Shown here: piece after piece, positions 1 through 64,000 of the stretch
Layout of the letters: every line of letters starts with the position of its first letter
Numbering within the stretch: position 1 is the stretch's first letter
Assembly: GCA_023249305.1 (NCBI GenBank)
Contig: JAHFCU010000009.1
Location: forward strand, 1-64,000
DNA: 64,000 nt
Direction: 5' to 3'
From: Gemmatimonadota bacterium
GTDB lineage: Bacteria; Gemmatimonadota; Gemmatimonadetes; Gemmatimonadales; Gemmatimonadaceae
Notes under the pieces: model-generated
Told to the model about the DNA's origin: nothing
Seen by the model: the letters and a program-made list of their open reading frames with translations, nothing else
Databases searched by the model: none
Translations under genes and position numbers: made by a program

Positions 1-1852
1 GCTCGGCGGTGATCGCCGCCACCATCTGGCGCGCGCGCTCCATCGCCTCGCCGCCTACCGCAGCAATCGTCACCAGGCCGGTGTCGTCCACCGTGACCTC
101 GGCGCCCGTCTCGTCCTGAATGCCACGGATCGTCTTGCCCTTCGGTCCGATGAGGTCGCCGATCTTCTCGGGACTGATGTTCATCGTCACGATGCGCGGC
201 GCCCACTTGCTCAGTTCGGCGCGCGGCGTCGCAATCGCCTTGTTCATCTCGCCGAGGATGTGCAGGCGCCCTTCCTTGGCCTGCGCAAGCGCCTCGGCCA
301 TGATCTTGAGATCGAGTCCTTGGATCTTGATGTCCATTTGAATGGACGTGATCCCGTCCTTCGTCCCCGCGACCTTGAAGTCCATGTCGCCCAGATGATC
401 CTCGGTGCCGAGGATGTCGGTGAGCACCGCGTACTTCTTCCCTTCCTTGATCAATCCCATCGCGACACCGGCCACCGCGCCCTTCAGCGGAATGCCGCCG
501 TCGAAGCACGACAGCGAACCGCCGCACACCGATGCCATGGACGACGAGCCGTTCGATTCCAGCACGTCCGACACGATGCGGATGGTATACGGGAAGTCTT
601 CGAACGGCGGCAGGACACCTTGGATGGCGCGCTCGGCCAGGTTGCCGTGGCCAATTTCGCGGCGACTGGTGCCGCGCATCATCTTCACTTCACCCGTCGA
701 GAACGGAGGGAAGTTGTAGTGGAGCATGAACGCCTTGGTGGTCTCTTTCGCGACGTCAATGGAGTCCAGGCGTTGCACGTCGTTGGCGGTGCCAAGTGTT
801 GCGGCGACGAGCGCCTGCGTCTGGCCGCGCGTGAAGAGCGCCGAGCCGTGCGCGCGCGGCAGCACGCCGGTGTCAATGCTGATCGGGCGCACTTCGGTGG
901 GCTTGCGGCCGTCAACGCGAAGTCCGGTGTCGAGCACTTGCGCGCGCAGCGCGGCGTACTCGAGGTCGCCCAGCACGCTGCCGACGAATGACACCTGTTC
1001 GGGCGCGAGCGCCGTCGCCATCTCTGCCTTCACGGCGTCCTTCACCGACTCGACGGCCTGGATGCGCGAGTGCTTCTCCTTCTGGTTGATCGCATCCTCG
1101 ATGCGCCCCTGGGCAGCCTTCGTCACCGCTTCGAGTACGTCAGCTGGCGTCTCGGTCTTCTCCCACGCCATCTTCTCAACCGTAATCTTGGAGAGCAACT
1201 CTTCCTGCATCGCGATCAGCTCGCGAATGCCTCCTTGCGCGATGCCCAGGCCCTTGATGACGTCGTCCTCGCTGATTTCGAGTGCGCCGCCCTCGACCAT
1301 CATGATCGAGTCTTGCGCGCCGGCGACCACGACGTCCATGTCGGAGAACTCGAGCGCCTGGAACGTGGGGTTGAGCACCCACTTCCCTTCGACGCGGCCC
1401 ACGCGCACGCCGGCGATCGGGCCGGCCCACGGAATCCGGCTCACGCTCAGCGCGAAGCTCGTGGCGACGAGGCCGAGAACGTCGGCGTCATTCTCCTGGT
1501 CCGCCGAGATGACGTAGATGAAAACCTGGACTTCGTTCTGGAAGCCTTCCGGGAAGAGCGGGCGGATGGAGCGGTCAATGATGCGGCACGAGAGAATCTC
1601 CTCGTCGCGCGGGCGCCCTTCGCGCTTGATGAACCCGCCCGGGATCTTGCCTGCGGCGTAGGTCTTTTCTTTGTACTCGACGGTCAGCGGGAAGAACGGA
1701 AGCGTGCTCTTCTTGTCACTGACGGTCACGGCGGCAAGCACCATGGTCTCGCCGAACTGGACGAGGGCGGAACCGGCGGCCTGCTTGGCCATCCGCCCCG
1801 TCTCGAGGACAAGGCGACGACCGGCGAAGGTCCGCTCAATGCGATGCATCAT
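1..1852 (-). CDS. pnp: polyribonucleotide nucleotidyltransferase (PNPase), 3' end outside window
   Basis: Reverse-strand translation from ATG at 1852 reads MMHRIERTFAGRRLVLETGRMAKQAAGSALVQFGETMVLAAVTVSDKK... and later GTSRREIGHGNLAERAI, ending in the KH region (ISPEKIGDLIGPKGKTIRGIQDETGAEV). Confidence 0.97.
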   Translation of the reverse strand, partial: MMHRIERTFAGRRLVLETGRMAKQAAGSALVQFGETMVLAAVTVSDKKSTLPFFPLTVEYKEKTYAAGKIPGGFIKREGRPRDEEILSCRIIDRSIRPLFPEGFQNEVQVFIYVISADQENDADVLGLVATSFALSVSRIPWAGPIAGVRVGRVEGKWVLNPTFQALEFSDMDVVVAGAQDSIMMVEGGALEISEDDVIKGLGIAQGGIRELIAMQEELLSKITVEKMAWEKTETPADVLEAVTKAAQGRIEDAINQKEKHSRIQAVESVKDAVKAEMATALAPEQVSFVGSVLGDLEYAALRAQVLDTGLRVDGRKPTEVRPISIDTGVLPRAHGSALFTRGQTQALVAATLGTANDVQRLDSIDVAKETTKAFMLHYNFPPFSTGEVKMMRGTSRREIGHGNLAERAIQGVLPPFEDFPYTIRIVSDVLESNGSSSMASVCGGSLSCFDGGIPLKGAVAGVAMGLIKEGKKYAVLTDILGTEDHLGDMDFKVAGTKDGITSIQMDIKIQGLDLKIMAEALAQAKEGRLHILGEMNKAIATPRAELSKWAPRIVTMNISPEKIGDLIGPKGKTIRGIQDETGAEVTVDDTGLVTIAAVGGEAMERARQMVAAITAE

Positions 1853-1880
1853 GTGTAGTGTGTCTCGGTAGAACGCAAAA

Positions 1881-1909
1881 CGCGCGGGCCGCTGTCCTGC
1901 GCCCGCGCG
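1881..1909 (-). terminator. hairpin in rpsO-pnp intergenic region (attenuator/terminator-like)
   Basis: Inverted repeat cgcgcgggc / gcccgcgcg with 11-nt loop; on the minus strand followed by GTTTTGCG. Confidence 0.5.
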
Positions 1910-1927
1910 CTACGCGCTGCGTGGTTC

Positions 1928-2188
1928 TTAGTAGCGCAGGCCCAGGTCTGCAATGAGCTTGCGATAGCCTTCGACGTCCGTGCGCTTGAGGTAGTCAAGC
2001 AGGCGACGGCGCTTGCCCACGAGCTTCAGCAGCCCGCGGCGGCCGTGGTGATCCTTGGCGTGCTGACGAAAGTGATCAGTCAAGTAATTGATCCGTTCCG
2101 TGATCACGCCGACCTGGACGTACGACGAGCCCGTGTCGGAGTCGTGGCGGCGATTCGCGGTGATCGCCGGCTTCTTGTCGAATGGCAT
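1928..2188 (-). CDS. rpsO: 30S ribosomal protein S15
   Basis: 86 aa [69 protein letters not shown]...; next to pnp as is typical. ORF track start at 2377 is too far upstream. Confidence 0.97.
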
Positions 2189-2293
2189 TTCCTGGTTCCC
2201 TGCGTACTTCGGTGTCTTAGGCCAATTTCGTTGTAGCTGAGAAAAATACCCGACGATGCACTGTATGTAAAGTCCCAGAACAGACTTAGGATT

Positions 2294-2311
2294 TGGAATC
2301 CGGATTGCGAT
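2294..2311. repeat. intergenic 18-mer tggaatccggattgcgat, copy 1
   Basis: Identical to 47279..47296. Confidence 0.75.
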
Positions 2312-2421
2312 TAGATGGATTCGCATCGGCGATCTCGATCGTCGACCATACGCCCGATCGCGGATCCCTTTCTGCATTCCTGATCCGTGATCGTCGTAAT
2401 CCGAGTTCCATATCCTCAGTC

Positions 2422-3621
2422 TTACCTGAACAGCGCCACAATATCGTTGAACATCACCACGGCAAACAGCGCGACGATGGCCGCGAGTCCCACCCGCATC
2501 ACGTTCTCCCGTGTCCGCGAGCTAAACGGCGACCCTTTAGCCGACTCGGCGAGAGTGAGCAACACCTGACCACCGTCAAGAATTGGTACAGGTAGCAAGT
2601 TCAAGATCGCTAAGTTTATGCTAAGAAAGGCGATGAGCGCCCACAGCGACTCTAGTCCCGTGCGCGCCGCAGCCACAGAGGTGCGGGCAATCGCCACCGG
2701 ACCTCCCAAGTTCTTCACCGAGATAGTCCCGCGAACAAGCCCTCCAACGACGCCGACCACTGAACTCGCCATCGCCCACGTGGCCCGCCAACCGGCGACC
2801 GTCGCCGACAGGAGTCCGAGCCGGTCACGTTCGATGCGGTCCTTCGGATAGGCGCCGATGCGACCGACCGTCACCGCCCTTCCAGTTGCCGCGTCCGCCC
2901 CTTTGACCGCGACCGGCGTAATCGCCAGCGCGACCGAAGCGCCACCGCGCACGATACCGAGCCGGATCTCCTTTCCTGCGGAGCCCGAGATCGTCGCCAG
3001 CATCTCGGTCCACGCCCGAACCGGCATGCCATTGATGCTGGCGATCGAGTCGCCGGGGAGCAGCCCGGCCTTTTGCGCGGGCATGTCGGCGACCAACGAG
3101 TCCACGACGGCCGGCACATACGGACGCCCGTAGTACGCGAACACTCCGCTTGACACGACGAGCGTAAGCACGACGTTCATCGTCACGCCGGCCAGCATGA
3201 TGACGATTCGCGCCCAGAGTGGCTTGCTTTCGAACCAGCGGTCGGGTGGCACCGGTTTCGGCCCGAACGGGACCATCGCGTTCTCGTCCCAGTCGGTCGG
3301 CCTCGCCTCCCCTTCACCCGTCACTCCACTCGTCCCCCCGTCCTTAGCCCCCGCGCTCGCTTCTCGGCCCTCCGGCGTTCCCCCCTCGATCATGGCCATC
3401 GTTTCGTCTTCTCGACTGGCCATGCGCACGTACCCGCCGAGTGGCAGCGCGGCGAGCACGTATTCCGTCTCACCTCGTCGCATCTTCCATAACGCCGGGC
3501 CGAATCCCAGTGAGAAGCGCGGCGCGTAGACGCCCGCCCACTTGGCCGCAAGGAAATGCCCGAGCTCGTGCACGAAGATCACGAGCCCCAGGACGAGCAC
3601 CGGTGCAAGCCACGCTATCAT
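2422..3621 (-). CDS. rseP: RIP/site-2 zinc metalloprotease RseP family
   Basis: [27 protein letters not shown] (HExxH), PDZ region, [12 protein letters not shown] motif; adjacent to dxr. Confidence 0.95.
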
Positions 3622-4748
3622 CGGAACATCTCCTTCACGGTTCGCCGTGCTGCTGCATCGGCATGCCATAGCGCGGGCAGGTCGTCGCCGGCCAGTCCGG
3701 CGTGACGCGCCAGGGCTTCGTGCACGGCGTCAGCGATCGCGCCGAACGGCGCGCGCCCCTCGAGGAAGAGCGCCACTGCCTGCTCATTCGCGCCATTGAA
3801 TACCGCCGGTGCGGCTCCGCCGGCCTTTCCCGCCGCAACTCCGAGACCAAGGCACGGAAAGACGTCGTGGCGCACCGTTTCAAAATCCAGCCGCGCCGCC
3901 GCGATGGGATCGAAGGCGGGAATGCCCGGGTCCTCCAGCCGCTCTGGGTGTGAAAACGCGTAGAGAATGGGGAGTTCCATCGATGGCACGCCGAGCTGCG
4001 CGAGGACGCTGCCGTCCCGGAATTCGACCATTGAATGCACGATGCTCTGGGGATGGACGACGACCTCGATCTGGTCGTACCCCAAGCCGAAGAGGAAGTG
4101 CGCTTCGATGACCTCGAGCGCCTTGTTGGCGAGCGTGGCGCTGTCCACGGTGATCTTCCGCCCCATGGACCACGTTGGGTGGCGCAGGGCGTCATGCGCG
4201 GTCGCCTTTCGTATGCGATCGATGGGCCATTCGCGGAACGGTCCACCGGATGCGGTGATGATCAGTCGGCGCACCTCAGCCGCGCCGCGCACTCCGAGAC
4301 ACTGCAGAATCGCCGAGTGTTCGCTGTCCACCGGCACCACGATGCCACCGCCGCGCCGCGCCGCGGCACCGACCAGCTCGCCGCCAACCACGAGCGACTC
4401 TTTGTTCGCGAGCGCCACGCGCTTGCCCGCGTCGAGCGCCGCCAGCGTCGCGTCGAGCCCTGCGGCGCCGACGATCGCATTGAGCACGATGCTCGTGTCG
4501 GGCCGCGTCGCGGCTTCAACCAGCGATCCAGGTCCGCGTCCCCACGTCGCTGGCACTTCACCGTCGCCCTCGACCAGAGCGACGAAGCCCGGCGACCAGT
4601 CGGACACCTGCTGCCGCAGCACGGCCACGTTGGCGTGCGCCGTCAGCACGCGCACCTCGAACCGTTCACGATGCCGCGCGAGAACCCGCAGCGCCGTGGT
4701 TCCGATGGACCCGGTGGATCCGAGGATCGCGACACCCTGCGTCGTCAT
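3618..4748 (-). CDS. dxr: 1-deoxy-D-xylulose-5-phosphate reductoisomerase
   Basis: MTTQGVAILGSTGSIGTTALRV..., ALANKESLVVGGELV, PVDSEHSAI, NGANEQAVALFL. Confidence 0.97.
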   Translation of the reverse strand: MTTQGVAILGSTGSIGTTALRVLARHRERFEVRVLTAHANVAVLRQQVSDWSPGFVALVEGDGEVPATWGRGPGSLVEAATRPDTSIVLNAIVGAAGLDATLAALDAGKRVALANKESLVVGGELVGAAARRGGGIVVPVDSEHSAILQCLGVRGAAEVRRLIITASGGPFREWPIDRIRKATAHDALRHPTWSMGRKITVDSATLANKALEVIEAHFLFGLGYDQIEVVVHPQSIVHSMVEFRDGSVLAQLGVPSMELPILYAFSHPERLEDPGIPAFDPIAAARLDFETVRHDVFPCLGLGVAAGKAGGAAPAVFNGANEQAVALFLEGRAPFGAIADAVHEALARHAGLAGDDLPALWHADAAARRTVKEMFR

Positions 4749-5602
4749 CAGGGCCGATAGACGAGGAACGCGCTGAGCAGCACGTACCCGACGGGCAGCG
4801 TGAACAGCAATGAATCCACGCGGTCGAGCATACCGCCGTGCCCGGGAATGATGCGCGAGCTGTCCTTCACGCCGGCTTCGCGCTTGAGCATGGATTCGGC
4901 GAGGTCGCCGACCTGCGCCGCGATGCTGAGCACGACGCCCACCACCACAATCCCGAGTGGGTGAAGCGTCACGTGGGCTACGGGCGGCAGCACGAGCGCG
5001 GCCAGCGCCCATGTCGTGAGCACACTGGCGACGACAGCACCGTAGGCGCCCGCCCACGTCTTGGCCGGGCTAACCGAAGGCATGAGCTTGGCGCGCCCGA
5101 ACGCCTTGCCGGCGAGGTACGCGCCGCTGTCATTGAGCCACGTCACGAGCACTGGCACCAGCACCACCGCGGTGCCGCCGAGTGCGTCAATCACAAAGTC
5201 GTGGTAACGCAGCGCGTACGCGAAGCTCAGCATGCCGCCCGTGTACAGGGCGCCGGCCAGCGTCGTGCCGACGGCGGCCATCGGGCCGCCGGCGCTGCCG
5301 CGTGCAAACAGCACCACGGTGAGCAGCACCGGCACGACCAACGCGACCACACTGACCGGCGGCACCCAGAGTCCGAGATAGCGCGCGTGCACGGCAATCG
5401 GGATCAGCGCGCTCAGCATTACGCCCGCGGTGATGAGCGGCCGTGCGCCGCGCGCTTCCGCCAGCCGGAAGAACTCCCACGCGGCCAATCCCGACGCGAG
5501 CGCCAGCAACGTGACGAGTGCGGGCCCGCCGGCATACACGCAACCCACGACGATCGGACTGAGCACGATCGCGACGAGAAGCCGCTTGGGGAATTCGCTC
5601 AC
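4748..5602 (-). CDS. cdsA: phosphatidate cytidylyltransferase
   Basis: Polytopic; C-terminal QVGDLAESMLKREAGVKDSSRIIPGHGGMLDRVDSLLFTLPVGYV signature. Confidence 0.96.
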   Translation of the reverse strand: MSEFPKRLLVAIVLSPIVVGCVYAGGPALVTLLALASGLAAWEFFRLAEARGARPLITAGVMLSALIPIAVHARYLGLWVPPVSVVALVVPVLLTVVLFARGSAGGPMAAVGTTLAGALYTGGMLSFAYALRYHDFVIDALGGTAVVLVPVLVTWLNDSGAYLAGKAFGRAKLMPSVSPAKTWAGAYGAVVASVLTTWALAALVLPPVAHVTLHPLGIVVVGVVLSIAAQVGDLAESMLKREAGVKDSSRIIPGHGGMLDRVDSLLFTLPVGYVLLSAFLVYRP

Positions 5603-5615
5603 GCGCGTGGCCTGG

Positions 5616-6362
5616 CTACGCCGAGACGCGGCCGAAGCGGCGCTCGCGACTCTGGAAATCGAGGATCGCTTTGTACAGGTCCCCGCGACCGAAATCGGGC
5701 CACAGCACCGGCGAGATGTGAATCTCCGTGTACGCCAGCTGCCAGAGCAGGAAGTTCGAGATGCGCATCTCGCCTGACGTGCGAATCAACAGATCAGGAT
5801 CAGGGCACCCCGCCGTGAACAGACGCCCCGTCAGCGCCGCCTCGTCGACTTGCGCCGGCGTCATGCGGCCCGCGGCGACGTCTTCTGCGAGCAACCGCGC
5901 CGCGCGCGTGATTTCGGCGCGCGAGCCGTATGAAATGAACAGGTTGAGGATCAGTTTCGTGTTCGGCGCGGTGAGCGCCATCACACGGTCCACTGCCGCG
6001 CGCGCCGGCTTGGCCAGGCGGTCGAGGTCGCCGAGGAAGACGACGCGCACGCCCTGCTCGTGGAGTTCCCGCGTCTCTTTCTGGATGTACTCCTCGAGCA
6101 GCGACATCAGCGCCGACACCTCGCCGGCGGGGCGCTGCCAGTTCTCCTGTGAGAACGCGAACAGCGACAGCACTTCGAGGCCCGCCTCGATGGACGCCTC
6201 CACGACCTCGCGCACGGACTTCATGCCGTGGCGATGCCCGACGGGACGCGGAAGCATGCGCTCGCGCGCCCAGCGACCGTTGCCGTCCATGATGATCGCG
6301 ACATGACGCGGAATCGCGCCCTGCACGCGCATCTGGGCGAGGAGTTCGTCGGCGGCGCCCAT
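5616..6362 (-). CDS. uppS: isoprenyl transferase (undecaprenyl diphosphate synthase family)
   Basis: IPRHVAIIMDGNGRWARERMLPRPVGHRHGMKSVREVVEASIEAGLEVLSLFAFSQENWQRP; DLLIRTSGEMRISNFLLWQLAYTEIH. Confidence 0.96.
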   Translation of the reverse strand: MGAADELLAQMRVQGAIPRHVAIIMDGNGRWARERMLPRPVGHRHGMKSVREVVEASIEAGLEVLSLFAFSQENWQRPAGEVSALMSLLEEYIQKETRELHEQGVRVVFLGDLDRLAKPARAAVDRVMALTAPNTKLILNLFISYGSRAEITRAARLLAEDVAAGRMTPAQVDEAALTGRLFTAGCPDPDLLIRTSGEMRISNFLLWQLAYTEIHISPVLWPDFGRGDLYKAILDFQSRERRFGRVSA

Positions 6363-6369
6363 CGCGCGG

Positions 6370-6924
6370 TCAGACCTCCATGATCTCGGCTTCCTTCGCC
6401 TTGCTGAGATCGTCGATCTTCTTGATGTGGTCGTCGTGGAGCTTCTGCAGTTCCTTCTCCGCGTGCTTGACGTCGTCCTCGGAGACGCCGTCGAGCTTCT
6501 TGAGCAGGTCGCGGGCGTGCGTTCGCGCGTGCCGGACCGCAATGTGACCGTCCTCGACGTACTTGTGCACCTGCTTCACCAGTTCCTTGCGGCGCTGCTC
6601 GTTCATGGCCGGCAACGGCACGCGAATAATCGTTCCCTGGATGGCCGGGTCGAAGCCGAGCCCCGACTCGCGAATCGCCTTTTCGACGGCGCGGATCTGC
6701 CCCTTATCGAATGGCGTCACGATGAGCGCGCGCGGCTCCGGGGCGTTGACGCTCGCCACCTGGTTGAGCGACACGAGCGCGCCATAGGCTTCCACCTTCA
6801 CGGCGTCGAGCATGCTCGGCGCAGCCTTGCCCGACCGCACCGAGCCGAACTCACGCTTCACGGCATCGATCCCCTTCTCCATCGCCGCGCGGCAATCCTT
6901 CACGATATTCGGAATCGCGGTCAT
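6370..6924 (-). CDS. frr: ribosome recycling factor
   Basis: 184 aa; MEKGIDAVKREFGSVRSGKAAPSMLDAVKVEAYG...; next to pyrH. Confidence 0.96.
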   Translation of the reverse strand: MTAIPNIVKDCRAAMEKGIDAVKREFGSVRSGKAAPSMLDAVKVEAYGALVSLNQVASVNAPEPRALIVTPFDKGQIRAVEKAIRESGLGFDPAIQGTIIRVPLPAMNEQRRKELVKQVHKYVEDGHIAVRHARTHARDLLKKLDGVSEDDVKHAEKELQKLHDDHIKKIDDLSKAKEAEIMEV

Positions 6925-7634
6925 GAAACCAAGGTCCCCACCGGCTTGCCGCGGATCGCATCGGCCACGGCTTCCGGCGCGTTGATGTTAAGCACGATCA
7001 GCGGCAGCGCATTCTCCTTGCAGAGCGTGATCGCGGTCTGGTCCATTACGCCGAGTTCCTCGAGCATCACATCACGGTAGCTGATGCGATCGTACCGCGT
7101 GGCCGACGAATCCTTCTTTGGATCGGCCGAGTAGATGCCGTCCACGCTGGTCGCCTTGATGATGACGTCCGCCTTCATCTGGATGGCCCGCAGCACGGCC
7201 GCCGTGTCGGTGGAAAAATACGGGTTCCCCGTCCCCCCGGCAAAGACGACGCACCGCCCCTTTTCAAGATGGCGCATCGCTCGCCGACGGATGTACGGCT
7301 CCGCCAGCTCCTCCATGCGGATGGCGGTCATCACGCGGGTGTCGAGCCCGTCGCGCTCCAACACGTCCTGCAGCGCCAGCGCGTTAATGACCGTGCCCAG
7401 CATGCCCATGTAGTCGGCGCTTACACGGTCCATCCCCATGCGCGACACCTGCGAGCCGCGCACGATGTTTCCGCCGCCGATGACGACCGCCACCTGTGCG
7501 CCCATGCCGTGAATCGTCCGGATCTGGTGCGAAAACCGTTTGATGGCCTCGAAGTCAAACCCGAAGCCCTTCTCCCCGGCGAGCGCCTCGCCGGACAGCT
7601 TGAGCAGCACGCGGGGATACTTGAGCGCCGACAT
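6921..7634 (-). CDS. pyrH: UMP kinase
   Basis: MSALKYPRVLLKLSGEALAGEKGFGFDFEAI...VVIGGGNIVRG...CVVFAGGTGNPYFSTDTAA. Confidence 0.97.
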   Translation of the reverse strand: MSALKYPRVLLKLSGEALAGEKGFGFDFEAIKRFSHQIRTIHGMGAQVAVVIGGGNIVRGSQVSRMGMDRVSADYMGMLGTVINALALQDVLERDGLDTRVMTAIRMEELAEPYIRRRAMRHLEKGRCVVFAGGTGNPYFSTDTAAVLRAIQMKADVIIKATSVDGIYSADPKKDSSATRYDRISYRDVMLEELGVMDQTAITLCKENALPLIVLNINAPEAVADAIRGKPVGTLVS

Positions 7635-7639
7635 GTTGA

Positions 7640-8527
7640 CTAGCCCTCTCCCATCTTGAAGCGGGCGAAGCGCACCACCGTGGCCCCGGCACCCGCGTCC
7701 TTGATCAGCTGGCCAATGGTCTTGGTATCTTCGCGCACCCAAGGCTGCTCGGTGAGGACGATCTCACCGAAGAACTTATTGATGCGCCCTTCCACCATCT
7801 TCTCGGCGATGTTCTGCGGCTTGCCGCTCGCCACCGCCTGCTCCACGTAAATCTCGCGTTCGCGCTTCACGACCGCGGGGTCCACGCCGGAGCGGTCGAC
7901 GGCCATCGCCGGCGCGGGCACACCCGCCGCCACGTGCTCGGCAATCGTGTTGGCCAGCGCTTGGCCCGCCGCGCCGGCGAGTCCCGCCACTTCGACGAGC
8001 ACGCCCACCCGTCCGTTGAAGTGCAGGTAGAAGCCGACCGTCCCGCCGGCGTTTACGGTGAAACGCGCGACGTGCTTCAGGACCACGTTCTCGCCCGTCT
8101 TGGCGGACGCGGCCTTCACGACCTCTCCCACCGTGCGCGCCGCATCCGCATACCACTTCGTCCCCAAGTACTCACCCGCGGCGCCGACCTTCACGACGCC
8201 GGCCACACCCGCGTCCTTGGCCACGTGTTCGACCAACTGCTTCGAGAGCGCGACGAACTCGTCATTGCGTCCCACGAAATCGGTTTCGGAGTTGATCTCG
8301 ATCATCGCCGCGGCGCTCGCGTCGGCGGCCACCCACGTCGCGATCTGGCCCTCAGACGCTGCGCGATCCGCGCGCTTCTCGGCCTTCGTGATTCCTTTCT
8401 TGCGCAGGATGTCCACCGCCGCGTCCACCGCGCCGCCGGCCTCTTCGAGCGCCTTCTTGCAGTCCATCATGCCGGCGCCGGTGCGGGCGCGGAGCTCGGC
8501 AACATCCTTCGCTGAGATTGCAGCCAT
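7640..8527 (-). CDS. tsf: elongation factor Ts
   Basis: AKDVAELRARTGAGMMDCKKALEEAGG; INSETDFVGRNDEFV. Confidence 0.97.
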   Translation of the reverse strand: MAAISAKDVAELRARTGAGMMDCKKALEEAGGAVDAAVDILRKKGITKAEKRADRAASEGQIATWVAADASAAAMIEINSETDFVGRNDEFVALSKQLVEHVAKDAGVAGVVKVGAAGEYLGTKWYADAARTVGEVVKAASAKTGENVVLKHVARFTVNAGGTVGFYLHFNGRVGVLVEVAGLAGAAGQALANTIAEHVAAGVPAPAMAVDRSGVDPAVVKREREIYVEQAVASGKPQNIAEKMVEGRINKFFGEIVLTEQPWVREDTKTIGQLIKDAGAGATVVRFARFKMGEG

Positions 8528-8563
8528 ATACTGATGCCTTCTTGAGTAGTCAGTCGTTGTGAA

Positions 8564-8593
8564 GACGCCGCCGGCTTCGCGGCCGGCGGCGTC
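8564..8593 (-). terminator. perfect 12-bp hairpin in rpsB-tsf intergenic region
   Basis: gacgccgccggc (8564-8575) / gccggcggcgtc (8582-8593), 6-nt loop. Confidence 0.5.
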
Positions 8594-8637
8594 AAGAAGA
8601 ATACGCGCTGGTCGGCGTGATCACCACGCCGGAGCGC

Positions 8638-9561
8638 CTACGCGCTCGGCTGGTCCGTTGATTCCGCTGCCGGCTTCTCCGCCGTCTCGGAGGCCTCGCC
8701 CTTCAGGCGTGCCGCGATCGCGTCGGGCTTCGCCCGGCGCCGACGCGGCCGATCACCGCCACGCTCGCCACCACCATGACCGCCGCGACGGCGGCGATCA
8801 TCGCCTTGCGGCTCGGCGCCGCGGTCCGACGAGTAGGTGTACGACTCGCCCTCCGCCGTTTCCTCGCGCACCGGAGCCTCACGACGCGCCTCGATGATCG
8901 CGTCCGTCACCGCCGCCGTGAGGAGTTCCACCGAGCGGATGGCGTCGTCGTTGCCGGCGATCGGCACGGCGATCAAGTCGGGGTCGGAGTTCGTATCGCA
9001 GATCGCGATGATCGGCAGGCCGAGTTTCTTGGCCTCGTCCACCGCGATGCGTTCCTTCTTCGCATCCACCACGAAGAGCAGCCCGGGGAGGCGCGACATG
9101 TTCTTGATGCCCGAGAGGTTCTTCAGGAGCTTGTCTTTCTGACGCATGAGCATCAGCTGCTCCTTCTTCGTGTAGTTCTCGAACCCGCCGCCCGCCTCCG
9201 AGCCGGCCTCGAGCTCCTTCAGCCGGCGAATCTGTTTCTTGACCGTGGCGAAGTTCGTGAGCAGGCCGCCGAGCCAGCGCTCCGTCACCGACAGCGCACC
9301 GGCGCGTTCGGCCTCCTGCGTCACGATGGCGGCGAGCTGGCGCTTCGTGCAGACGTAGAGCACCTGGTCGCCGCGCAGGACGACCTCACGGGCCAGTTTC
9401 TGGGCGAGCTCGATCTGCCGAAGCGTCTTTTGCAGATCAATGATGTGGATCCCGTTGCGCTCCGCGAAAATGAAGCGGCGCATCTTGGGGTTCCAGCGGC
9501 GCGTCTGGTGCCCGAAGTGGACACCGGCCTTGAGCAGATCGTCGAGCGTGGGCTGAGCCAT
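8638..9561 (-). CDS. rpsB: 30S ribosomal protein S2 with extended basic C-terminal tail
   Basis: MAQPTLDDLLKAGVHFGHQTRRWNPKMRRFIFAERNGIHIIDLQKT...; tail GDDRRRRGGHGGGERGGDRPRRRRAKPDA... Confidence 0.97.
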   Translation of the reverse strand: MAQPTLDDLLKAGVHFGHQTRRWNPKMRRFIFAERNGIHIIDLQKTLRQIELAQKLAREVVLRGDQVLYVCTKRQLAAIVTQEAERAGALSVTERWLGGLLTNFATVKKQIRRLKELEAGSEAGGGFENYTKKEQLMLMRQKDKLLKNLSGIKNMSRLPGLLFVVDAKKERIAVDEAKKLGLPIIAICDTNSDPDLIAVPIAGNDDAIRSVELLTAAVTDAIIEARREAPVREETAEGESYTYSSDRGAEPQGDDRRRRGGHGGGERGGDRPRRRRAKPDAIAARLKGEASETAEKPAAESTDQPSA

Positions 9562-9675
9562 GGTCTTGCGTGTACCTCGGACTGGTTTGATCGTCCCGCG
9601 GCTTCAGCGCCCGGACAGGCCGGCGAACCGGACCCCTGCCAAGCTCCACCGCGGTGTGGGATGAGGAGCTGTCGT

Positions 9676-10068
9676 CTAGCGCTTCGAGAACTGGAACCGC
9701 TTGCGCGCCTTCGGGCGACCCGGCTTCTTGCGCTCGACGGCACGGGCGTCGCGCGTGAGCAGGCCGAGATCGCGCAGCCTGCGGCGATGCAGCTCGTCCA
9801 CTTGCACGAGGGCACGGGCGACCGCGAGGCGAAGCGCACCGGCCTGACCGGTGACGCCGCCGCCGTCTATGTTGGCGTGCACGTCGAAGCGGCCGAGCGT
9901 GTCGGTCGCCGTGAACGGCTGCTGGATGGCGCTCACCAGCACGGGTCGCGGGAAGTAGTCGCCGAGCGTACGCCCGTTGACACTCCACTTGCCCGAGCCG
10001 GGCTTCAGGTACAGGCGGCACACCGCTTCCTTGCGACGGCCGATGGTGTGAATGGTCTGGTCGGCCAT
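9676..10068 (-). CDS. rpsI: 30S ribosomal protein S9
   Basis: HTIGRRKEAVCRLYLKPGSGKWSVNGR...; C-terminal KKPGRPKARKRFQFSKR. Confidence 0.97.
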   Translation of the reverse strand: MADQTIHTIGRRKEAVCRLYLKPGSGKWSVNGRTLGDYFPRPVLVSAIQQPFTATDTLGRFDVHANIDGGGVTGQAGALRLAVARALVQVDELHRRRLRDLGLLTRDARAVERKKPGRPKARKRFQFSKR

Positions 10069-10071
10069 TGC

Positions 10072-10521
10072 TTACTTCGCCTCGAGCGACGGGAAGGTGA
10101 GCGGGGTGGGCTGCTGGGCGACATGCGGATGCTCGGCGCCGGCGTACACGCGCAGCTTGTTGCGGAGCTTTCCGCGGCCGAGGGCGTTCTTCGGCAGCAT
10201 GCCGTACACGGCTTTTTCGATGACGCGCTCGGGATGCTTGGCGAGCAGCGAGGCGAACGGCGTGTACAGCTCGTGGCCCATGTAGCCGGTGTGACGGAAG
10301 TACTGCTTCTGCTCCGCCTTGCGGCCCGTGACCTTCACTTTCGATGCATTGATCACGATGACGAAATCACCGGTGTCCATATGCGGCGTGAACATCGGCT
10401 TGTGCTTGCCGCGGAGGATCTTGGCGACCTCGGTGGCAAGCCGGCCCAGGACCATCCCGCTGGCGTCGACAACAAACCAGCGATGTTCGAGGTCCTTGGG
10501 TGTAGCACTGAAAGTCTTCAT
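10072..10521 (-). CDS. rplM: 50S ribosomal protein L13
   Basis: [54 protein letters not shown] (read from the translation of 10072..10521). Confidence 0.97.
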
Positions 10522-10652
10522 CTGAAACGACTGGGCAGTACTTCGACTGCGTGGGTCTTCGCCTCACCGGTGCGGAACGCAACCCGGGTCTCGGCCGCCA
10601 CGAAGGGCTGTTTTCGGACAGACATGTAAGCTAGACAAGCACTTACATGGGG

Positions 10653-11504
10653 TCAAGGGGAACGGATCACCGCGTGGTACGCCGGCCCTTTCTGCCGCAC
10701 CAGCCGCAGGGTCAACAGCACGTCGGCCGTCGTCCCAAGATCCGGCCGGCCCGAATGCACGAGGAGCGGCGCCACGATGTCGAGCGTTCGATCGAGGTAC
10801 CGGACGGTGGCGTCGGGATCGCCCGCCATGATCGCCAACCGCGTCAGGCACGACGCTAGATCGAGCTCACCGGCCTCCACCCTGCTGTCGCCGCGCTTCA
10901 CGTTTTCCGCGACGATGCGGTCAAAGCGCGAGTTCGCGTCTCTGAGGGTGGCACGCGCGACCGCGACGTCATACGACACGAGATCCACCGCGTCGGCGCA
11001 GCGCATCGCCAAGCGGTAACTCTCGGAGTACTTCTCGTCCTCATCGCCGGAAAACCACGGGACGCGCGCGAGCAGTTCGCCGGAGACCGTGTCGCCCAAC
11101 TCGTGCCACGCGAGGTTCAGCGCCTGGCGCAGGAAGCGATCGCCGTAGGGGGTCGCCCGTTCGAAGCGGGCGCCATCGCGGAATCGCCGCCACGGCAACA
11201 ACCCTGACGCATCGCGGCTGAGCATGTTGGCCTGCACGAACTTCCGCAGCGTGAGAAAGCGGGACGTGTCTTGCACGAGCGTGAGATATCTCATGACCGG
11301 CGCCATGTCAGACATGTAGATGTAGCCGTCGCTGCGCATCAGTCGTTCAGGGTGGCCGGTGATGCCGGACACGGTCCACAGGTAGCTCTCCGTGCGCAGG
11401 ACTCGCTCCATCGACGGGTCGAGCGCGCGCTGCAGGCCACTCTGGGACGAGGCGCAGGCCGCCATGCCGCTCGCCAGCGCGAAGAACAGGACGCGGACTT
11501 TCAT
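10653..11504 (-). CDS. hypothetical lipoprotein
   Basis: MKVRVLFFALASGMAACASSQS signal peptide with lipobox-like GMAAC; overlaps the biotinyl-domain gene stop/start. Confidence 0.8.
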   Translation of the reverse strand: MKVRVLFFALASGMAACASSQSGLQRALDPSMERVLRTESYLWTVSGITGHPERLMRSDGYIYMSDMAPVMRYLTLVQDTSRFLTLRKFVQANMLSRDASGLLPWRRFRDGARFERATPYGDRFLRQALNLAWHELGDTVSGELLARVPWFSGDEDEKYSESYRLAMRCADAVDLVSYDVAVARATLRDANSRFDRIVAENVKRGDSRVEAGELDLASCLTRLAIMAGDPDATVRYLDRTLDIVAPLLVHSGRPDLGTTADVLLTLRLVRQKGPAYHAVIRSP

Positions 11505-12004
11505 CAGATGAGCTCCACGAGCACCGTGCCTCGCTCGACGGCCTGCCCCGGCTGAACGAGTACGCCCTTCACCGTGCCGGCCGTCGTGGCGCGCAATTCG
11601 TTTTCCATCTTCATGGCTTCCATGCTAATCACGCCCTGCCCCGGCGTCACGGTGTCGCCCGGCCGCACGTGCACTTTCACGATCATGCCTGGCATCGGCG
11701 CGGTGACGGGAACTGGCCCCGCGTGCGTCGCCTGCTTGGCCGTCAGGTCACGGATGGCACGCGTGCGCTCGTCGAGTGCCTCGGCCTCCACGCGCCAGCC
11801 GTCGAGGCGCAAGGTGTAGCGGCCCCGCTCGGGGTGGCGCCGAGCGACGACGCGGTGCACCCGGTTTCCGATGGCCACGAGGTGCACCGGTGTTCCCTCG
11901 ACGTCGGCCAAATGCACGGCGTGGACGGCGTTGCCGATGCGCGCCGTCTCGCCGTCGAACTCGACCTCGAGCCGTTCGTCGCCGATGTCCACGATGTACT
12001 TCAC
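11504..12004 (-). CDS. biotin carboxyl carrier (biotinyl-lipoyl domain) protein; GTG start proposed
   Basis: EAMKMENEL biotinylation motif near C-terminus; MKYIVDIGDERLEVEFDGE N-terminus; GTG at 12004 overlaps the rlmD stop. Confidence 0.9.
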   Translation of the reverse strand: MKYIVDIGDERLEVEFDGETARIGNAVHAVHLADVEGTPVHLVAIGNRVHRVVARRHPERGRYTLRLDGWRVEAEALDERTRAIRDLTAKQATHAGPVPVTAPMPGMIVKVHVRPGDTVTPGQGVISMEAMKMENELRATTAGTVKGVLVQPGQAVERGTVLVELI

Positions 12005-13254
12005 GCGCCCTCCGGTACCAGTTCGCACACGGTCTCGACATGCGCCGTGTGCGGGAACATGTCGAAACAGTCTAACGAAGCCACCCGCCAACCGGGGAGG
12101 CGCGCCACGTCGCGGGCGAGCGTCGCGGGGTCGCAGCTCACGTAGATGATCGCCCGCGGTCTCGGGTCGCAGGCGGCGAGCGTCTCGGTAACGGCGGCGG
12201 CCACGCCGGCGCGCGGCGGGTTGAGCAGCACCACGTCGGCGGGGAGCACGGCGCTAAGGACGTCTTCGACGCGGGCCGCGAGGGCTCGCGACGGCGCGGC
12301 GAGGCGTGCGGCGCACGCCGCGCTCGCGTCTTCGTCGAGCTCGACCGCCGTCACCGAGACGCCGCGCGATGCCAGCGCGACGGCGACGTCGCCTGCTCCG
12401 GCATAGCCGTCCATCACAGAGACCGGCGCGTGTGCCATCACGAGCGACTCGACGTGCGCGGCAAGCGACGCCGCCACTTCTGCGTTCACCTGCACGAACG
12501 ACGCGCCGGCGTCGCTCGTCGCGCGGCGATCGAACAGGAGCCGCCGCCGGCCGTCTTCATTCACCCACCACACCGCGGCTGCTGCCGTGACCGCTGCGGC
12601 AAACGCCGGCGCCTCGGGCCACTGCGCGCCGCCCTCCAAAACCAGCAGCAAGTCGTCGTGGTCGCGCCGGAGGGACATGCGCAGTGACGGAACGCGCGGC
12701 AGGAACTGCGCGCCTTGCGACAGCACGTCGCTGAAGCCGGTGACGATGCGCTCGTCGGTGATGCGGCAATCGGCGAGCGCGAAGACGTCATCGGGTCTGT
12801 TGGCGCGATGCAGCCCCGCGCGCCAGCCGTCGGCGGTGCGGCGAAGCGCGAGTGTCAGCTTGCGCCGGTACCGCCATGGCGACCCTGCCGCATGCACCGG
12901 CGGTCGCGCAACCTCGCGCTTGCCAATGCGCGCGAAGGCGTCTTGAACCATCTGCGCCTTCGCAGCGCGCTGCGCCTCGAGTGAAAGATGCTGCAGCTGG
13001 CAGCCGCCGCACGCATCGCGCTCGTAGTGCGGACATGCGGGATGCACACGGCCAGGTCCCGGCTGCTCGACGGCGACGAGCACGCCGCGCGCGAACCGAC
13101 CCTTGCTGGTCACGCGGGCGCGCACCCGGTCGCCAGGCGCGGTGCGCGGGACGAAGACCACCAATCCCTCGTGCCGTGCCACGCCGTCGCCACCGGCTGC
13201 GATGGACGTGATTTCGAGCGTCTCGTTGCTGCTCACGAGTCGCTCAGGCGCCAT
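12001..13254 (-). CDS. rlmD: 23S rRNA (uracil-5-)-methyltransferase, RlmD/TrmA family
   Basis: TRAM-like N-terminus, CPHYERDACGGCQLQHL (Fe-S type cysteines), LLNPPRAG, IIYVSCDPATLARDVARL. Confidence 0.9.
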   Translation of the reverse strand: MAPERLVSSNETLEITSIAAGGDGVARHEGLVVFVPRTAPGDRVRARVTSKGRFARGVLVAVEQPGPGRVHPACPHYERDACGGCQLQHLSLEAQRAAKAQMVQDAFARIGKREVARPPVHAAGSPWRYRRKLTLALRRTADGWRAGLHRANRPDDVFALADCRITDERIVTGFSDVLSQGAQFLPRVPSLRMSLRRDHDDLLLVLEGGAQWPEAPAFAAAVTAAAAVWWVNEDGRRRLLFDRRATSDAGASFVQVNAEVAASLAAHVESLVMAHAPVSVMDGYAGAGDVAVALASRGVSVTAVELDEDASAACAARLAAPSRALAARVEDVLSAVLPADVVLLNPPRAGVAAAVTETLAACDPRPRAIIYVSCDPATLARDVARLPGWRVASLDCFDMFPHTAHVETVCELVPEGA

Positions 13255-13273
13255 CTAAGCGCGATGAGCCAGT

Positions 13274-14803
13274 TCATGCATCGCGCAGGCCCTGTTGCCG
13301 GGCGAGGCGGGCCCACGGTTGGTGTTCCGGCAGCGTGCCCTCGGCCGCCGAGCCGGTGGCCGCGCCTGTCATGCCCGGAGCGCGCTGGCGCCGGTCGCGC
13401 TCGGCGAACAGCGCGGCCGCGATGGCGGCCGCCTCCACCAACTCGCGCGGCGCGGGTGCCCCAACGAGCGACTCCAGTCGGCGTTCGAGCCACTGAATGT
13501 CGATCGCGCCGCGCTGAAACTCATCGTCCTCCATCACGCGCAGGTGGAACTCGCGCGAAGTCTCGAGACCGTGAATGGTCAGCTCATCGAGCGCGCGATG
13601 CATGCGCGCGATCGCTTCAGCGCGCGTCGGCGCCCACACGATGAGCTTGGCGAGCATCGGGTCGTAGTGCAACGTTACTTCGCTCCCCGCACCAACGCCG
13701 CTGTCCCAGCGAACACCAGGCCCCGCCGGGATGCGCATGTATTCGATGCGTCCCGCGCTCGGCAAGAAGCCGTGAGCCGCGTCCTCGCTCGTAATGCGGC
13801 ACTCCATCGCCCAGCCGCGGGGGTCAATGTTCGACGTGAACGGCAGCCGCTCACCCGCCGCGATCCGAAGCTGCCACTGCACCAGGTCAATGCCGGTGAC
13901 AGCCTCAGTCACCGGATGCTCCACCTGAATGCGTGTGTTCATCTCGAGGAAGTAGAACTGGCTGTCCGGCGCGAGCAGGAATTCGCAGGTGCCGGCGTTC
14001 TGGTATCCCGCGGCCTTCGCCACGCGCACCGCGGCTGCTCCCATCGCCCTTCGCAGATCGGCGTTCACCGCCGGGCTCGGCGCCTCCTCGATCATCTTCT
14101 GATGCCGTCGCTGCACCGAGCACTCGCGCTCACCGAGCGAGACGCAGCGGCCGTGCCGATCCGCCAGCACCTGGATCTCCACGTGCCGAGGCCCCTCGAT
14201 GTACTTCTCCACGTAGACAGCGTCATCGCCGAATGCATTGCGGGACTCGCGCTGCGCCGCCTCGAGCGACGACGCCATCGCCGACGCGTCGCGCACGACG
14301 CGCATCCCCTTGCCGCCGCCTCCCGCGGCGGCCTTGAGCAGCACCGGATAGCCGAACCGATCAGCGATGCCCGCGGCCTCTTCGGCGCTTCGCAGCGGCT
14401 CGGTGGTACCCGGAACGACGGGGACGTCGTGGGCGATGGCGAGTGAACGCGCGGCTGTCTTGGAGCCCATCGCGGCGATTGCCTCGGCGGGCGGCCCGAC
14501 CCAGGTGAGTTCCGCGTCGCGCACCGCACGCGCGAACCACTCGCGCTCCGCGAGGAAGCCGTAGCCCGGATGGATGGCGTCGGCGCCGACGGCCTTGGCC
14601 GCCGCGATGATCAGTTCGCCGCGCAAGTAGCTCTCGGCAGATGGCGCGGGCCCGAGCCGCACCGCCTCGTCAGCCTCGCGCACGTGCGTTGCGAGTGCGT
14701 CGGCGTCGGAGTAGACGGCCACGGAGCCGAGCCCAAGCTCGCGGCAGGCACGGACGATCCGCAGCGCAATCTCGCCGCGGTTGGCGATGAGGACCTTCTT
14801 CAC
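13274..14803 (-). CDS. accC: biotin carboxylase / acyl-CoA carboxylase alpha subunit
   Basis: [73 protein letters not shown]. Confidence 0.96.
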
Positions 14804-16350
14804 AACGGGATGTTGCCGTGCTTGCGCGGCGGATTGCGGTCGCGCTTGCCCTGCAGCGTCTCGAGCGCGTCAATCAGCCGCAAGCGAGTGTCGCGCGGAT
14901 CAATGATGTCGTCCACGTAGCCGCGGCTCGCCGCGACGTACGGGTTGGCGAACTTCTCGGTGTACTCGCTTACCCGCTGATCCATGGCCTTCGCCGGATC
15001 CTTGCTCTCGGCGATCTCCTTCTTGAACAGGATTTCCACCGCACCCTTCGGCCCCATCACCGCGATCTCCGCCGTCGGCCACGCCACATTGAAGTCGCCG
15101 CGGATGTGCTTGGAGCTCATCACGTCGTAGGCTCCGCCGTACGCCTTGCGCGTGATCACCGTGAGCTTCGGCACGGTCGCCTCGCAGTACGCGTAGAGCA
15201 GCTTCGCGCCGTGCTTGATGATGCCGCCGTGCTCCTGCCCGACGCCGGGGAGGAAGCCTGGCACATCCTCGAACGTCACGATCGGGATGTTGAACGCATC
15301 GCAGAAGCGAATGAACCGCGCGGCCTTGGCGCTCGCGTTGATGTCGAGGACGCCGGCGAGCACCGCGGGCTGGTTGGCGACGATTCCCACGGAGAAGCCG
15401 CCGAGGTGGGAGAAGCCGCACAGGATGTTGCCGGCGTACTCCTTCTGCACCTCGAGGAACTCGCCCTCATCGACGACGCGCGCGATGACTTCATGCATGT
15501 CGTACGGCTTGTTCGGCTCGTCCGGCACGATGTCGAGGAGCGCCTCCTCGCGGCGGTCGCGGGGATCACTGGACGCGCCGCGCGGCGGCGGTTCGACGTT
15601 GTTCGAGGGGAGGAACCGCAGGAGATCGCGAATCCCCTGCAGTGTGGCCAGCTCGCTGTCGCACGTGAAGTGCGACACGCCGGACGCCGTACCGTGCGTG
15701 TCGGCGCCGCCGAGCACCTCCATCGTGACGTCCTCATGAGTCACCGTCTTCACGACGTTTGGCCCAGTCACGAACATGTAGCTCGTGCCACGGGTCATGA
15801 AGATGAAGTCGGTGATCGCCGGCGAATACACGGCACCGCCCGCGCAGGGGCCGAGGATCGCGGAGATCTGCGGCACGACGCCCGAGGCCAGCGTGTTGCG
15901 GAGGAAGATCTCGGCGTAGCCGCCCAGGGAGGCGACGCCCTCCTGAATGCGTGCGCCCCCCGAGTCGTTGAGCCCGATGACCGGCGCGCCGTTGCGCACG
16001 GCGAGATCCAGGAGCTTGCAGATCTTCTCGGCGACGGCCTCGCTGAGCGAGCCGCCGAAAATCGTGAAGTCCTGCGAGAAGACGTAGACGAGCCGGCCGT
16101 CCATGCGGCCGTAGCCGGTGACGACGCCGTCGCCGTAGTAGCGCTGGTCCTCGAGCCCGAAGTCGTACGAGCGATGCACGACGAACCGGTCGAGTTCCAC
16201 GAAGGAGCCGTCGTCGAGCAGCAGGTCGAGGCGCTCGCGGGCGGAGAGCTTTCCCTTGTCATGCTGGGCCTTGAGGCGCGCGGCGCCGCCGCCCAGTTCT
16301 GCCTCGGCGCGCCGGCGCTCGAGGAGGTCGAGTTTTTCGCGCATGCTCAT
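14800..16350 (-). CDS. acyl-CoA (propionyl-CoA type) carboxylase beta / carboxyltransferase subunit
   Basis: [22 protein letters not shown]...[54 protein letters not shown]. Confidence 0.95.
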
Positions 16351-16407
16351 GGCTCTAAACAAACGCGGCGGCCCGTGGCCCGAAAGGTCATCCGTGCCGC
16401 AAAAGAC

Positions 16408-16440
16408 GAACCCCCGCCCGGCGGCGCCGGGCGGGGGTTC
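16408..16440 (-). terminator. intrinsic terminator downstream of rpsA
   Basis: Perfect GC-rich stem gaacccccgcccggc / gccgggcgggggttc with 3-nt loop; minus strand continues GTCTTTTGC. Confidence 0.85.
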
Positions 16441-16459
16441 ATGCAGTGGAAGGTCGCGA

Positions 16460-18256
16460 CTACACGTCGTCGTCGGCGTCGATGACGGCCGACAGGTCGG
16501 CAGGAATCTCCGGGACCGCGTCGCCATCCTCGGTATGCACCTTCGACGGCTCGGCCGGACGCTCCTGCCCTTCCGGGATGTTCGTGACGGCCAGCACGAT
16601 GCGGCGATGGATCGGATCGACCTCGAGCACGCGCAGGTCGAGCGCCATCTTCTCCCACGCGATCTCCGCGGGGCTCTGGATGGCCTTGTCGGTGATGTTC
16701 AACTGCGAGATCGGCACGAAGCCTTCGATGTCGTTGCCGACATCAACGACCACGCCCTTCTCCATGAGGCGTACGACGTGGCCCTTGAGCTCGGTGCCGA
16801 CCGTGTAGGTCTCGCCGATCTTCAGCCACGGATCCTCTTCGGCCTGCTTCAGGCCGAGCGAGATGCGCTTGTTGTCGCTGTCAATGTTGAGGATCACGAC
16901 GTCCACCGCGTCGCCCTTCTTGACGATCTCCGACGGGTGCTGAACGCGCTTGGTCCACGACATGTCGGAGATGTGGATGAGGCCGTCAATGCCAGGCTCG
17001 ATCTCGACGAACGCGCCGAACGACGTGAGGTTGCGAACCTTGCCGTTGATGCGCGTGCCGACCGGGTACTTGAGCGGCAGCACCATCCACGGATCCTGCT
17101 CGGTCTGCTTCATGCCGAGCGAAATCTTCTCTTCGTTCGGATCGACCTTGAGCACCACTGCCTCGATGGCCTCGCCAATCGAGACGAGTTTCGACGGATG
17201 GCGGACGTTGCGCGTCCAGCTCATCTCGCTGATGTGCACCAGGCCTTCGATGCCGGGCTCGAGTTCAATGAACGCGCCGTAGTTGGTGATGGACACCACC
17301 TTGCCCGAGACGCGCGTACCGACCGGGTACTTGGCGGCGACGTCCTTCCACGGATACGCCTGAAGCTGCTTGAGGCCGAGCGAGATGCGCTCGCGCTCCC
17401 AGTCAATGTCCAGGACCTTGATCTCGAGCTCGGCGCCGATCTGCACCATCTCGCTCGGATGCTGGATGCGGCCCCACGACATGTCGGTGATGTGGAGCAG
17501 GCCGTCCACGCCGCCGAGGTCAATGAAGGCGCCGAAGTCGGTGATGTTCTTGACCACGCCCTTCCTCACCTGGTCCTTCTGGAGCTCCTTCATCAGCTTC
17601 TCGCGCTTGCCCGCGCGCTCGGTTTCGAGGATCACGCGGCGCGAGACAACGATGTTGCGGCGGCGCTTGTTGAGCTTGATGATCTTGAACTCGTACTTCT
17701 GGCCGAGCAGCTCGTCGATGTTGGGCACGCGACGGAGGGCGATCTGCGAGCCGGGGAGGAAGGCGTCGACGCCCATGAGGTCGACGACCACGCCGCCCTT
17801 GATCTTCTTGACGAGCACGCCTTCGACGGGCTGGTCGGACTCGTACGCGATGCGGATCCTCTCCCACACGCGCATGAAGTCGGCCTTCTTCTTGGAGAGG
17901 ACGACGGAGCCTTCCTGGTCCTCGAGGTGCTCAAGCAGGACTTCAACTTCGTCGCCGGCCTTGAGCTCCGGCATGTCCTTGAACTCTTCGAGCGGGATCG
18001 AGCCTTCGCTCTTGAACCCGATGTCGAGGACGACGAGGTTGTCGCGGATCTCCAGCACGCGGGACTTGACGATTTCGCCTTCCTCGATCGAGGCAAGGGT
18101 CCCGTTGTAGAGGTCCATCATCGCTTCGTAGTCGGCGGACGAATACTCGTCCTCCTCGTAGAGCTCGGGACGGCGATTCACGAGCGGGCGCAGGACGGCC
18201 TTCTGGGCCATGCGCTTGTCGCGCTCGGTGATTTGCGGGGTGGCTTCGGTGGACAC
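16460..18256 (-). CDS. rpsA: 30S ribosomal protein S1
   Basis: Repeated S1 motifs ([72 protein letters not shown], etc.). Confidence 0.96.
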
Positions 18257-18554
18257 GAGGTGTGTGGACGCGGATGGTGCGGCTCGCCGCGCGCGAGGAT
18301 ACGGGTGGTCGTGGACCGGAAGACGAGGGCGCAGGGGCCGTCGAGATTCCGGGTCCCGCCGATCGGCGGGAGCCTATAAGTATGGCGACAGATTGGACTG
18401 GGGGCAAGGCTCAAACAGGAGGGACGGGGACGGGGTGCGGGGGCTTCGTACGGAGGGACGAGAAATGGAACGAGGAGGTGGAATGAGGCCGTCCCTGCTT
18501 CCCGCGCCTCCACTCTTCACTCCGCACCAGGCCCCCGCACTCCGCGCTCCTCGC

Positions 18555-19229
18555 TCATCTCCTCTCGAGAGCGAGCTCCACGATCTTCGCGACCTGCTCG
18601 TCCTGCGTCATCCCGGTCGTGTCGAGCCACACCGCATCCGCCGCCGGCTGCGTCTGCTCACGGTCGTACAGATCGCGTCGCTCGAGTTCGGCGGTCTCCG
18701 CTGCAAGCTCAGCGTCCGTCGGCGCGCGACCCGTGCGCTGCACCAGGCGGCGACGCGCCCGTTCCTGCGGGAGGGCCAAGAGCCACACCTTCAGGCGCGC
18801 ATCCGGGAAGACCGCGGTGCCCATGTCGCGCCCGTCCACGACGATCGCATGCGACGCCGCGGTGGCTCGCACGAGCGCGTTCACCCACGCGCGCACATGC
18901 GGCATCTTCGCCACCAGGCTCACGGTCGAGGTGACGGCATCGCCACGGATCGCCGCCTCGCAGTCCGCGCCGTCAAGCCGCGGGGTGAAGCTCGTCGCGC
19001 CGGGGGCTACGGAGACGCGACGGGCCGCGTGTAGCACCGACTGCTCGGTCCACTGCTCAGGCGCCTCCCCGCCCCGCAGACGAGCGTGCGTGATGGTGCG
19101 GTAGATCATCCCGCTGTCGAGATGCCGCAGGTCAAGCCGCGCGGCGACCATTTGCGAGGTGCTCGACTTGCCCGAAGCCGCGGGACCGTCAATCGTGACG
19201 ACGAGAGGCGATCGCTTATCCGACGACAC
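18555..19229 (-). CDS. cmk: cytidylate kinase; GTG start proposed
   Basis: SPLVVTIDGPAASGKSSTSQMVAARLDLRHLDSGMIYR; IVVDGRDMGTAVFPDARLKVWL; follows aroA. Confidence 0.93.
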   Translation of the reverse strand: MSSDKRSPLVVTIDGPAASGKSSTSQMVAARLDLRHLDSGMIYRTITHARLRGGEAPEQWTEQSVLHAARRVSVAPGATSFTPRLDGADCEAAIRGDAVTSTVSLVAKMPHVRAWVNALVRATAASHAIVVDGRDMGTAVFPDARLKVWLLALPQERARRRLVQRTGRAPTDAELAAETAELERRDLYDREQTQPAADAVWLDTTGMTQDEQVAKIVELALERR

Positions 19230-20475
19230 GCGACAGCTCCTTCCAGAACGTAGGGAATGACACCGCGGCACAGGCCGGGTCGTCCACGGTAACCTGACTG
19301 CCCGGAATCGCGCCGAGCACGCCGAACGCCATCGCGATGCGATGATCGCCGTGCGTCGTCACGCGGCCCGCGAGCGGACGGCGCCCTGTGCCCCGCACCA
19401 CAAAACCATCGGCGAGCTCCTCGGCGTCCGCGCCGACCGCACGCAGATTCTCGACAATGGCCTTGATACGGTCGCTCTCCTTCACGCGGAGTTCGCCGGC
19501 CCCGCTCACGCGCGTTTCGCCGTCGGCGCACGCTGCGACGCAGGCGAGCACGGGCAGTTCGTCGACGAGCGACGGCACTTCACTTCCCTCGATGACCGTG
19601 CCGCGCAGTGCGCTCGGAGCAACGACGACTCGGGCAACATCTTCGCCGCCCTCCGTACGCACGTTCTCAAACCGAACGGAAGCGCCCATTCGTCGCAGCA
19701 CCTGGAAGGCGCCGGCGCGAGTCGCGTTCACGCACACGTCGTCGAGCGCCAGCGCGCCCGAGTCGGCGATGGCCGCGAGCGATGCGAAGAAGGCGGCGGA
19801 CGATGGATCGGCCGGCACCAGTTGGTCCGCGGCGTCGAGTCGCGCCGCGGGCACAAGCGTCACCACGCCGGCGTCAACGCGCACGTCCACGCCGCGCCCG
19901 GCGAACATCCGCTCGGTGTGATCGCGCGTCGGCGCCGATTCGTGCACCTCCACCGGCACGTCGCCGACGAGGCCGGCGAGCAGGATGGCGCTCTTCACCT
20001 GCGCGCTCGCCGTTTCCATGTGCCAGGTCAGTCCACGCAGGCCGCCGCCGTGCACCGTCATCGGCAGTCCGTCGCCGGCCTCGAATTCAACGCGCGCCCC
20101 CATCTCGGTAAGCGGGCGTGACACGCGCTTCATCGGGCGGCGACTCAGGCTCGCATCTCCGGTGAAGCGCGCCGCGAGCGGCGATCCGGCGACGATGCCC
20201 GTCATCAGGCGGGCGGTCGTTCCGCTGTTGCCGCAGTCGAGATCCACCGATGGTGCTAGGAGCCCGCGCAGTCCGACGCCACGAATCACCGTTTGGTTGC
20301 TGAGATCGGGCACACCCGCACCGAGCGCGCGCAGCACGAACGCGGTGCTCTGCAGGTCGAGCGATTGGAGCACTCCCCGCACGCACGACACGCCGTCGCC
20401 GAGTGCACCGAGCATCAGCGCGCGGTGCGAGATGGATTTGTCGCCCGGAACGCGAAGGACGCCGTCTACGCGCAT
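19216..20475 (-). CDS. aroA: 3-phosphoshikimate 1-carboxyvinyltransferase (EPSP synthase)
   Basis: MRVDGVLRVPGDKSISHRALMLGALG; DCGNSGTTARLMTGI; RVKESDRIKAI; HGDHRIAMAF. Confidence 0.97.
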   Translation of the reverse strand: MRVDGVLRVPGDKSISHRALMLGALGDGVSCVRGVLQSLDLQSTAFVLRALGAGVPDLSNQTVIRGVGLRGLLAPSVDLDCGNSGTTARLMTGIVAGSPLAARFTGDASLSRRPMKRVSRPLTEMGARVEFEAGDGLPMTVHGGGLRGLTWHMETASAQVKSAILLAGLVGDVPVEVHESAPTRDHTERMFAGRGVDVRVDAGVVTLVPAARLDAADQLVPADPSSAAFFASLAAIADSGALALDDVCVNATRAGAFQVLRRMGASVRFENVRTEGGEDVARVVVAPSALRGTVIEGSEVPSLVDELPVLACVAACADGETRVSGAGELRVKESDRIKAIVENLRAVGADAEELADGFVVRGTGRRPLAGRVTTHGDHRIAMAFGVLGAIPGSQVTVDDPACAAVSFPTFWKELSRVVG

Positions 20476-20482
20476 GAAACGA

Positions 20483-21358
20483 TCACCGCAGCCATCCCTC
20501 AAGGGCAGTGGCAACGTCAGTCTTGTCGTCGCGGTACTTCACGATCACCGGCGTCTGGAGTGAGAGGCCCTGCTCGCGTCCCCAGCTCGACGTCACTTGG
20601 CGCGCGCCGGGGACGACGACGGCACCCGCAGGAATTTGCAGCACGCCGCTCTCGTCGGCACGCAGGACGCGCTCGTGCACGAGGTCAAAGACGGGGGTGC
20701 CACGCGTGAGCACGACGCCCGCCGCGAGGACCGCGCGTGCGCGCACCACCGTGCCTTCGTACACCCCGCAGTTGCCGCCAACCACCACGTCGTCCTCGAT
20801 CACCACGGGCGACGCGTTGACGGGCTCGAGCACGCCCCCGATTTGTGCGGCCGCACTGATGTGCACGCGCTCGCCCACCTGTGCGCACGAGCCGATGAGT
20901 GCGTGAGAGTCAATCATCGAGCCGGCCCCAATGTAGGCGCCCACATTGACGAACATCGGCGGCATGCACACCACACCGCGGGCCACGAACGCACCGCGGC
21001 GAATCGACGAGCCGCCAGGCACAACACGCACGCCGTCGTCGAGCGTCAGCGCGCGTGTGGGATACGTGTGCTTGTCGAAAAAGGTGAACGGCCGACTCAC
21101 CCGCGCGTCACCGAGCACGGATTGGTCGACCATGCGGCCGACGCGGAAGCCGGTGAGGATCCCGCGCTTCACCCACGGCACGGCCATCCATTCGTCGTGG
21201 TCACCCCGCACCGCGGCCCGCACGTGCCCTGCCTCCAGTGCGGAGAGCAGCAGGTCGATGGTCTCTTCGGCGTCCGCCGGCTCCGGGAACTGGCTTGGGA
21301 CGGCGAACAGCGCCTCGACGCGCTTCTCGAGCGCGGCAATGTCGGTGGTCGGCGTCAT
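20483..21358 (-). CDS. dapD: 2,3,4,5-tetrahydropyridine-2,6-dicarboxylate N-succinyltransferase
   Basis: RRGAFVARGVVCMPPMFVNVGAYIGAGSMIDSHALIGSCAQVGERVHISAAAQIGGVLEP left-handed beta-helix signature; in dap cluster. Confidence 0.94.
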   Translation of the reverse strand: MTPTTDIAALEKRVEALFAVPSQFPEPADAEETIDLLLSALEAGHVRAAVRGDHDEWMAVPWVKRGILTGFRVGRMVDQSVLGDARVSRPFTFFDKHTYPTRALTLDDGVRVVPGGSSIRRGAFVARGVVCMPPMFVNVGAYIGAGSMIDSHALIGSCAQVGERVHISAAAQIGGVLEPVNASPVVIEDDVVVGGNCGVYEGTVVRARAVLAAGVVLTRGTPVFDLVHERVLRADESGVLQIPAGAVVVPGARQVTSSWGREQGLSLQTPVIVKYRDDKTDVATALEGWLR

Positions 21359-22248
21359 GCGAGCGGGACCCCGGCGTGCTCGAGCGCGTGGCGCACCGCG
21401 GCCTCATGTCGCGCGTCCATCGGCACGAGCGGCAGGCGCAGTGCGTTCTGCATGCGGCCCATCAGCGCGAGCGCCGCCTTGATGGGGATGGGATTCGATT
21501 CCACGAACGCGGCGCTGAAGAGTGGGGCGAGCGCATCGTGCAGCGTATGCGCGGCGGCGTGGTCACTGCGCTCGGCGGCGGCGGTGAGCGCATGCATCGC
21601 GCCGGGGACGGCGTTCGAAACGACAGAGATAACTCCCTCGCCGCCGAGGGCCATGACGTCCACGGTGAGACCATCGTCCCCCGACAGCACGGCGAAGCCC
21701 GCCGGGCGGCGGCGGATGATCTCGCCAATCTGCTCGATGTTCCCTGACGCTTCCTTGGTGGCCACGATGTTGGGATGCTCGGCGAGCGCGAGCTGCGTCT
21801 CGGCCTCCATGTTGCTCGCCGTGCGGCCGGGAACATTGTAGAGGACCACGGGAAGCGGCGCGGCGTCTGCGACTTTGCGGAAATGCGCGATGAGTCCGCG
21901 CTGTGGCGGCTTGCTGTACATCGGCGAGACGTGCAGCAGGTGGGTGGCGCCCGCGGCGCCGAGCACGCGAGAGTTCTCAATCGCCACCGCGGTGTCATTG
22001 CTTCCAGCGCCGGCGATGATCGGCACACGACCGTCTACGACCTCCGCCGTGATGGCGACGACGCGCGCACGCTCCGCGAGTGTCAGCGTCGCGGCCTCGC
22101 CGGTCGAGCCGACGGGCACGACCGCATCAATGCCCTGCTCCACCTGCCACGCGACGAAGGCGCGCAGTGCGCTTTCGTCCACTGCACCGTCGGGCGTGAA
22201 GGGAGTGACCAGCGCCGTGAAGGCGCCATGCAGCGAGCACGAACCCAT
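21355..22248 (-). CDS. dapA: 4-hydroxy-tetrahydrodipicolinate synthase
   Basis: LHGAFTALVTPFTPDGAVDESALRAFVAWQVEQGIDAVVPVGSTGEAATLT; PVVLYNVPGRTASNM; IVATKEASGN. Confidence 0.96.
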   Translation of the reverse strand: MGSCSLHGAFTALVTPFTPDGAVDESALRAFVAWQVEQGIDAVVPVGSTGEAATLTLAERARVVAITAEVVDGRVPIIAGAGSNDTAVAIENSRVLGAAGATHLLHVSPMYSKPPQRGLIAHFRKVADAAPLPVVLYNVPGRTASNMEAETQLALAEHPNIVATKEASGNIEQIGEIIRRRPAGFAVLSGDDGLTVDVMALGGEGVISVVSNAVPGAMHALTAAAERSDHAAAHTLHDALAPLFSAAFVESNPIPIKAALALMGRMQNALRLPLVPMDARHEAAVRHALEHAGVPLA

Positions 22249-22952
22249 CAGGACCCTCCGGGGGACGAGAGCATGTCGTCAAGCGAGAAGACGCCGCGGC
22301 GGCCGATGATCCACCGCGCCGCCGCGAGGGCGCCAAGCGCGAAGACGCGGCGGTCGCGGGCTTCGTGCGTCAGCCGCAGCTGTTCATACGCGCCGTCGAG
22401 CACCAGTTCGTGCGTGCCGGGCGCGGAGCCGACGCGCACCGAAGTGATGGGCACGGCCGCGCCCGAGGCCAGCTCCGCGGCGCGCGCGAGCTGCCGTGCA
22501 GTGCCCGACGGCGCGTCGAGCTTGGCGGTGTGATGCGTCTCGATGAGGTGCGCGTCGAATCCTCCCGCCAGGCTCGCACGCCGCGCCGCATCGGCGACCA
22601 GCGCGGTGAGGATGTGCACGCCGAGCGAGAAGTTGGGCGCCCACAGCAGCGCGCCACCCTGCGCCACCACCTCGCGTTCCGCCGCCGCGCGATCCGCGTC
22701 CCAGCCGGTGGTGCCGCAGACGACGGCGCACCGCGCGGCGAGACACGAGCGCACGTTGGCCGCCGCCGCGTCGGGTTGCGTGAACTCGATGGCGACGTTG
22801 GCGCCGTTCAGCGTGGTGGCGTTGATGCCCGCCTCAAGCACCGCGTCGCGGCCGAGGAAAGCCGCGACGGCGATGCCCTGGTCCATCGCCAGTGCGCGGA
22901 CGAGCTGTCCCATCTTGCCGTCGCCGATGACGGCCAGGTGCAGCGCGTTCAT
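22248..22952 (-). CDS. dapB: 4-hydroxy-tetrahydrodipicolinate reductase
   Basis: MNALHLAVIGDGKMGQLVRALA; VVCGTTGWD; LIETHHTAKLDAPSGTARQLA. Confidence 0.95.
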   Translation of the reverse strand: MNALHLAVIGDGKMGQLVRALAMDQGIAVAAFLGRDAVLEAGINATTLNGANVAIEFTQPDAAAANVRSCLAARCAVVCGTTGWDADRAAAEREVVAQGGALLWAPNFSLGVHILTALVADAARRASLAGGFDAHLIETHHTAKLDAPSGTARQLARAAELASGAAVPITSVRVGSAPGTHELVLDGAYEQLRLTHEARDRRVFALGALAAARWIIGRRGVFSLDDMLSSPGGS

Positions 22953-24304
22953 GCAGCCTCCTCGAAGAACGCCCGGTGCAAGCGGCGCATCGCCTCGTGC
23001 ACTTGATCGCCGTCGACGATGACCGTCAGGTTGATGGCGCTCGCGCTCAATGAGCACATGTGCACGCGCATGTCACCCAGCGCGGTGAGCGCACGCGCCA
23101 TCGTCGGGGTGTGTCCGCCCAGCCCCGAGCCGACGACGGCGACGATGCCGCGACCGCGTTCCACGGTCACGTCGCCGAAGCCGCGCAGTTCGTTGAGCAC
23201 CGCGTCGAGGTGCAGGTCGGCGTCGAGCGTGACGGACACGCTCACCTCGGACGTGGCGATCACGTCCACCGAGAGCTCGTACCGCTCGAAGACGGAGAAA
23301 ATGCCTCGCACAATGCCCGGCGCGTCAAGCATTGCACTCGACTTCACGTTCACCAGCACGACGTTCGCGCGCCCGGCGACGGCGCGCACCGAGCGGCGCG
23401 GCGCGTCGAAGGTGATGAGCGTGCCGGCCGCCTGCGGCCGGTGCGAGTTGTAGATGAAGACGGGGATGCTGCGCTGCACCGCGGGTGCGATCGTGCTTGG
23501 GTGAAGCACCTTCGCGCCGAAGCTCGCCAGCGCCGCCGCCTCGTCGAAGCGGATGTGCTCGATGACCTTCGCTTGCGGGATGACGCGCGGATCGGCGGTG
23601 AGCATGCCGTCCACGTCGGTCCAGATTTCGATCGCCTCGCCGTCGAGGGCGGCGCCGAGGAGCGCCGCGCTGTAGTCGGATCCGCCGCGGCCGAGCGTGG
23701 TCGTCACTCCGCCAGGCGTGGCGCCGATGAAACCGCCGAGCACGGGGACACGCCCGTCGCGCACGATCGGGAGCAACTGTTCGCGCGCCGCCTCGGCGAT
23801 CGCGTCGGGCTGCGGGCGCGCCTTGCCGAACGCGCCGTCGGTGAGCATCACCTTGCGCGCATCCACCCACGTCGCCGGGATGCCGCGCTGCTGAAATGCC
23901 GCCGCGACGATGGGTGAGGACAGCCGCTCGCCGTACGCCGCCACGGCGTCGAGCGAACGCGGGCTTACGTCACCGAGCACCGACAGCGCCTCGCCAAGAT
24001 GCGCGAGTTCGTCGAAGAGCATGCTGACCTCCGCCGCGATCTCCCCGGACGCCGTGCTGCCGCCCAGCAGCTCGTCTACTACGCTCAGATGCCGTGCGCG
24101 CAGCGCCTCGATGCCGCGAATCGCGACGATGAACTGCCCCTTCGACGCCTGCGCGGCGACATCCAACAGGGCATTGGTCGTCCCCGCGAGCGCGGACACC
24201 ACGACGACGGGATCGCGCGGCAGCCGCCCGCGTACGATGGAGGCCGTGCGCTCGATCGCGGCGGTATCGCCGACGGAAGTGCCGCCGAACTTGCAGACGA
24301 TCAT
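22949..24304 (-). CDS. lysC: aspartate kinase with ACT region
   Basis: MIVCKFGGTSVGDTAAIERTASIV; TTLGRGGSDYSAALLGAALDGEAIEIWTDVDGMLTADPR. Confidence 0.95.
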   Translation of the reverse strand: MIVCKFGGTSVGDTAAIERTASIVRGRLPRDPVVVVSALAGTTNALLDVAAQASKGQFIVAIRGIEALRARHLSVVDELLGGSTASGEIAAEVSMLFDELAHLGEALSVLGDVSPRSLDAVAAYGERLSSPIVAAAFQQRGIPATWVDARKVMLTDGAFGKARPQPDAIAEAAREQLLPIVRDGRVPVLGGFIGATPGGVTTTLGRGGSDYSAALLGAALDGEAIEIWTDVDGMLTADPRVIPQAKVIEHIRFDEAAALASFGAKVLHPSTIAPAVQRSIPVFIYNSHRPQAAGTLITFDAPRRSVRAVAGRANVVLVNVKSSAMLDAPGIVRGIFSVFERYELSVDVIATSEVSVSVTLDADLHLDAVLNELRGFGDVTVERGRGIVAVVGSGLGGHTPTMARALTALGDMRVHMCSLSASAINLTVIVDGDQVHEAMRRLHRAFFEEAA

Positions 24305-25368
24305 GTGGCGCCGACGCGGCCTGTCTTGACGAGCAGCTCCGCGTTCAGAATGGAGCCACCCGCCGCCCCGCGGATCGTGTTGTGGCCCATCGCCACGAAC
24401 TTGAGGTGGAAGAGCGGGTCGCGGCGCAGGCGCCCGACGGAGACCGTCATGCCGCGACCGCGCATCACGTCGCGCCGTGGCTGCGGGCGGTCGTTGTGCT
24501 CGAAGAAATGCAGCGGTACTTCCGGCGCGGACGGTAGGCCGCACACCGCGCTCGCCCCTTTCCACTCACGGTAGACGCGCGCCGCATCGTCGACCGTCGG
24601 CTCGCGTTCGAACTCCACCGAGAGGCAGACCGTATGCCCATGCTCGACCGCGACGCGGTTGGCATGCGCGCTGACCATGAACGGCGCGGCACGAACGCCG
24701 TCGGCGGCGACGACGCCCAGCATCTTCTGCATCTCCCGCTCGATCTTTGGCTCTTCTTCGCCGATGTACGGAATGACGTTGCCGAGGATGTCGAGCGACG
24801 GAACGCCCGGATACCCCGCCCCGCTGACCGCCTGCATCGTGGCCACGAAGACGCGCCGCGCGCCAAACGCGGCGTGCAGCGGGGCGAGCGCCATCGCCGC
24901 CATCGTGGCGGCGCAATTGGCATTGGTCACGATGCCACCCGTCCATCCGCGCCGCGCGCGTTGCAGGTCGAGGAGCGCCAAGTGGCCGGCATTCACCTCA
25001 GGTATAACCAGCGGCACATCGGGCTCCATGCGGTAGTTCTTCGCATTGCTCAGCACGAGGCGGCCGGCAGCGGCGAACGCCGCCTCCACGTCTCCCGCTA
25101 TGCTGCTGTCGAGTGCCGAGAAGACGATGGGCGCCGTAACCGAGGCAGGATCGCACGCTCTCACCATGAATCCCGTCACGGCCCGCGGCATGTCGCCCTC
25201 GATCCAGCGCGTCACTTCATCGTACCGCTTGCCCGTCGAGCGTTCCGAGGCCGCGACCTCGGCAAGCTCGAACCACGGATGTCCTTTGAGTAGACGGACA
25301 AATGTCTGGCCCACGGCTCCGGTCGCACCGAGGACTGCAACCTTTATTGGGGGGCGGGGGTCGGTCAT
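24301..25368 (-). CDS. asd: aspartate-semialdehyde dehydrogenase
   Basis: KVAVLGATGAVGQTFVRLLKGHPWFELAEVAASERS; GIVTNANCAATMAAMALAPLH; VSGAGYPGV. Confidence 0.95.
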   Translation of the reverse strand: MTDPRPPIKVAVLGATGAVGQTFVRLLKGHPWFELAEVAASERSTGKRYDEVTRWIEGDMPRAVTGFMVRACDPASVTAPIVFSALDSSIAGDVEAAFAAAGRLVLSNAKNYRMEPDVPLVIPEVNAGHLALLDLQRARRGWTGGIVTNANCAATMAAMALAPLHAAFGARRVFVATMQAVSGAGYPGVPSLDILGNVIPYIGEEEPKIEREMQKMLGVVAADGVRAAPFMVSAHANRVAVEHGHTVCLSVEFEREPTVDDAARVYREWKGASAVCGLPSAPEVPLHFFEHNDRPQPRRDVMRGRGMTVSVGRLRRDPLFHLKFVAMGHNTIRGAAGGSILNAELLVKTGRVGAT

Positions 25369-26360
25369 GAGGCGAGCAGGCTGCGCACGAGGCGCTCGTA
25401 GGCGTCCACGGACGAACGCAGTTCATCGAGGGCGATGAACTCGTCGGGCGTGTGGGCCACGTGAATGGAACCAGGGCCGAAGAGGAGCGGCGTGCCCCAC
25501 CGTGGGAGGAGCGGGATGTCGGACGTGTAGGCCATCGGCGCCGTGTCGAAGCCCGGGACGACATGGAAGTGCTGCACCGGAATGAACGAGCCATAGCTCA
25601 GCTCTGCACGGTCGCCGGCCCAGTGTTCGAGCGCCGCCTGCACGGGCGCGCGGTCGCCGACGAGACGGACCAACAGCTCGGCCTCGCACAGCGAGGGGAC
25701 GATGTTCGCCTCTGTGCCGCCCCGAATGACGCCGATGTTGATCGTCGTCGCGCCGAGCGTCGCATCGCGCGGCAACACCAGCGACGCGAGCCCGGGCAGG
25801 AGTTCGCACATCGGCACGATGGCGGAAGCTCCGAGCTCTGGGTAGGCCGAGTGCGCCTCGCGTCCGCGCGTTCGCGCGGTGACTCGCCACGCGCCCTTGC
25901 ATCCCGTCGCCAGCCGGCTCTCCGTCGGTTCGCCGTTGATCAGGTAGCGGGACGTCGCGTCAAGCTGATTGGCTGCGCGCGCGCCGTCCGAGCCGCGCTC
26001 CTCTCCCACGACGAACAGAAGGTCGACGCGCTCCTCCCCTGCTTCTGCGAGGCGGTCCGCCGCGACCAACATCGCGGCGGCGATGCCCTTGGCATCGCAG
26101 GACCCGCGGCCGCAGAGGCGATCGCCTTCGAGTCGCGGCGCGACGTAGGGCGGCACCGTGTCGAGGTGCGTGGAGAGAGTGACGCCACCACCGCGCCGCG
26201 ACGCCCAGACGTTCGAACGTCCCGGAGAAACCTCCTGCAGTGTCACATTCCATCCGCGAGCGACCAGCCAGCCGGAGACGAACTCAACGGCCCGCCCTTC
26301 GTCGCGCGACGGAGACGGAATGGCGAGCAGTTCAGCGGCGAGCGACACAACGTCAGCCAT
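25365..26360 (-). CDS. M20 family peptidase, probable succinyl-diaminopimelate desuccinylase (DapE-like)
   Basis: LLAIPSPSRDEGRAVEFV; LSTHLDTVPPYV; GRGSCDAKGIAAAM; upstream end of lysine/DAP operon. Confidence 0.85.
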   Translation of the reverse strand: MADVVSLAAELLAIPSPSRDEGRAVEFVSGWLVARGWNVTLQEVSPGRSNVWASRRGGGVTLSTHLDTVPPYVAPRLEGDRLCGRGSCDAKGIAAAMLVAADRLAEAGEERVDLLFVVGEERGSDGARAANQLDATSRYLINGEPTESRLATGCKGAWRVTARTRGREAHSAYPELGASAIVPMCELLPGLASLVLPRDATLGATTINIGVIRGGTEANIVPSLCEAELLVRLVGDRAPVQAALEHWAGDRAELSYGSFIPVQHFHVVPGFDTAPMAYTSDIPLLPRWGTPLLFGPGSIHVAHTPDEFIALDELRSSVDAYERLVRSLLAS

Positions 26361-26634
26361 GGTAGGCGCAATCTATAATGAACGTGGCCAACCCAGAACA
26401 GGCAGCGCCGCGTGTAGGGTAAGCGGGTGGCACGAAGCGGGGCGACGCTTGACAGTTCGGGCCCGCTGCAACCTTTTAATGCGCATCGTGCGGCTACGTT
26501 CCAGTGACGCGTCAGGGAAGATCCGGGTAGGTTAGGGCGAAAGGCCCCCCGTGGCTCGTTGTCGTTGTCGCAGGGAAAGACCGCGCCGATCGTGTTGTCA
26601 GGTTATCACCGATACGCAGTCCGGGAGGTCGTCC

Positions 26635-29600
26635 GTGCGTACCACCCCATTGTTTCAGGCAGCCATTCGCTGCCTGACCTTCGCCCTTGTCTTCCTGCTC
26701 GCCGCCGGGCGACTCGAAGCGCAGACCGGCAAGGTCACCGGCGTCGTGACCGACGCGGCGACCGGCCAGCCGATTGAAGGCGCCCAAGTCCTGTTGCAAG
26801 GCACTGGCTACGGCCAAGTGTCCGGGACGAATGGGCGCTTCTTCATTCTCGGCGTCCCTCCCGGCACCTACACCGTGCAGGCGCGCCGTATCGGGTTCGG
26901 CACGCAGCAGACGTCGGTGGTCGTCACCATTGACGTCACCCGCGAGATCAACTTCAAGCTCTCCAGCGCCGCCAACACGCTGCAGACGGTGCAGATCGTG
27001 GAGAACCAGCAGAACCTGGTGGAGCTGAAGCAGACGGGGACGACGCAGTCCATCTCGCAGGAAGAGTTGCAGACGCTGCCCGTGCGCAACATCAAGGACG
27101 CGCTGCAGCTGCAGGCCGGGTTCACCGAAGTGCCGCAAGTCTCAACGGACCTGACGGCCTTCACCGCCGCACGGCGCCAGGGCTTCACGGGCGTGCAGAT
27201 TCGCGGCGGACGCTCCGGTGAGACGATGACGCTCATTGACGACATCCCGGTCAACAACTTCCTCTTCGGCGGCCCAGCGCTCGACATCACCAACAAGGCG
27301 GTGGCGGGCGTTTCGACGATCAAGGGGGGCATGGAGCCGCAGTATGGAAACGCCCTCTCTGGCGTCGTCTCGACGGCCACGCGCGACGGTGGCACGACGA
27401 TCCAGGGCGCGCTCGACTACGAGACGTCGAAGATCGGCAAGGCCTTCGGCACCATCTCCGACGGCCTCAAGGGCTACGACTTCATCGAGGGCTTCCTCTC
27501 GGGCCCGGTACCGGCGACCAACAACAAGCTTCGCTTCGTGATGGCCGGCCGCAGCACGGGTGGTGCGTCGCAGGTGTTGCAGTACGACAACAAGATTTAC
27601 GACCCGTTCATGGCCGACACGATCGCCCGCTCCATCAACTCGCAGGACTTGCTCTCGGGCTGGCGCGCGCAGGGCTACACGACAGAGCGCGACGCATTCG
27701 GCAAGCTGACCTATCTGTTCGGCCCGACGACGAGGCTGAGCGTGAGCGCGCTGCACTTCGAGAACGCGCGCATGAACGTGGCCTTCGACTGGGGGTTGAT
27801 GGGGTTCAATCAGGCGAACCAGTGCATTGACACGTATCGCAACATCTACAAGAGCCTCGATGTGGTGGACGCCTGCAACACGACGTACGGTTCGGACCGC
27901 CTGACGCCGACCGGCCGCCCGACGGGCGCCGCCCGCAACACCCTCATCGCCCCGGCGACGGTCAGCGAGGCACGCGACCTCGTATCCGCGCGCTTCGAGC
28001 AGACCATTGGCCGACTGAACTACAAGATCGTCGTCGGGCAGCTGAGCGGAAAACGCGAGACGTGCGCGACGTTCTTCTCCGGCGTCTGTCTCGGCGAGCG
28101 CGTGGCGGACACCAACTTCGACGGCCGCTTCGCGGTGGCCGGTGTGACCTCGGTGGACATCACCCCGACGGAGGGAACGGACGAGATCGCGGGCCACGAC
28201 CGCAACACCACGCGGCTCGCGCGCTTCGACGTGCAGTACCAGGCCACGGACCACCACAACCTCGCGATGGGCCTGTTCTATCAGGGCCACGACATCCTGT
28301 TCCGCGAAGTGCGCGACGTCGGCCTCAACAACATCCAGCTCCAGCCGAGCGACTACCAGGCGAAGCCGTGGGACGCGGCCGCGTACCTCCAGGACCGCAT
28401 CGAGTACGACTTCCTCACCGTGCGCCTCGGTGCGCGCTTCGACTACGGCAAGGCCACGGGCAGTTCGTTCAACAACCCACTCGATCCGACCAACGGCACC
28501 ACGCAGTACACGGTCTGCACCGACCCCGCCTCGTTCGGCCTGCCGGCGAATTGGGCAAGCGGCGTGGATCCGGTGACCAAGCTGCCAGTGACCGGCATCG
28601 CTGCGTGCGGCCTGATTGCGAGCAAGGGCGACTCGGCGCGTGACATCGCGTTCAAGAACGACATGGGCCAGGCGTCAGTCCGGCGCTCCTTCAGCCCGCG
28701 CCTCGGCCTGTCGTTCCCCGTGACCGACCGTTCGAACGCCTTCTTCAACTTCGGCGTCTACTACCAGAACCCGCTCTACAACAACGTCTATCAGGGTACG
28801 GGTATTGGGTCGGCCCAGGAAGGAACGCCCCAGGCGGCGCAGTTCAATGCGCAGACTTTCGTGGGCAACCCGCGCCTGCGCGCGGAGCAGGCCGTTTCGT
28901 ACGAAATGGGCTACGTCGCCGAGTTCGGCAAAGGCAATCGGTATGCCATGCAGTTCGTGGCCTTCTCCAAGGACCAGTCGGGGCTCACCGGCGTCCGTAA
29001 CGGCGGCTACCTGAAGGGGACGACCACCCGCGTGTTTGACCCGGGCGTGACGTACGGCACGAACTCGCCGCTCTACTCCGTGCTCGTGAACCAGGACTTC
29101 CAGACCGTACGCGGCTTCGAGATCGAGTTCAGGCGCCGCCTCGCGAACTTCTGGACGGGGCGCATCAACTACGCCTTCTCGCAGGCGACGACGAACGCCT
29201 CGCCGCCGGACCTCGAGACGCAACGCACCAACGAGGAAGGCGATGTCGTGGCACGCACCGAGATTCGGAGCGACATCGATCAGACGCATCAGTTGGGCGG
29301 CTCGATCAGCTTCATCGTCGCAAGCAAGACACCGAACATCTGGGGCGGCGAGTATCTCAAGAACTCGTCCATCTCGTTCACGACGCGGCTGGCGAGCGGC
29401 TTCCCCTACACGCCGTCGTTGACCTTCACCGGCAATTCGGCGGACCGCCTGCAGCGCAACAGCGGCACGGCGCCGCTGACGTTCACCATCAATATGCAGG
29501 CGCACAAGGACTGGACGGTGGCGAACGTGCGCTACGGTGCCTTCATACGCATCAGCAATCTGCTCGACCGCAGGAATTGCTCGCAGGTCTTCGCCACGAC

Positions 29601-29748
29601 GGGCAACTGCGACGGCGGCGCCTCGCCGCAGGCCCGCCTCCAGTCGGGCAACTTCACGGGTGAAGGTGAATCTTCGACGTTTTTCGATCGCCCGCAGTAC
29701 CTCGCCGGTCGCCGTTCAATCAACGGCGGCATCTCGATCAGCTTCTAA
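26635..29748 (+). CDS. TonB-dependent receptor with N-terminal carboxypeptidase-regulatory-like domain; GTG start proposed
   Basis: Signal peptide then GKVTGVVTDAATGQPIEGAQVLLQGTGYGQVSGTNGRFFILGVPPGTYTVQARRIGF; plug-like GVQIRGGRSGETMTLIDDIPVNN; C-terminal beta strand ending F; ggaggtc upstream of GTG. Confidence 0.92.
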   Translation: MRTTPLFQAAIRCLTFALVFLLAAGRLEAQTGKVTGVVTDAATGQPIEGAQVLLQGTGYGQVSGTNGRFFILGVPPGTYTVQARRIGFGTQQTSVVVTIDVTREINFKLSSAANTLQTVQIVENQQNLVELKQTGTTQSISQEELQTLPVRNIKDALQLQAGFTEVPQVSTDLTAFTAARRQGFTGVQIRGGRSGETMTLIDDIPVNNFLFGGPALDITNKAVAGVSTIKGGMEPQYGNALSGVVSTATRDGGTTIQGALDYETSKIGKAFGTISDGLKGYDFIEGFLSGPVPATNNKLRFVMAGRSTGGASQVLQYDNKIYDPFMADTIARSINSQDLLSGWRAQGYTTERDAFGKLTYLFGPTTRLSVSALHFENARMNVAFDWGLMGFNQANQCIDTYRNIYKSLDVVDACNTTYGSDRLTPTGRPTGAARNTLIAPATVSEARDLVSARFEQTIGRLNYKIVVGQLSGKRETCATFFSGVCLGERVADTNFDGRFAVAGVTSVDITPTEGTDEIAGHDRNTTRLARFDVQYQATDHHNLAMGLFYQGHDILFREVRDVGLNNIQLQPSDYQAKPWDAAAYLQDRIEYDFLTVRLGARFDYGKATGSSFNNPLDPTNGTTQYTVCTDPASFGLPANWASGVDPVTKLPVTGIAACGLIASKGDSARDIAFKNDMGQASVRRSFSPRLGLSFPVTDRSNAFFNFGVYYQNPLYNNVYQGTGIGSAQEGTPQAAQFNAQTFVGNPRLRAEQAVSYEMGYVAEFGKGNRYAMQFVAFSKDQSGLTGVRNGGYLKGTTTRVFDPGVTYGTNSPLYSVLVNQDFQTVRGFEIEFRRRLANFWTGRINYAFSQATTNASPPDLETQRTNEEGDVVARTEIRSDIDQTHQLGGSISFIVASKTPNIWGGEYLKNSSISFTTRLASGFPYTPSLTFTGNSADRLQRNSGTAPLTFTINMQAHKDWTVANVRYGAFIRISNLLDRRNCSQVFATTGNCDGGASPQARLQSGNFTGEGESSTFFDRPQYLAGRRSINGGISISF

Positions 29749-29805
29749 TCCGACGGTGCTGGCGGGACATTCCCGCCGGCTCCACCTGAATCAGGAGTGC
29801 CCCAG

Positions 29806-32800
29806 ATGGATCGGTTTGGAATACTCTCCCTTCGACGCCTGATGGCCGGACTTGGCGCCGCGCTCGTGCTGAGCGTGGGCGCGCTGCGCGCCCAGACGCT
29901 CGACCCAAATGTTGACCGCGAGCCTGACCCAAAGACGGCTAGGAAGCCCGCGGGGTTCGCGTTGTTCGGCCTCGGCGATTTCGCCCTCACCGGCATGCGT
30001 TCCGGCGGCGATTCGCGGTGGAAGGTCACATCGAACGGGCCGTCGGACGACAACCTCCTTTACAGCGCGGCGCTGCCGGGCCGCTTGGCCAGCATGGGCG
30101 GCAACGGCGGCTTCTTCGAGCTGCAGTTGTACATGGCGGCAGCCAAGGGGGACTGGTCGCGCTTCCGCGACATCGTCCCCTCGCTCGAGAGCGTGAAGGG
30201 CGGCGGCTATGACCACCGCACCCAATTCTCACGCTGGACGTCCGACACGCGCGAACTTGCCTTTACGGGGCGTGACGGCTCGGTCGGGTCGCTGTTCAGC
30301 GGCGTGACGACTACCAACGACGGGTCGTGCCGAGACAACAGCGCGATCCCGAACTCGTCGATCGGCACGGGCCTTCCGCTATTGCCGGGTTCTGACTGTC
30401 CCGATACGTGGGTGGGAAGCACCTTCGACGGTGAGCGCCCGGTGCCCGACTCGGTCTGGCTGAACAACTTCAAGGCCGACCCGGCCGGCTTCACGTGGGA
30501 TGATTGGAAGATCCCCGCGTCGCGCCGGGCGCAGGACAAGCTCTACGGTGCGTTCCAGGCGTTCGGCTCGACGGTGGATTATGGCAAGGAGCAGCGCGCG
30601 TACTTCGGTTCGGTGATACCGGGCGGGAGCGGGGCGCCGATCAAGGAAGGCTACCCGATGGGCATCGAGTGGCGTTTCGAGGCCTGGACGTACGGCGTGC
30701 CGACGGTGGCGGACGCGATGTTCTACAAGGCGAACATCATCAACCGCAGCGCCGAGGTCTACGGCGTGGGGCTGAACTACGATTCGCTCTCCCTCGGCTT
30801 CATCCTCCGCTGGTTCCCCAACGCGAACCAGACGCCGGCGATGTACATGGACTTGAAGCGAGGCGCGGTCATCTCGACCGGCGTCAACCAGAACGGCACG
30901 AACTGCTACGGCGCAAATCACGGCGCCAACGTGACGGGCGGCTGGCTAGCGGGCGGTCTGCTCGTCAGCCGCACCTGCGTCTCGAACACGAGTTCCTACG
31001 CGCGCGGCGCCAACGCCGGACCCGAGGCGATCGTCATATTCAAGTCGCCGATCGGCGATCTGCGCAACAAGAAGTTTACCGACCCATCGTCGCCGTTCTA
31101 CAACCCGACGCATCCGCTGCGCGGCGACACGCTGGTCTTTAACCATGCGATGGCGTGCGGCTTCACGTGCATTACCTCGAACGGCATGGGTGTGAGCGCC
31201 CGTGCGACGTACGGGATGTTGACGAACAACGAGGCCGACATCTTCGCGGCCACGCGTCCCCCGTCGGAGTGGACCAACCAGGCCTACTTCGACATGTTCC
31301 ACAACTACGACTTCCCAACGCGGTGGTCGCCGCAGACAGGACGCGCCGGTGGCTTTCCGCGCTACATTCCGCCGGGCAATTGGGACTACAACCACGACGG
31401 CAAGCCCGACACGCTGAAGATCATGCACTGCACCGATCCGGTGCCTTCGCTGAACCTCGGCGGGTGCGCAAGGCCGTTTGCCGACACGACGCTCGGCGGG
31501 TTCCCGGCGACGGTGCACAACAACGGATACACCGGCGTGGGGCCGATCAAATTGAAGGCCGGCGACACCACCAGTTTCTGGGTCGCGTTCTTGTCAACGC
31601 GCGACTCCACGAACCTGGAGAAGCTGATTGACAACGTCACGTCCCTCTATCAGAACTTCTGGCTCAGTCCAGAGCCGCCCTGCCCGGTGAACATCGTGTC
31701 GGCGGTGCCGACCGGCGGCAACCGGCAGTTCGACACCTTCCTGCGACTGTACTTCGACCAGGCGCACAACGAATGCCAGGACAAGTTCCTGATCGAGCAG
31801 GCGAAGAACCTGAAGGCGAGCCGCTCGTCGGCGGATGTCCAGCTCAAGGTCTTTAATCCGCGGATCGTGAACAACATCCGCAAGATCTCACTGCCACGCG
31901 GCACGATCCTGCGCGACACGGTGGCCATTGACACGCTGGCCGCCACACAGACGGCCTGTTCGTCAGCGGCCACCTACAACGCCGCCTTGTGCCGCATCGT
32001 GGTGGACACGTCGCTCGGCGTCATTGACTCAATGCTCGTGTACAAGTCATGCACCGGCGGCTCGACCTTCACGTCGTCGTCCGGCGTGGCGTGCTACCCA
32101 ACCGTCTCGCGCGACGCCGCGGGCGGCACGACGCGCTATGCGTGGCAGCGCTATTCCACGCTGGTGCGCGGCAGCAATGGCCTGTGGCCGGCCGTCTACA
32201 GCGACGGCAGCATCACCGGCGGCCTGACCTACACCTATGTCGTCGTCGGCCAGTCGTTCCCGGCGTCGTGGGACATTGTTTCCCTCGACCCGGCGACCAA
32301 GACGTTCGTCAACTCGATGTACACGATCCGACCGGCGACGCTGAACGGCCTCTCGGCCAACACCGCCAACCGGAACGTGGCACAGGTATACATCCCGATC
32401 AGCCGGCAGGCGGGGGCAACAGCGTCGAGCATCGTTCTGACTCCGCTCGCCAATGACACCATCGCGTCGTACTCCATCACGACCCGCGTGGAGAAGACGG
32501 TGCGCGGCAAGGACCCCATCGTCGGCCGCATGGTGCTGTCGGACTCGGCCGAAGTTGAAGCGTTCTACCAGACCGCGACCTCCACGACGCCGACCCGCAC
32601 GACCCTGCGCCTGTTCCAGCTGGGCGACACGGGCACGGTGGGCGCGACGAAGCGGTTCTCGGTGCGCAAGGAGGAGTACACGGTCAACGGGAAGGTGGAC
32701 GTCGCCGGCCTACCGACCGTCACCGAAGTGCCGAGCGGGACCAGCAAGACGGTCTTCTATCGGTATCGCACACCGGCGACGCGGCGCCTGCAGCTGGCGT

Positions 32801-34083
32801 TCATCCAGAATGGCGTGCCGATGTATGTCTCCGACACCATCTCGGCGTCGGACGACAACACGCCGGCCGCAACGCTCGCCAACCCGAACTACGTCGGCAT
32901 GTTCTTCGTGCTCGACACGACTCGACAGCGCAGCCTGCGCAGTACGTTCTGGCAGGTCGAGGGGATCCCGGTGGAACTGTCGGGCACCTCGCCGACACTT
33001 GGCTGGGTCCTGGGAACGCAGCGTGATACGATTGCATACAACCGGTATCAGATCGCGTTCAGCGGCAAGGAGTTCGGCCCGGGCTATCCGTTCACGCTCG
33101 ACCGCTTGAATCCCACGAAGGTGGCGGCCGACTACACGGCGTCACTGGCCGCGCGGACAAACGTCGGCAAGACCGACATAACTGCCAATGCCGCGACCGC
33201 GCTGAACCTGGCGCTCAGCCGCACGAACATCACCACGGATTCGCTGGCGTCGCTGAACATCCCGTTCACGGTCAAGAACGTCTTCTTGAACGCGAACGCC
33301 AGCGTGGCGGTGTTGAAGAGCGAACGGCCGCTCACGGCCCTACTCGGCAACAACGCCGATACGGCGCGCGTGACGGTGCCGACCGATCAGTGGATTCCGG
33401 GCGACCGGCTCTATTTCATTGAAACGTTCAAGGTGGTGCGCTACGACACGGTGACGGCCTCGCCGCTCGTGCGGCGCATTCGCCTGGCGAGCGGCATCCC
33501 CGATTCGGTGAGCGTGACGCGCGTCACGTGGGGGCCAACGCAGCTCGCCTGCGGCACGGTGAGCACCTGCAACCCGCTCATCGGCATTGGCGGGACAGGC
33601 TACACGGCGACGAACAACAACCAGACGATGAACGTGTTGTACTATCGCCCCATCCGCCTGATGCCGGCGTTCACGTACAGCATCACGCCGGATGTCGGCG
33701 GCGAGAACATCGCGGCGGTGAGCGAGAGTGACCTGTCGCTCGTCAAGGCGGTGCCGAACCCGTACATCATGTTCTCGCAGTACGAACAGACGGCGGGCCT
33801 GGCGCGCTTGGCCTTCACGCACCTGCCGCCCAGTGGCACCCTGCGCATCTACACCGCATCGGGCCAGCTGGTGCAGCAGATCAAGTGGGTGCCGTCGGAC
33901 CTGCAGCGCAACTGTCGGGCGACGGTCAACACCACGCAGTGCAACGACGCGGGTGACTTGCAGTGGAACATGCGCACCCGCGAAGATCTCGAAGTCGGAC
34001 CCGGCTTCTACATCTTCGTGGTGAGCACCGAGGTCGGCGGCAAGAAGGTCGACAAGCTCGGCAAGTTCGTGATCATCCGCTAA
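29806..34083 (+). CDS. large exported protein with C-terminal FlgD/T9SS-sorting-like domain
   Basis: 1.4 kaa; signal peptide ending ALRAQ; C-terminus VKAVPNPYIMFSQYE...LPPSGTLRIYTASGQLVQQIKW...DLQWNMRTREDLEVGPGFYIFVVSTEVGGKKVDKLGKFVIIR. Confidence 0.75.
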   Translation: MDRFGILSLRRLMAGLGAALVLSVGALRAQTLDPNVDREPDPKTARKPAGFALFGLGDFALTGMRSGGDSRWKVTSNGPSDDNLLYSAALPGRLASMGGNGGFFELQLYMAAAKGDWSRFRDIVPSLESVKGGGYDHRTQFSRWTSDTRELAFTGRDGSVGSLFSGVTTTNDGSCRDNSAIPNSSIGTGLPLLPGSDCPDTWVGSTFDGERPVPDSVWLNNFKADPAGFTWDDWKIPASRRAQDKLYGAFQAFGSTVDYGKEQRAYFGSVIPGGSGAPIKEGYPMGIEWRFEAWTYGVPTVADAMFYKANIINRSAEVYGVGLNYDSLSLGFILRWFPNANQTPAMYMDLKRGAVISTGVNQNGTNCYGANHGANVTGGWLAGGLLVSRTCVSNTSSYARGANAGPEAIVIFKSPIGDLRNKKFTDPSSPFYNPTHPLRGDTLVFNHAMACGFTCITSNGMGVSARATYGMLTNNEADIFAATRPPSEWTNQAYFDMFHNYDFPTRWSPQTGRAGGFPRYIPPGNWDYNHDGKPDTLKIMHCTDPVPSLNLGGCARPFADTTLGGFPATVHNNGYTGVGPIKLKAGDTTSFWVAFLSTRDSTNLEKLIDNVTSLYQNFWLSPEPPCPVNIVSAVPTGGNRQFDTFLRLYFDQAHNECQDKFLIEQAKNLKASRSSADVQLKVFNPRIVNNIRKISLPRGTILRDTVAIDTLAATQTACSSAATYNAALCRIVVDTSLGVIDSMLVYKSCTGGSTFTSSSGVACYPTVSRDAAGGTTRYAWQRYSTLVRGSNGLWPAVYSDGSITGGLTYTYVVVGQSFPASWDIVSLDPATKTFVNSMYTIRPATLNGLSANTANRNVAQVYIPISRQAGATASSIVLTPLANDTIASYSITTRVEKTVRGKDPIVGRMVLSDSAEVEAFYQTATSTTPTRTTLRLFQLGDTGTVGATKRFSVRKEEYTVNGKVDVAGLPTVTEVPSGTSKTVFYRYRTPATRRLQLAFIQNGVPMYVSDTISASDDNTPAATLANPNYVGMFFVLDTTRQRSLRSTFWQVEGIPVELSGTSPTLGWVLGTQRDTIAYNRYQIAFSGKEFGPGYPFTLDRLNPTKVAADYTASLAARTNVGKTDITANAATALNLALSRTNITTDSLASLNIPFTVKNVFLNANASVAVLKSERPLTALLGNNADTARVTVPTDQWIPGDRLYFIETFKVVRYDTVTASPLVRRIRLASGIPDSVSVTRVTWGPTQLACGTVSTCNPLIGIGGTGYTATNNNQTMNVLYYRPIRLMPAFTYSITPDVGGENIAAVSESDLSLVKAVPNPYIMFSQYEQTAGLARLAFTHLPPSGTLRIYTASGQLVQQIKWVPSDLQRNCRATVNTTQCNDAGDLQWNMRTREDLEVGPGFYIFVVSTEVGGKKVDKLGKFVIIR

Positions 34084-34098
34084 CCGGGGCGACGAACC

Positions 34099-35208
34099 AT
34101 GAGACTCAACATCATTCGCCTGGCCTTCGCGGCGGTCGCCCTCCTCTGGGGAGCGTCGTTGGCGGCACAAGGCACGATCATCGTCCCGGAAGCGACCGAC
34201 CGGACATCACGAGTCGGCACGCGCGGGGCCAACTTCCTCCACATCGGCGTGGGAGCGCGCAGCACGGCGCTCGGGGCGTCGGTGGCCTCCACGGCCGAGG
34301 GGCCGGAGGCCATGTTCTGGAACCCGGCAGGCATCATCACCCGCGGGGAGCTCTCCGCGATCGTGAGCTACATGCAGCTGTACGGCAGCAGCAGCGGCAT
34401 CACCAACACCGCCGCAGCGCTCACGACGCCGATCGGCCAAGGGGCGCTGGGGCTGTCGTTCACGCAGTTCACCTCGGGCTCGATCGATCGCACGACCGAG
34501 GTGGCGCCCGACGGCGATGACCCGGCGTTCCCGGGCCAGTTCCAGTACACGGGATCCGCGCTCGCCCTGCAGTACGCGCGCAACATCACCGACCGCCTCT
34601 CGGCGTCGGCGGGCATTCGCGTGGTGCAGGAGGGAGTGGACTTCGCGCAGGCGACGTACTTCGGCTTCGACCTCGCGACCCGCTTCCGCACGGGCCTCTA
34701 CGGGCTGAGCGTGGCGGCGGCCATCACGAACATCGGGCCGAGCAATCGCTTTTCGGGCTCAGGCGTGGACCGCAAGGTCACGGCGCCGCGCGAAAACGGA
34801 TTTGCCACCGGCGGCACGATCCCGGTGCAGTTCGACACGCGCGAGGTGCAGCTCCCCACCGGATTCCGGGTGGGGCTGCAGTCGGGCCTCGTGGGCGACG
34901 CGGAGGCGATGTTCGGCGCGAGCAAGAAACACACGCTCATCGGCGAACTCGACTTCTTCGACGCCATTGACACCGACGTGCAGCCGTCGCTCGGCTTCGA
35001 GTACGGCTACAAAGGGAATTACTTCCTGCGCGCCGGCAAGCGCTGGTTCAATGAGCAGCATGCGCCGTGGAAGTTCGCCGATGGTCTGTCGTTCGGCGGC
35101 GGGGTGAAGATCCCGGTGCTCGGGCGCAAACTGACGCTGGATTATGCCTACACTACGATGGGCGAGCTGCAGAACACTCAGGTTCTCAGCTTCGAAATCG
35201 GCCGCTAG
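34099..35208 (+). CDS. PorV/PorQ-like outer membrane protein
   Basis: Signal peptide; RVGTRGANFLHIGVGARSTALGASVASTAEGPEAMFWNPAGI pattern; beta-barrel-like. Confidence 0.85.
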   Translation: MRLNIIRLAFAAVALLWGASLAAQGTIIVPEATDRTSRVGTRGANFLHIGVGARSTALGASVASTAEGPEAMFWNPAGIITRGELSAIVSYMQLYGSSSGITNTAAALTTPIGQGALGLSFTQFTSGSIDRTTEVAPDGDDPAFPGQFQYTGSALALQYARNITDRLSASAGIRVVQEGVDFAQATYFGFDLATRFRTGLYGLSVAAAITNIGPSNRFSGSGVDRKVTAPRENGFATGGTIPVQFDTREVQLPTGFRVGLQSGLVGDAEAMFGASKKHTLIGELDFFDAIDTDVQPSLGFEYGYKGNYFLRAGKRWFNEQHAPWKFADGLSFGGGVKIPVLGRKLTLDYAYTTMGELQNTQVLSFEIGR

Positions 35209-35227
35209 CCTCCGGAGACCAACACTC

Positions 35228-35932
35228 ATGCGCAGACTCATCGCGCTCGTCGGTGCCGTGCTCCTGGGCGCGTCGTCGCTGGGAGCGCAGACTCAGGCCA
35301 AGATGTTCGACCTGGGCGTGCACCTCGGACAGCAGATCTTTGACAAGGGGACGGCGCTCGAGGACACCCCGTTCGTGGGCCTCGACGCGTCCTATGAATT
35401 GCCGTGGAACCCACTCAGTCTCGCCTTCAAGGGCTCGACGTTTGGGGTGGGCCTGCTCGTGGACGTGTCGCGTCCGGTGACGAAGGGCGATCAGTTCCCG
35501 CTCGTCGCCTTCGACTTCGGCGACACCACGTTCCTGTACGCCGTGGCCCAGCGCATCACGCTGGTTCAGGCCGGGCTGCAGGCGGTACTTGGCGTCCCAA
35601 TCGGTAAGGCGCGCCTGTACGGGTTTGCCGGCAGCGGCATGTATTCGATGTTCATGGATGCGCGCGCCGTCGGGCATAACCACAAGGTCACGCATCCGAT
35701 GGCAACCTTTGGCGGTGGGCTCAACTACGCGCTGACGTCATCTATCGGCGTCCGCGCCCAAGCCCGGGCGGTCACGTTCACGCAGTTCGACCGGCAGGAT
35801 CTCGACGCTACGGTCGGGTACATCCAGGATCGGCGCATCAAGGATGCGCTGCCGCCACCTCTGGCCACTTCGAAGACTCCGACCAACATGCAGTACTCGC
35901 TCGTCTTCCAGTACATTCCGGGAGGGAAGTGA
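35228..35932 (+). CDS. hypothetical outer-membrane beta-barrel protein
   Basis: MRRLIALVGAVLLGASSLGAQTQAKMFDLGVHLGQQIF signal peptide and alternating strand pattern; between PorV-like and lipoprotein genes. Confidence 0.65.
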   Translation: MRRLIALVGAVLLGASSLGAQTQAKMFDLGVHLGQQIFDKGTALEDTPFVGLDASYELPWNPLSLAFKGSTFGVGLLVDVSRPVTKGDQFPLVAFDFGDTTFLYAVAQRITLVQAGLQAVLGVPIGKARLYGFAGSGMYSMFMDARAVGHNHKVTHPMATFGGGLNYALTSSIGVRAQARAVTFTQFDRQDLDATVGYIQDRRIKDALPPPLATSKTPTNMQYSLVFQYIPGGK

Positions 35933-35933
35933 G

Positions 35934-37244
35934 ATGCGCTCCTCTCATCTGACCCTTGTGGCGGCCGCCGGGGCTGCCCTCGTGATGGCCGCGTGCCAGA
36001 CCGACCCTATCTCCGGCCCGTCGAAGATCGTCGGTGCGCCCCTGCTCGACATGGTCTTCGGGCCCGCCGGCAACTCGGCCTTCCCCGTCGTGGCCGGCCA
36101 GCGTATCACAGCGGCCACGGCGCGTGACACCCTTGAGTTCACGGTGAACTTCCTGCCGCCAACCGGCACGGGCAATTCGTACCAGATCGCGCTGGTGGAC
36201 TCGGCGACGGGCAACACGTCGGCGGCCACGTCGCGCATCATTCGCACAGTCCGCGGTCGCCGCCCGGTGAACCGCGACTCCTCGGTGGCGACCACGAAGG
36301 TGGACACCGCGACCGCTGCGCAGTTCACCGTCGCCGACACCGCAACGTCGGTGGCTATTGGCATCGCCAACACCAACATCCCGAGCTACACGCACGTCCT
36401 GTTGCGCACGGCGGGAGAGGGAGCAGTGCCCGCCACGATCAGCTCGACGGCGCGCACGGGGTTCCTGTCGTTCCGTTACAAGACCGGCACGACCTACGCG
36501 GTGCAGACGGGTGTGTTCGGGTCGTGGGCGACGGCAACGGCGAACCGCCTGCCGTTCATCGTCTCGGCGTTCGTAGTGAACGCCAATTTCTGGGGCGACT
36601 GGGTGCGTGTCGATGTTCGCCAGCTCATTCGCCCGCCGGCGGGCTTCCGCTACGCCGCCTGGCTCATGGATGAGCGCACAGGAACCGCGACGCGGCTCGG
36701 CGGCCTTCTGTCGCCGGTGCCCGAGAACCAGCCGCTCGATGATGCCGATTTGGGCACGGGCAAGTGGTACACGAGCGCCGGCATCCTCGAAGCACAAGTG
36801 CGCGGCGACATGAAGACCCTCGGTGTCGTGCCGCAGGACTACACCTTCATCACGCTCGCGCTCGAGCCGTACGGCGGCACGGCAATTCCATCCCGTCCGG
36901 GCCTCAGCTATGTGCTGTCGGCCTCGATCCCGAATTCCGTCGCCAGCCGCTCGGCGACGGCGGGCAAGGTGTTTGGCACCGTCGCGAGCACTTCGGGCAA
37001 GAGTCTGGTTAACACGACCGTCTACTTGCAGGGCATCAACATGACGGTGCCGGGTCAGGTGGCCACGGCGTCGACGACTGGCACGTGGCAGTTCCGCGCG
37101 GTGCCGACGGGCGTGTACAAGGCGTACGCGATTCCGTTCGGTGACGCGGTCATTCGCGACTCGGCGACGGTCACCATCGGCGCGAAGCTGGTGAGCGGCA
37201 CGCTGACCGGAGACTCGGTGTTCGTGACACTACGAATCCCCTGA
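35934..37244 (+). CDS. hypothetical lipoprotein with C-terminal carboxypeptidase-regulatory-like/Ig-like region
   Basis: MRSSHLTLVAAAGAALVMAACQTDPIS lipobox; C-terminal GKVFGTVASTSGKSLVNTTVYLQGINM...TWQFRAVPTGVYKAYAI. Confidence 0.75.
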   Translation: MRSSHLTLVAAAGAALVMAACQTDPISGPSKIVGAPLLDMVFGPAGNSAFPVVAGQRITAATARDTLEFTVNFLPPTGTGNSYQIALVDSATGNTSAATSRIIRTVRGRRPVNRDSSVATTKVDTATAAQFTVADTATSVAIGIANTNIPSYTHVLLRTAGEGAVPATISSTARTGFLSFRYKTGTTYAVQTGVFGSWATATANRLPFIVSAFVVNANFWGDWVRVDVRQLIRPPAGFRYAAWLMDERTGTATRLGGLLSPVPENQPLDDADLGTGKWYTSAGILEAQVRGDMKTLGVVPQDYTFITLALEPYGGTAIPSRPGLSYVLSASIPNSVASRSATAGKVFGTVASTSGKSLVNTTVYLQGINMTVPGQVATASTTGTWQFRAVPTGVYKAYAIPFGDAVIRDSATVTIGAKLVSGTLTGDSVFVTLRIP

Positions 37245-37261
37245 GCTGATTTCGTGATGCG

Positions 37262-37296
37262 ACAACGGCCGCCGGGCGATGCCCGGCGGCCGTTGT
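37262..37296 (+). terminator. strong hairpin after envelope cassette
   Basis: Perfect 16-bp stem acaacggccgccgggc-gat-gcccggcggccgttgt; no long T-tract. Confidence 0.65.
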
Positions 37297-37372
37297 TGCA
37301 GATGGGAGAGGACCGTAACTTCTCCCCGGCGCCCCCCGATGCGCGAAACGCGGCACTCGAGAGGGATTGAAC

Positions 37373-38329
37373 ATGGCAGTCATCGGGCTTGACCTCGGGG
37401 GCACGAAGCTCGCCGGGGCCGTCTTCGACGCATCGGGCGCGGTGCTTGCCGAGGACCACGCGTTGATCGAACGCCGTGGGGGAAGCGAAGTCGGCACGCT
37501 GCTGATCGCCGTCCTCAACCGGCTGATGGCCAAGGCACCCAGCGTTGACGCCATCGGGATCTCAGTGCCGGGCATCAGCCACACCAAGACGGGGCGCGTC
37601 TGGGCGCCCAACATCATGGGATGGGACGACTACCCGCTGCACGACGAAGTGCGCGCGTCGCTCTCGTACGAAGATCTTCCCGTGGTCATCGAGGCCGACC
37701 GGTCGTGCTGCATCATGGGCGAAGCGTGGCACGGCGCGGCGCGCGGTTGCCGCAACGCGATCTTCCTCACGGTCGGCACCGGCATCGGCGCCGGGATTAT
37801 GGCGGACGGGCGCGTGCTGCACGGCGCCCACGACGTGGCGGGGGCCATCGGCTGGCTCGCGCTGGAGCAGCCGTGGGACGACAAGTACCGCGCGTGCGGC
37901 AACTTCGAGTACTACGCGTCGGGGGACGGCATTGCCCGCAGCGCACGCGAACTGCTGGCGGAACGGCCGATGTATCGAGGCACGCTGCGCAGCATCGAGG
38001 GCGCGGCGCTGACCGCGCACGACGTGTTCGCCGCGTTTGAAGAGAACGACGAGATTGCGGTCGCTGCGCTCACACACGCGATCGAACTGTGGGGCAAGGC
38101 GACGGCGAACCTCGTGAGCCTGTTCAACCCCGAACGCATTGTCTTTGGCGGCGGTGTGTTTGGTCCGGCGGCGCGTTTCCTCGGCCAGATTGCCCGCGAG
38201 GCGAAGCACTGGGCGCAGCCGATCAGCATCACGCAGGTCGAGCTGGCGGCGTCGGTGCTTGGCGGCGCGGCCGCCCTGCACGGGGCTGGACATCTCGCCC
38301 TGCGCGCGCGCACCGCGGACGCCTCATGA
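37373..38329 (+). CDS. ROK family sugar kinase
   Basis: MAVIGLDLGGTKLAGAVFDASG; GTGIGAGIMADGRVLHGAHDVAGAIGW; FNPERIVFGGGV. Confidence 0.92.
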   Translation: MAVIGLDLGGTKLAGAVFDASGAVLAEDHALIERRGGSEVGTLLIAVLNRLMAKAPSVDAIGISVPGISHTKTGRVWAPNIMGWDDYPLHDEVRASLSYEDLPVVIEADRSCCIMGEAWHGAARGCRNAIFLTVGTGIGAGIMADGRVLHGAHDVAGAIGWLALEQPWDDKYRACGNFEYYASGDGIARSARELLAERPMYRGTLRSIEGAALTAHDVFAAFEENDEIAVAALTHAIELWGKATANLVSLFNPERIVFGGGVFGPAARFLGQIAREAKHWAQPISITQVELAASVLGGAAALHGAGHLALRARTADAS

Positions 38330-39495
38330 CGTATTGCAAGAACCTCGTCTTCGCGGCGGCGTGCATCGGCATGCTGCTGTTCGGCATCTCGCTGCTCTCA
38401 CTCGGTTCCCTGCTCCCTTCCATCGCGGCGCGCTTCCAGCTCGACGGCATCGCGACCGGCGCGCTCGTGTCGGCTCTGCCGTTCGGGTTGCTCGGCGGCT
38501 CGATGGTCTTCGGGCCGCTCGTGGACCGGTTCGGCTACAAGCTGCTTCTCCTGCTGAGCGCGCTCGCCGTAATCGGCGGACTCGAGGCCATTGCGTTCGC
38601 GCCCTCGGTAGCCGTGCTGCGGTTCGCCATTGTCGTCATCGGCTTCGCCGGCGGCATCCTCAACGGCGGCACCAACGCACTCGTCGCGGACATCTCGGCG
38701 GGTGATCGCGGCGCGAAACTCAGCCTGCTCGGCGTCTTCTTCGGCGTAGGCGCGCTCGGCATGCCGGTGCTGCTCGGGACGCTGCGCGGCGTCGAGCACG
38801 CGACGGTGCTGAGCGGCATCGGCGCCGCGCTGCTCCTCCCCGTGCTGTACATCGGCCTCATCCGCTTCCCGCTGCCGAAGCAAGCGCAGGGCTTCCCGCT
38901 CGCGCAGGGACTTGGACTTGTGCGGGACGGCGCGCTGCTCGCGATCGCGTTGACACTCGCGCTGCAGAGCGGCATTGAGGGCGTGGTCAACAACTGGTCC
39001 ACGACGTACCTCGAGGGGGCGCGCGGCATCGCGCCTTCCGCGGCGCTGCTTGCGCTCTCCGCGTACGTAGCCGGGATGACGGTGACGCGGCTCGTGCTCG
39101 CCGCCGTGCTACGCTCCGTATCGAGTGGCCGCGTGATCTTTATGGGCATCGGGTGCACGGCTCTCGGCATTGCCGTAGTGGCGAACGCGCCGAGCGCGAT
39201 GGCGGCAGGCGCGGGACTCGCGCTCATGGGGGCCGGACTCGCCGCGGCCTTCCCCCTGCTGATGGGCTACGTGGCCGACTTGTATCCGGCGATCTCAGGG
39301 ACGGCTTTCAGCGTCGTCTTGGCCATCGCGCTGCCCGGGAACATGCTGCTCAACTACCTGATGGGCGTGCTCAAGGACTGGGCCGGCGCGCGCTACCTGC
39401 CGCCGTACCTCGGCGCGTGCCTCGCATTGCAGGTTGTCATCGCCACGGTGGCCGTGCGCGCGTACCAGCGACGAACGAGCGACGCTGGACGCTAG
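38326..39495 (+). CDS. MFS transporter
   Basis: Polytopic hydrophobic, ~12 TM; ATG overlaps ROK stop. Confidence 0.88.
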   Translation: MTYCKNLVFAAACIGMLLFGISLLSLGSLLPSIAARFQLDGIATGALVSALPFGLLGGSMVFGPLVDRFGYKLLLLLSALAVIGGLEAIAFAPSVAVLRFAIVVIGFAGGILNGGTNALVADISAGDRGAKLSLLGVFFGVGALGMPVLLGTLRGVEHATVLSGIGAALLLPVLYIGLIRFPLPKQAQGFPLAQGLGLVRDGALLAIALTLALQSGIEGVVNNWSTTYLEGARGIAPSAALLALSAYVAGMTVTRLVLAAVLRSVSSGRVIFMGIGCTALGIAVVANAPSAMAAGAGLALMGAGLAAAFPLLMGYVADLYPAISGTAFSVVLAIALPGNMLLNYLMGVLKDWAGARYLPPYLGACLALQVVIATVAVRAYQRRTSDAGR

Positions 39496-40256
39496 ATCAG
39501 CGCGACCCGCCGCTTATACTCGGCGAGCGCCGCGTCGAGCCGTTCGCGCGCGGTCGTGTCGCCAGGGACGTTGTGTGAAGGGTGGATGTGCAGGTGCACG
39601 CCGCGATCGGCGAGTATCTCGGCCACGGTGGCGATGGTCATCCACACGCTGGTAACGAACGCCATCGTGGAGAGTGGCGCGATCTTGTCCACGTGGTCCT
39701 TCAGGCTGACGGACGCGTCCACGGCCGGCACGCAGGTGTCAATGACGATATCGGCAAGGTCGAAAATCGTCTTGCCGCACGAGTGGCGCGTCTTCTTGCC
39801 CTTGGCCGCGGCCGCGGAACCGCAGACGACGACCGTCATGCCGCGCTTCTTCGACTCGAGCGCGATGTCGATGTTGACCGCGTTGATCCCCGTGTGCGAG
39901 AAGATCCACATCGTGTCTTTCGGATCGAAGTCGTACCCCTTCATGATCTCCACGCCGTAGCCCTCGGCGCGCTCGAGGAAGAGGAACTGGTGCACGCCCA
40001 TCTCACCCGTGATGCGAGTGAAAAAGGTGAGCGGCAGCTCGACCATCGGGTGGAAGCCGACGAAGCCGCCGATGCGCGGATACATCTCCTCGACGGGGAT
40101 GGTGGCATGGCCACAGCCGAAGGTGTGCACCCAGCGGCCGGCTTGTATCGAATTGGCCATGACGGCGGCGGCCGTGCGGATGTTGTCCTGCTGCGTCTTC
40201 TCGATGGCGCTCATCACGGAGCGCGTGTTGTCGAGCCATTGCGTGGCGAGGGTCAT
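39492..40256 (-). CDS. SIS-domain phosphosugar isomerase-like protein
   Basis: GRWVHTFGCGHATIPVEEMYPRIGGFVGFHPM...; MWIFSHTGINAVNIDIALESKKRGMTVVVC; convergent with ROK/MFS. Confidence 0.82.
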   Translation of the reverse strand: MTLATQWLDNTRSVMSAIEKTQQDNIRTAAAVMANSIQAGRWVHTFGCGHATIPVEEMYPRIGGFVGFHPMVELPLTFFTRITGEMGVHQFLFLERAEGYGVEIMKGYDFDPKDTMWIFSHTGINAVNIDIALESKKRGMTVVVCGSAAAAKGKKTRHSCGKTIFDLADIVIDTCVPAVDASVSLKDHVDKIAPLSTMAFVTSVWMTIATVAEILADRGVHLHIHPSHNVPGDTTARERLDAALAEYKRRVALI

Positions 40257-40291
40257 TGCAAATTCGGAAGCCGGACCGTCACCGCAGTCCG

Positions 40292-40675
40292 TTAGTTGGT
40301 GCGACGAGTTGGCACTACCAGAAGATACGCGTAGCTAGCGCCGAGCAACGCATAGATCAGCACGTTTGACCAGCCGATCGCGTTCATGGCGCCGCCGACC
40401 TGTACCGCCAACGAAGCCGCGGCACCGACGAGGTCTTGAATGAGAAGCGCCGCGGCGATCGCGCGCTGCACCTCCACCGACGGGGTGCGAGCGCCGAACC
40501 ACATCAGCGAAGCGAAGCCGAGCAGCGAGCCGCCAAGGAGGCGGCTGGTCCAGACGGCGCCGGTATCGGCGGTGAGGCCGTAGAGTGCACACAGCGCGCG
40601 CGGCGCCAGCACGCACGTCGCCCCGAAACAGACGGCGAGCACAAAGTTGAGGGCGAACACGCGTCGCAGGGTCAT
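40292..40675 (-). CDS. small hypothetical membrane protein
   Basis: MTLRRVFALNFVLAVCFGATCVLAPRALCALYG...; several hydrophobic segments. Confidence 0.65.
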   Translation of the reverse strand: MTLRRVFALNFVLAVCFGATCVLAPRALCALYGLTADTGAVWTSRLLGGSLLGFASLMWFGARTPSVEVQRAIAAALLIQDLVGAAASLAVQVGGAMNAIGWSNVLIYALLGASYAYLLVVPTRRTN

Positions 40676-40914
40676 GCGCGGTGATGAAACGTGAATTGGG
40701 ATCGGACCATGCCGCTCCGGCGGTATGAAATACGACGCGGTACGGAGCAACGTGCAAGCCCTCCTTTACGCGTGTGCATCGTCTCGCACGCCTTCCTACG
40801 TCACGTCATCTCGCCGAAAGCCAATTGCGGCCGGCGAAATGGAGCCGTACGTTCGACGTGCCCCTCTCCGCGGATGGCGTCCCCTAACGGGTTTATGGTG
40901 CCGGAGGATCAGGT

Positions 40915-42291
40915 ATGAGATCAGACACGCTCGCATCACTGCTCGGGATGTTCATTAGTCTCGCATTCTGGGCCGGAGTCATCTACGTCGTCTGGCGCAT
41001 TGCCCGTCGGAGGTTCTCGGCGCAGGGCGCCGGCCCCCGGGCCGCCCTTTCACTGCAGAATGACGAACTGCGCTCGCTCGTCACGCCGCGCACCCCGAAG
41101 AACACGTTCAGCGCCGCCACGGCTTTGCGCGACAAGCTCGCTGAACGCTTCCTGGCGGTGTGCAAGCAAGTGCCGGCCGAAGTCATCGCCTACACGTCAC
41201 CGGCGCTGAGCCCGCCTGCCTGGGTCCATTTCGAATTCGTCCTGCCGGCGGAGCACCGGAACCTGAGCCTGCGCGCATCGTGCAAGATCACCGTCGAGTC
41301 GCTCGATTTTCACCGGTTTGAGCATCTGCTGACGGTAGAGCTCACCGAAGCCAAGCGCCGGCGTGTCTACTCCGGCGTCATCGGCCTCGACGAGGGCCAG
41401 ATGCGCTCGATCATCGAGTACCTAACGGCTCCGATTCTGCCCGAAGTCCCGAAGTTGCCCATGGTGCGCCAGCATCCACTCCAGTTCTGGCGCCCGAGGA
41501 ACAAGATTGACCGCCTGCATCCGGACTGGACGGAGGTTGGTCTCGGGCTGCTCGCCTTCGCGCTCTTCTTCTTCACGTTCGGGTTCGCGCCGTTTGTGGG
41601 CCAAGTCGTGGCGCTGGGCGTCGTCTACTTTCTCGTGGTCCGGAGCCGCGCCCGCAAGACGTATGTGCTGACGCCGGGCAAGCCGCTGCACGATCCGCGG
41701 CTGCTGCGGCGCTTCGATTCGTGGCAGGCCAACATCTACGGCCTCGGCATGCGCGCCGATGAAGTGCGCGCCGACCTGCTCCAGCGTCTCAACACGCGGA
41801 CGGGGACCGAGACGCAGTTCTCCGTCGCCCCCGAGCGCATTTGGTACGCGGGTGTGGACGGCAAGGTCGAACGCGAGCAGATCGTGGTCAGCTACCGACG
41901 CGCCATGGCCTTCGTGCACGTGGAGGCGCATGGCGACGACCTGTACGTCGGCTGGGACAGCCACGTCAACACGGGCACTTGGATCGAGGAGACGCTCGCG
42001 GCTGGCATTGATCGCGAAACCGGCGAGAGCGTCGTGGCCAAGAAGGTCGTTCTCGGCATGCAGACGCCGAACGAGTATGACATCACCGACACGAGCTTCC
42101 TGACGGAGTGGCTGCATACGGTGGTGACGAAGCTCGTGCGACTGAAGATGGAGGAGCACCGAATTGACCAGCAGATTGACTTCGTGATCCAGCGCGGGTC
42201 GCGCGAAGCCGTGCTGCACGGCGAGGGCGTCGCGGCAGGACCGGCGCGCGGACGTGGCTTTCTCGCCGACCGCCTACAGCGGGTCGGGTAG
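40915..42291 (+). CDS. hypothetical membrane protein, paralog 1 of tandem pair
   Basis: ggagga upstream of ATG; N-terminal TM, central hydrophobic pair, long conserved soluble C-terminus shared with next gene. Confidence 0.85.
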   Translation: MRSDTLASLLGMFISLAFWAGVIYVVWRIARRRFSAQGAGPRAALSLQNDELRSLVTPRTPKNTFSAATALRDKLAERFLAVCKQVPAEVIAYTSPALSPPAWVHFEFVLPAEHRNLSLRASCKITVESLDFHRFEHLLTVELTEAKRRRVYSGVIGLDEGQMRSIIEYLTAPILPEVPKLPMVRQHPLQFWRPRNKIDRLHPDWTEVGLGLLAFALFFFTFGFAPFVGQVVALGVVYFLVVRSRARKTYVLTPGKPLHDPRLLRRFDSWQANIYGLGMRADEVRADLLQRLNTRTGTETQFSVAPERIWYAGVDGKVEREQIVVSYRRAMAFVHVEAHGDDLYVGWDSHVNTGTWIEETLAAGIDRETGESVVAKKVVLGMQTPNEYDITDTSFLTEWLHTVVTKLVRLKMEEHRIDQQIDFVIQRGSREAVLHGEGVAAGPARGRGFLADRLQRVG

Positions 42292-42306
42292 GCCGGGGAG
42301 CTCACC

Positions 42307-43863
42307 ATGAATTCCCTCGCATCCTTCATCGGCCCCCTCTTCAACTATCTGTTCCTGCTGAATTTCGTCGCCGCGTACTTCCTGTGGCGCATCACCGCGC
42401 TGAATCGGCTCATTGCCATCGGCGCCATACTGGACGGCCTGAACGGCACCGTGCGCGTGCTGGTCTTCGACATCATCATGCGTTCGTCATACGGCTCAAA
42501 CGTGTGGCTCGGGACTACTTCGTCATTCATTTATCTGGCGTCGTTGACGTGCCTGGTGGTCGGCGCGTATTTGTCGGCCCAGGGCCGAGTGACGACGCTG
42601 GCGGGCAACAACCGGTGGGACGTGCTGTCCGACGATCATCTGCGGTCACTCGTGACGCCGCGCCGGGCGCTGAACGGCCTGAGCGTGGCCACCGACCTGC
42701 GCGATACGCTGCTCGATCGGTTTCTCGCGAGCTGTGCGCGGCTCAAGGTGGAGGTCGTCGCCTACAAGTCACCTGCACTGAGCCAGCCCGTCTGGGCCCA
42801 CTTTGAGTTCGTCCTACCGTCCGCGCACAAGAACCTGAGCCTGCGGGCGTCATGCCGGATTACGGTCGAGACGCTGGACTTCCATCGCTTTGAGCGCCTG
42901 CTGACGATCGAGCTGACAGAGGCCAAGCGCCGTCGCGTTTACTACGGCGTCACCGGACTCAATGACGAACAGATTCGTTCGGTCATCGAGTTCGTCACGG
43001 CGCCGGATGTGCGAAAGGCCCCGAAGTTGCCCACGGTCCGCCAGCATCCGCTGCAACTCTGGCGTCCGGGCAACAGGATTGATCGGCTGCATCCGGACTG
43101 GCCAGCGCTCGGGCTTGGCGCGCTCGCCGCGGTCTTCTTCCTCGGTGCGCGGGCCATTCCGATCCCGTTCGTCGGCCTGCTCGTTTCCGTCGGCCTCATC
43201 GTCTACCTGTTCATTCGAGGCAGTCGCCGCAAGACTTATGTGCTGACGCCGGGCAAGCCGCTGCACGATCCGCGGCTCCTGCGGCGCTTCGACTCGTGGC
43301 AGGCCAACATCTACGGCCTCGGCGTGCGCGCCGATGAAGTGCGCGCTGACCTTCTGCAGCGCCTCCGCACGCGGACGGGAACCGAGACGCAGTTCTCCGT
43401 TGCGCCTGAGCGCATCTGGTACGCGGGTGTGGACGGCAAGGTCGAACGCGAGCAGATCGTCGTCGGCTACCGGCGCGCCATGGCCTTCGTGCACGTGGAG
43501 GCGCATGGCGACGACCTGTATGTGGGTTGGGACAGCCACGTCAACACCGGCACCTGGGTGGAACAGACGCTCGCCTCTGGGATTGACCGTGAGTCGGGCA
43601 AGCACGTGGTGGCGAAACATGTCGTCATCGGCACGCAGGCGCCGAACGAGTACGACATCACCGACACGAACTTCCTGACGGAGTGGCTGCACACGGTGGT
43701 CACTCGGAACGTGCGGCTCAAGATGGAGGAGCATCGGATTGATCAGGAGATTGACTTCGTGATCCAGCGCGGGTCGCGCGAGGCCGTGCTGCGCGGTGAT
43801 GAAGGCGGAGCCGTTCCGACGCGCGGACACAGCCTGCTCGGCGGCGCGAAGCGGGTCGCGTAG
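42307..43863 (+). CDS. hypothetical membrane protein, paralog 2 of tandem pair
   Basis: Near-identical C-terminal half to 40915..42291, different N-terminal TM region; 15-nt gap. Confidence 0.85.
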   Translation: MNSLASFIGPLFNYLFLLNFVAAYFLWRITALNRLIAIGAILDGLNGTVRVLVFDIIMRSSYGSNVWLGTTSSFIYLASLTCLVVGAYLSAQGRVTTLAGNNRWDVLSDDHLRSLVTPRRALNGLSVATDLRDTLLDRFLASCARLKVEVVAYKSPALSQPVWAHFEFVLPSAHKNLSLRASCRITVETLDFHRFERLLTIELTEAKRRRVYYGVTGLNDEQIRSVIEFVTAPDVRKAPKLPTVRQHPLQLWRPGNRIDRLHPDWPALGLGALAAVFFLGARAIPIPFVGLLVSVGLIVYLFIRGSRRKTYVLTPGKPLHDPRLLRRFDSWQANIYGLGVRADEVRADLLQRLRTRTGTETQFSVAPERIWYAGVDGKVEREQIVVGYRRAMAFVHVEAHGDDLYVGWDSHVNTGTWVEQTLASGIDRESGKHVVAKHVVIGTQAPNEYDITDTNFLTEWLHTVVTRNVRLKMEEHRIDQEIDFVIQRGSREAVLRGDEGGAVPTRGHSLLGGAKRVA

Positions 43864-43874
43864 CGCGTAGGTTC

Positions 43875-45146
43875 ATGTACTTCGCGAGGTTTGAACTCGG
43901 CAACACCAGTGTGGGAGTCGCGGCGCTGACAGTCGGGCGGGCGACTCCCACGCTGTTGCCGCCGCCGTGGGTTGACCGCCTGCTGGCGGCGCGTGACTGC
44001 GCGTTTGCCGTTCGCCTCGTCGCGAACGGTCCAGCGCCGGCCACCACGCTCCTGGTGAGCTCGGAGCACGACGACGAACTCGAAGCGCTGTGCCGCGAGT
44101 TGTTGGGCACCGTGCCTCCCGCGGAGGGGGCGACCGCGGCCGGCGATGTGGCGACGTTCGACCGCCTCGTGAGCCCGCCGCCTTGCCAGCTCTGGCTGAA
44201 CCACGGCGGGTATCAGGCAAATGGAAGGCCGCTGGCCACCGACTTCCGGCTCTTTCCCCAGATCGAGCCGCTCGCCCGGCGCACGGGTGGGCTGGTGTAT
44301 CAGTGCTGCTTTGCCGCGCATCGTCCCGAGCGCGAGTTCGAGCGAGTCGCGCGGAAGTTCCTGGCCGCGCTCCGCGTGGAGTCGCCCTTCCCACCGGCCG
44401 TCACGGAGCTGCAGTCCACGCTGGCGTCGCGGCTGCTGCAGGGTGGCTTCCTGAGCGACGAGCTTATGGGATTCGAGTCGGCTGCAGGCCTGGCGATAGC
44501 GGCGAGCGCCATCGAGGAGAGCTTCCAGGGCACGATGGGGCACTTCGGCTTCGTGGGATCACCCGTCGAGAGCGGAGACTTTCAGGAACTGTTCGTGACG
44601 GGGCTGCATTCCACGCGCTTTGCCCCGGATTCGCATTTCATCACGCGAGCCGCCTCGATCATGTCGGCAGACGAGACGCGGCAGTTCCTGCAACTTCGCA
44701 CGAGCGGCGACGGTGGTAAGGCGACAGTCTCAGACGGCGTCGCCGGCGTGCCGTCCATCTTTCTCAGCTACTCCTCTTCCGACTTCACGCAGGCGTGGGC
44801 GACCTGCCAGTTCCTTGAACGCCACGGCCTGTACTGCTGGATCGCGCCACGCAACATCCTGCCGGGCGAGCCGTATCCCGAGGCCATCATGCGCGGCTTG
44901 AACGACGCCCGGGCCCTTGTCGTGCTCGTCTCCGGCGCGTCGAATCTCTCGCCGCATGTCCATCGCGAAATCGAGCGGGCGCTGCATAACCACGCCGTGA
45001 TCATCCCGATGCGCGTGCAAGACGTCATCCCGACCGGCACCATGGAGTACTTGCTCAGCACCTGCCAGTGGCTCGACGCCTTCGCCGCGTTCGAGCAGTC
45101 GCTGGACGAGCTGCGCGGCCGACTGCGGGGCCTGCTTGGACTCTGA
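43875..45146 (+). CDS. TIR-domain protein with unassigned ~290-aa N-terminal region
   Basis: C-terminal VPSIFLSYSSSDFTQAWATCQFLERHGLYCWIAPRNILPGEPYPEAIMRGLNDARALVVLVSGASNLSPHVHREIERALHNHAVIIPMRVQDVIPTGTMEYLLSTCQWLDAF matches bacterial TIR family consensus. Confidence 0.88.
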   Translation: MYFARFELGNTSVGVAALTVGRATPTLLPPPWVDRLLAARDCAFAVRLVANGPAPATTLLVSSEHDDELEALCRELLGTVPPAEGATAAGDVATFDRLVSPPPCQLWLNHGGYQANGRPLATDFRLFPQIEPLARRTGGLVYQCCFAAHRPEREFERVARKFLAALRVESPFPPAVTELQSTLASRLLQGGFLSDELMGFESAAGLAIAASAIEESFQGTMGHFGFVGSPVESGDFQELFVTGLHSTRFAPDSHFITRAASIMSADETRQFLQLRTSGDGGKATVSDGVAGVPSIFLSYSSSDFTQAWATCQFLERHGLYCWIAPRNILPGEPYPEAIMRGLNDARALVVLVSGASNLSPHVHREIERALHNHAVIIPMRVQDVIPTGTMEYLLSTCQWLDAFAAFEQSLDELRGRLRGLLGL

Positions 45147-47151
45147 GAACACACCGCTGCGCGAGCGCGCCGCGTCGTCGCCGCCGCGCGCTCCTCTCGC
45201 GTTCCGCGTGGGCGTCGTGGGGCATCGGCCGCACAAGCTGAGGGACGCCAACCTCCCAGCACTGGCGTCGCTGTTCCGCGACGTGTTGACGACCGTGAGG
45301 GACGCCGTGCGCACGTACGCCCTCGACCAACCAAGCGTCTACGACGGCGCGAGCCCGATGCTGCGGGTCATCTCGCCGCTCGCCGAGGGTGCCGACCGGT
45401 TGTTCGCCGAAGAGGCGTTGACAGTTGGGTACGCCATCTGTTGTCCGATGCCGTTCTTCGAGGAGGATTTTGAGAGGGACTTCGTGGCCAGCGCAGCCGA
45501 GGAGCCCGACTCACTCGAGCGATTCCACCGCTTGCTCGACCGCGCGCGGCAGGGCCCTGGGCTGATGAAGTTCGAGATGGACGGCGATCGCGCGGATCCG
45601 GCGCGGGCGTACGCGGCTGCCGGCAGCGTCGTCGTGAACCAGTCGGATCTTCTCGTCGTCGTCTGGGACGGACGGCCGCCCGATGGACCCGGCGGAACGT
45701 ACGGCACTCTTCGCGAAGCGCTAGCCTGCGGCGTCCCCGTGGTCTGGGTTGATGCCGCGGGACCGCATGCCTGCCAGATACTGCGACACGGCACGGACCC
45801 CCCGCAGCCGACGGACGCGTCCCCGAGCCGGCCGACGGATCAACGCGCAAGTCTCACGGCGCAGTTGGTCGCGATCGTGCGCGAGACGCTGGCGCCGCCG
45901 AGCACAACAGCAGGTTCACACCGCGACGACAACGCGTCGTCGCCGCGGGACCTGCGAACAGAGTACTTCCGGGAACGCAGGCCCGTCTGGCATCCGTGGT
46001 TCCTCTGGAAGTTCTTGCGGGACCTGCTCGGCGATGGTCGCCTCAGTTTTCAGAGTCTCCGGCTTGAGAACTTCGAGCAAGCGGCCACGCACGATTGGCC
46101 GATCGCCCCCGAAGAAGTTGAGGGACGAACGCCATCGCCGATTGAGTTGTGGGTGAACCAACGCTTGCGCGCTCACTACGCCTGGGCGGACCGGCTCGCC
46201 GACCTGTACGCGGACAAGTACCGCAGCGCGTTCACGCTCGTGTACTCGCTCGCCGCGCTCGCGGTGCTCCTCGCGCTCCTCCCGGTATTCGTGCGGGAGG
46301 TCGGCTTCCCCACCCTGACGCGGATCGAGGTCTTTGCGTGGCTCGAAGGCGCGACCATGATCGTCCTGCTCGCGGTGCTCGCAACCGGACGAATCCGCCG
46401 CTGGCATGATCGGTGGCTGGACTATCGGCTGGTGGCGGAGCTCGTGCGAGAACTTCGCATTCTCCTGCCGCTCGGCGGCGGGAGACCGACACCGAGACCG
46501 CCGGCGCACTTGTCGGCGTACGGAGATCCCGCGCGATCGTGGATGTTCTGGCACTTGAACGGCATCGCGCGCGCGACGGGATTGCCCGATGCGAAGCTGT
46601 CGCGGGAGCATCTGCAGGAGAGCGTGACCTACCTGCGCAACGTCATCTCGGGAGCAGCCAACTCGGCCGGTCAGGTTCGCTTTCACCAAGGCGCGGCTCG
46701 CTCGTCCGCGCGGATTCACCATCGTCTGCACGTCGTCACGGTGTTCGCCTTCGCTCTGACGGTCGCCTGCGTCGCGGGCCATCTGATCTTCGAGGTGTTT
46801 CCCGGTGCGCTCGATGCAGCGAGAGGAACGCTGCTGGGCGACCAGTGGTTGGAGTGGATCAGGCCGGCGCTTTGGGTCGGCACGGCCTTTCTGCCCGCGT
46901 TCGGCGCGGCTGCGGCCGGACTGATCAACCAAGGGGAGTTTGCCCGTATGGCGAAGCGGTCGGAGGCGATGAGCGAGCGCTTCTTGCAGATTGACGGCGA
47001 GCTTCAAGCGCTCGAGCGGCGCATGGTTTTGGGTCAGCCCGTCACGTCAGCGGAGATCGCGGCGCAGGCCAGTCGCACGGCGCAACTGATGGTGGATGAA
47101 GTGCTCGACTGGCGCGTTGTCTTCGTGCACCGGCCGCTCGCGCAGCCGTAG
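45136..47151 (+). CDS. SLOG-like nucleotide-sensor domain fused to multi-TM (SLATT-like) region; TTG start
   Basis: FRVGVVGHRPHKL...PLAEGADRLFAEEALTVGYAICCPMPFFEEDFERDF...NQSDLLVVVWDGRPPDGPGGTYGTLREALACGVPVVWVD, then two hydrophobic-helix pairs; overlaps TIR gene by 11 nt. Confidence 0.8.
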   Translation: MDSENTPLRERAASSPPRAPLAFRVGVVGHRPHKLRDANLPALASLFRDVLTTVRDAVRTYALDQPSVYDGASPMLRVISPLAEGADRLFAEEALTVGYAICCPMPFFEEDFERDFVASAAEEPDSLERFHRLLDRARQGPGLMKFEMDGDRADPARAYAAAGSVVVNQSDLLVVVWDGRPPDGPGGTYGTLREALACGVPVVWVDAAGPHACQILRHGTDPPQPTDASPSRPTDQRASLTAQLVAIVRETLAPPSTTAGSHRDDNASSPRDLRTEYFRERRPVWHPWFLWKFLRDLLGDGRLSFQSLRLENFEQAATHDWPIAPEEVEGRTPSPIELWVNQRLRAHYAWADRLADLYADKYRSAFTLVYSLAALAVLLALLPVFVREVGFPTLTRIEVFAWLEGATMIVLLAVLATGRIRRWHDRWLDYRLVAELVRELRILLPLGGGRPTPRPPAHLSAYGDPARSWMFWHLNGIARATGLPDAKLSREHLQESVTYLRNVISGAANSAGQVRFHQGAARSSARIHHRLHVVTVFAFALTVACVAGHLIFEVFPGALDAARGTLLGDQWLEWIRPALWVGTAFLPAFGAAAAGLINQGEFARMAKRSEAMSERFLQIDGELQALERRMVLGQPVTSAEIAAQASRTAQLMVDEVLDWRVVFVHRPLAQP

Positions 47152-47172
47152 GCGCGCGAGGCCGCTGTGAGA

Positions 47173-47257
47173 TACCGGGGCCGGGAATCGAACCCGGATG
47201 GGGTTGCCCCCAAGGGATTTTAAGTCCCTCGCGTCTAGCCAGTTTCGCCACCCCGGC
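47173..47257 (-). tRNA. tRNA-Leu (anticodon TAA)
   Basis: Minus strand GCCGGGGTGGCGAAACTGGCTAGACGCGAGGGACTTAAAATCCCTTGGGGGCAACCCCATCCGGGTTCGATTCCCGGCCCCGGTA; class II variable arm. Confidence 0.95.
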
Positions 47258-47278
47258 AGGCACTACGATCGAAGGATC

Positions 47279-47296
47279 TGGAATCCGGATTGCGAT
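47279..47296. repeat. intergenic 18-mer tggaatccggattgcgat, copy 2
   Basis: Identical to 2294..2311. Confidence 0.75.
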
Positions 47297-47421
47297 ACTG
47301 GACCGCGATTTCGGATTTCGACTAGCAATAAAGCTACGGAAGTGACTCAAAGCGGGAAGGCTCGTGTAGGGGTTTCGCCCGACTACGTTTCTTGCGTCCC
47401 GCCAGACAGCTTGAGTGGCGC

Positions 47422-50400
47422 ATGACAATGCCCCCGCCCCTCATTGCAGCGATCGCGCTGACCGCAACGATCGTCGTGCTGCGCCGCGCTGCCCGCACAT
47501 CGCTGGGCGCGCGGCGCGTTCTTGCTCGGGGTGTGTTGCTGGCGTCGCTGGTTGGTCTTGTGCTGACTAGCTGCGGACGCGAAGTCACCGCACCAGGCGG
47601 TGAGAGCCTGCGTCTGGCGCGCGGTGTGTCGTTCCTCGCGCAATTTCCACCGGCATTCGCCAACCTCCAGTCCGTGTCGAGTCTGGTGCCGTTCGCGCGC
47701 GTGCGCGTCGTCTTCCGGCACGCTGACGGCTCGGTGGCGCTGGACACCGTCGTTGATTTCAGCTCGTCGGGCCCCGACCAGGTGAGTGTGTCGTTCATGC
47801 TCCACCTGTCGCCGACCGCGCCTCCGTCGGGTGAGCCGATGGCGCTCACGCTCGATTACCAGAATGCGGCGGGCGAAACGGTTTTCCACGGCGGCCCGAC
47901 GCCCTTGGTGGTGGTGCCGAGCCTTCCGGGATCTCCGGCACCGACGCCGGTACAGGTACCGGTGAGCTACAGCGGGACCGGGTCGAATGCGGCTGGAGTG
48001 CGCATCGCGCCACGGTCACTCACCGTGGCGGCAGGGGACAACTTCACGTTCACCGCGAGCGCCGTTGATGCGTCGGGTGCGGTTCTGTCGAACACGCCGA
48101 TGGTCTGGAGTTCGCTCGACCCCACCGTGGCGACCATTGCCAACGTCAGCGCGGGAGCTGGCAGCGCACTCCTCGCGAGGGGACCGGCGCGCATCGTCGT
48201 GCAGCTTCTCACCGGTCAGGCGGACACCGTCACGCTGACGGTTCAGCCAAAGCTAGCGGCGATCGCTTCGATTTCGGGGAGCGGCCAGGCCGGAGCGGGA
48301 GGGGCGACTCTACCTCAGCCCGTCGTCGTGAAGACGACGGCCACCGACGGACTGCCCCTCGCTGGGGTTAGCGTGACCTTTGCGGCCTCGGCGGGCGGCA
48401 GCGTTGGCGCCGCGACCGTGGTCACGAATGCATCGGGGCTTGCGCAGACGACGTGGCAGCTCGCGCCGGCGCTCGGCGCGCAATCGCTCACCGCAACAGC
48501 CACGGGACTGAGCGCGCCAGTCACGTTCACGGCGACGTCCACGTCGGGCCCGCCCGCGAAGCTGGCCATCAGTACGCAACCCCTTGACGGCACCGCGGGC
48601 GCGCTGCTCCCGCCGGTCGAAGTGAAGGTCGTGGATGCCGCTGGCAACCCGACCACTTACAGTGGCGCCGTGACGATGGCGCTCGGCGCAGCACCGAGTG
48701 GCGCGGCCGTGATTGGGACGACAACGGTGAACGCGGCGGGCGGCATTGCCACGTTCAGCGCGCTGCGCATCCGCAAGGCCGGGATCGGATACACGTTCGT
48801 GGCGAGCGCGCCGTCGTTGACCGGCGTGAACACGGCCGCGTTCAATGTGGCTGCGGCGCCTGGCTTCGCGCTCGCGGTGGGCGGCGGCTCCGGACAAGGT
48901 GGCCAGGTCGGCAGCCTCCTCCCCGCGCCGATCTCCGTGCTCGTCACGGACAGCTGCGGCAACCCTGCTCCCGGCGCGACCATCAACTTCTCGGTGCCCG
49001 CTGGGGACGGCTCGGTCTCGCCCGCTTCGGCGGTGACTGGCGCCGACGGCACCGCTGCGACGCGATGGACGCTGGGCCAGACGACGGGCTTCCGGATCAT
49101 GACGGCTGCCGGCGCTGGGCTGACACCGAGCGCGATCAACGTGGGCGCCAGCGTGGCGCCGCTCGTTCAGCTGCAGTTCGTACAGCAGCCCGTGAGCGCG
49201 ACCGCGGGCTTGCTGATCTCACCGGCAATCACGGTGCGTGCGCTGAACGCAGCGGGCGCCACCGATACCTTGTTCACCGGCAGCGTGACGGTGGCGTTTC
49301 AGAGCAACGTTGCGGGTGCCACGCTGGCGGGCACGCTCACGAAGGCCGCCGTGCGCGGTGTCGCGACGTTCAATGATCTCCGCGTGCGCAAGGCGGGCAC
49401 GGGCTACACGGTGGGCGCGTCAGCGAGCGGCTATGGTTCCGCGACCTCGGCAGCCTTCAACATCACCGCAGGGCCTGCCGCCACCATCACGGTCGCGAGC
49501 GGCAACGCGCAATCCGGCCCAACCTCGACGGCGCTCACCAATCCGATCGTTGCGCTGGTCAGTGACTCGACGGGCAATCCGCTAAGCGGCGTGACCGTGA
49601 CTTGGGCGACATCCGGCGGCACCGTGAGTCCCGGCTCCGGCTTGACGAATGCGAGTGGCCTCGCGAGCGCCACGTGGACGCTCGGCCCCTCTGGCGGCGC
49701 GCAATCTGCGACCGCGACGGTGAGCCCGCTTCCTTCAGCGACTTTCACGGTGACCGCCTCTGCACCACCATCGACGTACAGCAAGACATGGACGGGGGCA
49801 ACGAGCACTGACTGGAGCACGGCCACGAACTGGAGTCCGGCGGGCGTGCCCACTTCAAGTGATTCGACGCTGATCCCGGTGGTGACCAACCAACCTGTCC
49901 TCAGCGCGCTCACGAGCATCGGCAAGCTGACGGTCAACGGCGGCGCCACGGTCAACCTGAACGGCTTTGTACTCGACATCTATGGCAACGTGGACAGCCA
50001 AGGTTCGATTACCGGTTCGACGGGTAGCTTCATCTTGGTGCAGTCGCCGGTCACTGTCAGCGGCAACTTCACGGCGCCCTCGATGTTCCTCCCGGGCGGT
50101 GCCTCGCTGAGCGGCAACACGACGATCACGTCGAACAGCTTGCAGATGACCGGTTACCTGACGACGCTGGCATTCAACTCGCACACGCTCACCGTGGTGG
50201 GCAATGCGACGATGGCCCTGCACATGGTGAACGCAAATGACTCACTTGTGGTGACGGGGACCTTCACCGCGAACTCGGGCCTTTCGCCGTCGGCGACCGA
50301 CCTGACCGCCGGGACGATCGTTGTGGGTGGCGACTTCGTACAGCAGGGGATGTACCAGACCTTCCCTGCCCGCGGGACGCACAAAGTCGTGATGAAGGGC

Positions 50401-51627
50401 AGCACCGCGCAGCACATCAAGTTCTTCGTGTCAACCAACCGGTTCTCGCACTTCAACGATCTCGTTATTGACAACGCCGCCGGCGTTTCGATGGACAGCG
50501 TGAACTACGACAACGGTGGCGGCTCGATGTATGGCGGCATCAATGAGGTGGGGCGCCACCTCACGATTCTCAACGGCACGCTGACGGGGACGAGGGGCAG
50601 CTACGTGCGCATCGGCGGCACGCTCACCGATGCCGTGGGCGGCCGAGTGACGGTGCCTCGGGTGTACTTCGATTCGTCGGCCACGCCGCTGAGCAGCACG
50701 ACGACGACGCTCAGCGCGCCCAAGGTGTACTTCAATGCGCCGGTGACGGCCGTGCTTGGCGCTAACCTTACGGTCAACGGCGATGTCACACTGACCGGCA
50801 ACGACACCCTCAAGCTCAACAGTCACACGGTCAACGTGACCGGCGCGTTCAGCGCCGCACTCTGCTGCACGTACGGCCAGGTGATCATGAACAACGCCGC
50901 CGACGTGCTGAACGTGACGGGGCCCATCTCGCTGGCGCAGTATGGCAGCGCCGGGACGTTCACGGCCGGCGTGATTAGCGCGGGTGCCGGCTTCGATGGC
51001 AGCTTCATGCAGGCGTCCGGAACTCACAAGCTGGTGCTGAAGGGACTAGGTCGCAACTCGCTGTCGATGAGTTCCACGGACTCGACGACCGGCTCGTACC
51101 TCAATGACCTCGAGATCGCGAACACGGCGCTGGATACGGTCGCCATCGGCGCGAGCATCTACGTGAAGGGGATGTTCACGAAGACGACGAGCGGTGCGAC
51201 GGTCGTGTACCAGCCCACGGGCCAGGGTCGGCTGCACGTGAACGGCATCAACGTCACGCAACCGGTGTCGTTCATTCGGGTGCCGCTCTACATCGTGGGC
51301 GGTGGACCGGTGACGGCGTTCGGCAACGCCACCTTCAAGGATGACTGGTACTATACCTCGGATGACCCCGGCGCTGGCGGGACGCAGATGTGGCACTTGG
51401 CCATCATCCGCGGCGGCACGGGGAGCTACACGTTCGATGGACTCACGTTCGACAACGTCACGCCGGCGCCATCGCCGCCGAACCCGCGCGGCAATCCGTG
51501 GGGTTTCGTCAACGTGCAGGGTCCCTCCGGGCTGAACGTGAATCTCACGACGGCGACGCCGTCGTCCACGCTCGGCCTCGCGAAGAGCATCGCGTCGGGC
51601 GGTGCGGCACTCAGCTGGCTGCCGTAG
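47422..51627 (+). CDS. large surface lipoprotein with Big_1/Big_2-like Ig repeats and beta-rich C-terminal half
   Basis: Lipobox-like LVGLVLTSC; repeated Ig-like modules between about 47998 and 49765; C-terminal repetitive beta-strand sequence. Confidence 0.8.
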   Translation: MTMPPPLIAAIALTATIVVLRRAARTSLGARRVLARGVLLASLVGLVLTSCGREVTAPGGESLRLARGVSFLAQFPPAFANLQSVSSLVPFARVRVVFRHADGSVALDTVVDFSSSGPDQVSVSFMLHLSPTAPPSGEPMALTLDYQNAAGETVFHGGPTPLVVVPSLPGSPAPTPVQVPVSYSGTGSNAAGVRIAPRSLTVAAGDNFTFTASAVDASGAVLSNTPMVWSSLDPTVATIANVSAGAGSALLARGPARIVVQLLTGQADTVTLTVQPKLAAIASISGSGQAGAGGATLPQPVVVKTTATDGLPLAGVSVTFAASAGGSVGAATVVTNASGLAQTTWQLAPALGAQSLTATATGLSAPVTFTATSTSGPPAKLAISTQPLDGTAGALLPPVEVKVVDAAGNPTTYSGAVTMALGAAPSGAAVIGTTTVNAAGGIATFSALRIRKAGIGYTFVASAPSLTGVNTAAFNVAAAPGFALAVGGGSGQGGQVGSLLPAPISVLVTDSCGNPAPGATINFSVPAGDGSVSPASAVTGADGTAATRWTLGQTTGFRIMTAAGAGLTPSAINVGASVAPLVQLQFVQQPVSATAGLLISPAITVRALNAAGATDTLFTGSVTVAFQSNVAGATLAGTLTKAAVRGVATFNDLRVRKAGTGYTVGASASGYGSATSAAFNITAGPAATITVASGNAQSGPTSTALTNPIVALVSDSTGNPLSGVTVTWATSGGTVSPGSGLTNASGLASATWTLGPSGGAQSATATVSPLPSATFTVTASAPPSTYSKTWTGATSTDWSTATNWSPAGVPTSSDSTLIPVVTNQPVLSALTSIGKLTVNGGATVNLNGFVLDIYGNVDSQGSITGSTGSFILVQSPVTVSGNFTAPSMFLPGGASLSGNTTITSNSLQMTGYLTTLAFNSHTLTVVGNATMALHMVNANDSLVVTGTFTANSGLSPSATDLTAGTIVVGGDFVQQGMYQTFPARGTHKVVMKGSTAQHIKFFVSTNRFSHFNDLVIDNAAGVSMDSVNYDNGGGSMYGGINEVGRHLTILNGTLTGTRGSYVRIGGTLTDAVGGRVTVPRVYFDSSATPLSSTTTTLSAPKVYFNAPVTAVLGANLTVNGDVTLTGNDTLKLNSHTVNVTGAFSAALCCTYGQVIMNNAADVLNVTGPISLAQYGSAGTFTAGVISAGAGFDGSFMQASGTHKLVLKGLGRNSLSMSSTDSTTGSYLNDLEIANTALDTVAIGASIYVKGMFTKTTSGATVVYQPTGQGRLHVNGINVTQPVSFIRVPLYIVGGGPVTAFGNATFKDDWYYTSDDPGAGGTQMWHLAIIRGGTGSYTFDGLTFDNVTPAPSPPNPRGNPWGFVNVQGPSGLNVNLTTATPSSTLGLAKSIASGGAALSWLP

Positions 51628-51652
51628 CGCAGCGCGCGCGTGCAGCGCGGCA

Positions 51653-51683
51653 AAGGGCGGAGGCCTCATCGGCCTCCGCCCTT
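51653..51683 (+). terminator. intrinsic terminator after Ig-repeat gene
   Basis: Perfect 13-bp stem aagggcggaggcc / ggcctccgccctt, 5-nt loop, followed by ctgttgtcttctg. Confidence 0.75.
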
Positions 51684-51734
51684 CTGTTGTCTTCTGCCAC
51701 TCTCTGTCGCTTTCTGCTGCCCTCTTCTCGCTAG

Positions 51735-51807
51735 AGCGGGAAACGGGACTCGAACCCGCGACCCCAACCTTGGCAAGGTTGTGCTCTACCAACTGAGCTA
51801 TTCCCGC
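51735..51807 (-). tRNA. tRNA-Gly (anticodon GCC)
   Basis: Minus strand GCGGGAATAGCTCAGTTGGTAGAGCACAACCTTGCCAAGGTTGGGGTCGCGGGTTCGAGTCCCGTTTCCCGCT. Confidence 0.96.
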
Positions 51808-51850
51808 GTGCCTCGCATTCTAGTGCGACCGATGGACCGCTGCAACGGGC

Positions 51851-53008
51851 TCATGTCTCCAGCCTCGCCCCGTCATCCGCGCTCACGATCCACGTTCGCG
51901 GCCGATGTCCGATGGCCTGTGCGTAGGCTGGTGGCAACGCCTCCTCAACCGCATGAAGCGCCGCTTCTTCGCCAAACACAATGGCGCAGCCACCCCACCC
52001 GGCGCCGGTGAGCCTCGCCCCCGCAACGCCCGGCATGCGCATCGCATACTCGACTACCCAGTCGAGCTCCCGCGACGAACACCCGTAGTCGTCCCGCAGC
52101 GATGTGTGCGACGCGAGCGCGAGTTCCCCGGGAAAACGCGACCCGGCAGCCAGCACCTCTTCCACCAGTCGCACGCGTTCGCACTCGGCCACGACGTGCC
52201 GCGCTCGGCGCCGAGACACCTCCGGCATGTCGGCGCGCTCGACCTCATCCATCGTGGCCGCGGCGAGGGCCGGCACGCCCGGCGCGATGCGCTGAATCGC
52301 CGCCAGCGCGGCGCCGCACTCCTTCACACGCTCGGCGTACGCGGAGCCGCGGAGGCTGCGCGGCACGGCCGTGTCCACCACGAGCACCGACTCCGTGAAC
52401 GAGACGGCGCGAACATGCACTGGCTCGAATCGCATGTGAAGCGCATGTCCAGCGCGCCCGCAGGCCGCCGAGAGTTGGTCCATCGCGCCGCACGGCACGC
52501 CCACGAACTGCCGCTCCGCGCGCTGGCACTCGAGCGCCAGCGCGATCGGCTCCGCGTCGAGCCCCAGCAGCGAGCGCACGGCAAAGTCAAACGACACCTC
52601 AAGCGCGGCGGAGGAGCTCAATCCGCTCCCTGATGGCACGTCGCTCGCGATGGCGACATCGAGTCCGGGCACATCCACACCGGCGCCGATGAGTTGATCG
52701 AGTACGCCCGACAAGTAGTCAGTCCACTTGCGACGCCGGGCGAGCCGCGCGTGGTCAATGCGCAGTACGCCGCCGGTGCCGCCCGAGTTCACGTGCGTGA
52801 CCTTCGCGCCGTCGTGAAGCCGAATTGCCACGGCGGTGCGGCGCTGGATGGCGATCGGCAGCGCCTCGCCGCCGTTGTAGTCCACGTGCTCGCCGATCAG
52901 GTTCACGCGCCCGGCCGCCGACGCCACGAGCGTCGGCTTGCCGCCGAACGACATCGCAAAATGGCGCCGTGCCTCGTCCGCGATCACGACCGCCTGCTCG
53001 CCGCTCAC
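51851..53008 (-). CDS. galK: galactokinase
   Basis: ASAAGRVNLIGEHVDYNGGEALPIAI; DVPSGSGLSSSAALEVS; GARLTGAGWGGCAIVF. Confidence 0.93.
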   Translation of the reverse strand: MSGEQAVVIADEARRHFAMSFGGKPTLVASAAGRVNLIGEHVDYNGGEALPIAIQRRTAVAIRLHDGAKVTHVNSGGTGGVLRIDHARLARRRKWTDYLSGVLDQLIGAGVDVPGLDVAIASDVPSGSGLSSSAALEVSFDFAVRSLLGLDAEPIALALECQRAERQFVGVPCGAMDQLSAACGRAGHALHMRFEPVHVRAVSFTESVLVVDTAVPRSLRGSAYAERVKECGAALAAIQRIAPGVPALAAATMDEVERADMPEVSRRRARHVVAECERVRLVEEVLAAGSRFPGELALASHTSLRDDYGCSSRELDWVVEYAMRMPGVAGARLTGAGWGGCAIVFGEEAALHAVEEALPPAYAQAIGHRPRTWIVSADDGARLET

Positions 53009-54783
53009 GCGCGCACCCCGAACGCGTGCACGGCGTACCAGGTCGCGTAGGCCAACAGGCCAGAGAGCGCCGCATCGCCGCCGCCTGCCGTGCCGTTGCC
53101 TTCGGCGTCAATGCGCTCTGAAGCGAGGCCCAGCGAAAGCGGCGCCCGGCGCAGCCATTCGAGCACGTCGCCGGCATCGGGCCCCATCAGCCGCGCGAGC
53201 TGCTGCGCAAGGTGCGACGGTGCAGCAATCTTCTTCGCGGTGCGGCGGTAGGTGGAATCGCCGCGCTCCACGGTCTCGTACAGCGGCAGCCACAGCGCCG
53301 ACCCGATGGGATCGTCTTCCTCGCTGACCTTGCCGGCGAGATCGCTCGCCGCGACAAAGGCCGACTTGGCGCCGCCGGGCGCGAAGTGCCGCCGCAGGGC
53401 GGCGCGGACGCCTTCGGGATCTTGAAGTCCCTTCACCGCCTCCTCGTCGAGCGTGCGCTTGAGGCAGTCGAGCGCGTAGGCCACCACCGCGTTGCCATGC
53501 AACGTGAACGGTAGCGTGGCGCGGTCGCCGCCAAGCGTGACCTCGGTGTGGTAGAGCGGATGATCCTTGTCGCGTCGTGCGGCCAGGTCATCGCTCGACA
53601 CGTAGAGCGTGTCGGCCAGCACCGGCTCCTCGACGATCTGATCGTCGTTGGTGTCGCGTATGTAGCGGTCCACCGCGACGGCATACGCGGCACAGCCCTC
53701 GAGTGTGTAGCCGGGCTCAAACAGGGTGCCGTCAAAATAATGAGTGCCCTGCCCCGGCGCGTAACCGTGCACCTCGCACGCACGCAGAATGAGCTCGCGC
53801 GCAAACGGCGGATCGGCCAACTGCACGGCCGGGATGGTCCAGCACAGCGCCTCCCAGTCGCGAATGGTGACGCCCGCGGGATGCCAAGGCACGCGACTGC
53901 GCACGAGGTAGTACTGCGCGTCGTCAAGCGCGCGTGCGACACCGTAGAAGTACGCGAACAGCAGGTTGCGATTGACCAGCAGGTCAAGCGAGTCGTTGCC
54001 CGTGGATTGTTCGAGCGCCCCCAGCGCCTCGCGAGTGGCCGCGAGCAACGCGCGCCACCCGCGCCGACGCAGCACTCCGAGGATGGCCTGCGCACCGTCG
54101 CGCTCGGGGCCGGCGGCGATGTAGAACGCGCACTCGATGCGCGCGTCGGCCGGCAGCGTGAAGGTCCGCTCCAACGCGTAGCTCGGCGCTCCGCCGTCGC
54201 GCATGATCGTGATGGCCTCTTCGTCGCTCGCAATGGCCAGCGCACCCAACCCCGGCGCGCTCGTGCCGTCGAGCACGACCGTGCCAGCATCCCCTGCACT
54301 GATCCGTGGCGCATCCTCGAGTGTGCGCGGCGTGCGCACGCGCACCTGCCGGTGTCCGAGCATCCCCTCGAGGGAAATCGCGATGCCCCGCTCGCTGGCG
54401 CCTCGATTCTCCACCGCGATGGCGTAGACGGCGCCGGCGATGTCGGAGTCGAGGCCGAATGGAGCGAAGAGCGTGCCGCGGATTATCAGGTCGCCCACCG
54501 TCGCCGTAAACGTCGGCAGCCACTGATACGCCCGTTCCCACGCGATGCCACCCTTCGCCAGCTCTACGCGTTCGCCATCCACCTCGAGCACCGGACGCGC
54601 GAGTGGCGGCCCATCACCCGAGAGGAACCCTTCGTCGCCGGCAAACTCCACGGCCGAGCGCGCGCCACGATGCAGAATCCCGAGGGCGTGAACCGAGCCG
54701 TCCACCGGGTGTACGCATGGGAGCGACACCCAGTGGTTGCCGGTGACCTGCCAAGGGATGCTCGGAAGTGACGGGTCTCGCAT
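53005..54783 (-). CDS. glycoside-hydrolase-like protein (probable alpha/alpha toroid), family unassigned
   Basis: PWHPAGVTIRDWEALCWTIPAVQLADPPFARELILRACEVHG...GTHYFDGTLFEPGYTLEGCAAYAVAVDRYIRDT; 4-nt coupling to galK. Confidence 0.6.
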   Translation of the reverse strand: MRDPSLPSIPWQVTGNHWVSLPCVHPVDGSVHALGILHRGARSAVEFAGDEGFLSGDGPPLARPVLEVDGERVELAKGGIAWERAYQWLPTFTATVGDLIIRGTLFAPFGLDSDIAGAVYAIAVENRGASERGIAISLEGMLGHRQVRVRTPRTLEDAPRISAGDAGTVVLDGTSAPGLGALAIASDEEAITIMRDGGAPSYALERTFTLPADARIECAFYIAAGPERDGAQAILGVLRRRGWRALLAATREALGALEQSTGNDSLDLLVNRNLLFAYFYGVARALDDAQYYLVRSRVPWHPAGVTIRDWEALCWTIPAVQLADPPFARELILRACEVHGYAPGQGTHYFDGTLFEPGYTLEGCAAYAVAVDRYIRDTNDDQIVEEPVLADTLYVSSDDLAARRDKDHPLYHTEVTLGGDRATLPFTLHGNAVVAYALDCLKRTLDEEAVKGLQDPEGVRAALRRHFAPGGAKSAFVAASDLAGKVSEEDDPIGSALWLPLYETVERGDSTYRRTAKKIAAPSHLAQQLARLMGPDAGDVLEWLRRAPLSLGLASERIDAEGNGTAGGGDAALSGLLAYATWYAVHAFGVRA

Positions 54784-54806
54784 TAGGTTTCGTGGTCGCG
54801 TAAGTC

Positions 54807-56537
54807 ATGCCAAACTTAGCGAGTTCCCATTCCCCACGCCTTTTGATGATGGTGCGTCGTTCCATCGTCTTGTTTGCGTTGCCAGCCCTGCTGGCGTTCA
54901 TGATCACCGCCCGCAAGGCGGTGGCGCAACGCGCGTTGGGCTTCGGCGACGATGCGGCCGCGCTTCCCGTAGGCCGCATGCGCGTCAGCCTCGGGGCGCT
55001 TTGGGACCGGGCGAACGAGCGTTATGATGCCAACGGCAATCTGCGCACGCTCGGGGCGAGCGCGAGCGCCTCGTCGTGGAATGGACTTTTCGATGCGCGC
55101 CTCGCCGCCGCGTCCCCGCTTGCATCGGTGTTGTCGGGGCTTGGAAGCGTCGACGCATCACTTGGCACGCTCGCCATCGGCCGCCGAGACGCGTCGGCTG
55201 ATGCCTTGCTCGGCGTCGAGCTTGGCGTGCTGCCGCGCCTTACGGTCGGCGCGCGCGTGCACGTGGCGAGCCATGCGATCGAGCCGGGCGTCGCGCTCAA
55301 CACGGCGCGTGTCGAGGGGACGATGGGCCTCAACCCCGCGTGGACGAACACGGCGGCCCGCGACCGCAACGCGCTGCTGCTCACCCAATTCGACAGCGCC
55401 ATCGCGCAGACGGCGCGCCGCATCACGACGTGTCAGGCGAGCCCCAGCACGGCAGGGTGTGCGCCCATCACCGCAAACGTCGCGGCGGCGCAGGCGGTCG
55501 TGGCGAACGCAACGGCCTTTGCGAACGCGCTCAACTCGCTCTACGGCGGCCGGAAGAACGCCGTTGGCCTGCCCTTCGTTCCCGTCGGCACCGGCGCCGC
55601 GCAGATGGCAATCAACCAGCGCGTGCTCGGTTACCGCGACCAGTTCGCCGCACTAGGCAACAGCACCATTGGCACGCAGGGGCCCGCCGCCGCCGCGCTG
55701 TTTTCGCCGGCCGATCTCACATCACTGCTTACCGACTCGCTCTACGGGTATCGCCTGCGGCCGCTGCGCGCCGTACACGCGTACGGCGTCGGCGACGTGA
55801 ACGTGCATCTCAAGTTTCGCATCTACCAGACGGTGGGCGATGACACGGCGAGCATTCGCGGGTTCGCGTTTCGGCAGGCGGTCGGTGCGTCCGTTCGCGT
55901 GAGCGGCGGCTCGTTGCCTGACGCCAGCGAGCCGTTCGCACCAGTGACCGGCAGCGGAGGCAGCGGGGTCAGCGCGCAGTCGTTCACCGATCTGTTCTAC
56001 GGTCAGCGTTTTTCGATGACCGTCGTGGTGGGTGTCGCTCAGTCGCAAGCGCAGAACTACGCGATGCGCGTGCCCTCGGCGAGCGCTCCCACTGTAGGCG
56101 GTGTTCCCTTCCCGCTCGTGACGGCCGATCGCGAGATGCAACTCGCGCGCACGCCGGGATCGCAGCTCGACATCGCCGTGACGCCGCGGTTCGCCCTGAC
56201 CGGCAACATGTGGCTGGGCGCGAGCTGGTCCTTCTCGCATCAAGCGGCGGACACGTGGACGACGTCGGTACTCGACGTTACTGGGTCCGGTACGTCGAGC
56301 AGCGCCACGGCGGATGCGCAGACGTGGGCGGCGGCGACCGATTGGTCCGAGCAGCGTCTCGCCCTGGGCGGCACGTACTCCACGGTGGAGGCCACGCGTG
56401 AGGGCCGCGCCCGTCTCGCGTTCGATGTGACGTACGAACACCAGCAGACGCTCACGGGAACAGGGTGGCGCGTGTCGCACCTCAATCGCGACGTCGTGAC
56501 GGTGCGCTGGTACCCGCAAGTCTGGGGGCGCCGCTAG
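54807..56537 (+). CDS. hypothetical outer-membrane/exported protein
   Basis: Signal peptide (MMVRRSIVLFALPALLAFMITARKAVAQ) with barrel-like strands; start could be 54807 or the internal ATGs near 54846. Confidence 0.7.
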   Translation: MPNLASSHSPRLLMMVRRSIVLFALPALLAFMITARKAVAQRALGFGDDAAALPVGRMRVSLGALWDRANERYDANGNLRTLGASASASSWNGLFDARLAAASPLASVLSGLGSVDASLGTLAIGRRDASADALLGVELGVLPRLTVGARVHVASHAIEPGVALNTARVEGTMGLNPAWTNTAARDRNALLLTQFDSAIAQTARRITTCQASPSTAGCAPITANVAAAQAVVANATAFANALNSLYGGRKNAVGLPFVPVGTGAAQMAINQRVLGYRDQFAALGNSTIGTQGPAAAALFSPADLTSLLTDSLYGYRLRPLRAVHAYGVGDVNVHLKFRIYQTVGDDTASIRGFAFRQAVGASVRVSGGSLPDASEPFAPVTGSGGSGVSAQSFTDLFYGQRFSMTVVVGVAQSQAQNYAMRVPSASAPTVGGVPFPLVTADREMQLARTPGSQLDIAVTPRFALTGNMWLGASWSFSHQAADTWTTSVLDVTGSGTSSSATADAQTWAAATDWSEQRLALGGTYSTVEATREGRARLAFDVTYEHQQTLTGTGWRVSHLNRDVVTVRWYPQVWGRR

Positions 56538-58288
56538 GCGCTTCGACCGCGCGCGTTGCGGCGCGTCGTGTTCTTCGGCCCGGACGTCGCACCTCCGGCT
56601 CTCCCGGCTCCCCCGGCACTCCCGGCACCCGATGCTAACTGCTCGCGGGCGTGCGCACGGCTCGTGGCGCTGTCGGCGTCGCCACCCAGCATGCGCGCGA
56701 CTTCCTCGACCCGGGCGTCGCCGTCGAGCACCTCGATGTCGGCCGTGGTCACCCCGTCTTTCGCGCCCTTGTGCACGCGAATGTGGTGATGCGCGCGCGA
56801 CGCAATCTGCGGCAGGTGCGTGATGGCGAACACTTGATGGTGCGCGGCGACGCGGCGCATCGCATCGCCAACCTGCTGCCCCACCTTGCCGCCGATGCCC
56901 GCGTCCACTTCGTCGAAGATGAGCGTGGGCACGCGGTCCACGCCCGCGAGAATCGTCTTGAGGGCCAGCATCACGCGCGCGAGTTCGCCGCCTGACGCCA
57001 CGCGGGAGAGCGGACGCGCGTCGTGGCCGACGTTCAGCGCCACGCGAAACTCCACATCCTCCGCGCCCACGGCGCCTGGTTCGGTGCGCGCGGCGAGGGT
57101 CACGTGGAACCGGCCGTCTTCGAGGCCGAGCCCCGGGAACTGCGCGTCGACCTCCCGCGCGAGGCGCGTCGCCGCCTTGTGTCGCAGCTTGCTCAGCGCC
57201 GTCGCCGCCTCGACGAGCGCTGCCTCCGCCGTCGTTTCGCCCTCTGCAAGCTCGCGCAGGTCGAGCGTCGCACTGTCGAGCAGCGACAACTCAGCGCGCG
57301 CCTCACGCCCTGTTGCAAGGACCGCGGCGATCGTGCCACCGTACTTCTTCACTAGGCGGAAGACCAGGTCGCGCCGCCGCTCCACATCCGCGAGCCGCGC
57401 CGGATCGCGCTCCACTGTCTCGGCGTACGCTGAAACCTCTCGCGCCAGTTCTTCGAGGGCGTAGTACGCCGCATCGTACAGCTCCTGCAGGCGCGCGGTC
57501 GACGGATCAATGCGCTGAAGCGTCGCGAGCGGCTTTTGCAGGGCACCGAGCCGGGGGAGGACCGCGGCGTTGTCGCCTTCCAGCGCGTCGGACAGTTCGC
57601 TGGCGAGGGCGCGCAGTTCTTCCGCGTGCGACAGCCGGCGCGCTTCGTCATCGAGCTTCTGTTCCTCACCTTCGATGAGCTTGGCCTCCGCGATCTCGCG
57701 CGCCACGTGCTGCAGGTAGTCGGCGCGCTTCTGGGCGGCGTCGCGCCGCGCGATCAGGTCAGCCACGGCGTGCCGTGCGGCCATCAGCGCGGCGTGAGCC
57801 TTGGCGACCGCGGCCGCCTGCGCCTGCGCGCCCGCGAACGCGTCGAGTATGCGACGCTGGGCTTCCGGGTCCAGCAGCGACTGTGCCTCATGCTGGCCAT
57901 GCACGTTCACGAGCGCGCGCCCAACGTCAGAGAGCACGCCCGCTGTCACGCCGGTGCCGTTGATCCACGCCCGGGCCCGCCCGCCAGCCGAGGCGACCTC
58001 GCGCTTGAGCACGAGCACGCCGTCGTCGCAGTCAATGCCGCGCTCGTCGAGCTGCGCGCGCAGCTCGGGGGCGTCGCCGAGTTCGAACGTGCCTTCCACG
58101 ACAGCGCGATCGGCTCCCGGACGCACCAGATCGGCTGTCGCCCGCTCGCCGATGAGCAGGCCCAGCGCGCCGACGATGATCGACTTCCCCGCCCCCGTCT
58201 CGCCCGACAGCACGTTCAGCCCCGGAGCAAGCGGCAGCACCACGGCGTCAATGATGGCGAAGTTGCGGATGCGGAGTTCGGCGAGCAT
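56534..58288 (-). CDS. recN: DNA repair protein RecN
   Basis: MLAELRIRNFAIIDAVVLPLAPGLNVLSGETGAGKSIIVGAL; SGGELARVMLALK; LIFDEVDAGIGG. Confidence 0.96.
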   Translation of the reverse strand: MLAELRIRNFAIIDAVVLPLAPGLNVLSGETGAGKSIIVGALGLLIGERATADLVRPGADRAVVEGTFELGDAPELRAQLDERGIDCDDGVLVLKREVASAGGRARAWINGTGVTAGVLSDVGRALVNVHGQHEAQSLLDPEAQRRILDAFAGAQAQAAAVAKAHAALMAARHAVADLIARRDAAQKRADYLQHVAREIAEAKLIEGEEQKLDDEARRLSHAEELRALASELSDALEGDNAAVLPRLGALQKPLATLQRIDPSTARLQELYDAAYYALEELAREVSAYAETVERDPARLADVERRRDLVFRLVKKYGGTIAAVLATGREARAELSLLDSATLDLRELAEGETTAEAALVEAATALSKLRHKAATRLAREVDAQFPGLGLEDGRFHVTLAARTEPGAVGAEDVEFRVALNVGHDARPLSRVASGGELARVMLALKTILAGVDRVPTLIFDEVDAGIGGKVGQQVGDAMRRVAAHHQVFAITHLPQIASRAHHHIRVHKGAKDGVTTADIEVLDGDARVEEVARMLGGDADSATSRAHAREQLASGAGSAGGAGRAGGATSGPKNTTRRNARGRSA

Positions 58289-58296
58289 GAGAACGA

Positions 58297-58323
58297 CAGA
58301 CGGTGGACGGTAGACGGTAGACG
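58297..58323. repeat. short imperfect tandem repeat (agacggt-type units)
   Basis: cagacggtggacggtagacggtagacgga upstream of recN. Confidence 0.7.
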
Positions 58324-58453
58324 GAATCCGCGGACAACAAGCAACTGATTCACGCGGCGCGCAAGGCAGTCGTCAGGCGAACGAGTCAATCCATATCGGA
58401 ATCCGCAATCAGGATCACTGATCGCAATCCTGAGTCACCGTCCGCCATCGCCC

Positions 58454-59317
58454 TTACCTGTCTCGCTCCGCAATCCCGCCCCAGCCCATTTTTGCCCTGA
58501 GCCGGCCAAAGAACGTCGAGTCGTCCATGCGCACGATGCGCACCGGCTGCGGCGACCGCCGCACGAGGAGCCGCTGGTTGGGGCCAAGCTTCGTGCCCAC
58601 CTGCCCGTCCACCGTCACCAAAACCTCCGCGGGGGCATCGTCCGGTTGCACTTCGATGACCGCGTGCGACGGCACGACGAACGGCCGCATGGCGAGCGTG
58701 TGGGCCGCCACGGGAGTCACGACGATCGACTCCAAAGCCGGATCCACGATCGGGCCCCCCGCGGACAGCGAGTACGCCGTCGAGCCGGTGGGGGTGGAGA
58801 TCACGATGCCGTCGGCGGCCAGCGACCCAATGCGCTCGCCGCTCACCGTGATGGCGAGGTGCAGCACGCGCGCAAAGCCTCCCTTGTGCAGCACCACATC
58901 GTTGAGCGCACGCATTCGCGCGCCCGCCGTAGCTCCGCTAGTACGCCACTGCGCCTCGAGCGCCATGCGCTGCTCGGCGGTGAAGTCGCCGCGCGCGAAG
59001 CGTGGCAGCAGCGCGGCGAACTCCTCGGCCCGGCACGTGGTCAGGAAGCCCAGCTTGCCGAGGTTGACACCGAAGATCGGCGCCGACGACGCGCCCAGCA
59101 GCCGGGCGGCGCGCAAGAGCGTGCCGTCACCGCCAAACGCGAGCATCGCGTCGAGCGTGGTTGCGTCGCCGATCGGCGCCGCGTCACTCCCGGCTACGGC
59201 AAGCATCTCGCGCTCGAATTCGAGCTCCAGCCCCAGCGCCGGCGCTTGCGAGACCAAGTGACGCACGAGCTCATCGAGCCCGCCGTACTCAATGTGCCCG
59301 ACGACGCCGATGCGCAT
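58454..59317 (-). CDS. nadK: NAD kinase
   Basis: LAFGGDGTLLRAARLL; FGVNLGKLGFLT; DGIVISTPTGSTAYSLSAGGPIVDP. Confidence 0.96.
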   Translation of the reverse strand: MRIGVVGHIEYGGLDELVRHLVSQAPALGLELEFEREMLAVAGSDAAPIGDATTLDAMLAFGGDGTLLRAARLLGASSAPIFGVNLGKLGFLTTCRAEEFAALLPRFARGDFTAEQRMALEAQWRTSGATAGARMRALNDVVLHKGGFARVLHLAITVSGERIGSLAADGIVISTPTGSTAYSLSAGGPIVDPALESIVVTPVAAHTLAMRPFVVPSHAVIEVQPDDAPAEVLVTVDGQVGTKLGPNQRLLVRRSPQPVRIVRMDDSTFFGRLRAKMGWGGIAERDR

Positions 59318-61239
59318 CAGCCCGCCAGCGCCTCGGCGTCGTGCAGCGCGCGCACCTTCGCCGCGATCCCGGCCGCGTCAAGTCCGCACTGCGCCAGCTG
59401 GCGCGCGCGCGCGGCGGCGTAGACCACCCGGTCAGGCACGCCGTGCGCCACGACGCGCACCTGCGGCTCCATCTGCTCGACAATCGTGGAGAGGTACGCG
59501 CCGAATCCGTTGACCACGGTCCCCTCTTCCACCACGAGCAGCGTCTTGTGCTCGTGGGCAAGCGCGGCGAGCGACAGCCGGTCGATGGGCTTGAGGAAGC
59601 GGCAGTTCACAACCGTTACGTCGAGTCCGTCAGCCGACAGCGCGTCGGCGGCCTGCATGGCCTGTGCGACCATCGTGCCGACCGCGAGCACCGCGACCCC
59701 GTCTCGCCCCCGGCGCAGCACATCCCAGGTGCCGTACGGCACCGCCGGGATGTCGCGTGCCGGTCCCACCACATCGGGGGCGGCGTCACGCGGGTAGCGA
59801 ATGCTGAACGGATCGTCGCGGTGCGCCATCGCCGAGCGCAGCAACGCGATCAATTCTGTGCCGCTCGACGGCGCCGTCACCGTCATGCCCGGCACCGCGA
59901 GCATGTACGCGATGTCGTACAGCCCGGCGTGCGTCTCGCCATCTTCGCCGACGAGTCCCGCGCGATCCAGGCAGAAGATCACGGGGAGATGCTGAATCGC
60001 GACGTCGTGCACGATGTTGTCGAATCCACGCTGCAGGAACGTCGAGTAGATGGCGGTGACGGGGCGCAGCCCCTGCGTCGCCAAGCCGGCCGCGAAGGTC
60101 ACGGCGTGCCCCTCGGCGATGCCGACGTCGAAGAAGCGCGTCGGGTGCGCCCTCTGCACGAGATTCGCGCCGGTGCCGCTCGGCATGGCGGCGGTGATCG
60201 CCACCAGCGTTGGATCCTCCTCCATCAACTCCGTGAGTCCGCGGCCGAAGACGGTTGTCCAGTTCGGGTTCGCCTTCGACGACGTGAGCTGCTTGCCCGT
60301 GGCCGGATCGTGGCCGGGCGGCAAGGCATGCCACTTCTCGCCGTGTTCGCCTGCCGGGAAGCCCTTCCCTTTCTGCGTGATCACGTGCACGAGCCGCGGT
60401 CCGTCGAACGCACGCACTGCCTTGAATGTCTCGATCATCCCGTCAATGTCGTGCCCGTCAATCGGCCCGAAGTAGCGAAAGCCAAGCTCCTCGAAGAGCA
60501 CGCCGGGAGTGAGGAAGGCCTTCACGCTTTCCTCCCACCGCTTCACGATCGCGCCGATGTCGTGAATGGCGCCCCTTCCCTTGTCGTGCGTCACGAAGAT
60601 GTGGGCTAGGCTGCTGCGCAGGCGGTTGTAGAGCGGATTGCGCTGCACCGACGTGAGATACCGGTGCATCGCGCCAACGTTGGGCGCGATGGACATCTCG
60701 TTGTCGTTGAGGACGACGACGATGTTGCGGTCCGACGCGCCCGCGTTGTTGAGCCCCTCGTAGGCGAGGCCGCTGCCCATCGAGCCATCGCCGATGATCG
60801 CCACCACCTTGAAATTTTCGTGATTCAAGTCGCGACCGACGGCGATGCCGAGGGCCGCCGAGATCGACGTCGCCGCATGCCCGGCGCCGAAGGCGTCATA
60901 CTCGCTCTCGCTTCGTTTGAGAAAGCCCGAGAGCCCGCCTTCCTGTCGCAGCGTTTCCATGCGATCGCGCCGTCCGGTGAGCACCTTGTGCGGGTAGCCC
61001 TGGTGCCCGACGTCCCACACGAGCTGGTCACGCGGCGCATCGAACGCGTAGTGCAACGCGATGGTCAGCTCGACGACACCAAGCCCCGCGCCGATGTGCC
61101 CGCCCGTGGCCGAGCACGTCTCGATGAGGAACTCCCGCAGTTCGGCGGCGAGCTGCTTCAGCTCGGGCGACGAGAGGCCCTTGAGATCGGCCGGGGAGTT
61201 GATCCGCGAGAGAACGGTCATGAAGGCGTCGTGGGTCAC
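59317..61239 (-). CDS. dxs: 1-deoxy-D-xylulose-5-phosphate synthase (start 61239 or 61221)
   Basis: GGHIGAGLGVVELTIALHYAFDAPRDQLVWDVGHQGYPHKVLTGR; IGDGSMGSGLAYEGLNNAG; Transketolase C-terminal region. Confidence 0.97.
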   Translation of the reverse strand: MTHDAFMTVLSRINSPADLKGLSSPELKQLAAELREFLIETCSATGGHIGAGLGVVELTIALHYAFDAPRDQLVWDVGHQGYPHKVLTGRRDRMETLRQEGGLSGFLKRSESEYDAFGAGHAATSISAALGIAVGRDLNHENFKVVAIIGDGSMGSGLAYEGLNNAGASDRNIVVVLNDNEMSIAPNVGAMHRYLTSVQRNPLYNRLRSSLAHIFVTHDKGRGAIHDIGAIVKRWEESVKAFLTPGVLFEELGFRYFGPIDGHDIDGMIETFKAVRAFDGPRLVHVITQKGKGFPAGEHGEKWHALPPGHDPATGKQLTSSKANPNWTTVFGRGLTELMEEDPTLVAITAAMPSGTGANLVQRAHPTRFFDVGIAEGHAVTFAAGLATQGLRPVTAIYSTFLQRGFDNIVHDVAIQHLPVIFCLDRAGLVGEDGETHAGLYDIAYMLAVPGMTVTAPSSGTELIALLRSAMAHRDDPFSIRYPRDAAPDVVGPARDIPAVPYGTWDVLRRGRDGVAVLAVGTMVAQAMQAADALSADGLDVTVVNCRFLKPIDRLSLAALAHEHKTLLVVEEGTVVNGFGAYLSTIVEQMEPQVRVVAHGVPDRVVYAAARARQLAQCGLDAAGIAAKVRALHDAEALAG

Positions 61240-61275
61240 TTGGGGAATCTATACGTAGGAATGGCAGCGGGCGTG

Positions 61276-62175
61276 TCAGGACCGCCGGGCGACGATGTAC
61301 CGGGCCGTGGCCATGAGCGAAGGGGTCAGCACTCCGGCATCGGCGAGCGCGGCACACCCTTCCTGCACGAGCGCCTCGGCGCGCGCGATCGCCCCGTCTA
61401 TTCCGAGGAGCGCGGGGTACGTGCTCTTCTGGAAGGCCAGGTCCTTGCCGGCCGTCTTACCGAGTTCGTCGCTGGTCGCGGTGACGTCGAGCACGTCATC
61501 GGCGATCTGAAACGCGAGCCCGATGCACCGGCCATATCGCTTGAGCGCCTCCAGGTCCGCGTCGTTCGCGCGCGCTGCCCGTGCCCCGATCTCCACCGAC
61601 GCCTCAATGAGCGCACCCGTCTTGCACCGATGCACTCGCTCGAGCTGGTCGTAGGAGAGGTTCTGGCCCTCGCCCTCGAGGTCGAGCAGCTGGCCGCCGA
61701 TCATGCCGCCCGCCCCCGACGAGCGCATCAGCACGCGCACGATCTCGCTGCTCGTATCGGCGTCGAGCCCGAGCGAGCGCGTCGCTTCCCACGCCGCCTG
61801 GGCCGCCAACGGCACCATCGCCATGCCGGCCGCGGTCGCCACGGGCACGCCGAACGCCTTATGCACGGTGGGGCGTCCGCGGCGCAGGTCGTCATCGTCC
61901 ATGCACGGCAGGTCGTCGTGCACAAGTGAGTAGGCGTGCACCACTTCCACCGCGGCGGCGAGCGGCGACACGTCGCCGCTGCCGCCGCACGCCTCGTAGG
62001 TGAGCATCACGAGCACCGCGCGCAGGCGCTTTCCTTCGCCCGTGATCGAGTAGCGCATCGCGTCACCCACCGGCGCGCCGATCGCCGGCAATCTGCGGTC
62101 GCAGAGCGCGTCGAGCGCGTGTGCCACGCGCGCGCGCGACGCGGAGAAGTCGGGGGCGGTGCTAATCGCCGGCAT
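61276..62175 (-). CDS. ispA: polyprenyl (farnesyl/geranylgeranyl) diphosphate synthase
   Basis: EVVHAYSLVHDDLPCMDDDDLRRGRPTVHKAFG (DDxxxxD) and IADDVLDVTATSDELGKTAGKDL. Confidence 0.94.
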   Translation of the reverse strand: MPAISTAPDFSASRARVAHALDALCDRRLPAIGAPVGDAMRYSITGEGKRLRAVLVMLTYEACGGSGDVSPLAAAVEVVHAYSLVHDDLPCMDDDDLRRGRPTVHKAFGVPVATAAGMAMVPLAAQAAWEATRSLGLDADTSSEIVRVLMRSSGAGGMIGGQLLDLEGEGQNLSYDQLERVHRCKTGALIEASVEIGARAARANDADLEALKRYGRCIGLAFQIADDVLDVTATSDELGKTAGKDLAFQKSTYPALLGIDGAIARAEALVQEGCAALADAGVLTPSLMATARYIVARRS

Positions 62176-62374
62176 CGCGCTCCTCGAGCGCGCCGTTCGC
62201 CTGTTCCACTAGCGTCGTGACCCGCCCCTCCGCCTTGGCCAGCGCGTCAGACGCCGCGCGCAGGCGCTTGATCCCCTCCTCGAAAAGCTTCAACGACTCA
62301 TCGAGCGAGAGATCGGCGCGGTCGAGCGCCGCCGCTATCTGCTCGAGCCGTTCGAGATCCTGTTCGAAGCTCAT
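62162..62374 (-). CDS. xseB: exodeoxyribonuclease VII small subunit
   Basis: 70 aa [41 protein letters not shown]; next to xseA. Confidence 0.93.
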   Translation of the reverse strand: MSFEQDLERLEQIAAALDRADLSLDESLKLFEEGIKRLRAASDALAKAEGRVTTLVEQANGALEERDAGD

Positions 62375-63645
62375 GTGCTCGCTCCTCCCGCTGAGGGTGG
62401 CGCCCCAGGACGCACTGCGGTGACCGTTGCATCAACCTCGCCGTCGCGCAGGATGAGCGCGAACGCCTGCCCCGCCTTGAAGGCGGTGGCGGATCCAAGC
62501 GCCCGCCCGTGCGCGTCACGCGCCACCGCGTAACCGCGTGCCAGCGTGTTGAGCGGGCTGAGCGCGTCAATGCGCGCCGCCACGTGCTGTACCCGCGCGC
62601 GACGACGTTCCACGCTGCGCGTCGCACGCAGCGATAGGTCGCGCGCAAGCCGGGTTAACTCGCGCCGGGCGAGCACCACGCGGCGCTGCACGCCCGTGGT
62701 CATGCTGTGGCGCAGCGTGGCCAGCCAGTCTACGAGCTCATCCAATACCGGCACGGCCGCTTCCGCTGCCGCCGACGGCGTCGCCGCGCGCAGGTCCGCG
62801 ACTAGATCGGCGATCGTCACGTCCACTTCATGTCCAACCGCGCTGATCGTCGGAATCGGGCAGGCCGCGATGGCGCGCGCAACCGCTTCGTCATTGAACG
62901 CCCAGAGATCTTCACGCGATCCACCGCCCCGCCCGACGATCACCACGTCCGCGGCACGCCATCGCGCCACGCGCTCGAGCGCGGCCACGAGTGAGGCCGG
63001 TGCCGTTTCACCCTGCACCGCCGCGGGCACCACGATGACGTCCACCGACGGATTGCGCCGCGCGATGACGGAGCGGATGTCGTGCAAGGCCGCACCGTCG
63101 GGGCTCGTCACGACTGCTACGCGCTGCGGAAAGCGCGGGATGGGCCGCTTGCGTGCCGGGTCGAGCAGGCCGTCCTTCTCGAGTCGCGCACGGGTCGCCT
63201 CGAACGCCTTCCGCCACAGCCCCTCGCCCTCGGCCTCCATTGCGCGCACCATGAACTGCATCTGCCCGCGCGCCGGATAGATGGACAACTGGCCCTGGGC
63301 CATCACCTGCATGCCGTCGTCCGGCGGGGCCGGAATGCGTGCCGTGTCGCGCGACCAGACCACGCACGACACCGCCGCCGTCGCGTCCTTGAGCGTGAAG
63401 TACCAGTGGCCGTTGCGATGCGGCGTGAAGTTGCTCACCTCGCCGCGGATCCATAGCGGCGGAAAGGCGCCCTCAAGCACCTCCTTGGCCATCTGCATGA
63501 GGGCCGCAACCGAGAACGCCGTCTCGGGCGAATCTCCTGGCGCCGCATCGCGTACCGACAGCGCAGCTGCACCTTCCACCGCGGCGCCGTCAAAGAGCGA
63601 CGGCGCCGTCCCACGCCGCGGCGCGTTGCCGCGGCGTGCCGTCAC
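62371..63645 (-). CDS. xseA: exodeoxyribonuclease VII large subunit
   Basis: [86 protein letters not shown]. Confidence 0.95.
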
Positions 63646-64000
63646 GCAAGCCCCTGGGCGGCGGCGCGCACGGTGTTCTTGAGCAGCATCGCGATCGTCA
63701 TCGGTCCCACGCCGCCCGGCACCGGCGAGATCTTCGACGCCACGGCGCGCACGGCGTCGAACTGCACGTCGCCCACGAGCCGATAGCCCTTCGCATTCGT
63801 CGCATCGTCCACACGGTTGATTCCCACGTCAATCACCACCGCGCCCGGCTTCACCATGTCCGCCGTGACAAATTCCGCCTTGCCGATGGCGGCAATCAGG
63901 ATGTCGGCCTGCCGTGTCACCGATGGCAGGTCGCGCGTCTTCGAATGACACACGGTCACCGTCGCACTCTCGGCGACGAGCAGCGACACCATTGGCTTGC
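63642..64000 (-). CDS. folD: bifunctional methylenetetrahydrofolate dehydrogenase/cyclohydrolase, partial
   Basis: [61 protein letters not shown]...[30 protein letters not shown]; runs off window end. Confidence 0.95.

Follow-up and report, generated by a model that had tools for sequence, protein, structure and literature searches.

TIR enzymes make signals, and the partners of these enzymes have come to light mostly through operon linkage. The bacterial members cleave NAD+ by means of a conserved glutamate, and their products (3'cADPR, His-ADPR or N7-cADPR) serve a partner encoded in the same operon; alternatively, NAD+ is depleted (PMC11204291, PMC12847820). In type I Thoeris the cADPR sensor is the SLOG domain of ThsA (PMC11204291, PMC12847820), and SLATT/2TM proteins encoded beside TIR genes have been predicted to be ADPr-regulated membrane effectors (PMC9503650, PMC7159879). 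Here, we analyzed four adjacent genes in a window of 64,000 nt (the whole stretch of DNA under study) that combine a TIR protein and a SLOG-bearing membrane protein with two further membrane proteins. From their sequences, we interpret them as a conflict operon with TIR-based nucleotide signalling, most likely serving defence of the abortive-infection type, and put the probability of this reading at roughly one half.

The operon and its TIR and SLOG proteins

The four genes all lie on the plus strand and are packed as one operon: 15 nt separate genes 1 and 2, 11 nt separate genes 2 and 3, and genes 3 and 4 overlap by 11 nt (Table 1), exactly as given in the first-pass annotation. The putative start codon of gene 4, a TTG, is the first possible one and lies within the overlap. 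That unrelated genes came to be neighbours here by chance is hardly credible: the exact four-gene set was seen once, but the spacing is tight, and the independent recurrence of the gene 2-gene 3 and TIR-gene 4 links, described below, already refutes chance for both of them.

Upstream of the operon are ROK, MFS and SIS genes and downstream is a gene for a Big_1 protein, and judging from these neighbours in the window the operon is not located in a defence island. A tRNA-Leu gene, oriented with its 3' end towards the operon, lies 20 nt past gene 4 and is directly followed by the gene for the protein with Big_1 (bacterial Ig-like) domains; a tRNA-Asn gene is also found ~540 nt downstream in the related Acidobacteriota locus (L124, see below). 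The two tRNA sites are possible insertion hot spots. Use of the tRNA-Leu gene as an integration site was considered and set aside, as a second copy of its 3' end was not found in the window and therefore no attachment site is shown. Among Rfam elements, tRNAs alone were found in the window.

Table 1. Positions of the operon genes, their domains and adjacent features in the window.
Feature	Position	Strand	Basis or remark
Gene 1, 458 aa, membrane protein, short paralog of gene 2	40915..42291	+	ORF, TM prediction
Gene 2, 518 aa, membrane protein, full-length form of the new family	42307..43863	+	ORF, TM prediction
Gene 2 C-terminal soluble region, residues 307-495	43225..43791	+	Most conserved part of the family
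Gene 3, 423 aa	43875..45146	+	ORF
Gene 3 N-terminal region, ~285 aa, new conserved domain	43875..44729	+	Unmatched; 41% identical in L124
Gene 3 TIR domain, residues 295-413	44757..45113	+	PF13676, E 9.4e-19
Glu365 codon, putative catalytic glutamate (SPHVHREIE)	44967..44969	+	Alignment column
Gene 4, 671 aa, SLOG + 4 TM	45136..47151	+	ORF; relatives of equal length and architecture
SLOG domain, residues 20-216 (RVGVVGHR, SPLAEGADR, GPGGT)	45193..45783	+	Family conservation, relatives' matches, Foldseek
DUF4231/SLATT-like TM hairpin, residues 356-441	46201..46458	+	PF14015, E 4e-7
Second TM hairpin, residues 533-597	46732..46926	+	Hydropathy; AF2 helices 513-554 and 568-600
tRNA-Leu gene	47171..47258	-	
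1411-aa protein with Big_1 domains	47392..51627		

Gene 3 ends in a TIR domain, as first read from the letters alone, which scored 68.5 bits against TIR_2 (PF13676; Pfam cut-off 28), while the ThsB_TIR family (PF08937) reached 18.8 bits, below its cut-off of 21.2. The alignment column of Glu365 holds a glutamate in all 42 TIR domains that reach it, and the residue is kept in the L124 homologue. With the TIR fold and this conserved, putatively catalytic residue, the domain qualifies by its sequence as a TIR of the enzyme type. The protein has no TM segments according to hydropathy, and it carries the TIR domain at its C-terminus, whereas in most TIR proteins encoded beside relatives of gene 4 the domain is at the N-terminus. 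Its N-terminal region found no match in Pfam, PADLOC, NCBIfam or PHROGs.

Gene 4 had been described as a SLOG-like region continuing into membrane helices, and both parts were recovered. The sequence itself has no SLOG match in Pfam; single relatives match SLOG families (YpsA at 7.6e-5, YAcAr at 7.9e-4 and DprA weakly), and the family-conserved motifs RVGVxGHR, SxLAEGAD and DLLIAVWDG..GPGGT occupy the positions expected of a SLOG nucleotide site. An AF2 model from 29 sequences (mean pLDDT 88.4, pTM 0.88) has an alpha/beta domain at residues 20-216 followed by long helix pairs. Foldseek comparison of this model with the PDB retrieved DprA (3uqz), TM1055 (1rcu) and ShosA (8zva) with probability 1.00; the E-values are weak (0.02-0.2), since the long helices draw in ABC transporters. 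Comparison with viral models retrieved several YspA/cpYpsA-related SLOG proteins, also with probability 1.00, the best viral E-value (1.2e-6) being to an unnamed 171-aa protein. On the motifs, the relatives' family matches and the predicted structure, we regard the SLOG assignment as settled. The membrane part contains four TM segments in a 2+2 arrangement (hydropathy). Its first hairpin matches DUF4231 (PF14015) with 30.9 bits (cut-off 24.7), as do 28 of 29 relatives. Matches to SLATT_1 fell below the cut-offs of both Pfam (11.6 bits against 26.3) and NCBIfam (E 3.1e-6, 27.2 bits against 41) while relatives of gene 4 reach 1.1e-5, and the protein is therefore best called SLATT-like rather than a member of the curated family. 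The idea that the two hairpins are duplicates of each other was dropped for want of profile support.

A membrane protein family linked to the TIR gene

Genes 1 and 2 are paralogs with 68% amino-acid identity overall and DNA repeats that are 78-86% identical. Their dN/dS of 0.32 (Nei-Gojobori) indicates purifying selection, so both look like maintained genes. Hydropathy predicts 1+2 TM segments in gene 1 (residues 8-26, 207-225 and 224-242) and 3+2 in gene 2 (near residues 4-22, 35-53, 73-91, 268-286 and 285-303), gene 1 being built of one N-terminal TM segment, a soluble region, a TM hairpin and a C-terminal soluble region. The central hairpin is flanked by basic residues, 3-4 before it and 5 after it, and by the positive-inside rule both soluble regions are predicted to be cytoplasmic. 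The C-terminal region of gene 2 is 90% identical to gene 1 and 65% identical to the L124 homologue. Gene 2, with its longer N-terminus, looks like the ancestral build and gene 1 like a shortened local duplicate, as far as their sequences suggest. Crude secondary structure hinted that the two soluble regions of gene 2 might have arisen by internal duplication, which was rejected as lacking profile support; an AF2 model of this protein, built on two sequences (pLDDT 36), was discarded as unusable. No family in Pfam, PADLOC, NCBIfam or PHROGs matched either gene, which agrees with the first-pass view that the paralogs lie outside known defence systems, and profile searches of the PDB with this family and with the N-terminal family of gene 3 found nothing.

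Homologues of gene 2 were retrieved from 2 of 247 sampled Acidobacteriota-type genomes (G476 and G514), in which the homologues are nearly identical; since the two genomes are close relatives, we count them as one independent case. There, gene 2 is present as a single copy of 528 aa, 49% identical over its full length, and ends 6 nt ahead of a gene 3 homologue of 437 aa that is 48% identical (N-terminal region 41%, TIR 66%). No gene 4 is found beside this pair. Searches with the N-terminal region of gene 3 returned the same two genomes and no others among 396 of the Acidobacteriota-type phylum, and nothing beyond the window itself among 200 of the window's phylum, so that the two families occur together in all three genomes holding either. 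Relatives of genes 1 and 2 were absent from 149 related genomes, from 395 genomes of the window's phylum, from 65 gene 4 loci and from 43 genomes with gene 4 relatives. There was likewise no match by tblastn to plasmids (gene 2, the gene 3 N-terminal region and the L124 homologues) or to phages (gene 2). Pattern scans of genome and viral contigs for genes 1 and 2, which needed near-identical words of 7-9 residues, were empty; the empty genome-contig scan (KMEEHRI, xWxHFE) is not evidence of absence because it would miss the Acidobacteriota copies. A 73-residue match in G744 (Pseudomonadota) covers the TM hairpin only and was rejected as chance.

The first-pass annotation had read the four genes as one operon, in which the paralogs could be extra effectors, regulators or inhibitors. 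That set was not seen elsewhere: the Acidobacteriota unit consists of gene 2 and gene 3, one copy of each, without gene 4. As these two are conserved in the absence of gene 4, genes 1 and 2 are not add-ons but members of a family linked to this particular TIR protein, while gene 4 is not an obligate partner and looks like an exchangeable output. The conserved core is thus the gene 2-gene 3 pair, and the third place is filled differently. In L124 it is occupied by a gene (L124:11750-12226) that begins in an ATGA overlap with the end of the gene 3 homologue; its 158-aa product has a single TM segment, at the N-terminus, and no family match.

The pair might also be a self-sufficient TIR system consisting of a membrane sensor and a TIR NADase, which would either kill by depleting NAD+ or make a signal for an additional partner; gene 4 would then be a later and separate second output. 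We consider this on the unlikely side. It would account for the pair without gene 4 in Acidobacteriota and for the equal conservation of the two genes (49% and 48%). However, gene 4 overlaps gene 3 in the window and its family accompanies TIR genes everywhere, which together make a functional tie within this operon likely; moreover, the third membrane gene of L124, overlapping the gene 3 homologue in the position of gene 4, suggests that such systems normally include a membrane protein for output.

Genomic partners of the gene 4 family

The gene 4 family, as sampled here, comprises two Caballeronia plasmids, 22 of 298 same-phylum genomes (with full-length or partial copies) and 65 loci of many phyla. 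PF13676 domains are scarce in the 19 same-phylum genomes that hold a relative of gene 4 (0-3 per genome), and yet a TIR gene lies within 700 bp of that relative in 11 of the 19, against ~0.026 expected if randomly placed, and at ≤4 kb in 14. Over 76 distinct loci of the family, a TIR gene was found within 500 bp in at least 27 and within 3 kb in at least 40; these counts are lower bounds because a simple ORF caller missed some genes, and related loci among them are not independent. There is thus strong evidence that TIR plus SLOG-DUF4231 is a recurrent module across phyla, and the association first noticed in this one operon recurs well beyond it.

The family is also often flanked by genes for patatin phospholipases, TrkA_N-RyR channel-like proteins, nSTAND-WD40 proteins and SIR2-TIR fusions, the kinds of gene that commonly accompany conflict systems. 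Patatin-like phospholipase genes stand beside the SLOG(-DUF4231) gene, often at <400 bp, in L043, L044, L051, L063, L068, L088, L089, L092, L094 and L100. TrkA_N proteins are encoded directly beside it in L056, L065, L067, L069, L101, L104, L106, L107, L108, L111, L115 and L116, and a RyR domain is also present in two of the three tested; TrkA_N is a second recurrent membrane partner of SLOG-DUF4231, possibly a nucleotide-gated channel. In Dadabacteria (L060:1860-6923, L061 and L064), two diverged SLOG-DUF4231 type genes are arranged in tandem, 7 nt apart, followed by a TIR gene. The Caballeronia SBC2 and SBC1 plasmids (L005 and L130) carry the same DUF4231 locus; a single 539-aa ORF forms the TIR gene in SBC2, but in SBC1 this gene is annotated as two shorter ones and so appears broken. 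The closest gene 4 relative found (42% identical, L057) is followed after 7 nt by a TIR-like start (MPYDVFVSYARRDD; L057:4345-4731), the short ORF of which probably breaks off by frameshift.

These associations bear on two further readings. Genes 1 and 2 could be the membrane effectors, with the SLOG domain of gene 4 modulating or degrading the TIR signal as a brake, an arrangement consistent with the tie of these membrane proteins to the TIR gene and with the ability of SLOG domains to act enzymatically on nucleotides (PMC9503650). We find this quite improbable, however, as gene 4 shows the usual build of a sensor plus TM effector and its family also stands beside unrelated TIR proteins without genes 1 and 2. 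It is more doubtful still that these domains serve a signalling operon outside defence, in the control of stress, development or lifestyle. No defence island or adjoining mobile-element gene marks the locus, and TIR-SLOG domains occur in other regulatory settings too, but the spread of the operon is sporadic (it is missing from the 10 listed congeners and from all other genomes of the phylum searched), the nearest gene 4 relatives are in other phyla (39-42% identity, against 25-36% within its own), and the associated gene families are of the conflict type.

Proposed mechanism and comparison with known systems

In the conflict-operon reading that we favour, genes 1 and 2 would be inner-membrane proteins whose soluble regions face the cytoplasm and which, as their topology and linkage suggest, would act with the gene 3 N-terminal domain to keep the TIR enzyme off and sense a trigger. 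Upon triggering, the TIR domain would be released by genes 1 and 2 and by its own N-terminal domain and would convert NAD+ to a signal of the ADP-ribose type. This signal would be bound by the SLOG domain of gene 4, whose TM part would open or disrupt the membrane. Another small membrane protein would take the output place in Acidobacteriota. The TIR domain with Glu365, the SLOG domain joined to TM helices and the operon itself have direct sequence support; the other steps we infer. More tentatively, a new TIR immune system may be built around the gene 2-gene 3 pair: a two-part membrane protein family would detect the trigger and license the TIR enzyme, itself extended by a new N-terminal domain, and the system would accept different membrane proteins as effectors, SLOG-4TM in the window and the one-TM protein in Acidobacteriota.

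The closest described arrangements are the TIR + SLOG/SLATT (2TM) systems predicted by Burroughs, Aravind and colleagues, in which a TIR gene likewise adjoins a 2TM SLATT-type membrane protein (PMC9503650, PMC7159879), with SLOG as the ADPr-type sensor and a predicted output on membrane permeability. The present operon differs in that gene 4 fuses SLOG to two TM hairpins (DUF4231 type) and that the N-terminal domain of its TIR protein is new; no description of the gene 1/2 family was found with these systems (PMC9503650, PMC7159879). In a Caballeronia locus (pSBC2-4, NZ_CP049320; SLOG-DUF4231, TIR and nSTAND/WD40), a gene 4 homologue also adjoins a TIR gene, but the TIR protein has no significant match to gene 3 and a STAND sensor replaces genes 1 and 2.

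Type I Thoeris (ThsB TIR and ThsA SIR2-SLOG) likewise encodes, within a single operon, a TIR enzyme and a partner that bears SLOG; the present operon, however, has no SIR2, its predicted output is at the membrane rather than an NADase, and it has extra membrane proteins. It shares with type II Thoeris (ThsB TIR and ThsA TM-macro; PMC11204291) a TIR protein and a membrane effector gated by a nucleotide-binding domain, but SLOG replaces macro, the four TM helices of gene 4 follow the sensor instead of preceding it, and the extra membrane proteins again set it apart. A TIR-domain protein corresponding to ThsB is present (PF13676), whereas gene 4 has no SIR2 domain, macro domain or ThsA model match that would make it a ThsA of either form (SIR2-SLOG or TM-macro). 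As no SIR2 or macro effector is present, the operon is not Thoeris by membership: the first-pass label 'Thoeris-like' holds for the outline logic of a TIR with a SLOG partner and fails on the domains that define ThsA. In PADLOC-DB 2023, genes 1-4 gave generic TIR matches only and no system-specific model match.

The TIR + SLOG/SLATT theme is already known as a prediction, and in this form it is not in PADLOC 2023; the recurrent TIR + SLOG-DUF4231 module, equally absent there, is open to study in more tractable hosts. New here are the family of genes 1 and 2 and the N-terminal domain in gene 3, the linkage between these two, and their occurrence together with a SLOG-4TM protein. The linkage ties two undescribed domains to a TIR enzyme in each of two phyla; the SLOG-4TM protein is a direct, testable candidate receptor for the TIR product. 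If the proposed reading is true, gene 4 would be a SLOG-gated membrane effector that joins the sensor of type I Thoeris to the membrane output of type II, under a membrane-bound layer of control that known Thoeris systems lack.
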